IMG/VR virus record: IMGVR_UViG_3300019776_000231
Span: 1 to 27,153 of that record
Length of the DNA: 27,153 nucleotides
Direction: 5' to 3' (one strand)
Origin: a virus
A program made the position numbers and the translations under genes. Positions 1-27,153 of this stretch are shown piece by piece. How positions within the stretch are numbered: the stretch's first letter is position 1; each line of letters begins with the position of its first letter. The notes beneath the pieces were generated by a model. The model did no database searches, was not told the DNA's origin, and saw only the letters and a list, made by a program, of their open reading frames with translations.

Positions 1-98
1 TGATTACCTGAAATTGCAATAGGTATAATATTAGCATCATCAACCGCACCCGGCAACGCTGCAAAATCCTTTAAATAAACTCCATTTATAACCGGCAT
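1..98 (-). CDS. Partial phage structural protein, N-terminus only
   Basis: An ATG at 98..96 opens a frame that runs off the window edge, giving about 32 residues that begin MPVINGVYLKDFAALPGAV. It starts 5 bases after the stop of the preceding tail gene, in the same orientation, and so continues the tail operon. I do not recognise the family firmly. Position after the tail hub and tube-like genes suggests a tail-tip, fibre or other virion protein. The visible part has no signal peptide or membrane segment. Function is inferred from position only. Confidence 0.5.
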   Translation of the reverse strand, partial: MPVINGVYLKDFAALPGAVDDANIIPIAISGN

Positions 99-103
99 AT
101 ATT

Positions 104-559
104 TTAATTTACAAGTACATATTCATCACCACCATTATCAACATAAGTATCAACATCGGATGCCCAAACATAGAATATTTGATTTGCGTCAATTATAGCA
201 CCGTAACCTGTGATAGTTCCTGCAAATTTAATAAAATCATCTGACGTTCCTGTAATCTCCAAATTCTCCAAAAACCCTTCACCTGCATCGCCTTCATTCG
301 TATCTAAATTTATCATAGACCAATCCATCATTGTTCTTGACCTACCTAATAGCTTTAAATCATCCCACCCTATAATACTACTGTCAATCGTATAAACTGC
401 CTCAAAATTTACTGAATACGAATGAAGTTGACCTAATTGCTTTTGCCCCATTTCCTCAGTACTTTTGCAAGTCTTTAAAAAACTGATTGATTCACTCAGG
501 CTATTTGTGATTAAACAACCCACCGGAACATCATTAATATATAGCATTAAATTAGTCAT
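104..559 (-). CDS. Tail-tube-like protein, paralog 2
   Basis: This 151-residue protein is clearly homologous to its upstream neighbour at 552..896. Shared blocks include MLYIND.PVGCL near the start, ISF..TCK, QLG.L..YS, GEGF.ENLE and DFIK..GTITGY. More distantly it resembles the main tail tube protein at 5290..5760, which shares MLYI, a YS...FE.V block and F..F.GT. It has about 35 extra C-terminal residues, rich in Asp, Tyr and Val, absent from the shorter copy. The start overlaps the upstream stop by 8 bases. A second Met at codon 5 aligns with the paralog start and could be the true one. The role is unproven: a tail-tube-fold protein in the tail tip, or a second tube or decoration subunit. 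Confidence 0.7.
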   Translation of the reverse strand: MTNLMLYINDVPVGCLITNSLSESISFLKTCKSTEEMGQKQLGQLHSYSVNFEAVYTIDSSIIGWDDLKLLGRSRTMMDWSMINLDTNEGDAGEGFLENLEITGTSDDFIKFAGTITGYGAIIDANQIFYVWASDVDTYVDNGGDEYVLVN

Positions 560-896
560 AGCCTGTAATCGTTCCGCTAAATTTTATAAAATCTTTCACC
601 TCACCAATCAACTCTAAATTTTCAATAAATCCCTCACCGTTTTCACCTTCAATGCTATCGCCTGTAATTTCCCAATTTACTTTTATTCTTTCAAGCGATT
701 TTAAGCCTGTCCAAGACATTATAGTATTATCGGTAGTCATTACGCCTTCAAATGGAATTGAATACGTATATAGCCTTCCTAATTGCGTCTGTGAACCTTC
801 TGTCGTTGTCTTGCACGTACCGATAAAGCTAATCTGCTCAGACCTGCTTACCGAACTCAAACAACCTACCGGCATATCATTAATATATAGCATCAT
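552..896 (-). CDS. Tail-tube-like protein, paralog 1
   Basis: This 114-residue protein starts with an ATGA overlap on the stop of the 662-residue tail protein. It aligns with the protein at 104..559 over nearly its whole length and more weakly with the main tail tube protein at 5290..5760. The shared pattern is MLYI near the N-terminus, a conserved Cys in PVGCL or PVACL, a Ser-rich stretch, and YSIPFEGV or YEIPFEGV about 50 to 65 residues in. I infer a tail-tube-type beta-barrel. Its location after the hub gene, not next to the tape measure and chaperone genes, argues against it being the principal tube protein. A tail-tip ring, adaptor or minor tube subunit is likelier. Confidence 0.7.
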   Translation of the reverse strand: MMLYINDMPVGCLSSVSRSEQISFIGTCKTTTEGSQTQLGRLYTYSIPFEGVMTTDNTIMSWTGLKSLERIKVNWEITGDSIEGENGEGFIENLELIGEVKDFIKFSGTITGYD

Positions 897-2881
897 GGCT
901 GACCTTTTACTGTTACTTTTGTTGTTTGTCCATAGTCAGGCGTTTTTAAATAATCCATTGCAATTTCCTCATTTACAATCCTGCCTAAAACTGCCTTGCA
1001 GATATTCTGTTGCAAATCATAGTTAAGGCTTAAATTCATAAAGTACCCTGTAATTGAATTAATTGTCCATCTGGTTACCGGATTAAAATACCCAAAAATA
1101 GAACCCTCAAACCTAACAAATGGTCCTGCATATAACCTTTGTTTTTCTTCTACTGCTATTCTTAAAAACTCTTTATTTACCTCATAAGGTTCTGCCAAAA
1201 TTGATTCACTTATTCCACGTCTTACCCATCTTTCTGTTAATGTTGTTTGATCGTCCTGATATATTGCACCTACATACATAAAGTTAGGACTATCACCATT
1301 AAATACGTCAACTGTTTCAGGTACAAAAGTAAACTTTCCTGTTTGAGTTGCAGTATGTAGTTCACCGACTAAATCGCCAAAGTCAATAAAAACAAAAGCC
1401 GATATTCGAGTATAAACAATATCGTTAACCGTTCCGGAAGGTGCTAATATTCTAAATGTAACATTTCCACTAATAGGTACTGCATTGGTAATTATTGTTT
1501 CCGTTCCTCCTGTTCCAACTGCTGATCTAATTTGATAATAATTTATTCCCGGTTCTGTTGGTGTAATTGCCCAACTTCCATCCGCTTGTAAATAATGAGT
1601 GCTTAACCCATCATATAAGCTAATAACAAAGTTCATATCCGTACCAAATAAAGGATCAGGATTTTCATACTCTATTACAAATTTTAACCTTTCCGCTATC
1701 GTTGGATTTAAAGTAACTGCAATAAGATTATTGTTTTCGTAGTAATTCGTTAATGTGGGATAAGTTCCACCATCAGAGTAAAATATCACGCCTCCTGTTG
1801 GGTATAATCCAGCATACATAGTCCCTGTTTTTGTATAACCGGGAATCGTTACGCTATCGCAAGGACCTATCGGATCGCCTCCGCAACTTTGACCAGCACC
1901 AGATAAATTTGGGTTTGCTAATTTTTCATCAGTATTTTCTAATTTACCGTATTTATAAGACATAGACGCATTTTTATACGGCCTATCAATCATCTTCATT
2001 TGGTCCGTATTGATGTGAAAATAAGGCGCTAAAACTAAACCCTCACTTTCACCTCCTAAAGTTGCATTTAAAGCACTTGTATATGTAGGTTGGTCATAAA
2101 CCCTTTGCCCATCTAAATACTTTCTAAATACTAATGCACCTGATAAAGCTAATTCCGTTGGTCTGTAAATATACCACTCCCCTTCACTTTGAATCATCAC
2201 CGCAGTCCACTCCTCTAAAATAGATTTTAAAACCTCCTCACAATTCATCGGAGTGTATTGGTCGTCTTTTAGATACCGTTCAGCATTTACATAAGACAAT
2301 TCTAAAGGGTCGTAACTATCGCCTTGTGTCATGCTTGTTTCATAAATATTAACACAAGTATTTAACACTAATGATGGTGCATCTAATCTTACTAAACACG
2401 CATCTATCACTTCAATAAAACTTTGCTTACCTAAATAGAAATTCCCATCATTTTGTACATAAGATAGGTTTTTTAATAAACCTAATCCATCAACTGCATT
2501 TACTGAAATCGGATAAGGTGCAAAAGTAAACGCCTCTTGACATCCATCCGGGATAATAAACCCTGACCAAATTAAACTACCATTCCTAAATATCTCTACT
2601 AAAAACTCTCTTTCATTTTCAGTGTATAAATCCTCTAATTGAAAGTCCTCAGTTGCTATTAGGTTTAACGTCGCCTCAGAACCTATTATAGGCTCTAATT
2701 TATTAGATGAAGTATTCTGATAATTAATCTGGATAGGATTTTGTTGAGCCTGAATTTCCAATGTTTCACCTTCATAATCTAACTGTAAAATGTCACAAGC
2801 ATAATCATCAGGTGTACCGTTTTCAATACGGGTATCTCTGTCAGCGTAAAAAGTAAAAAAGTATTTAAGGTTGTATGCCAT
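893..2881 (-). CDS. Large tail protein, distal-tail/baseplate-hub-like
   Basis: This is a 662-residue protein directly after the tape measure gene; its ATG overlaps that gene's stop as TAATG. In siphophages this position holds Dit or Tal/hub proteins, which connect tube, tape measure and receptor-binding parts. The N-terminal 140 or so residues look beta-rich and include EPIIGSEATLNL, NGSLIWSGFI and an AVDGLGLLK block, a pattern I associate with gp27/hub-like N-terminal domains in Bacteroidota phages. The remainder is long and beta-rich with aromatic and Thr/Gly-rich stretches, and I see no enzymatic motif. No signal peptide or membrane span is present. The hub/Dit call rests mainly on order, size and this N-terminal pattern. 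A fused Dit-Tal protein is an alternative. Confidence 0.6.
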   Translation of the reverse strand: MAYNLKYFFTFYADRDTRIENGTPDDYACDILQLDYEGETLEIQAQQNPIQINYQNTSSNKLEPIIGSEATLNLIATEDFQLEDLYTENEREFLVEIFRNGSLIWSGFIIPDGCQEAFTFAPYPISVNAVDGLGLLKNLSYVQNDGNFYLGKQSFIEVIDACLVRLDAPSLVLNTCVNIYETSMTQGDSYDPLELSYVNAERYLKDDQYTPMNCEEVLKSILEEWTAVMIQSEGEWYIYRPTELALSGALVFRKYLDGQRVYDQPTYTSALNATLGGESEGLVLAPYFHINTDQMKMIDRPYKNASMSYKYGKLENTDEKLANPNLSGAGQSCGGDPIGPCDSVTIPGYTKTGTMYAGLYPTGGVIFYSDGGTYPTLTNYYENNNLIAVTLNPTIAERLKFVIEYENPDPLFGTDMNFVISLYDGLSTHYLQADGSWAITPTEPGINYYQIRSAVGTGGTETIITNAVPISGNVTFRILAPSGTVNDIVYTRISAFVFIDFGDLVGELHTATQTGKFTFVPETVDVFNGDSPNFMYVGAIYQDDQTTLTERWVRRGISESILAEPYEVNKEFLRIAVEEKQRLYAGPFVRFEGSIFGYFNPVTRWTINSITGYFMNLSLNYDLQQNICKAVLGRIVNEEIAMDYLKTPDYGQTTKVTVKGQP

Positions 2882-4641
2882 TATGGTCCGAATCTTTGAA
2901 GTTTAGCACCTGCTCTATTTAATACACCAATTAAGTTAGTCCCTGAAATCTCAAATACTACACGACCACCGCCAAAGTCCTGAGATGAACCTGCGGCACT
3001 TGTGCTGATTGTTGATGATGCTTGTGGTGTAGGTGCTTGTTGTTTCTTTTTAAATAATGATGCTATACCTGCAACTGCAGCGACTCCGGCTAAGATAGGT
3101 AATAATGCGCCACCAGAGGCAACTGTTCCTGTGCCAATAGCACCTGCCGTTCCGCCACCAAGCGCAGCACCTGTGCCTAAAAATCCTCCTGTACTTGCTG
3201 CAATTGATGCAATCGTAGGTGTTGCTTTTTTGCTTCCTTTCAATAATCCAAAAAACCCTGCTAATAAACCACCACCTTTTTCAGTTTTACCACCTGCTGA
3301 TCCTAATAATTTTAAAACTTCCTGAGTTGCCTCATTAGCTAAAACTGATATAAATGTCGATTTAATTGCCTGACCTAATGCAGAAAATGATAAATTTCCA
3401 TTCATTAACAAATCATCAAAGAATGTTTTAAACGATGATCCTAATTGTGGTAATAAATCAAATTTAATATTATCCTGTAATATCTGAAATGGTGTATAAA
3501 GTTCTTTACCAATATTATCAGGTGTAAATCCTTTGCCTCCAAATAGAGTACTAATGTCTAATAAAGGCGCACCACTTGTTAATGATTTTGCAATCTCTTT
3601 TTTACCTGTTTCTGCTATACCTTTAAAATCATTAACAAGCGCAAAAAACCTTCTTTTTTCTTTATCTGTCTCTACCTTATCATTAAATAAATTACCCGTT
3701 TCAGCTTCTTGCGTTCTTAATTGCTTTAAAAGATTGTTATAAATATTTATCTCATCCCCTGCTTCTTTAAATGCTTTAGCTTGATTTTCTATTCCGTCCT
3801 GTAAAACAACAAAGTTTTTTATCCCTACTGCCCCTAATGCGACTCCAACAACTTTACTAAATGTAGATGCTTGTTCTGTTGCCGTTTTTGTTGTTGCCTC
3901 TAATTGTTTAACAAATGCCTCACCTAATAACTTCTCAGCAGCTTGTATTTTAGCCTTTCTTAATAATGATTGACTTAATAAATCAATAGCTTTGGCAGCC
4001 TTTTCACTTCCAACCGTTTCTAAAGTCAAGAAATTTAATTGCTCAGGATATTCTGCCTTAACCGCTTTTAAAGCCTCTAACCTTGCATCACGTGATAGTT
4101 TTTCATTTTTAGCAATGCTGATTAAACCTTCTAAAGTTGATATTTCTAATTTTGCATCTGCCTGAGTAGCAATTAATTCTTGATTATATTTTTTCTGAGT
4201 TTCTGTTGCATCGTCAACAACTCCAGATAAGTAATTTAAAGCACCTGCAACCTTTTCAGGATTTTGAGCCAATACAGTTAATGCAGAGGTTACTAATGAT
4301 ACTGCAAGGAGTAAACCACCGCCGCCAACTAATGAACTCGCCAAAGATTTTAATGCGCCACCTGTTGAACCCGATTCAGCTTTTAATCTTTGAAATGATT
4401 CAATTAATGGTGCAATGTTGTTTTGAATACCAATAAATCCAAAAGGAGCATCCTGAGCAACTCTGCCTAAATTCTGTAAAGCAAATGCCGCCTTATTTGA
4501 ACCATTAGAAACTGCACCACCTAATGTAGATGATGCTTTTGCCGCATCGTTTGCGAATTGATTTAATTTACTTTTTGCGCCTTGTAAATCCTTATCTAAC
4601 TTCCCTAAAGGCGCACCAATAGGTATCTCAATTCCTTGCAT
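2881..4641 (-). CDS. Tape measure protein
   Basis: This 586-residue protein sets tail length and would pass into the host at DNA ejection. Evidence is its position just after the G/GT chaperone genes, its size, a long mostly helical Ala/Lys/Gln-rich body, and hydrophobic segments. One lies around residues 100-125 (LVGGGGLLLAVSLVTSALTVLA). A Gly/Ala-rich hydrophobic block near the C-terminus is followed by a basic KKK and a Ser/Thr-rich tail. At the usual 0.15 nm per residue the tail would be about 88 nm, at the short end for siphophages. The gene overlaps the upstream T frame by 14 bases. I see no lysozyme or peptidase motif. Confidence 0.85.
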   Translation of the reverse strand: MQGIEIPIGAPLGKLDKDLQGAKSKLNQFANDAAKASSTLGGAVSNGSNKAAFALQNLGRVAQDAPFGFIGIQNNIAPLIESFQRLKAESGSTGGALKSLASSLVGGGGLLLAVSLVTSALTVLAQNPEKVAGALNYLSGVVDDATETQKKYNQELIATQADAKLEISTLEGLISIAKNEKLSRDARLEALKAVKAEYPEQLNFLTLETVGSEKAAKAIDLLSQSLLRKAKIQAAEKLLGEAFVKQLEATTKTATEQASTFSKVVGVALGAVGIKNFVVLQDGIENQAKAFKEAGDEINIYNNLLKQLRTQEAETGNLFNDKVETDKEKRRFFALVNDFKGIAETGKKEIAKSLTSGAPLLDISTLFGGKGFTPDNIGKELYTPFQILQDNIKFDLLPQLGSSFKTFFDDLLMNGNLSFSALGQAIKSTFISVLANEATQEVLKLLGSAGGKTEKGGGLLAGFFGLLKGSKKATPTIASIAASTGGFLGTGAALGGGTAGAIGTGTVASGGALLPILAGVAAVAGIASLFKKKQQAPTPQASSTISTSAAGSSQDFGGGRVVFEISGTNLIGVLNRAGAKLQRFGP

Positions 4642-4954
4642 TTTCCAAATATTTAAGCATTGCCTTATTCATTTGTTCTTTGATTTTATCCATGTCCTTA
4701 ATCACCTCATCTTGATAAATAAATGACATAAACTTTTTATAGGTTGGCATCCCTTTGTTTACATGAACTCTCATTCCGTTCCATGTTGCCCATCCAATAC
4801 GTTCCCACTCTTTTTTTTCTTTATTAAAAAAGCCTTGACATTTCAATATATATTGATTCCATGTCAAGGCGTAAAAGTCATCAGGCATTAAACCCATTTC
4901 TCCAAAAGCAAATGTCAATACATCCTTATTCCAATCTAACTTTCCGCTTTGCTT
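4628..4954 (-). CDS. Tail assembly chaperone, T part of a GT frameshift product
   Basis: This frame encodes the C-terminal half of the chaperone that coats the tape measure before tube polymerisation. It has no ATG near its beginning: the first near-cognate start is a TTG at 4918, and the frame stays open upstream through codons for KLDWNKDVL up to the A9 run at 4961..4953. It lies in the -1 frame relative to the G gene, as expected for programmed frameshifting in tail chaperones. The fused product would have about 112 G residues plus 108 residues from here, about 220 in all. The Trp/Tyr-rich sequence (LTWNQYILKCQGF, WATWNG) fits T-type domains. It overlaps the tape measure start by 14 bases. 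Confidence 0.75.
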   Translation of the reverse strand, partial: KQSGKLDWNKDVLTFAFGEMGLMPDDFYALTWNQYILKCQGFFNKEKKEWERIGWATWNGMRVHVNKGMPTYKKFMSFIYQDEVIKDMDKIKEQMNKAMLKYLENARN

Positions 4955-5289
4955 TTTTTTTGTTCGGTAGCCTCAGTATTTAAACCTAACACTCTGAAAA
5001 CTTCCTTTGATACTACCATAATCAACTCACCTCCAGAACCTCCGGCAGTATCAATCCACTCATGTACATCGAACTCAGTAAAGTTTACAATCTCTCCTTT
5101 CTTGATAATCGGATAAGTTGCTGCATGAAACATGAACATCCGCAGAAATGGCAGTAACTGCTTACCCAACAAATCAGATAAATCAGATACCGATGCATCA
5201 AAATGAGTTAAGGTTTGCTCTAAGGCATAATTGCCAAAGAAAAACTGCCTATCAACATCTCCGATTTTATACGTTAAATGTCCTTCCAT
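4936..5289 (-). CDS. Tail assembly chaperone, G part
   Basis: This 117-residue protein lies between the tail tube gene and the tape measure gene, the classical place of lambda gpG-like chaperones. It begins one base after the tail tube stop. The sequence is a mixed alpha/beta domain (HLTYKIGDVDRQFFFGNYALE at the start) ending in a polar EATEQKKSKAES tail encoded over the A9 slippery run. Most ribosomes would finish here to give G, and a minority would shift to make GT. Family assignment comes from gene order and the frameshift architecture more than from recognisable residues. Confidence 0.75.
   Translation of the reverse strand: MEGHLTYKIGDVDRQFFFGNYALEQTLTHFDASVSDLSDLLGKQLLPFLRMFMFHAATYPIIKKGEIVNFTEFDVHEWIDTAGGSGGELIMVVSKEVFRVLGLNTEATEQKKSKAES
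4953..4962 (-). other. Programmed -1 frameshift slippery site (C-A9)
   Basis: On the minus strand the G gene reads CAA AAA AAA AGC, so nine adenines precede the G stop by five codons. The T frame is exactly -1 of G. Its open stretch begins only after a TGA at 4975..4973, so the overlap with G is under 40 bases and contains no other slippery heptamer. A AAA AAA fits the X XXY YYZ rule. I did not identify a clear downstream pseudoknot. Confidence 0.75.
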
Positions 5290-5760
5290 TTAGTAACCAG
5301 GATAAGGATCAGTTTCAGTTATATCGCCATCTCCCAACAAAGTACCGGAGAACGTAATAAACTCACCTTCAGCACCCGTAATATCTAAAGCACTGAAATA
5401 TGCAGTACCATATTGAGCTGCAAAGTTAGGCTCTTCTGTTCCATCTGTTTTCAATAGTGCTATTTGATACTCTGTTAAGGTTTTTGCTCTTGCAATAGTC
5501 TTAATTGTGTCCCAAGATGCTTTAGCAGTATCACCACCTGCACCGCTTGTATCTGTAAATACACCTTCAAATGGAATCTCATATGAGTAAGTAGTTGGTT
5601 TTCTACGTGTCACACCTGGATCACATTTTGTTACGGTTTCTGCAAAATCCCAAGATTCTGAAAGTCCGTTTGAAGTCAAACAAGCTACCGGCTTCCACGC
5701 TCCTGCGTTGCGAATGTATAGCATGAATAAACTACCTGAATAAAATTGCTCGTCTGCCAT
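5290..5760 (-). CDS. Major tail tube protein
   Basis: This 156-residue protein sits between the tail terminator and the chaperone genes, as expected for the subunit that polymerises into the non-contractile tail tube. It resembles the TP901-1-like major tail protein family: a polar start, LFMLYIRNAG, then ESWDFAETVTKCDPG, YSYEIPFEGVF and a C-terminal ITFSGTLLGDG block. Residues from MLYI onward are shared with the two tube-like proteins at 552..896 and 104..559, but this copy has insertions (for example DTSGAGGDTA) that those lack. It starts with ATG one base from the preceding stop region. No signal or membrane segments are seen. Confidence 0.8.
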   Translation of the reverse strand: MADEQFYSGSLFMLYIRNAGAWKPVACLTSNGLSESWDFAETVTKCDPGVTRRKPTTYSYEIPFEGVFTDTSGAGGDTAKASWDTIKTIARAKTLTEYQIALLKTDGTEEPNFAAQYGTAYFSALDITGAEGEFITFSGTLLGDGDITETDPYPGY

Positions 5761-5761
5761 T

Positions 5762-6184
5762 TTAATTTCTATTTAATTTGTGTTGAAATATTAATATGTA
5801 TTGATAAATATTTTCGTTTTCCGTTTCTAAAATCACCTCTGTACTGCCTAACTGCATGGTTTCAACATTATGGAAGTCGGTCAATGTTATCCCATCTTCT
5901 TGAATCCTGCTTTGAATTTCCTCACCAATAGTATAAGCAAAAGTAATATCGCCTTCACCGTTTGGGTATCGTGTAACAATCTGCACTGTCATTGTGCAAT
6001 CATACCAATAACCGCATTTCGTTTGATTCTGTAATTTAGTCTGACTGCTCAAAATTACGTATTTTTTAGGTACGTTTTTTAACGGTGCTGACTTACTGTA
6101 AACAGGAACATTTAAAGTACCAAATGTCAATCCAGATAAGGCCGTTTTATAAGCATTTAATATATCTAAATTCGGATCTTTCAT
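5762..6184 (-). CDS. Tail terminator / tail completion protein
   Basis: This 140-residue protein lies between the HK97 gp10-like gene and the tail tube gene, where DUF3168/gpU-like tail terminators are usually encoded. These cap the tube and mediate joining to the head. The sequence fits loosely: an N-terminal helix (LDILNAYKTALSG), a conserved-looking VPVYSKSAP loop, a beta-rich middle (YVILSSQT, CTMTVQIVTRY) and a helical IGEEIQSRIQ segment. The assignment rests on order, size and this secondary-structure pattern, not on a diagnostic motif. A 13-base gap separates it from the preceding stop. Confidence 0.6.
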   Translation of the reverse strand: MKDPNLDILNAYKTALSGLTFGTLNVPVYSKSAPLKNVPKKYVILSSQTKLQNQTKCGYWYDCTMTVQIVTRYPNGEGDITFAYTIGEEIQSRIQEDGITLTDFHNVETMQLGSTEVILETENENIYQYILIFQHKLNRN

Positions 6185-6197
6185 TTCTCAAATATAA

Positions 6198-6641
6198 CTA
6201 TTTTTTATTATTATATTCCTTAGTTAATTTTTGAATTGCGGAGTTTAATCTTTTTGGGTATTCGGCTGCTTCCTCAATGTATGAGCTGGTCAGGAATGGC
6301 CTAGCTGGTAGGTTTATTTGTCTGATACCTTTACCTTTAAATTGTGCTGCTAATTCTTCAAATCCTTTAGGAATATATACTAAACCGCCTGTACCAAAAT
6401 TTACGTATGCTGCATAAGGTGCATTAGCGTAAATTAATGATCTGTTAATCTGAATAGTTGGTTTTGTGTAACCGATTGACTGCCTAAGCTGACCTAAATC
6501 AACAGGGCTTCTGCTTTGTGCCTTAGTACTTATATCTCTTGCAGTCATATCTGTAACCGCAACAGCATATCGCTTCCCATCCTCACCAAATGAATCTAAC
6601 TGCTTTAATAATTTACTAATATCAATTTTCGGAGTTTTCAT
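6198..6641 (-). CDS. HK97 gp10-like neck protein
   Basis: This 147-residue protein matches the HK97 gp10 family of neck/tail-completion proteins. It has the hallmark series A...SPVDLGQLRQSI (around residues 42-56), ANAPYAAYVNFGTGG, and a C-terminal LPARPFLTSSY block followed by a helix. These proteins act at the head-tail interface during assembly. The ATG overlaps the end of the head-closure gene by 20 bases, and the order closure protein, gp10, terminator, tube is typical of siphophages. The C-terminus is basic (YNNKK). Confidence 0.88.
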   Translation of the reverse strand: MKTPKIDISKLLKQLDSFGEDGKRYAVAVTDMTARDISTKAQSRSPVDLGQLRQSIGYTKPTIQINRSLIYANAPYAAYVNFGTGGLVYIPKGFEELAAQFKGKGIRQINLPARPFLTSSYIEEAAEYPKRLNSAIQKLTKEYNNKK

Positions 6642-6960
6642 CTGTAACCTTTGCTAAAATTTCATAATAGCGTCTGCGATCATCCATATCCCTAACCGAA
6701 TGAATAGTGTAATACCGATCAATATATAATATTCGCATATCCTTTGTAGGGCTAAAATCAGTCCTGTAACGGATAGTAAATTTTGTACCCTCAACTATTA
6801 CCTGCTCACCAGCTTCAAGCTGTCTGGACCCGTTCATAGGCTTTACATTTGCCCATGTTGTGAGTAATGAATCAAAGACAAAACTATAATCCCCGTAGGC
6901 ATCCTCTGTACTTGTCCAAGTACCAAACTGAATGCGCCTGTCTAATTTGCCCGGATCCAT
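6622..6960 (-). CDS. Head closure / head-tail adaptor protein (SPP1 gp16-like)
   Basis: The product is 112 residues from the chosen start. It begins MDPGKLDRRIQF and contains DAYGDYSFVFDSLLTTWANVKPMNGSR, then I.YRTDFSPTKDMRILYIDRYYTI. This is the standard pattern of the phage head-tail joining family (Pfam Phage_H_T_join): LDRRI.F, W..V....G, and a small beta-barrel with R....I..RY..I. I chose the ATG at 6960 because it forms a TAATG overlap with the upstream stop, the spacing used elsewhere here, and because family homology begins at this Met. The frame could extend to an ATG at 7017, but that adds 19 residues overlapping the connector gene. Confidence 0.85.
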   Translation of the reverse strand: MDPGKLDRRIQFGTWTSTEDAYGDYSFVFDSLLTTWANVKPMNGSRQLEAGEQVIVEGTKFTIRYRTDFSPTKDMRILYIDRYYTIHSVRDMDDRRRYYEILAKVTDENSEN

Positions 6961-7460
6961 TAGAATAAAGATACTCTCCTGTATGGAGAAAGTAAGTAAG
7001 TAATCGTAACAGGCCATTCAGCTTTTGGGTTTGCCCTATTTTCGTATAGATAGGTTAATAACTCCTTAATTGCAACCTGAATATCATCAGGGCATTCAGT
7101 ACCACCTTCATAATCCCATCCATAACCAGCAACAAATGTTAATGTCTGTAAACCATTATCATCTGATATGATGTCTGTAAACCATTGCTGCGCTTGCTCT
7201 GTAAATAATACGCTTTCTGCATCATCATTGGTTAAGTCCTCAATGCTGACCAATGGATATTCATAAATCCTGTAAAATCCATCAATATCGGTTTTGGCAG
7301 TTATAACACGCTGATATAAGATCTGCAATGTATATTGCTCAATCTGATTAACAGCTGCTTTGATTAAGGCCGATATAATGCCATCATCTTCCGTAAAATC
7401 CGAATCAACCCTTAGCCATAATTTAGCCTGTGAAAGAGTTACAACATTTAAAGCATCCAT
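6960..7460 (-). CDS. Head-tail connector protein (gp6-like)
   Basis: This 166-residue protein fits the gp6/gp15-like connector family (Phage_connect_1), which forms the ring under the portal. Seen features are an N-terminal VVTLSQAKLWLRVDSDFTEDDGI, where these proteins typically read L.e.K..LRid.d..DdalI, then an IKAAVNQIEQYT helix, a YEYPLVSIE segment, and a C-terminal helix ending in an Arg/aromatic tail (YLLSPYRRVSLF). It is the first virion gene after the glycosylation cassette, whose last gene ends 6 bases upstream. In most related phages it would directly follow the capsid gene, which is the main evidence that the cassette is an insertion. Confidence 0.83.
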   Translation of the reverse strand: MDALNVVTLSQAKLWLRVDSDFTEDDGIISALIKAAVNQIEQYTLQILYQRVITAKTDIDGFYRIYEYPLVSIEDLTNDDAESVLFTEQAQQWFTDIISDDNGLQTLTFVAGYGWDYEGGTECPDDIQVAIKELLTYLYENRANPKAEWPVTITYLLSPYRRVSLF

Positions 7461-7466
7461 TGTTTT

Positions 7467-8420
7467 CTATTTTAGTGCTAATTTATGAATTTTATTTAAC
7501 CATTTTGCAAACTCCGCCAAATCGTTTTCCGGAGTGAGTTCGTTTGCTCTGTCAATAGATGCCTGACTTTGCTTTTGATAATCAATATTTTCAATAGCCT
7601 TTACCCATTCATCTATGGAATTCCGATCTTTGATATAAATAGCATGATTGCCCATTGCATCCCGAAATCCCCCTATATCAGTAGCTATAACAGGAATTCC
7701 GCAACACATGGCTTCTACTTGAGCTTGTCCGTAGCTTTCATATTCGGATGGACTGATTAAGATTTTAGTTTCCTTTAAATATATCCGAATGTCGGTAGTC
7801 ATTGGAACGTATTTAATATTCTTAACAAACTTATCTTTTACCTGATGATAGTAACCGCCTTGCACTGCCATAAACTTATGCTTTGGCAATCGCTTTGCAA
7901 TTTCAATCAAGATCTTACCGCCTTTGTTTTCGTTGTGATTAATCAGGGTAATATATTCAGCATTTGAACGGTTTACATCATTAAACTCCTTTTGAAATAC
8001 GGGAGGAGGTAATATAAAGTATTCCTGATTGTATCTAAGCTCTTTGTAAGTGTTTTCACAATTGTAAACTACAAATACATTTTTCCTGATCGGAATCTGT
8101 GGATAGCCTGCATTATTGTGAGCAAATGATAAGACTTTTTTATTATGAACCTTTGCTTTATTCATTGCATAACCTGTACCGGATAGCTGACAAAATACAA
8201 CATCGGCCCAATTCCAGAGATTATTATTATCGTTTCGCCAATCATCTCTATTTTGTTTAAAAACCTCAATACCCTCATAGCTATAAGGCTCTGGGCAATG
8301 TGCAATACATTTTACCGAATAGCCAATGCTTAACAAGTATTTAGCAACCTTATGCAGATATATTTCAGATCCAGCCCGTTGGTGTGGTAAGTATATGCCG
8401 GGAGTTAGGAGGATGTTCAT
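7467..8420 (-). CDS. GT-B glycosyltransferase (GT4-like)
   Basis: The 317-residue product begins MNILLTPGIYLPHQRAGSEIY, the usual N-terminus of GT-B retaining glycosyltransferases that transfer sugar from nucleotide donors. The C-terminal donor domain has ISPSEYESYGQAQVEAMCCGIPVIATDIGG, with the E-x7-E type motif and the Gly-rich loop of the GT4 family. No signal peptide or membrane span is seen, so it is probably cytosolic. I prefer the ATG at 8420 over a GTG at 8456, because it overlaps the stop of a 30-residue ORF as ATGA and matches the family start. It is the last gene of the glycan cassette. Acceptor and donor cannot be told from sequence. Confidence 0.85.
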   Translation of the reverse strand: MNILLTPGIYLPHQRAGSEIYLHKVAKYLLSIGYSVKCIAHCPEPYSYEGIEVFKQNRDDWRNDNNNLWNWADVVFCQLSGTGYAMNKAKVHNKKVLSFAHNNAGYPQIPIRKNVFVVYNCENTYKELRYNQEYFILPPPVFQKEFNDVNRSNAEYITLINHNENKGGKILIEIAKRLPKHKFMAVQGGYYHQVKDKFVKNIKYVPMTTDIRIYLKETKILISPSEYESYGQAQVEAMCCGIPVIATDIGGFRDAMGNHAIYIKDRNSIDEWVKAIENIDYQKQSQASIDRANELTPENDLAEFAKWLNKIHKLALK

Positions 8421-8509
8421 AGCAAAAGCAATTTTACAATTACAATAATAAAACACGCAACAATAACACCTATGCAGAACATTTTTATATCTTCTATTTC
8501 ATCGTTCAT
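8417..8509 (-). CDS. Very small single-span membrane protein (30 aa)
   Basis: An ATG at 8509 overlaps the stop of the upstream glycosyltransferase-like gene as ATGA. The frame ends with a TGA that overlaps the next gene's ATG, again as ATGA. The 30-residue product has a charged N-terminus (MNDEIEDIK) followed by about 20 hydrophobic residues including GVIVACFIIVIV, a Lys and a short Leu run. That predicts one membrane span. Matching 4-base overlaps at both ends argue for real translation. The function is unknown; anchoring or recruiting glycosyltransferases at the inner membrane is a guess from context. Confidence 0.6.
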   Translation of the reverse strand: MNDEIEDIKMFCIGVIVACFIIVIVKLLLL

Positions 8510-9108
8510 ATCAATTCTATAAATAAGTAAGGTTTACTAATTCTAATCTTATCGGTGTAGTTATGTAGATTACTTGCATGGTAATGATACGTTTTAATCG
8601 TATGAGCTGGATTTGTTATTTTATATCCAGCACGTTCTAGCTCCCATGCTATTCGGTTATCGCATCCAGGTATTCCTAAATGAAACTCTGCATATTTTAC
8701 ATTTCTCATTTTACCCGTAAATATCCAAACATCCTGACTAAACCGCTCATTGTGTAATTTAGGAGCTTGACCGGGTTTAATATCCCATCTACTCAAAGCA
8801 TAACATTCTTTATTTGGGTATAGCTTAATTAGGCTTAATGAAGCATCAAAGTAAATATCAGTATTGGCGATTATAGATATTTCATTCTCATTTTGGCTAT
8901 GCTGATTTATAGCATTAAAAAAATCTCTATATGTCGGTCTGTGAGTTCCCAAAATGCAAACTTTTGGATGACTAATCTCTATGCCATCACAGAACAACAT
9001 AATTCGATCAATTAACGGATTTGCAATATTTTGCTTAAGACAGTAATCTAACTCCTTTTGCCTGATCTCAGATTTATCCTTATAATAGGATGTGTATAGT
9101 GTAATCAT
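8506..9108 (-). CDS. Glycosyltransferase-like protein, GT-A type
   Basis: This 200-residue protein starts as MITLYTSYYKDKSEIRQKEL and resembles small GT-A-type or GT2-like proteins. It has a DIYFD segment (D84-D88, preceded by SIIANT) in the place of the metal- and nucleotide-sugar-binding DxD motif. A second block, HLGIPGCDNRIAWELERAGY, carries an acidic/basic pair followed by a His-rich TYHYHASN region. It has no membrane segment. The start forms an ATGA overlap with the acetyltransferase stop. I am fairly sure it belongs to the glycan cassette but not of the exact family, donor or linkage. Confidence 0.6.
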   Translation of the reverse strand: MITLYTSYYKDKSEIRQKELDYCLKQNIANPLIDRIMLFCDGIEISHPKVCILGTHRPTYRDFFNAINQHSQNENEISIIANTDIYFDASLSLIKLYPNKECYALSRWDIKPGQAPKLHNERFSQDVWIFTGKMRNVKYAEFHLGIPGCDNRIAWELERAGYKITNPAHTIKTYHYHASNLHNYTDKIRISKPYLFIELI

Positions 9109-9584
9109 AAATTAAATAATTTGTCAAAATCTCTGCTATGCAAAACAGGTGCAATATCCCTGACCTTTTGATCTGGCATATCCCACCACTTTAAACATAG
9201 TAAACCCGTAATCTGTTCGTCTGTAAATCTTTTGCGAATAACTCTGCCATTACCAACAACAAGCGAATATGGCTCTATATCATGCGATATAATTGACCTT
9301 GCGCCAATAACCGCCCCATCACCGATATTTACACCTGACCTAATAATAGAATCAGCACCAATCCAAACATCATTCCCTATATTTATATCACCTGAGCAAA
9401 CATTATTGTTTTCCGTTAATCCCCAAGTATGAAATGGATAAGTACTAATTTTAGTTATGTCATGATCCCATCCACCATCAAAAATTACATTATCACCAAT
9501 AGAACAGTATTTTCCTATTCTAATAGTATTCATTTCACCCCTACGAATGACATTACCATAGGTATGATCTCCTTTAATTACCAT
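9105..9584 (-). CDS. Hexapeptide-repeat O-acetyltransferase (CatB/Vat-like)
   Basis: This 159-residue enzyme belongs to the left-handed beta-helix acyltransferases and would move acetyl from acetyl-CoA to a hydroxyl, most likely on a sugar in this context. Hexapeptide repeats are visible as IRIGKYCSIGDNVIF (from residue 21) and INIGNDVWIGADSIIRSGVNIGDGAVIGARSIIS. The loop GGWDHDITKISTYPF holds the probable catalytic His41, followed by YPF as in Vat/CatB-like proteins. A C-terminal WWDMPDQKV block is also typical of the family. Its ATG overlaps a 37-residue ORF by 11 bases. Antibiotic acetylation is the family's best-known role but is unlikely here, given four flanking glycosyltransferases. 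Confidence 0.85.
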   Translation of the reverse strand: MVIKGDHTYGNVIRRGEMNTIRIGKYCSIGDNVIFDGGWDHDITKISTYPFHTWGLTENNNVCSGDINIGNDVWIGADSIIRSGVNIGDGAVIGARSIISHDIEPYSLVVGNGRVIRKRFTDEQITGLLCLKWWDMPDQKVRDIAPVLHSRDFDKLFNL

Positions 9585-9687
9585 AGATATATTTTATTAA
9601 TCCAATGACCGCCAATAAAATAAAACTAAATCCTAACAAACAGAATCCTCCGCAAGTCATGTGAAATAAAAACTTAACGATTTTCAT
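9574..9687 (-). CDS. Very small single-span membrane protein (37 aa)
   Basis: An ATG at 9687 lies within the last codons of the DUF5672 gene (14-base overlap), and the frame ends with TAA inside the acetyltransferase gene (11-base overlap). The product starts MKIVKFLFHMTCGG, continues as a hydrophobic stretch of about 20 residues (FCLLGFSFILLAVIGLI) and ends KYIYGN. A basic N-terminus followed by one span is predicted, so Lys residues probably stay cytosolic. It fills exactly the only gap between these two genes. It shares the one-span plan but no obvious sequence with the 30-residue protein at 8417..8509. Function is unknown. Confidence 0.55.
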   Translation of the reverse strand: MKIVKFLFHMTCGGFCLLGFSFILLAVIGLIKYIYGN

Positions 9688-10237
9688 ATTGATTTAAGAT
9701 TAATTTATAATTTTTGAGATACTTATCAATGGCATGATACCCTAATGAACCCAAAGCAAATTCCGTTTCCACGCTGAAAGACTGAGCTATTTCTTTGCTC
9801 GGTTTATTGTCAATGTGCTTGCAAAAATAAATGTCCTCATTCCCATCTATGGCCATACCCTGATATGGATGGTTTACGCAAATATCATACATTACTTTTG
9901 GATTACGCAAAGATAAACCCCCGTTCATGCAGTCGGGTATATTCTTAATCGGTGCGCCAATAAAATCCCATCGTAAAAAGCCCTCAATGCCCTCACGTAA
10001 TAATCCTGAATCATGCTGGAATATTAGCACCCGATCATAGTTACATCCACGCCAAAATGAGGGATTTGTCAGGACTGCATTATAATCTCTGGCAGACTTT
10101 AAACTATAAATACCGCCCTCATAAGGCGGCATAATATGGAATATCTCCCACGACTTAGGAATGAATTTACGGTGTCGCTTAATCGCATTATTTGCGACAT
10201 TAACCCGATCATCAACTATGATTGCACAATATTTCAT
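9674..10237 (-). CDS. DUF5672 family, glycosyltransferase-like protein
   Basis: This 187-residue protein carries what I recognise as the DUF5672 pattern. It reads VLIFQHDSGLLREGIEGFL, then WDFIGAPI, NGGLSLRNPKVM, a GNEDIYFC acidic block, FSVETEFA and LGYHAI near the C-terminus. DUF5672 proteins occur in glycan loci and are thought to be GT-A-type glycosyltransferases; QHDSG is the candidate donor/metal site. The N-terminus (YCAIIVDDRVN) resembles the first strand of a Rossmann-like domain. No membrane span is present. It overlaps the upstream glycosyltransferase by ATGA and the small membrane ORF by 14 bases. Confidence 0.75.
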   Translation of the reverse strand: MKYCAIIVDDRVNVANNAIKRHRKFIPKSWEIFHIMPPYEGGIYSLKSARDYNAVLTNPSFWRGCNYDRVLIFQHDSGLLREGIEGFLRWDFIGAPIKNIPDCMNGGLSLRNPKVMYDICVNHPYQGMAIDGNEDIYFCKHIDNKPSKEIAQSFSVETEFALGSLGYHAIDKYLKNYKLILNQYENR

Positions 10238-10983
10238 ACCAACCGTTTAGAATAGTTATGATGTGTTTTCATATATTCAGGAAGTACCGTTTTATCAAAT
10301 GAAATAGGATTCCATATCCCGAATGCAACACAATGAACATCATCAAAAGCATTTTCAGGATTCCATTTGTAATAAACATCGTTTAACCAATCCTTACGCA
10401 CTTCATGGGCATGACCAAACACATTGTATTTATATCGCATGATATATTCAGGCTGGCAGGTGCTGAAGTGATAAATAGTCTGCTTTAAATTTAGATTTTG
10501 CGTAAAGTTTTTACGGTGCAAGTTCTCTATTCTAATCGGTCTGAATCCATCCGTACACACATAATCAAATGAACGCCAAAAGTTTAAATACCCATCAATC
10601 CCGTAGAACCGTTCAACTCCCCAATAGGCATATTCAAAGGATGCCGGTAATTCATCTGATTTGTAAACCTCGTCTGAATCAACAGTTAATACCAAGTCAA
10701 AGTCATCCGTATATTTATACTTAACGTTACGATGTTCGTTTTCAGCTCCGTATCGCTCGGCTCTATCCCAAATCAGCTTATCACCTAAAACATCCTGACA
10801 TATATCAAAAATGTACCCCTCTGAATCAGGACATTCCATCCAAGTTCCATGACCTTGAGACGGTTGCTTTGAATAAGCAATAACCATTTTATCTACATGG
10901 TCTACAACTGACATCAAGGATTCACGTAGATATGCACCCCCGTAATGGATGGTCATAAAACCTAATACTTTAATTTTGCTCAT
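10234..10983 (-). CDS. GT-A glycosyltransferase (GT2-like)
   Basis: This 249-residue protein opens with KVLGFMTIHYGGAYLRESLMSVVDHVDKMVIAYS, the pattern of a GT2-type nucleotide-binding N-terminus. A clear DxD motif lies in LVLTVDSDEVY (D102-S-D104). The C-terminal half is aromatic- and His-rich (YHFSTCQPEY, VFGHAHEVRKDW, THHNYSKRLV), as in some lipopolysaccharide glycosyltransferases. No membrane span is seen, which argues against a GtrB-type bactoprenol transferase. It overlaps its upstream neighbour by 14 bases and its downstream neighbour by 4. Donor and acceptor are unknown. Confidence 0.75.
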   Translation of the reverse strand: MSKIKVLGFMTIHYGGAYLRESLMSVVDHVDKMVIAYSKQPSQGHGTWMECPDSEGYIFDICQDVLGDKLIWDRAERYGAENEHRNVKYKYTDDFDLVLTVDSDEVYKSDELPASFEYAYWGVERFYGIDGYLNFWRSFDYVCTDGFRPIRIENLHRKNFTQNLNLKQTIYHFSTCQPEYIMRYKYNVFGHAHEVRKDWLNDVYYKWNPENAFDDVHCVAFGIWNPISFDKTVLPEYMKTHHNYSKRLV

Positions 10984-11887
10984 ATATTCTAATTAAGTTT
11001 TTCACCATGTTATCAAATGTATAATTATTTCTCACAAACTCATTGCCTTGCCTAGAAATTTGATCACGTTCTTCCTTATTAGCATCATTCATGTAATGCC
11101 TGATTAAACTTAATAACTGTGGAAGTGTAGACCATGTTCTAACATGAACACCATCTATAAATGGCATATTCGGGTAATATCTACATAAACAGAAAGCACC
11201 TGTTCCCAATATTCTATATATCCGGTCAGAACTGTAACAGTCCTCATCAAAATGGCTTAGATTGATAGCTATTTTAGTAGCTCTGTACGCCTTAGCTTCC
11301 TCTGCCTGCGAATGATTATAGTTACCTGCAACATTATGCCAGTTGTTACCGTAAACCCCGTAGCGGTTGCCAAATTGCCTATGCAGCAGATTATTCATCT
11401 CAATCCTAAAATGGCTTAACGGGAATTTATTAGCTCCATAGTTATTCCCAAAAAAAGATATTTCTCTGCACTTGCCTATTTCAGCATCAGGTGTATAAAT
11501 TTCAGGATCGTAACCAATTTCAAGATAGCCACCGTTCACCACGTTTCGGGCATCTCTATTATTGCTGAATAAAGTACGATCTACATATGGAGCCATATCA
11601 ATCATCCATTGAGGAGTTGAATGTCGTATATCACCATTCCAATTAACAATGAAAGCTCCCGTTTCTCGCATAGCCTTTACAGTTTCAATATGGATTATAT
11701 CAGGACTTTGAATCTGCATAAATATCAAATCAGGTTTAAATTCCCTGGCAATCCTTACAGCTTCCTGATTAACGTCAATAGCTCCCGTAGATAACTCGAT
11801 ATAATCAGTTGAATTAGCTATAAATGCCTTACGTGCCGAATCATTCGGAGGAGGTGCAACCATTAGACCTAAATGGAAAATTCTCAT
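10970..11887 (-). CDS. GT-B glycosyltransferase (CgeB/Glyco_trans_1_2-like)
   Basis: This 305-residue protein starts MRIFHLGLMVAPPPND, followed by a Rossmann-like N-terminal half with FKPDLIFMQIQSPD and INWNGDIRHSTPQW-type blocks (seen as IVNWNGDIR). The C-terminal half contains ISFFGNNYG, KIAINLSHFDED, then SSDRIYRILGTGAFCLCRYYP. That matches the S.R.YE.LG.GA.LL pattern of CgeB-like glycosyltransferases. A helical C-terminus (NYTFDNMVKNLIRIYEQN) closes the domain as usual. It is the first enzyme of the glycan cassette and overlaps the 58-residue ORF upstream as ATGA. Confidence 0.75.
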   Translation of the reverse strand: MRIFHLGLMVAPPPNDSARKAFIANSTDYIELSTGAIDVNQEAVRIAREFKPDLIFMQIQSPDIIHIETVKAMRETGAFIVNWNGDIRHSTPQWMIDMAPYVDRTLFSNNRDARNVVNGGYLEIGYDPEIYTPDAEIGKCREISFFGNNYGANKFPLSHFRIEMNNLLHRQFGNRYGVYGNNWHNVAGNYNHSQAEEAKAYRATKIAINLSHFDEDCYSSDRIYRILGTGAFCLCRYYPNMPFIDGVHVRTWSTLPQLLSLIRHYMNDANKEERDQISRQGNEFVRNNYTFDNMVKNLIRIYEQN

Positions 11888-12060
11888 ACCTTACTTATTT
11901 TATCCCAATCCTTTAAAAACTCAATTATAGATCCGTAATACTTCCGACCTGCGCCACATTTGCGATTGACAACTATATGACCGTTAATCATTCCTATTCT
12001 TATAATGTAGTCCTGATTTTTGTATAGGCCAACTTCGCCAATGTAATGAGCTGAAAACAT
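11884..12060 (-). CDS. Small unknown protein (58 aa)
   Basis: This frame starts with an ATG sharing one base with the RHH gene's stop (TAATG) and ends with a TGA overlapping the next ATG as ATGA, so the context strongly supports it. The product starts MFSAHYIGEVGLYKNQDYII and ends IIEFLKDWDKISKV. It looks like a short beta-rich domain (YIIRIGMINGHIVVN) followed by a Lys/Tyr-rich turn and one C-terminal helix. I do not recognise the family. It sits between the putative regulator and the first glycosyltransferase, so it could help regulate the cassette or be unrelated to glycan synthesis. Confidence 0.6.
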   Translation of the reverse strand: MFSAHYIGEVGLYKNQDYIIRIGMINGHIVVNRKCGAGRKYYGSIIEFLKDWDKISKV

Positions 12061-12197
12061 TATTTTAATAATTTTAATCCATCCTGAAAAACCATAGTAG
12101 CTATGTAAGCCTGACTACGTTTCTCTTGTTTCATTAACTGTTTAATGATTTTCAAGTCAGAATCATCAACAGTTACAAATATTCTTTTCTTTGCCAT
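12060..12197 (-). CDS. Ribbon-helix-helix-like DNA-binding protein (45 aa)
   Basis: The product starts MAKKRIFVTVDDSDLKIIKQ and continues into a second helix, RSQAYIATMVFQDGLKLL. A basic N-terminal strand (KRIFVTV) followed by two helices is the fold plan of Arc/MetJ ribbon-helix-helix repressors. I chose the ATG at 12197 because it lies just after a strong promoter-like box. The frame extends to 12272, but those 25 extra codons run back through the terminator hairpin and give an implausible Trp/Cys/Phe-rich start. It is the first gene after the capsid terminator, so it may regulate the glycan cassette or itself. Targets cannot be inferred. Confidence 0.65.
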   Translation of the reverse strand: MAKKRIFVTVDDSDLKIIKQLMKQEKRSQAYIATMVFQDGLKLLK

Positions 12198-12200
12198 AAT

Positions 12201-12232
12201 CAAATGTAACAAATTGATACAATAAAAACAAA
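12201..12232 (-). promoter_or_regulatory. Bacteroidota-type promoter for the glycan cassette
   Basis: On the minus strand a TTTG (12232..12229) is followed by exactly 20 bases and TACATTTG (12208..12201). This agrees fully with the Bacteroides consensus TTTG-N19-21-TAnnTTTG. Only three bases (ATT) separate the -7 box from the ATG at 12197, so transcription could begin at or next to the start codon, giving a leaderless or nearly leaderless mRNA. It lies directly downstream of the capsid-gene terminator. Confidence 0.6.
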
Positions 12233-12236
12233 TAAT

Positions 12237-12268
12237 AAAAAAGCCCTGCCAAATTAATGACAGGGCTT
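12237..12268 (-). terminator. Intrinsic terminator after the capsid gene
   Basis: On the minus strand AAGCCCTGTC (12268..12259) pairs with GGCAGGGCTT (12250..12241). This is a 10-bp stem with one G-U pair and an 8-base loop, followed by a run of Ts. It begins 23 bases after the capsid stop codon. It should end or weaken head-operon transcription before the glycan cassette. Confidence 0.88.
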
Positions 12269-12290
12269 CCATTTTTATAACTAAACTACC

Positions 12291-13502
12291 TTACGATGGG
12301 TTGCTGTTTAATGATCCAGTTACGAATGCATTAGTATAATAGATAGGCAATGCAACACGTCCCTCGATACGTACAGTTATTTTGTTTTCGCGAACGTTAG
12401 TACCATCCTCTTCAAAGAATCTTACTACCGGATTTTCACGTACAAACAACTGCGCACCTTTTGCCCAATCTCCAACAAGGAAAGAATCCTGAGCTGGATT
12501 AACAGTATTCATTGCAGTAGACTTGTAAACAGGAACTCCTGCAATGTAAATCTGACCATTAACTACGTTTACAACGTCACCTTTAGGCAAAGTGTATTCT
12601 GATGTAGTTGATTTGGTCATTAACAAAGCATAATACTGCTTAGGTGATAACAAGATACCATTTGCAGAGTGATCATTACCCTCGATTTGCGCACAAGCAT
12701 CAATAATCTTCTCTACCTGGATAGTACGGAATCCGGCATATGCTTCTGCATTGGTAATCAGACCGTCAAGCTCTGGAGATGTACCGTTACCGTTAAGTAA
12801 CTGATCATCTTCAGCACAAAGATATTTTTCAAGTAAACGAGCTTGCAAGAATGATCTCATTGCAGGAATATCATCTAATGTTTTACGAGTGATACGTAGG
12901 TAACCTGCGATGAACTCAGACTTTGCGATTTGCTCCTTTAAGGTTAAATCAATTTGAGGCTTAGTACCTGAATTGTCTAACCACGGTGCAATATCAACTG
13001 AGTAACCAGTTTCCTGAAGATAGTGAAGATCTGAAGTAGACATAGTACCGGATGGCAATAATTGGCGGATATGCAGTTTTCTGTTAGGCTCTGCATAGAT
13101 TCCTGCAAGCATTTGAACATTTGCACTTGACAAATCAGTGATGTTACTCAATGACATATCAGCGGCTTTCAGTTCCATTCTGAACTCCTTTATATCCTTA
13201 CGGATAAACTTTTGCAGGTTGTCCTGATTTTCCTCGAATGCATTTGCTAAAGCATCGCCGAAAGATACTTTTTTGGTTTCGTCTTTAAGTTTAAGCAATT
13301 CTGCCTGCGATTTGTATTCGCTGATCTGCTTATCCATTTCATCAAACTTTACGTTCCATGATTTTTTTTCAGCTTCTAAGTTGTCAGTTACTTCTTTAGT
13401 AGCTGAATCAACTGCTGACTTAATAAGGCTCTTTGCCTCATCTAATGTTTGTGCTGCATTTGCCTTTAGCAAATCCTTAGCTTTTTGTTCTAAATCTTCC
13501 AT
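12291..13502 (-). CDS. Major capsid protein, HK97 fold
   Basis: This 403-residue protein follows the prohead protease gene by one base. Roughly the first 100 residues are charged and helical (AKDLLKANAAQTLDEAKSLI, then KKSWNVKFDEMDKQISEY), as expected for a delta/scaffold domain removed by the protease. The rest has HK97-capsid blocks: IAPWLDNSGTKPQIDLTLKE, YLRITRKTLDDIPAMRSFL, DDQLLNGNGTSPELDGL, a GILLSPKQYYALL segment, IAGVPVYKSTAM, and the C-terminal VRIEGRVALPIYYTNAFV. The cleavage site is not certain but should lie near residues 95-115. The gene ends just before a terminator, followed by the glycan cassette and not by the connector gene. Confidence 0.93.
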   Translation of the reverse strand: MEDLEQKAKDLLKANAAQTLDEAKSLIKSAVDSATKEVTDNLEAEKKSWNVKFDEMDKQISEYKSQAELLKLKDETKKVSFGDALANAFEENQDNLQKFIRKDIKEFRMELKAADMSLSNITDLSSANVQMLAGIYAEPNRKLHIRQLLPSGTMSTSDLHYLQETGYSVDIAPWLDNSGTKPQIDLTLKEQIAKSEFIAGYLRITRKTLDDIPAMRSFLQARLLEKYLCAEDDQLLNGNGTSPELDGLITNAEAYAGFRTIQVEKIIDACAQIEGNDHSANGILLSPKQYYALLMTKSTTSEYTLPKGDVVNVVNGQIYIAGVPVYKSTAMNTVNPAQDSFLVGDWAKGAQLFVRENPVVRFFEEDGTNVRENKITVRIEGRVALPIYYTNAFVTGSLNSNPS

Positions 13503-13503
13503 T

Positions 13504-14178
13504 TTAATTGGCTGATAATACGTTAATTAATCCTGTTAATATGTTCGGCTTATCTTCAATCAAAGTGCTATCGGCGGCTTTCATTAAATTAAGTGATTTG
13601 ATTGTTTCATTGACTATTCCTATTTCTGTTTCAATGGCCAAAAATCCAGCATCTGAATATTGACCGCTTTTAAGTCCTTTGTTTAATATTTGAAGATGCT
13701 CGACCAGGTCAAACATATCCTTTACCCCTAATATCGGAGTGTTGCCATTGGATGCCCAAAACTGCAAACCCGAACCCTCGTATAATTTAATTTCCTTAAT
13801 GTATTTAGCATCGGATTTTATATCCTGCTGAATACGTTTAAATCCTATGGAGTGCTGATTGATAATACCATCTTCGACCATTAAAAGGTAGTCTTTACCA
13901 GCTGCGTGTCTGCCTATTTTGGCTTCATAGTATAAACCTGTATTGTCCTCTTTTAATTCACTGAAAACTCCGACTGCTTTATTCTTGTCATGATCTTGCA
14001 GGTACTTAATAAACTTAGTACCATTTGGACCATTCTCATTGATTGATTTTGTAAAGGCTCCCTGCATGATAACATCTCCATCGTTATCGACTGAACCGAA
14101 ATGAGATAAATAGCCGGTTACTATGCCCTGCTTAATATCTACATCTTTGAAGTTTTGTGTTATTGCTTTGAAATCCAT
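13504..14178 (-). CDS. Prohead (capsid maturation) protease, HK97/S78-like
   Basis: This 224-residue serine protease would remove the capsid delta domain during head maturation. Family blocks are GIVTGYLSHFGSVDNDGDVIMQGAF near the start, KYLQDHDKNKAVG with catalytic His63, HSIGF with nucleophile Ser110, and KLYEGSGLQFWASN with Glu134, the usual third active-site position. The C-terminal 75 residues are helical and less conserved; they may be an assembly or self-cleaved tail. It lies between the MuF-like gene and the capsid gene, the common order. A promoter-like box sits only four bases upstream of its ATG. Confidence 0.9.
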   Translation of the reverse strand: MDFKAITQNFKDVDIKQGIVTGYLSHFGSVDNDGDVIMQGAFTKSINENGPNGTKFIKYLQDHDKNKAVGVFSELKEDNTGLYYEAKIGRHAAGKDYLLMVEDGIINQHSIGFKRIQQDIKSDAKYIKEIKLYEGSGLQFWASNGNTPILGVKDMFDLVEHLQILNKGLKSGQYSDAGFLAIETEIGIVNETIKSLNLMKAADSTLIEDKPNILTGLINVLSAN

Positions 14179-14182
14179 AATA

Positions 14183-14211
14183 CAAATATATTAATATTTT
14201 TACAATACAAA
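14183..14211 (-). promoter_or_regulatory. Possible TAnnTTTG promoter before the protease gene
   Basis: On the minus strand TTTG (14211..14208) is followed by 17 bases and TATATTTG (14190..14183). The -7 box is perfect. The spacer is short for Bacteroides (19-21) but within the range reported for Flavobacterium (TTG-N17-23-TAnnTTTG). The protease ATG lies four bases beyond, again implying a very short leader. The 38-base gap is AT-rich, so chance matches are a concern. Confidence 0.35.
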
Positions 14212-14217
14212 ATAAAA

Positions 14218-15045
14218 TTAATTTTTCATCCTTTCAGCAACCGTTTTTCTCGGCTTCAATATAGGAAGTCCATCGGCATCAACTATTGCCTTTGTACCCA
14301 TAACACATCGGCAATTTACGACCTCTGAAGCTGGAGCTGATGGATCGCCAGGATAGTCCATTGTAGAATTACCGACTGAAAAACTACTTGTAAAAGCAAT
14401 CGGATCTTGCTGACCTGCTAAAATATGAGTTCTACGGGTACGCTTATCAAACGTGCTTATCCAAAATTTCTCCACGTAATAATCAGAACTTTCAGCACCG
14501 ACAGATATACCTTTATTGGCAGCTGTTGTGCTTTCAGTACGTGCAATGACTAAAGCTCTATTTCGGTTAAACTTTGGATCTGATAATGTTTCCTCTATGT
14601 ATTTGGCTTGTTCTCTACGACTTAAATTTAATTCCTGTGAATCGGCAAGCACCTGTCTGATACGTTCAATGGTAGTATCTGTTATTCCCTGAATTTTATT
14701 ACCTGAATTTAACAGAAAATAGTCAATCATTTCCTTAATCCATTCCTCACTAAAGAATCCCACATCTTTAGTTTCCGGTACTGATTTCCGAATCCATTCG
14801 TATGAGAACCTTGCAGCACTTGCACCAATTTTAGGGTAAATTTCCTTTAAGGCATCAAATATCGGATCTGTTACCAAAAGATACTCAAAGTAGGTAGGCA
14901 ATGAATCAAAGTTATCCTCTGAAAGCCAATCATTAATGACAGCTATCTGCTTATCTAATGCTTTTTTAATGATGGGATAAGCATAACGCTCATACTCACC
15001 GTGAAGCTTTAAATAGGCCTTATGATATTTTATCTCGCTGGCCAT
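14218..15045 (-). CDS. Head morphogenesis protein (MuF / SPP1 gp7-like)
   Basis: This 275-residue protein has an N-terminal helical part and a C-terminal Mu gpF-type domain. The diagnostic series is RALVIARTESTTAANKG, then W.STFDKRTRRTHILAGQ, DYPGDPSAPASEVVNCRC and MGTKAIV. MuF-like proteins are minor head components made next to the portal and may be injected with the DNA. The start overlaps the portal gene's end by 26 bases, the usual tight portal-MuF coupling. I see no added toxin or ADP-ribosyltransferase domain at the C-terminus, which ends about 20 residues after NCRC. Confidence 0.88.
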   Translation of the reverse strand: MASEIKYHKAYLKLHGEYERYAYPIIKKALDKQIAVINDWLSEDNFDSLPTYFEYLLVTDPIFDALKEIYPKIGASAARFSYEWIRKSVPETKDVGFFSEEWIKEMIDYFLLNSGNKIQGITDTTIERIRQVLADSQELNLSRREQAKYIEETLSDPKFNRNRALVIARTESTTAANKGISVGAESSDYYVEKFWISTFDKRTRRTHILAGQQDPIAFTSSFSVGNSTMDYPGDPSAPASEVVNCRCVMGTKAIVDADGLPILKPRKTVAERMKN

Positions 15046-16480
15046 TTATGGAAGCTGAATTATAAGCTGAATCAATAGTCAAGTCATCCAAAGGAACTAC
15101 GCTTGATGGTGCATATACTTTGTCCATTATGCCATCATCAATCTTATCATACCCCTTAGCCAATCGCTTTTCATTTGGTGTAATTTCCCACGACTTATCT
15201 AACCATTCGGATAGTTTAACCATATCATCCTGCATTTCAGGGAAGCTACCGAAATCAAAGTCAAAGTAATATTTTTTACCCTCTGCTTTGGCATAAGGCT
15301 CACATACGAATTTATTAATAGCATCTCTGATCTTACGGGATAACGGACCTACTGCATTATAAATTAGTTGCTTTGGTGCGCTTGATACGTTGCTCATGTT
15401 GCTGGCTTCCTCTGAACCTGAATAGATCATAGGTACATGAAAAGCACTGAATATTTTTTTAGTGTCCAAATTAAGTGATTCAATCAGTTGCAAATCAGTT
15501 GAAGGTAATCCGATTTGTGTCCATTTAAGCGGCCCTGTAGATGGGAATATCCGATCCATTATACTATCACCTGCCTTAGCTTCTTTCATCTTTTGGCTAA
15601 GCAATCCGAGCTGATCTTTGGTCAGTTGTGCTGTATCTCCATCAGGTGATATGAATCCCATAGCACCGCCGTTTTTGATAGTCTTTAGTAACTCGTCTTG
15701 ACCTTCATTTTGCTTTAATACATTTCGGTAAATTGCCTTTAGTGGTGACTGACCGTATAATGAAGCACCCGTAACAGTGAAGTCCGGATTAAATGATTTA
15801 AAGTGATGCACCTGGTTGACGGGTATCTCCGTTTCAGTGATATAGGTCATTGATAACTTATATCCCTGTACAGGCTGAAACATACCACCGGATATAATAA
15901 TGGTAAACTGTGATGGCAGTACATACATTTGAGTCCAAATACGTTTTTCAATCAGCTCTGGACTTGTGCTATTGCCCATCATGTAACCATCCCCTGTACA
16001 TAGAAAAAATCCAGCTAAATCAGTAATCCACTCCTCATAATTTTGCATTGGATTTGGTTGCTCTAATAGCCTTAATATTGGATTCTTTGGATCTTCGACC
16101 TCCTCAAATAACCTTTCTTTTAATTGGATAGCCTTAAGCCTTGCCGATGGATCATCTGAAAAGGACATATTTTCATACGTCTTTAAATCCTTTTTAGTAA
16201 CTCCCTCTTTTACTTCCATCAAAGTATATGAGCATTCAGCAACCTTTTTACTGATCAAATCAATACAGGTGTAAACATCTGCATTTTGCTGAAATCCATT
16301 CTCGACAAACTTCTCTTTATCTTCAAAGTCAATGATCATCTGATCTTTGCCGATCCACTGATATACGTTCTGATTGTAAAGGTTTGCCATTTGCTGCTGA
16401 ATGACTGGCATCATTTGCTGAAGCTGTTGATTAGCCTGCATTTGAATGTCTTTCTCAAACCATTTTGTTAGGATGCCCAT
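15020..16480 (-). CDS. Portal protein
   Basis: This 486-residue protein lies between the large terminase and MuF-like genes and forms the ring through which DNA is packaged. HK97-type portal features are NADVYTCIDLISKKVAECSYTLMEV near residues 65-90, NPILRLLEQPNPMQNYEEWI, FLCTGDGYMMGN, a VHHFKSFNPDFTVTGASLYGQSPLKAIYRNV block, and FSAFHVPMIYSGSEEASNMSN. The N-terminus has an unusual Gln/Met-rich stretch (QMQANQQLQQMMPVIQQQM) that may form a helix or coiled coil. Its ATG lies three bases past the terminase stop. Confidence 0.92.
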   Translation of the reverse strand: MGILTKWFEKDIQMQANQQLQQMMPVIQQQMANLYNQNVYQWIGKDQMIIDFEDKEKFVENGFQQNADVYTCIDLISKKVAECSYTLMEVKEGVTKKDLKTYENMSFSDDPSARLKAIQLKERLFEEVEDPKNPILRLLEQPNPMQNYEEWITDLAGFFLCTGDGYMMGNSTSPELIEKRIWTQMYVLPSQFTIIISGGMFQPVQGYKLSMTYITETEIPVNQVHHFKSFNPDFTVTGASLYGQSPLKAIYRNVLKQNEGQDELLKTIKNGGAMGFISPDGDTAQLTKDQLGLLSQKMKEAKAGDSIMDRIFPSTGPLKWTQIGLPSTDLQLIESLNLDTKKIFSAFHVPMIYSGSEEASNMSNVSSAPKQLIYNAVGPLSRKIRDAINKFVCEPYAKAEGKKYYFDFDFGSFPEMQDDMVKLSEWLDKSWEITPNEKRLAKGYDKIDDGIMDKVYAPSSVVPLDDLTIDSAYNSASINGQRDKIS

Positions 16481-16483
16481 ATT

Positions 16484-17650
16484 TTAAAGCCAATTAAAGG
16501 AATAATCCATTTTTATTTTAGATGCTAATTTATTCAACGCCACGTATCGCAAAGGATCTATCAGGTGATTAAATGAATCAATCGGCTCATTTAACATTTT
16601 GCCCGTTTTATCTTTTTTCCAAATATATGAATTTAATTCCTTTATTAAATTACGTGAATTTGCAGTAACATTTATTTTATATCTTTTAAGGATGTCTATT
16701 CCAGACTTAATACTATCAGGGCCTTTCATTGCAGGATGGATATTAAATCCCTCTGCATATATTTCCTGTATTGATTTGGGTTCTGCTGAATCAGCAACTA
16801 TCTCATGATTAGGACTTATCATGTAATCTCTAAAACGATTGCATAAATCCATGTTAGTTAGTTTAGTTTCGTAAATCATTTCATTTACCCATAGCTGTCC
16901 CTGATTTTCGTAAACCTCAATCAATCCGGATGGATCGTTGGTAAAGCCAAAGTCAAGCCCGTAAGCGATTAACCTGGCATCTTCAGGAATTGCATTACAT
17001 ACCGACCAATTACGGAATATAACCCCTTCAATTTTGCCGGTTAAACCTCTGGCATATACACGCCATAATTCCAGATCAATATCCTTTATGGCTTCAATGG
17101 CTTCATGCTGTTCAGGGCTTAGGAAGTTGTTATGCCTGTGATCTGATATAATTAATCGGTTGCCGGTCTTGCCTATTAGCTTTTCATGCGCCCAAAATTC
17201 AGCCGTAGGGTTATAATCAATAAAAACCTGCTTCCGAGTTCTGATAGCTAACTGCCAATAGATAGCCCAGCTTACACCGTTAGCTTCATTGACAAATAGG
17301 TAATCCCTCTTACCGTTTTTGGCTGATTGCTCATTCTCATATGATGCAAATTCAATGATTGAACCGTTTTTAAAGTAGATAATACGGTCTGTTTTATTCC
17401 ATTGGCTTATGAACTCGGGCAGATAAGTATTGTCCTGATAAATAAACTCCGAATCTCTGTAAGCACCTTTTTTAAGGTTTGGGATAGATTCCCCAACAAT
17501 AGTAATAACTGATTTAGGCTCGTTGATAGCCTTTACAAATAATAACTGAACAATAGAATAGGTTTTGCTTGAAGCTGTACCTCCTTGATTTATTATAACC
17601 TTTTCGGATGCTTCATAGTTAGCCTGATATACTGCTGTACAATCAAACAT
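16484..17650 (-). CDS. terL: Terminase large subunit
   Basis: This 388-residue packaging motor protein has an N-terminal ATPase and a C-terminal RNase H-like nuclease. The Walker A-like motif is GGTASSKT (residues 23-30), a deviant form common in the Terminase_3/PBSX-type family. Walker B is LFVNEAN with Glu122. Nuclease acidic residues are Asp233 in GLDFGFTNDPSG, Asp287 in VADSAEP, and Asp365 in HLIDPLRY. Its start overlaps the small subunit gene by 8 bases. The short length is complete for this family, since both domains are intact. Confidence 0.93.
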   Translation of the reverse strand: MFDCTAVYQANYEASEKVIINQGGTASSKTYSIVQLLFVKAINEPKSVITIVGESIPNLKKGAYRDSEFIYQDNTYLPEFISQWNKTDRIIYFKNGSIIEFASYENEQSAKNGKRDYLFVNEANGVSWAIYWQLAIRTRKQVFIDYNPTAEFWAHEKLIGKTGNRLIISDHRHNNFLSPEQHEAIEAIKDIDLELWRVYARGLTGKIEGVIFRNWSVCNAIPEDARLIAYGLDFGFTNDPSGLIEVYENQGQLWVNEMIYETKLTNMDLCNRFRDYMISPNHEIVADSAEPKSIQEIYAEGFNIHPAMKGPDSIKSGIDILKRYKINVTANSRNLIKELNSYIWKKDKTGKMLNEPIDSFNHLIDPLRYVALNKLASKIKMDYSFNWL

Positions 17651-17933
17651 CTATTTTATTCTCGTTATCTGCTAAGGGAGGAGCTTGATTGTGAATAACA
17701 GGAGCTGGAATGATTAAGTTTAACTGACCATCAACTGATATATCCTGCTTTGGCTTTGACCAGCGATATTCAAAAAACAATTTAATAAAATTATAGTCGC
17801 CTGATTGCACGCCCATTTTAAGCGCATCTAAGGCTATGTTATCCATTGGGGATAATCTCTCTATTAAAGCAATTTCATCTGCCTTAGTCGGTCTGCCTGC
17901 GCCTGGCCGCGCCCCTCCTCTATTCTCTGCCAT
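17643..17933 (-). CDS. Probable terminase small subunit
   Basis: This 96-residue protein begins MAENRGGARPGAGRPTKAD; the GGARPGAGRP block is a Gly/Arg-rich segment common at the N-terminus of small terminase or DNA-packaging proteins. A helical middle follows (ERLSPMDNIALDALKMGVQ) and then a Pro-rich, likely disordered C-terminus. It directly precedes and overlaps terL, the expected position. The protein is short for a TerS, which often has a separate oligomerisation region, so the family call relies on position and the N-terminal motif. A promoter-like box lies 26 bases upstream of its ATG. Confidence 0.75.
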   Translation of the reverse strand: MAENRGGARPGAGRPTKADEIALIERLSPMDNIALDALKMGVQSGDYNFIKLFFEYRWSKPKQDISVDGQLNLIIPAPVIHNQAPPLADNENKIDV

Positions 17934-17958
17934 GTCTGTTTGATTTCGTTTGTTTATT

Positions 17959-17986
17959 CAAATTTACAAATTATTTTTAATATCAA
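17959..17986 (-). promoter_or_regulatory. Possible promoter for the packaging/head genes
   Basis: On the minus strand TTG (17986..17984), 17 bases, then TAAATTTG (17966..17959) fits the Flavobacterium-type TTG-N17-23-TAnnTTTG consensus. It lies across the stop codon of the preceding gene and 25 bases from the small terminase ATG, leaving room for a short leader. This is a plausible start of late transcription. The match is based on sequence alone in an AT-rich stretch. Confidence 0.4.
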
Positions 17987-18332
17987 TTAACTCCGTTTTT
18001 TCATTCACCTCTTTATAAAGTCCTTTCTCCTCTAATATAATTTGATGTAAGGCCATAATGCAGTTTTGTGCTATACTTGCATACTCCCGTTTAACATCGT
18101 TTAACCTGCCTTCCATATCGGCTTCCTGTAAGTCTAAATAGTGCCGGCCTAAGCTCGGTAATATATCGGCTGGCTTAATCCCTTTATAATAATTGGTAGC
18201 TCCAAAATCATTGGAGTTATTGGTGAAGCACTCTGCAATATATTTTAATGCGTAAGGTGAAATATAGTCTGGCCTGATTCGACCTGTATCATCGGAGCGT
18301 ACAGCGCCGGATGGAAAAACTCGGATTTTCAT
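17964..18332 (-). CDS. dATP/dGTP diphosphohydrolase-like protein (DUF5664-like)
   Basis: This 122-residue protein resembles the all-helical dGTP_diPhyd_N/DUF5664 family found in many phages. Matching parts are RSDDTGRIRPDYISPYALKYIAE near residues 12-34, then FGATNYYKGIKPAD and LGRHYLDLQEADMEG with the conserved Arg-His, followed by a helix with NCIMALHQII. Family members usually show GE..D...G..H after RHL; here that part is altered (EADMEGRLNDVKREY), so some metal ligands may be missing. It could trim purine deoxynucleotides or be an inactive relative. It lies between the methyltransferase and terminase genes, in the same direction, preceded by a hairpin. Confidence 0.5.
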   Translation of the reverse strand: MKIRVFPSGAVRSDDTGRIRPDYISPYALKYIAECFTNNSNDFGATNYYKGIKPADILPSLGRHYLDLQEADMEGRLNDVKREYASIAQNCIMALHQIILEEKGLYKEVNEKTELIDIKNNL

Positions 18333-18346
18333 AATGTTTAAGTTAT

Positions 18347-18373
18347 ACCCTATCAGGGATTAGCTGATAGGGT
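18347..18373. repeat. Perfect inverted repeat / hairpin
   Basis: ACCCTATCAG (18347-18356) and CTGATAGGGT (18364-18373) are perfectly complementary, with a 7-base loop. The element sits in the 48-base gap between the methyltransferase stop and the next gene's ATG. No U-run follows on either strand, so it is a poor intrinsic terminator. An mRNA-stability hairpin or a protein-binding operator are alternatives. Confidence 0.75.
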
Positions 18374-18380
18374 GGGTTAA

Positions 18381-19388
18381 TTATTCAAATAATTGTACAG
18401 ACTTAGCCTGTTTTACAAATCTTTTATCTACTTGAGCTAAGTTTAATTTAGCCTGTTTAAAATAGCTATCTTTTAATTCAATTCCAATAGCTCTACGGCC
18501 CATTGATACAGGACTGTAAACCTCACTACCAACTCCCATAAATGGAGTTAATACAACTTCTCCTGGATTAGAATACAATTCTACCAAACGATCTATTACA
18601 TCAAGTTGCAAAGGGTGTACGTGCTTTTCGTCATCTTCCTCTTTACTATCCCTGAAAGGTAAAACATTATCTATTCTAATGTCATCCCAAACAGATGAAG
18701 CATAACGCTGCCAAATATAATGATTGAGCTTTGTGATTTTACCTTCCTCATTAATCCGGTTTAAATGTTCCCACATTTGTTGCTCATTAAGATTTGAGTT
18801 ATTGGCATTATTCCACGCTCTTAAAATATTTGGCAAAATTGGAATTTCACCAGCATAATGATTTATCCCAAATGGATGAGTAACAGGCACTTCGTTCGTT
18901 CCTTTCTTTGTAAATACTAATACATAGTCTGGCATAGCTGTAAAACACTTTGTGCTATCCTCTACGATAAATTTATGCATTAAGCTTTGAACCATTGTTC
19001 TCATTCTAACCTTTAATGGTTCCTTCCAAATAGTTATCCGATTACGATATTCAAAATCATACTTTTCGTGAATCCTTATTATTTCATTTGGAAAATCCCA
19101 TAAATGGCAAGTATTACTAAAAACATCGGTACAATGAACTGCGGATATTCTGCCAGGTTTTGTAACTCTTGATATTTCTTTTACCAAAAATTCATATTGT
19201 TCTAAAAATTGCTCTTTGCTTTCACAATTTGAAAAGTCTTTATCACTTGAGCTATAATTGTAAAGCCCGGCAAAAGGAGGAGAATAAACAGATAGGTCAA
19301 TACTTTTATCTGCCAAAGTAGGCATAACAAGCATACAATCTGAATTATATAAGGCGTAATTTTCGGTTATTAATTGATCTTTTACCAT
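18381..19388 (-). CDS. Site-specific DNA methyltransferase, beta-class (N4-C or N6-A)
   Basis: This 335-residue enzyme would methylate exocyclic amino groups in DNA using S-adenosylmethionine. The catalytic motif is SPPF (residues 36-39, in DLSVYSPPFAGLY). The AdoMet-binding FMGVG motif (283-287) is near the C-terminus, followed by GRRAIGIEL. Catalytic motif first, AdoMet motif last, is the beta-class order. SPPF/SPPY is more often N4-cytosine than N6-adenine, but this cannot be fixed from sequence. The target recognition region would lie between them. It follows the helicase gene by two bases and no restriction nuclease is adjacent, so it looks like an orphan phage methyltransferase. Confidence 0.88.
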   Translation of the reverse strand: MVKDQLITENYALYNSDCMLVMPTLADKSIDLSVYSPPFAGLYNYSSSDKDFSNCESKEQFLEQYEFLVKEISRVTKPGRISAVHCTDVFSNTCHLWDFPNEIIRIHEKYDFEYRNRITIWKEPLKVRMRTMVQSLMHKFIVEDSTKCFTAMPDYVLVFTKKGTNEVPVTHPFGINHYAGEIPILPNILRAWNNANNSNLNEQQMWEHLNRINEEGKITKLNHYIWQRYASSVWDDIRIDNVLPFRDSKEEDDEKHVHPLQLDVIDRLVELYSNPGEVVLTPFMGVGSEVYSPVSMGRRAIGIELKDSYFKQAKLNLAQVDKRFVKQAKSVQLFE

Positions 19389-19390
19389 GA

Positions 19391-20761
19391 TTAAATAAAG
19401 TTAGGTTTAATAATATCTTTGTTAAATTCTTTTGTAATATGATTAAAAACTCCATTGACATTTTTTGTCAGGTTTTCATGTAACATAATTGCCTTTTGTG
19501 TTTTCTGTTCAATTGTATCTAATACCCTTTGCTGACCATCGGAAACAACTAAATCTATGGTCACTTCATTCTTTTGGCCAAATCTCCAAAACCTTCTTAA
19601 GGCCTGATAATATTGCTCGTAGCTCCATGTTGGGAAAAATACAGAATGATTACAATGTTGCCAATTTAAACCAAATCCGGTCATCTTAGCTTTTGTAATT
19701 AATCTCTGAATATTACCATTTGCAAAGTTTAAAAGAATATCCTCTTTTTTATCAATTGACATACTTCCAATAATTTCTACAGCATCCTTATCAAGCTCAC
19801 TAAGTAATGCACTCTCATCATTTAGATTACACCAGTAAACAGAGGTTTTACCAGCGGCAAGCTCAATAGATTTTTCGCATCGGTTTACTATTGTCTGTCT
19901 TTGCTCAAACTTTACCTCAGTCATTGATTTGGCAATAGGTGTAAATAATTGCACCTGACCATTAATATCAATCATCGACTGATTCTTTACAACTACTTTA
20001 TTAACGTATAATGATGGCAAAACATAACGATCATTGGAAAATCCTAAATCTGATGGCATCTTGCAAAGTATTGACCATTGATTTACCCATGCAAAAAAAT
20101 CATTTTCGGCGTGAGGTTTTAAATAAAATTTCTCGCCAATGTTTCGATTAGTACTATCTACACTATTCTGATTATTTTTAAAAAACTTGCCTAACATATC
20201 CATATATCCCATATATCCTAAGGCTTCTGAACTTGTACCTAATTCTATAAAATCATTTGGAGATGGAGTTGCTGTTGATAAAAACCGATATGGTATTTTC
20301 TTTATAAATGCTGTAATCTGATTTTTAATCTTGCCATCAAAGTTTTTCAATATTGAGCTTTCATCTAAAATAACTCCAATAAAATCAGAATCATTAAAGT
20401 AATGTAATCGCTCATAATTGCAGATTACAATTTTTTTAGTATGCTTACCATCTTTAGAATATTCAATGTCATCTATTCCTAATTTCTCAGCTTCTAAAAT
20501 AAATTGAAACGCAACTGCCAAAGGTGTAAGTATCAATACTTTTTTATTGGTATGGTTAATTACATTCTTTGCAATTGATAACTGCATCAAGGTTTTACCT
20601 AATCCAGTGTCGGCAAATACTCCTATCCTACCTTTTAAAATTGCCTTTTCAATAATAAACTTTTGAAAGTCAAATGCAATGTCAGGATAGTAATTTGCTT
20701 TAAATCCGAAATTTCCGATTGAGTGTCGTTTCTTTTCAAGAAACTTTTCGTAATCTGTCAT
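19391..20761 (-). CDS. SF2 (SNF2-like) DNA helicase/translocase
   Basis: This 456-residue protein shows the superfamily 2 motif set. Walker A is TGLGKT (52-57) in GVFADTGLGKTLMQ, motif II is DESS (133-136), and motif III is the STATPSPND block (162-170). The C-terminal domain has an ITKAKMTGFGLNWQHC segment and motif VI-like QALRRFWRFGQ. This resembles SNF2-type phage helicases often found beside a DNA methyltransferase gene. It probably unwinds or translocates on DNA in replication, recombination or modification. No nuclease domain is fused. Its start is preceded by a 100-base structured leader, the longest gap in the window, so expression may be controlled there. Confidence 0.87.
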   Translation of the reverse strand: MTDYEKFLEKKRHSIGNFGFKANYYPDIAFDFQKFIIEKAILKGRIGVFADTGLGKTLMQLSIAKNVINHTNKKVLILTPLAVAFQFILEAEKLGIDDIEYSKDGKHTKKIVICNYERLHYFNDSDFIGVILDESSILKNFDGKIKNQITAFIKKIPYRFLSTATPSPNDFIELGTSSEALGYMGYMDMLGKFFKNNQNSVDSTNRNIGEKFYLKPHAENDFFAWVNQWSILCKMPSDLGFSNDRYVLPSLYVNKVVVKNQSMIDINGQVQLFTPIAKSMTEVKFEQRQTIVNRCEKSIELAAGKTSVYWCNLNDESALLSELDKDAVEIIGSMSIDKKEDILLNFANGNIQRLITKAKMTGFGLNWQHCNHSVFFPTWSYEQYYQALRRFWRFGQKNEVTIDLVVSDGQQRVLDTIEQKTQKAIMLHENLTKNVNGVFNHITKEFNKDIIKPNFI

Positions 20762-20863
20762 AAAATAATAAAGCCCATCGGGTTTGAGTCTGGAACGCCT
20801 CGCCCCCTAATGAGCAGTTTCTAAATGTTTTCGATGCCGGTTCCAGTCGGCTGTACAATAATA
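20762..20863 (-). promoter_or_regulatory. GC-rich structured leader before the helicase gene
   Basis: This is the only sizeable gap in the window and is visibly richer in G and C than its surroundings. On the minus strand CTGGAAC (20846..20840) can pair perfectly with GTTCCAG (20796..20790). CATCG inside that loop (20836..20832) is complementary to CGATG beyond it (20780..20776), which would make an H-type pseudoknot. A competing hairpin pairs GCCG with CGGC across the first arm. An ATG at 20778 opens a 6-codon frame (MGFIIL) whose TGA overlaps the helicase ATG. I match it to no known riboswitch class. A cis-acting regulator is the working idea. Confidence 0.45.
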
Positions 20864-21070
20864 CTAAAATAAATTTAACTTTTTAACTTTTTTATAATTA
20901 TTTGAAAACTCACAATCTTTTAATGTGTCGATGCGTTGTTTGATGCAGCGGATGAATAAATCCGGCTTATTTGGTGCGTAATCGGAAACTATAATTATCT
21001 CACCTGGTTTCAATTTGTCAATAACTGACCAGCTTGCAGCCAGATATTTATCATCAATTAACTCTCCCAT
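20864..21070 (-). CDS. Small unknown protein (68 aa)
   Basis: This frame starts inside the end of the preceding gene (13-base overlap) and ends just before the structured leader. The product begins MGELIDDKYLAASWSVIDKL, has a central KPGEIIIVSDYAPNKPD and IRCIKQRIDTLKD, and ends with a basic stretch (NYKKVKKLNLF). The helix-strand-helix arrangement with a basic tail could be a small winged-helix or nucleic-acid-binding domain, but I do not recognise the family. Its place among replication genes makes a DNA-related role plausible. Confidence 0.6.
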   Translation of the reverse strand: MGELIDDKYLAASWSVIDKLKPGEIIIVSDYAPNKPDLFIRCIKQRIDTLKDCEFSNNYKKVKKLNLF

Positions 21071-21444
21071 GTTTTTTTAGTTGCTTCTAATTCTGTTTTT
21101 AATCGGTTATTTTCATTTACCAATTCCGCCATTTTTAACTGATTATGTCTAAGTAATAGTTGAGCAGTATTATTTTGATTTGCGATTTTATCCAATTTAT
21201 CGGCAAGATCAATCATTTCATTTGCCCGGTCAAGTGATTTTTTAGTATGATCGCTTTTGCCATTCTTATCCTGAAATACTTTTACATCTGTCTGTATATC
21301 GTAAATAAGGCTTTTTAAGCGCATTAAATTTATTGATGGGTATAAAGTATCTTCTAACCATGCGAAAGTTAAACCTATCTCAGCATTTAGGCATGAAAGT
21401 AGTTCTTTTGTATTGGCATCATACTGACTAATAAACTTACTCAA
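21058..21444 (-). CDS. Unknown helical protein (128 aa), TTG start
   Basis: The 128-residue product is almost entirely helical. It has a C-terminal coiled-coil-like segment (residues about 95-124, AELVNENNRLKTELEATKK) and a charged middle (DKNGKSDHTKKSLDRANEM). It probably begins with TTG at 21444, because that codon overlaps the upstream stop as TTGA, mirroring the ATGA overlaps used throughout, and the next Met lies about 40 codons in. I do not recognise a family. Location directly after the RecA/DnaB-fold ATPase suggests a replication accessory or helicase-associated factor, but that is only positional. Confidence 0.6.
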   Translation of the reverse strand: MSKFISQYDANTKELLSCLNAEIGLTFAWLEDTLYPSINLMRLKSLIYDIQTDVKVFQDKNGKSDHTKKSLDRANEMIDLADKLDKIANQNNTAQLLLRHNQLKMAELVNENNRLKTELEATKKTWES

Positions 21445-22415
21445 AATAAATCTCCTTTCTCTGTATCAAAATTTTCATTTATGGGTACTGTGAAATCATT
21501 CGGTAAAATAACATCGTCACCTTTTTCATGCTCAAAGGCATATCGGTCACGACCATTTATGTCCTCATAATATCGGTTAGTTTTCCAATTAAAGTACAAT
21601 GAAGTAGTTCCACGATTTGCAGAACCTTTAGGCTTTGCCTTTTCAACATTTATGATAACTTCATTCTCTTTGTATGCAATTCCATCCTGACGTAAAAATA
21701 CGGGTGGCCTCCAGATATTTATCCATCCCATAGCCTTACGAAATAAAGATTGACCTCCGGCGGCTTGTCTTGCAGTAGCCATTCCATAGTATTTATTTTT
21801 GGTTTCTTTGTCCTCTGTCATTTCCTGTACAGATGGATGCAAAGCTAAAATTACGTGTTTTTTGTTTTTGCTAACAAACCTTCTCATATTACCGATTAAG
21901 TCCTCAATATACAAATCCTGCCTCGTGCCGAATTTACTCATGTCGTGATTTAATTCATTATATGGATCGGCAAATATCAAATGATTATCTCCGCACATTC
22001 CGTATATTTCATCTAAAGAAAACGACCTCTCATTACTGTCAATAATATCAAAGTATTCATCAATCCAATTAACAGCAGCAAAATATTCTTTATCATCTGC
22101 ATGACCTGGCAAGGAAGTAAATATCTGTTTACCGCATCTCTTATGAATTAACTCAGCATATATCTGCTCTACGCTTCCCGTTTCAGGTGAATATATTAAG
22201 GATTTACGCCCGTACTTTTCAGCTTGATTAAATAACAATTCAAAGCAGAATTCTGTTTTCCCTGAATGCGGAGGGCCTAAAACAAAAGTAAATGATCCTG
22301 GCTTAATTGAGTATAATTCATCTAAGCATTTAAACCCTGTATTGTTTCCACGTTGCAAACCTTCGGCACGTAGTTTTTCCAGTTCTTTTTGGATATGTGT
22401 AAACTTTTTTATCAT
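21441..22415 (-). CDS. RecA/DnaB-fold ATPase, probable replicative helicase
   Basis: This 324-residue P-loop protein resembles the C-terminal domain of DnaB/gp4-like helicases without an obvious N-terminal primase or DnaB N-domain. It has TGFKCLDEL before the core, Walker A GPPHSGKT (47-54), an SLIYSPETG segment with the conserved acidic residue after strand 2, Walker B LIFAD (146-150), and VILALHPS. ARQAAGGQSLFRKAMGWINIWRP probably matches the late DnaB motifs. It most likely unwinds DNA at the phage fork, loaded by the DUF1376 protein encoded just upstream, with which it overlaps as ATGA. A RadA/KaiC-like recombination ATPase is an alternative. Confidence 0.72.
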   Translation of the reverse strand: MIKKFTHIQKELEKLRAEGLQRGNNTGFKCLDELYSIKPGSFTFVLGPPHSGKTEFCFELLFNQAEKYGRKSLIYSPETGSVEQIYAELIHKRCGKQIFTSLPGHADDKEYFAAVNWIDEYFDIIDSNERSFSLDEIYGMCGDNHLIFADPYNELNHDMSKFGTRQDLYIEDLIGNMRRFVSKNKKHVILALHPSVQEMTEDKETKNKYYGMATARQAAGGQSLFRKAMGWINIWRPPVFLRQDGIAYKENEVIINVEKAKPKGSANRGTTSLYFNWKTNRYYEDINGRDRYAFEHEKGDDVILPNDFTVPINENFDTEKGDLF

Positions 22416-22924
22416 AACGGAAATTTACAATCGTGATCGTACTTTTTTCTAAACTCTGGATCTGATTCGTATCGCATTCTCGTTGCGTCCCCAACGGGGT
22501 AAGCAAAAAGAGGATGCCCTTTTCTTACAAATACTATAGTATTTGTTTCTATTTCTATTTGCTTCGGCTTTTGGCTTGCTGTTTTTTGATTTTTGGCTTC
22601 GTTTTGGCTTATACTTTGGCTTCGTTTTGGCTTACTTCCGTTCTCATAATTACGCTTAATTATGATCAATCTTTTGTCACATGATGGGATTCTCCAGCTC
22701 CCGTTTTTTTGTTCTCCTTTTAATTTTAGTACGTTTTTAATGTCCTCAATTTCTCCATTCGTATAACGACTTAATGCTTCAATTGAATACTTTATATTGT
22801 TGTTTGTCTGATACGCCAAATCCATTAAATCACGGTATATGCCGCGTTCAGCCGCTGTCATTAACATTACATCCGGATCGCTTGCAAAGTCTTTAGGATA
22901 CCATGTATAACCAAGTTTGCTCAT
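22412..22924 (-). CDS. DUF1376 replication-initiator-like protein
   Basis: This 170-residue protein has an N-terminal DUF1376 (YdaU-like) domain: WYPKDFASDPDVMLMTAAERGIYRDLMDLAY, within residues 7-38, then ALSRYTNGEIEDIKNVL. DUF1376 proteins are phage replication proteins usually encoded just before a helicase or helicase loader, as here. Residues about 90-125 are a low-complexity Lys/Gln/Ser/Asn linker encoded by repeated DNA (22570-22634) that resembles origin iterons. The C-terminus (DATRMRYESDPEFRKKYD) is a short charged helix. Its stop overlaps the ATPase start as ATGA. The layout recalls lambda O, whose gene contains the origin. Confidence 0.78.
   Translation of the reverse strand: MSKLGYTWYPKDFASDPDVMLMTAAERGIYRDLMDLAYQTNNNIKYSIEALSRYTNGEIEDIKNVLKLKGEQKNGSWRIPSCDKRLIIIKRNYENGSKPKRSQSISQNEAKNQKTASQKPKQIEIETNTIVFVRKGHPLFAYPVGDATRMRYESDPEFRKKYDHDCKFPL
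22527..22546. repeat. Perfect 20-bp palindrome inside the DUF1376 gene
   Basis: The half ACAAATACTA is followed immediately by its exact reverse complement TAGTATTTGT, with no spacer. It lies 23 bases from the phased repeats at 22570-22634. A perfect 20-bp palindrome in coding DNA suggests a dimeric protein-binding site or an origin element. Confidence 0.8.
22570..22634 (-). repeat. Phased TTTGGCTT repeats, candidate replication origin
   Basis: Plus-strand copies of TTTGGCTT begin at 22570, 22592, 22603, 22615 and 22626, so spacings are 22, 11, 12 and 11 bases, close to one or two helical turns. Two of them form a perfect 20-base direct repeat (22592-22611 and 22615-22634). A further one-mismatch copy lies at 22563. 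They sit in the low-complexity linker of the replication protein gene, beside a perfect palindrome. The repeats are seen; origin function is inferred. Confidence 0.6.
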
Positions 22925-22961
22925 AATTTTAACATTTTGTAAATAGTTTATAGCCTAAAAA

Positions 22962-23126
22962 TTATTTCTTTGTAGACTTATCCACAAATGATTTACCTAA
23001 AAATTGAACCTGTTTAATTTTACCTTCTTTTATCCAGTTATAAATAGTCTGTCTTTCAACTCCTATAAACGCTGCATAATCCTGAACGGTCATTAAATTT
23101 ACAGGATTTATTAATTGTTTTTCCAT
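22962..23126 (-). CDS. Small helix-turn-helix protein, excisionase-like (54 aa)
   Basis: The product has the pattern of the HTH_17/excisionase family: an N-terminal MTVQDYAAFIGVERQTIYNW helix-turn-helix (from residue 12), then IKEGKIKQVQFLGKSFVD, the usual wing with a Gly-Lys turn. Such 50-70-residue proteins act as Xis-like directionality factors or small transcription regulators. No integrase is seen in the window, so a regulator of replication genes is as likely as an excisionase. It lies 13 bases after the VRR-NUC gene and 37 bases before the DUF1376 gene. An alternative start is the Met at codon 12. Confidence 0.8.
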   Translation of the reverse strand: MEKQLINPVNLMTVQDYAAFIGVERQTIYNWIKEGKIKQVQFLGKSFVDKSTKK

Positions 23127-23139
23127 GTTGCAATATACG

Positions 23140-23592
23140 TTAAATTATACATTCTGTCAAATACTCCTCAAACTTTATTTTTGCCCCCTCAAACCCCTCT
23201 GCAAATTCTACTTTCCATCCAATACCCCGTAAAAATTCATGTACTTCATTCTGTTCCTGAACGTGCTTGCCATTAGATAGACTTCCATCTTTAAGATACA
23301 AGCCTGAATTTTCACGTTTTAATTCAATCATTAAACCGCAATAATTATTAGCTCTATGATAAACGGTTATATCAGGCCACCCACGATATGGGTCTATAAT
23401 TGATTTAATATTCTGCATGGCTGGTGATAGTTTGCCAGCAGATTGAATATCTGATCTAAACCTAATATCAGGATGTTGAAGTTTTAGCCATTTACAAAAT
23501 GAAAGCTGTTCTTGCCATTCGGTGCGTTTGGTAGTAGGTTTTACCACTTTGGCAGTTTTGCGGCTGTGGTATTGGGACATAGGGTCTAACAT
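23140..23592 (-). CDS. VRR-NUC domain nuclease
   Basis: This 150-residue protein matches the small phage VRR-NUC family of PD-(D/E)xK nucleases. It has TEWQEQLSFCKWLKLQHP near residues 24-41 with the Glu-Gln pair, RGWPDITVYHR with Asp74, and GLMIELKRENSG with Glu90-Leu-Lys92. HVQEQNEVHEFLRGIGW supplies the Gln and helix that follow in the family. Members cut branched or structured DNA and can act as Holliday-junction resolvases. The ATG at 23592 overlaps the cytosine methyltransferase end by 7 bases. A Met at codon 5 is another possible start. A restriction role with that methyltransferase is possible but less likely. Confidence 0.85.
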   Translation of the reverse strand: MLDPMSQYHSRKTAKVVKPTTKRTEWQEQLSFCKWLKLQHPDIRFRSDIQSAGKLSPAMQNIKSIIDPYRGWPDITVYHRANNYCGLMIELKRENSGLYLKDGSLSNGKHVQEQNEVHEFLRGIGWKVEFAEGFEGAKIKFEEYLTECII

Positions 23593-24848
23593 AAAATCGG
23601 AATTAAGTTTTTAATAATTGCCTTCATTACATTCACAGTTATTGAATTACCGGCTTGTTTATATGTTTGACTGTCTGAACATGGCTTGATATATGAATCT
23701 GGATAGCCTTGTAATCTCATACATTCTAAGGGGGTAAGGCGGCGGATTCTTTGTCCGTTTGAAGTTATCGGTGCATTACGAGTGCCAATATTAGGATTCC
23801 ATTCAGCTTCCCTGATGGATGAATTTATACATGGTGCTAATCCGTTTGATCTTATTCGCAATCCTTCATCTGATCTATAATCTGCTATTTCAAATTCTGG
23901 TACGACTATCAAATTATCCTTTTGAACGCTTGTAATAGTATTAGTTATTCCTTGTGAATTAGGCTCTAATCTTTGCTCTGTATTTGCCCCGGTTGTTCTA
24001 TCCGATGGATTCTTTGGGTTTCTTCCACGCATGGCTACGCAATAGGGTTCTATTACCAAATCATCTTTCCCACTACCTCCAATTTTTACTGTACTGCAAA
24101 TTCCATCGTATTCATTAAACTTTACGCCAAAACCATTCCCTGCTTCATCATTTCGTTTTTTATGTTCCATAAGGTTTTCTATACTTTGATCACTCAAATA
24201 ATACTTCTCATCAACTTCACTTTCCAGAATATCCTTTAGCCTAATTTTTAACCTTTCACCAATCGGAAAACGAAAAGTATTTGGTAAATCATTTCTGATT
24301 CCAATAAGAAAAACCCTTTCCCTATTCTGTGGTACTCCAAAATCTTTAGAGTTTAATACTTTGAAATGCAGATTGTAAAGCAGACTATCATCATTATTAA
24401 ACATATTAATATGTGTATTCATAGACCTACCCAATAAAGCACACCAATTCTGGAATGTTATTCCGTTATTATCAGATAGTAACCCTTTGACATTTTCGAT
24501 TATAAATACTTTGGGTTGCTGATTCTTAACGTATCTGTAAAAATCATAGAACAATAAACCACGTTTATCTAATTCGCCTAATCGTTTCCCGGCAAGACTA
24601 AACGCCTGGCATGGAATCCCACCGATAAATAAATCAGCATACTGTTCAGGTTTATCCCATTCCTCTGCCGTTAAATCGGTGTACATTTGATTAGGTGTAA
24701 AATTTGCTAAATACGTTTGTCGGGCATATTTATCAATTTCGCAAGCAAAGGAAATTTCGTGAGCAATTCCCAACTCTTTTAAAGCCTGTTCCGGAGAACC
24801 AATACCGGAGCATACTGTGGCTATTTTAATTTGTCCTGCTTTTTCCAT
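23586..24848 (-). CDS. DNA (cytosine-5) methyltransferase
   Basis: This 420-residue enzyme has the C5-cytosine methyltransferase motifs in order. Motif I is TVCSGIGSPEQAL (11-23), motif IV is GGIPCQAFS with catalytic Cys80, motif VI is FIIENVKGL with Glu119, and motif VIII is QNRERVFLIGIR. Motif IX is RRLTPLECMRLQGYPD and motif X is KQAGNSITVNVMKAI. The variable region between VIII and IX (about 150 residues, including RGRNPKNPSDRT) should hold the target recognition domain. It probably protects phage DNA from host restriction. It overlaps the small gene upstream by 28 bases and the VRR-NUC gene by 7. No dedicated restriction enzyme is obvious. Confidence 0.93.
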   Translation of the reverse strand: MEKAGQIKIATVCSGIGSPEQALKELGIAHEISFACEIDKYARQTYLANFTPNQMYTDLTAEEWDKPEQYADLFIGGIPCQAFSLAGKRLGELDKRGLLFYDFYRYVKNQQPKVFIIENVKGLLSDNNGITFQNWCALLGRSMNTHINMFNNDDSLLYNLHFKVLNSKDFGVPQNRERVFLIGIRNDLPNTFRFPIGERLKIRLKDILESEVDEKYYLSDQSIENLMEHKKRNDEAGNGFGVKFNEYDGICSTVKIGGSGKDDLVIEPYCVAMRGRNPKNPSDRTTGANTEQRLEPNSQGITNTITSVQKDNLIVVPEFEIADYRSDEGLRIRSNGLAPCINSSIREAEWNPNIGTRNAPITSNGQRIRRLTPLECMRLQGYPDSYIKPCSDSQTYKQAGNSITVNVMKAIIKNLIPILC

Positions 24849-25051
24849 TGTTCTTTTAATTCAATTACATACTGTTCAATATCTGCCCTACGATCAGTGT
24901 ATAACTGCCATAATACACGCTCACGACTTAAGCGGTAATTCCGTAGAAATACAGATTCAATCCACGTTTTAGGCTTTGCTTTGTATTCTTGGACTTTGCC
25001 AAGTCGCTGAGCTGACCCGGTTCCATCCGTTTTAATGTGCTTTTTAGCCAT
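24821..25051 (-). CDS. Small unknown basic protein (76 aa)
   Basis: The 76-residue product has a Lys-rich N-terminus (MAKKHIKTDGTGSAQRLGK) and a helical, charged C-terminal half (LSRERVLWQLYTDRRADIEQ, then ELKEQWKKQDKLK). It overlaps the cytosine methyltransferase start by 28 bases and follows the CysH-like gene by three. I do not recognise the family. High positive charge suggests nucleic-acid binding, but this is only a guess. Confidence 0.55.
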   Translation of the reverse strand: MAKKHIKTDGTGSAQRLGKVQEYKAKPKTWIESVFLRNYRLSRERVLWQLYTDRRADIEQYVIELKEQWKKQDKLK

Positions 25052-25054
25052 TTT

Positions 25055-25783
25055 TTAAATACTTGTACATGAACAATTATAAGCCGGCAAAGCATCGTTT
25101 AAATCAAATAATGATTTTTGCGATTGAGCAATTTTTAAAAGGTCTTTATATTTTATGCCTTGTATAAATGTTTCTCTTTTTCCTTCCTCTGCCTTTATCC
25201 ATTTATCAGCTAACTCTGGGTATAACTGCAGGATTTTTATAATATTATCTTTACCCTTTAAAAAACACAGATCGCAGTTTCCTAAGATAGAAGGAATTTC
25301 TAAAGTGTATTGTCTTGTTAGCCAGTACTGGTTAACCATTTCTTTAGTTATTCCCTGATCGTATAAAGGGAATTTAGTTGCTACTTTTTTAAATTGTTCT
25401 TTATGCCTTAAAACTCTTACAGGTTCATCATATCGGAATCCTATATAATTTTCAAATGTTTGAACGCCAAGCGATCTTAAATATCTTTTTGCAGTCATCA
25501 CCTTTAACTCAACTGTACAGAGTCTATTCATTCTATTCGGCATAAAAGATTTAACCTCGGTCATAGCTTCAAACCCGGTTTTATTGCCTGACTTTTTATT
25601 TGTATAGGTAGCTTTATGGACTTTTATTCCTTCAAATAATTCAAAGTCATCTATAAATTTGTAAGTCAATGGATGCTCCCATCCTGTATCAGTAAACAGA
25701 ACAATATCGTTTTCTGTTGGCTTTAATAAAATAGTCATTAAAGCGGATGTTTTACCACCGGAAAAATTAATTACTCTTTTCAT
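25055..25783 (-). CDS. PAPS-reductase/CysH-like PP-loop protein
   Basis: This 242-residue protein has a clear PP-loop, FSGGKTSA (7-14), at the N-terminus and VLFTDTGWEHP (28-38), typical of the adenosine-phosphosulfate reductase superfamily. Five cysteines stand out: C89 (NRLCTVELK), C170 and C173 (GNCDLCFLKG), and C237 and C239 (CSCTSI, at the very end). That arrangement could bind an iron-sulfur cluster or another metal. Phages often carry such proteins, whose substrate is generally unknown. Sulfate reduction, sulfur transfer to DNA or tRNA (DndC- or TtcA-like), or another adenylation role are all possible. It shares a 4-base ATGA overlap with the 37-residue ORF upstream. Confidence 0.8.
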   Translation of the reverse strand: MKRVINFSGGKTSALMTILLKPTENDIVLFTDTGWEHPLTYKFIDDFELFEGIKVHKATYTNKKSGNKTGFEAMTEVKSFMPNRMNRLCTVELKVMTAKRYLRSLGVQTFENYIGFRYDEPVRVLRHKEQFKKVATKFPLYDQGITKEMVNQYWLTRQYTLEIPSILGNCDLCFLKGKDNIIKILQLYPELADKWIKAEEGKRETFIQGIKYKDLLKIAQSQKSLFDLNDALPAYNCSCTSI

Positions 25784-25893
25784 AATACATAATAGTTAAT
25801 TATAGCTTCCTCAATATCCTGCATTCGGTATTTAACAAGTGACCGCCCTCTGATATAATCGAGAATGATTTTTTGGTGTAAGTGGTTAAACAT
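25780..25893 (-). CDS. Small unknown protein (37 aa)
   Basis: The frame starts 8 bases inside the previous gene and ends with a TGA overlapping the next gene's ATG as ATGA. The product reads MFNHLHQKIILDYIRGRSLV and then a short helix with acidic residues (QDIEEAIINYYVL). It looks helical, and I do not recognise a family. The two-sided overlaps and exact gap filling support translation despite the length. Confidence 0.5.
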   Translation of the reverse strand: MFNHLHQKIILDYIRGRSLVKYRMQDIEEAIINYYVL

Positions 25894-26110
25894 TGCTTTT
25901 CAAAGTTACGGTTACTGGATCATTTGGCTTTTTATAAAACCAATAGGAAGTTAACCACCCTGCAATAGTTGGTAAAGGTAAATTTAATATCCGGTGAGCT
26001 TCAACAGGTGATAAGTTATCGCCAATACACCTTTCGAGTGTATTAGCGATTAACTCTTTGTTGGTTACTTTAAGCCTATGTCTAAATGCTCGTTTTCGTT
26101 CATGTAGCAT
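25886..26110 (-). CDS. Small HTH-like protein (74 aa)
   Basis: The 74-residue product begins MLHERKRAFRHRLKVTNKEL, strongly basic, and contains LSPVEAHRILNLPLPTIAGWL (from about residue 33), which reads as a helix-turn-helix with the turn around NLPLP. A DNA-binding regulatory role is plausible. It starts with a TAATG overlap on the SSB-like gene's stop and ends inside a 37-residue ORF. It is too short to assign to a named family with confidence. Confidence 0.6.
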   Translation of the reverse strand: MLHERKRAFRHRLKVTNKELIANTLERCIGDNLSPVEAHRILNLPLPTIAGWLTSYWFYKKPNDPVTVTLKSNV

Positions 26111-26403
26111 TAGAATGGCATATTATCTGCAACAGTTTTAGCTACTTCGACCGGAGCCGATTTAGCCTGATCCGGCATCTTAGCATTTCCGAAATAAACC
26201 TTTTCATCGGTTGCATCCTTTTTACTATTCAGTTGAAAAGATAAAACATTACCATACTGATCCGGTTCATCATTCATCCATACTGCAATGTTAGCGTAGA
26301 TTTTACCATTCTTTTCGGATGTATTAAAAGCGGAATGATTAGCTTTAAAAGCATTCCCTAAATCGGTCAAACATATTGACCCGTGCATTGGTTTGTTAGC
26401 CAT
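26110..26403 (-). CDS. SSB-like single-stranded DNA-binding protein
   Basis: The 97-residue product has an OB-fold-like core: GSICLTDLGNAF near the start, then NGKIYANIAVWMNDEPDQYGNVLSF and KVYFGNA. The C-terminus, VADNMPF, resembles the acidic D-x-x-P-F tip that bacterial SSBs use to recruit partners. It is shorter than typical SSB (about 150-180 residues) but this compact form is common in phages. It lies one base after the exonuclease gene, consistent with a recombination unit. The tip and order are the main support; an unrelated small beta protein is possible. Confidence 0.6.
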   Translation of the reverse strand: MANKPMHGSICLTDLGNAFKANHSAFNTSEKNGKIYANIAVWMNDEPDQYGNVLSFQLNSKKDATDEKVYFGNAKMPDQAKSAPVEVAKTVADNMPF

Positions 26404-26404
26404 T

Positions 26405-27106
26405 TTATTTATTTGTTAAAAGTGTATTAATATATTCTCTGCATTCAAGTACCCTGTTTTGCAATTTTACAACTACTTCATGATCGTAATCAAACTCAAA
26501 AACCTTTAGCCGATTTGATTCCGGTATTTCAATAAATGAACCCTCAACACCGTTACAAAACTCTGCATAATAATCATCAAAAGCCTTTTGAGTATAAACC
26601 ATATTAGCAATCGTTTTAAATATCTTTTTAGGCTCTGTAATCCATTTAACCGCCTGACTAATCAAATCGTAGTCCGCATCTATTAACGTGTAACACAGGG
26701 CAGCTTTTCGGCATCCAGTCAAATGCATATAGACTTGTAGCTGATTGAAATAATCTGAATTAGGTATTTCATTCTCAAACATCGGAAACGTATCTAATGA
26801 CCAGGAGCATTTATTATCATAAACTATTCCATTGTGAATGAGATCAGGCGTTCCACAAAAATAGTCATCATCAAAAAACTTCTCATTTTTATAAACCATT
26901 CCCAAATCTAACTGCAATGTCATTAGAGTAAATCCATCTTCTTCCAATCGATTACCTTTGTCAATGTATTTAGATTTGATTTCGGTACGCCTTTTATAAA
27001 GCGTTTCTTTTAGCCATTGTTTACAGTAGGTTTTACCCGTTTCACCAAGTCCTTTCACTCCGGCAATTTTACCGGCACTTGATGCCCTTATTTTAAACTC
27101 TTCCAT
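26405..27106 (-). CDS. YqaJ-like/lambda-exonuclease-type recombination nuclease
   Basis: This 233-residue protein has PD-(D/E)xK exonuclease features: RASSAGKIAG (7-16), KGNRLEEDG with the acidic pair near E55-E56, FCGTPDLIHNGIVYDNKCSW with Asp88 and Asp97-Asn-Lys99, and NQLQVYMHLTG (121-131). This order resembles the YqaJ/RecE family used by phages to resect double-stranded ends before annealing. The matching single-strand annealing protein is not seen and may lie upstream beyond the window edge. Its start overlaps an open frame entering from the edge. Confidence 0.85.
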   Translation of the reverse strand: MEEFKIRASSAGKIAGVKGLGETGKTYCKQWLKETLYKRRTEIKSKYIDKGNRLEEDGFTLMTLQLDLGMVYKNEKFFDDDYFCGTPDLIHNGIVYDNKCSWSLDTFPMFENEIPNSDYFNQLQVYMHLTGCRKAALCYTLIDADYDLISQAVKWITEPKKIFKTIANMVYTQKAFDDYYAEFCNGVEGSFIEIPESNRLKVFEFDYDHEVVVKLQNRVLECREYINTLLTNK

Positions 27107-27153
27107 TTCAGATCAAATTGAGATTGTAAATTTTCAGTAACATGAACTTTTAA
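27088..27153 (-). CDS. Partial upstream gene, C-terminus only (uncertain)
   Basis: A frame open from the window edge reads LKVHVTENLQSQFDLKWKSLK and stops 19 bases inside the exonuclease gene. Such overlaps are common here, so this could be the end of the preceding gene, for instance an annealing protein. A second edge frame ends sooner (about 6 codons), and with so little sequence I cannot decide between them. Confidence 0.25.
   Translation of the reverse strand, partial: LKVHVTENLQSQFDLKWKSLK

Follow-up and report, generated by a model that had tools for sequence, protein, structure and literature searches.

Why should the gene for a DUF1376 protein carry, in the middle of its coding sequence, a dense run of identical octamers? 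The question is raised by a virus record from IMG/VR, 27153 bases long, analysed over its whole length and called the window here. TTTGGCTT is found on its plus strand as five exact copies, at 22570, 22592, 22603, 22615, and 22626, with successive spacings of 22, 11, 12, and 11 over 22570-22633 (coding-strand form AAGCCAAA); a near copy, TTCGGCTT, lies at 22563-22570 and overlaps the first exact copy by one base. An earlier sequence-only reading had given the same copies, positions, and spacings, and had placed them in the linker of the DUF1376 protein; both descriptions are exact, the iterons encoding part of residues 98-146. It had also called the repeats helically phased, which suits the 11- and 22-bp steps (about one and two turns) but fits the 12-bp step less well. 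The gene and array, in coding order, are as follows.

22412..22924, minus strand: DUF1376 gene, 170 aa, proposed origin-binding initiator (PF07120 and PHROGs matches)
22634..22897, minus strand: predicted N-terminal winged-helix domain, residues 10-97 (AlphaFold2 model)
22487..22633, minus strand: predicted disordered linker, residues 98-146 (pLDDT < 50), its codons supplied by the iteron array and the elements next to it
22626..22633, minus strand: iteron 1, AAGCCAAA, read AAG CCA AA
22615..22622, minus strand: iteron 2, AAGCCAAA, read A AGC CAA A
22603..22610, minus strand: iteron 3, AAGCCAAA, read A AGC CAA A
22592..22599, minus strand: iteron 4, AAGCCAAA, read AA GCC AAA, the third frame
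22570..22577, minus strand: iteron 5, AAGCCAAA, beyond the 22-bp skip
22558..22570, minus strand: degenerate array end AAGCCGAAGCAAA, made of near copies; the arrays of many relatives end similarly, in AAGCAAATAGAAA or AAGCAAAGAGAAA

This is the strongest and densest repeat array of the window. TTTGGCTT occurs 10 times in the whole 27153 bases, against 2.05 expected, a count reached in none of 100 shuffles. Five non-overlapping copies within 72 nt, as found here, is the window's maximum for any 8-mer; when the whole window was simulated 200 times under a second-order Markov model, no 8-mer exceeded three copies in that span. The top score of Tandem Repeats Finder in the window also falls here (22591-22633, period 11), and no second array of the same kind was seen elsewhere in it.

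One possible answer lies in the protein: the repeats could be a low-complexity linker, grown by slippage and kept as a flexible, basic spacer. The linker is indeed predicted to be disordered. However, the AAGCCAAA copies occupy all three reading frames and encode KPK, SQ, or EAK by copy, because the 11-bp steps shift the frame; repeat growth driven by the protein would keep the repeats in frame. For this reason, and for others given below from the wider family, a protein spacer is a very improbable explanation of the array.

A comparison with close relatives points the same way. At two IMG/VR loci the encoded protein is 94% and 89% identical, respectively, to that of the window; the comparison covers the window, L001, and L009 (L002 and L009 are one contig). 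In the N-domain, 52 of the 79 codons that can be compared vary synonymously, against 2 of 34 in the iterons plus the inverted repeat described below (p 1e-9). All five octamers are invariant in L001 and L009, and every change in the iteron block, amino-acid changes included, falls outside them, so that the alignment with relatives proposed in the sequence-only reading finds octamers kept while adjacent bases vary. That reading would have been contradicted by repeats lost from a linker of preserved composition; the reverse was found, since in distant relatives the linkers change while the core and its 11/12/22-bp layout stay. With synonymous sites of the N-domain varying freely while the octamers are invariant, and the linker itself changing in distant relatives, it is the DNA rather than the protein that is conserved.

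Recent recombination, homogenising the linker and C-terminus, could in principle produce low divergence among such close relatives with no selection at all. Synonymous divergence is lower towards the C-terminus of the gene as well (8 of 29 codons variable among those that can be compared, against the 52 of 79 of the N-domain), and the small genes upstream differ: the one at 22962-23126 (minus strand), directly upstream of the DUF1376 gene, is not the same in the window, L001, and L009, which suggests module exchange. Against this, changes in the iteron block are confined to positions outside the octamers, and exchange of long tracts cannot account for the way in which distant relatives match the 11/12/22 layout while using different frames; recombination as the source of the pattern is therefore very unlikely. 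A stretch of 28 nt in the C-terminal coding part (22483-22510) is likewise invariant across the three loci, possibly as a further origin element and possibly through recent recombination.

The wider family was represented by 80 loci and a few others, reduced at 80% identity to 47 non-redundant genes including that of the window. Their linkers contain 194 AAGCC cores, against 57 +/- 6 (maximum 73) when codons are permuted synonymously; outside the linker the same genes have only 15. Spacings in the linkers are 12 bp (97 cases), 11 (23), and 22 (21), the common layouts being 12, 12, 11, and 22 bp or plain 12-bp steps, often ending in one or other of the two forms listed above. L014, for example, has 12, 12, 11, 22 where the window has 11, 12, 11, 22, and the 22-bp skip before the last iteron is retained in many distant relatives. 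Some lineages use other words: AACCCAA at 11 bp (L010), and GAACCT at 12 bp (L072 and L073).

The distribution over reading frames is uneven (156/11/27), and the frame decides whether KP, EA/KA, or SL is encoded. That the iterons of the larger clade are mostly in frame (156 of 194), with a 12-bp period, speaks for a protein spacer and against the origin reading, and KPxx protein repeats may add a constraint of their own in that clade. Several observations nonetheless run counter to a spacer. In L044 and L050 the same, unchanged DNA core is read in another frame, with EA/KA repeats replacing KP. Linker charge varies over the family (with approximate linker boundaries). The excess of cores over permuted sequences is large, and lysine in linker Lys-Pro pairs is encoded by AAG in 156 of 168 cases, compared with 263 of 1263 other lysines; as these genes otherwise favour AAA, this agrees with a DNA-level constraint. 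Over 23 disjoint pairs, synonymous difference is suppressed to 13.5% in iteron codons (counted where AAGCC is present in either sequence of the pair), compared with 39% in the N-domain, 38% in the C-terminus, and 25.5% in the non-iteron linker.

Of the DUF1376 genes, 72% were positive in a test for repeats, against 3% of 132 ORFs from their neighbourhood that served as controls; when only out-of-frame repeats were counted, with p <= 0.05, the proportions were 43 and 5%. Among 14 DUF1376 genes from cultured phages or prophages, 5 fell short of this level in the out-of-frame test, as did the Bacteroidota gene L207. A scan of genome contigs gave only Sphingobacterium sp. SGG-5, and 395 genomes of its phylum yielded three DUF1376 and three DUF6291 matches. 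A constraint at the DNA level, beyond what the protein needs, is thus well supported by these sequences, and the suggestion that such a constraint shaped the odd linker is strengthened by the use of three frames, the 194 cores against 57, and the suppressed synonymous change.

Further elements adjoin the array on the side of its degenerate end.

22547..22560, minus strand: tract AAATAGAAATAGAA, rich in purines and in A+T, immediately following the iterons; candidate unwinding element
22527..22546, no strand: inverted repeat ACAAATACT-AT-AGTATTTGT, a perfect 20-bp palindrome
22489..22499, no strand: small inverted repeat CCCC-GTT-GGGG (coding strand), within the invariant 28-nt stretch

Both arms of the 20-bp palindrome are kept in L001 and L009. 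Over the 47 genes, the 45 nt after the repeats average 0.85 purine and 0.79 A+T, as counted from sequence only. Since a hairpin-forming segment adjoins the array (z -3.2), a signal in the mRNA, acting through structure or recoding, could also be imagined. The iteron strand itself, however, is unstructured (MFE -0.6 kcal/mol, z +0.96, with DNA parameters), there is no Rfam match in the window, and the reading frame is simply continuous; a role at the RNA level is thus extremely unlikely. A perfect DnaA box, TTATCCACA at 22978, was considered and rejected: the window has 2 TTATNCACA sites where 2.0 are expected, and the position of the box is not kept in relatives.

If the constraint is on DNA, the protein encoded around it is an obvious candidate to bind there. 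The DUF1376 assignment is narrow but above the curated cut-off (PF07120, 30.6 bits vs. 30.1). PHROGs matches of the protein are to primosomal and DnaD-like loader families, and its structural neighbours in BFVD are DUF1376 proteins. The AlphaFold2 model has pLDDT of 70-92 over residues 11 to 90 and 65 over 91-100. The nearest solved folds to the predicted N-domain are N-domains of RepA_N Rep proteins, at ranks 1, 2, 4, and 5 (4pql, 4pt7, 5kbj, and 4pta: Z 6.1-6.7, 77-78 residues aligned), with other winged helices scoring close. The match is modest (best Z 6.7, Foldseek E 0.016), and the likeness is taken as support for an initiator, not for family membership: a Pfam scan lists DUF1376 only, and not PF06970 (RepA_N). 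Neither Pfam nor PHROGs scans matched the protein to an O-type replication family, a sequence search of solved structures gave nothing meaningful for it, and the annotated phage collection held no direct relative of it or of L075. On the model and these matches, the gene at 22412..22924 looks like an initiator gene.

Its neighbourhood is consistent with this.

21441..22415, minus strand: gene for a DnaB-like/RecA-fold helicase relative, 324 aa; the next gene, with an ATGA overlap with the DUF1376 gene

PHROGs matches of this product are phrog_5482 (6.7e-34), phrog_18375 (primase/helicase, 6.9e-20), and phrog_19 (DnaB-like, 4.4e-9). In relatives the gene after DUF1376 often encodes a DnaB-like helicase or a primase-helicase; its counterparts in cultured phages encode a DnaC-like loader, a helicase loader, or a P-like, DnaB, or DnaA-like protein. 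The DUF1376 protein YdaU of the E. coli Rac prophage has a C-terminal part common to lambdoid O proteins. Elsewhere in the window, six ORFs lie within the structural gene block at 7467-11887, several of them glycosyltransferase- or sugar acetyltransferase-like by eye.

The array is therefore probably the phage's replication origin, placed within its own initiator gene and bound by the DUF1376 protein; we infer both origin and binding from the DNA-level conservation, the predicted winged helix, the DnaB-like neighbour, and the precedent of similar layouts elsewhere. The candidate origin of the sequence-only reading gains support from the first three of these. Its proposed GC-skew check was uninformative: the skew keeps one sign along the window, with no switch, in a fragment whose genes almost all share a strand. 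As a scheme, the N-terminal winged helix of the DUF1376 protein would bind the AAGCC iterons at their spacings of 11, 12, 11, and 22 bp, forming a nucleoprotein complex; the adjoining A+T-rich purine tract (with the inverted repeat, in the window's clade) would then be opened, and the DnaB-like helicase from the next gene loaded. The Lys/Gln/Ser-rich linker would be largely a by-product of coding through iteron DNA.

The same protein might instead bind the same iterons for another purpose: regulation (autorepression or a block to transcription), partition, or packaging. Conservation reveals a DNA site but not what it is for, and the array sits in a co-directed run of genes, upstream of the helicase gene. 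An operator, on the other hand, should lie close to a promoter and not among linker codons in mid-gene; the neighbouring genes are those of replicative helicases; and iterons, A+T-rich tract, and initiator-like fold jointly fit known origins. A purpose other than initiation is accordingly unlikely. If the array is an origin, DUF1376, whose annotated function is unknown, gains a concrete and testable one, and the likely origin of many uncultured phages could be located by sequence alone. The odd linker would be explained as a by-product of DNA constraint, and its reading in three frames would make it a clear natural example of selection on DNA prevailing over protein sequence.

Similar arrays are found in other families. 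IMG/VR was scanned, at the DNA level only, for AAGCCAAANNNAAGCCAAA; this word was chosen by the analyst, so the scan shows the layout rather than the universality of one word. Many of the matches listed are chance pairs. Arrays of at least three AAGCCAA at 11, 12, or 22 bp, among the matches listed, are mostly in initiator-like genes (DUF6291, Lin1244_N, and replisome-organizer types), the exceptions being L099 and the fragment L090. An excess of out-of-frame repeats (p 0.03, 0.01, and 0.01) is also present in three DUF6291 genes picked from genomes irrespective of repeats. A DUF6291 gene at L119 3771-4805 has two separate arrays, each of five AAGCCAA spaced 22, 11, 11, and 11. The linker of ydaU (L205 10120-10977) contains TGTTCAAACA twice and its reverse complement TGTTTGAACA once, and is a candidate, as a lead, for the Rac prophage origin oriJ. 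The chances seem about even that the low-complexity linkers of DUF1376, DUF6291, Lin1244_N, and related phage proteins are generally hidden replication origins; if they are, origin and recognition word could be read straight from the initiator gene of uncultured phages. The literature searched did not yield DUF1376, DUF6291, or Lin1244_N genes as the site of such arrays.

The window does share the traits of known origins lying within initiator genes: tandem direct repeats in coding sequence, conservation at the DNA level, and an adjacent A+T-rich region, all read from the DNA. The lambda ori, to which the array had been likened at the outset, has tandem iterons in the middle of gene O with an A+T-rich tract adjoining (PMC7466680), and the likeness holds: in both, iterons lie in mid-gene beside such a tract, and a helicase-related gene follows. 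Lambda iterons, however, are 19-bp imperfect inverted repeats, while those of the window are 8-bp cores without dyad; the next gene here is DnaB-like, unlike the lambda P loader, and the window protein has no O-family match. In phage SPP1, oriL lies in gene 38, for the replisome organizer, with direct repeats, an A+T-rich unwinding element, and a phage-encoded DnaB-family helicase (PMC6316719). The window similarly has direct repeats and an A+T-rich element within the gene of a proposed origin-binding protein, but that protein is of another family and the host group is different, and SPP1 has a second origin.

Besides lambda, the best-matching precedent is the layout of RepA_N plasmids. In the Staphylococcus aureus plasmid pSK41, the Rep boxes are central in rep, and the origin-encoded central domain is a dispensable linker (PMC5703833). 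The window shares with this system a proposed initiator with a predicted winged-helix N-domain (binding by the window protein being putative) and repeats in mid-gene. Most RepA_N iterons are semi-palindromic around a poly-A centre (PMC7145576), whereas those of the window are short and non-palindromic, in 11-12-bp units; and pSK41 Rep has a DnaD-like C-domain where the window protein has only a short tail. An origin within an initiator gene is thus of a kind known from lambda, SPP1, and RepA_N plasmids; what is new is the DUF1376 setting and the short iterons at 11, 12, and 22 bp.
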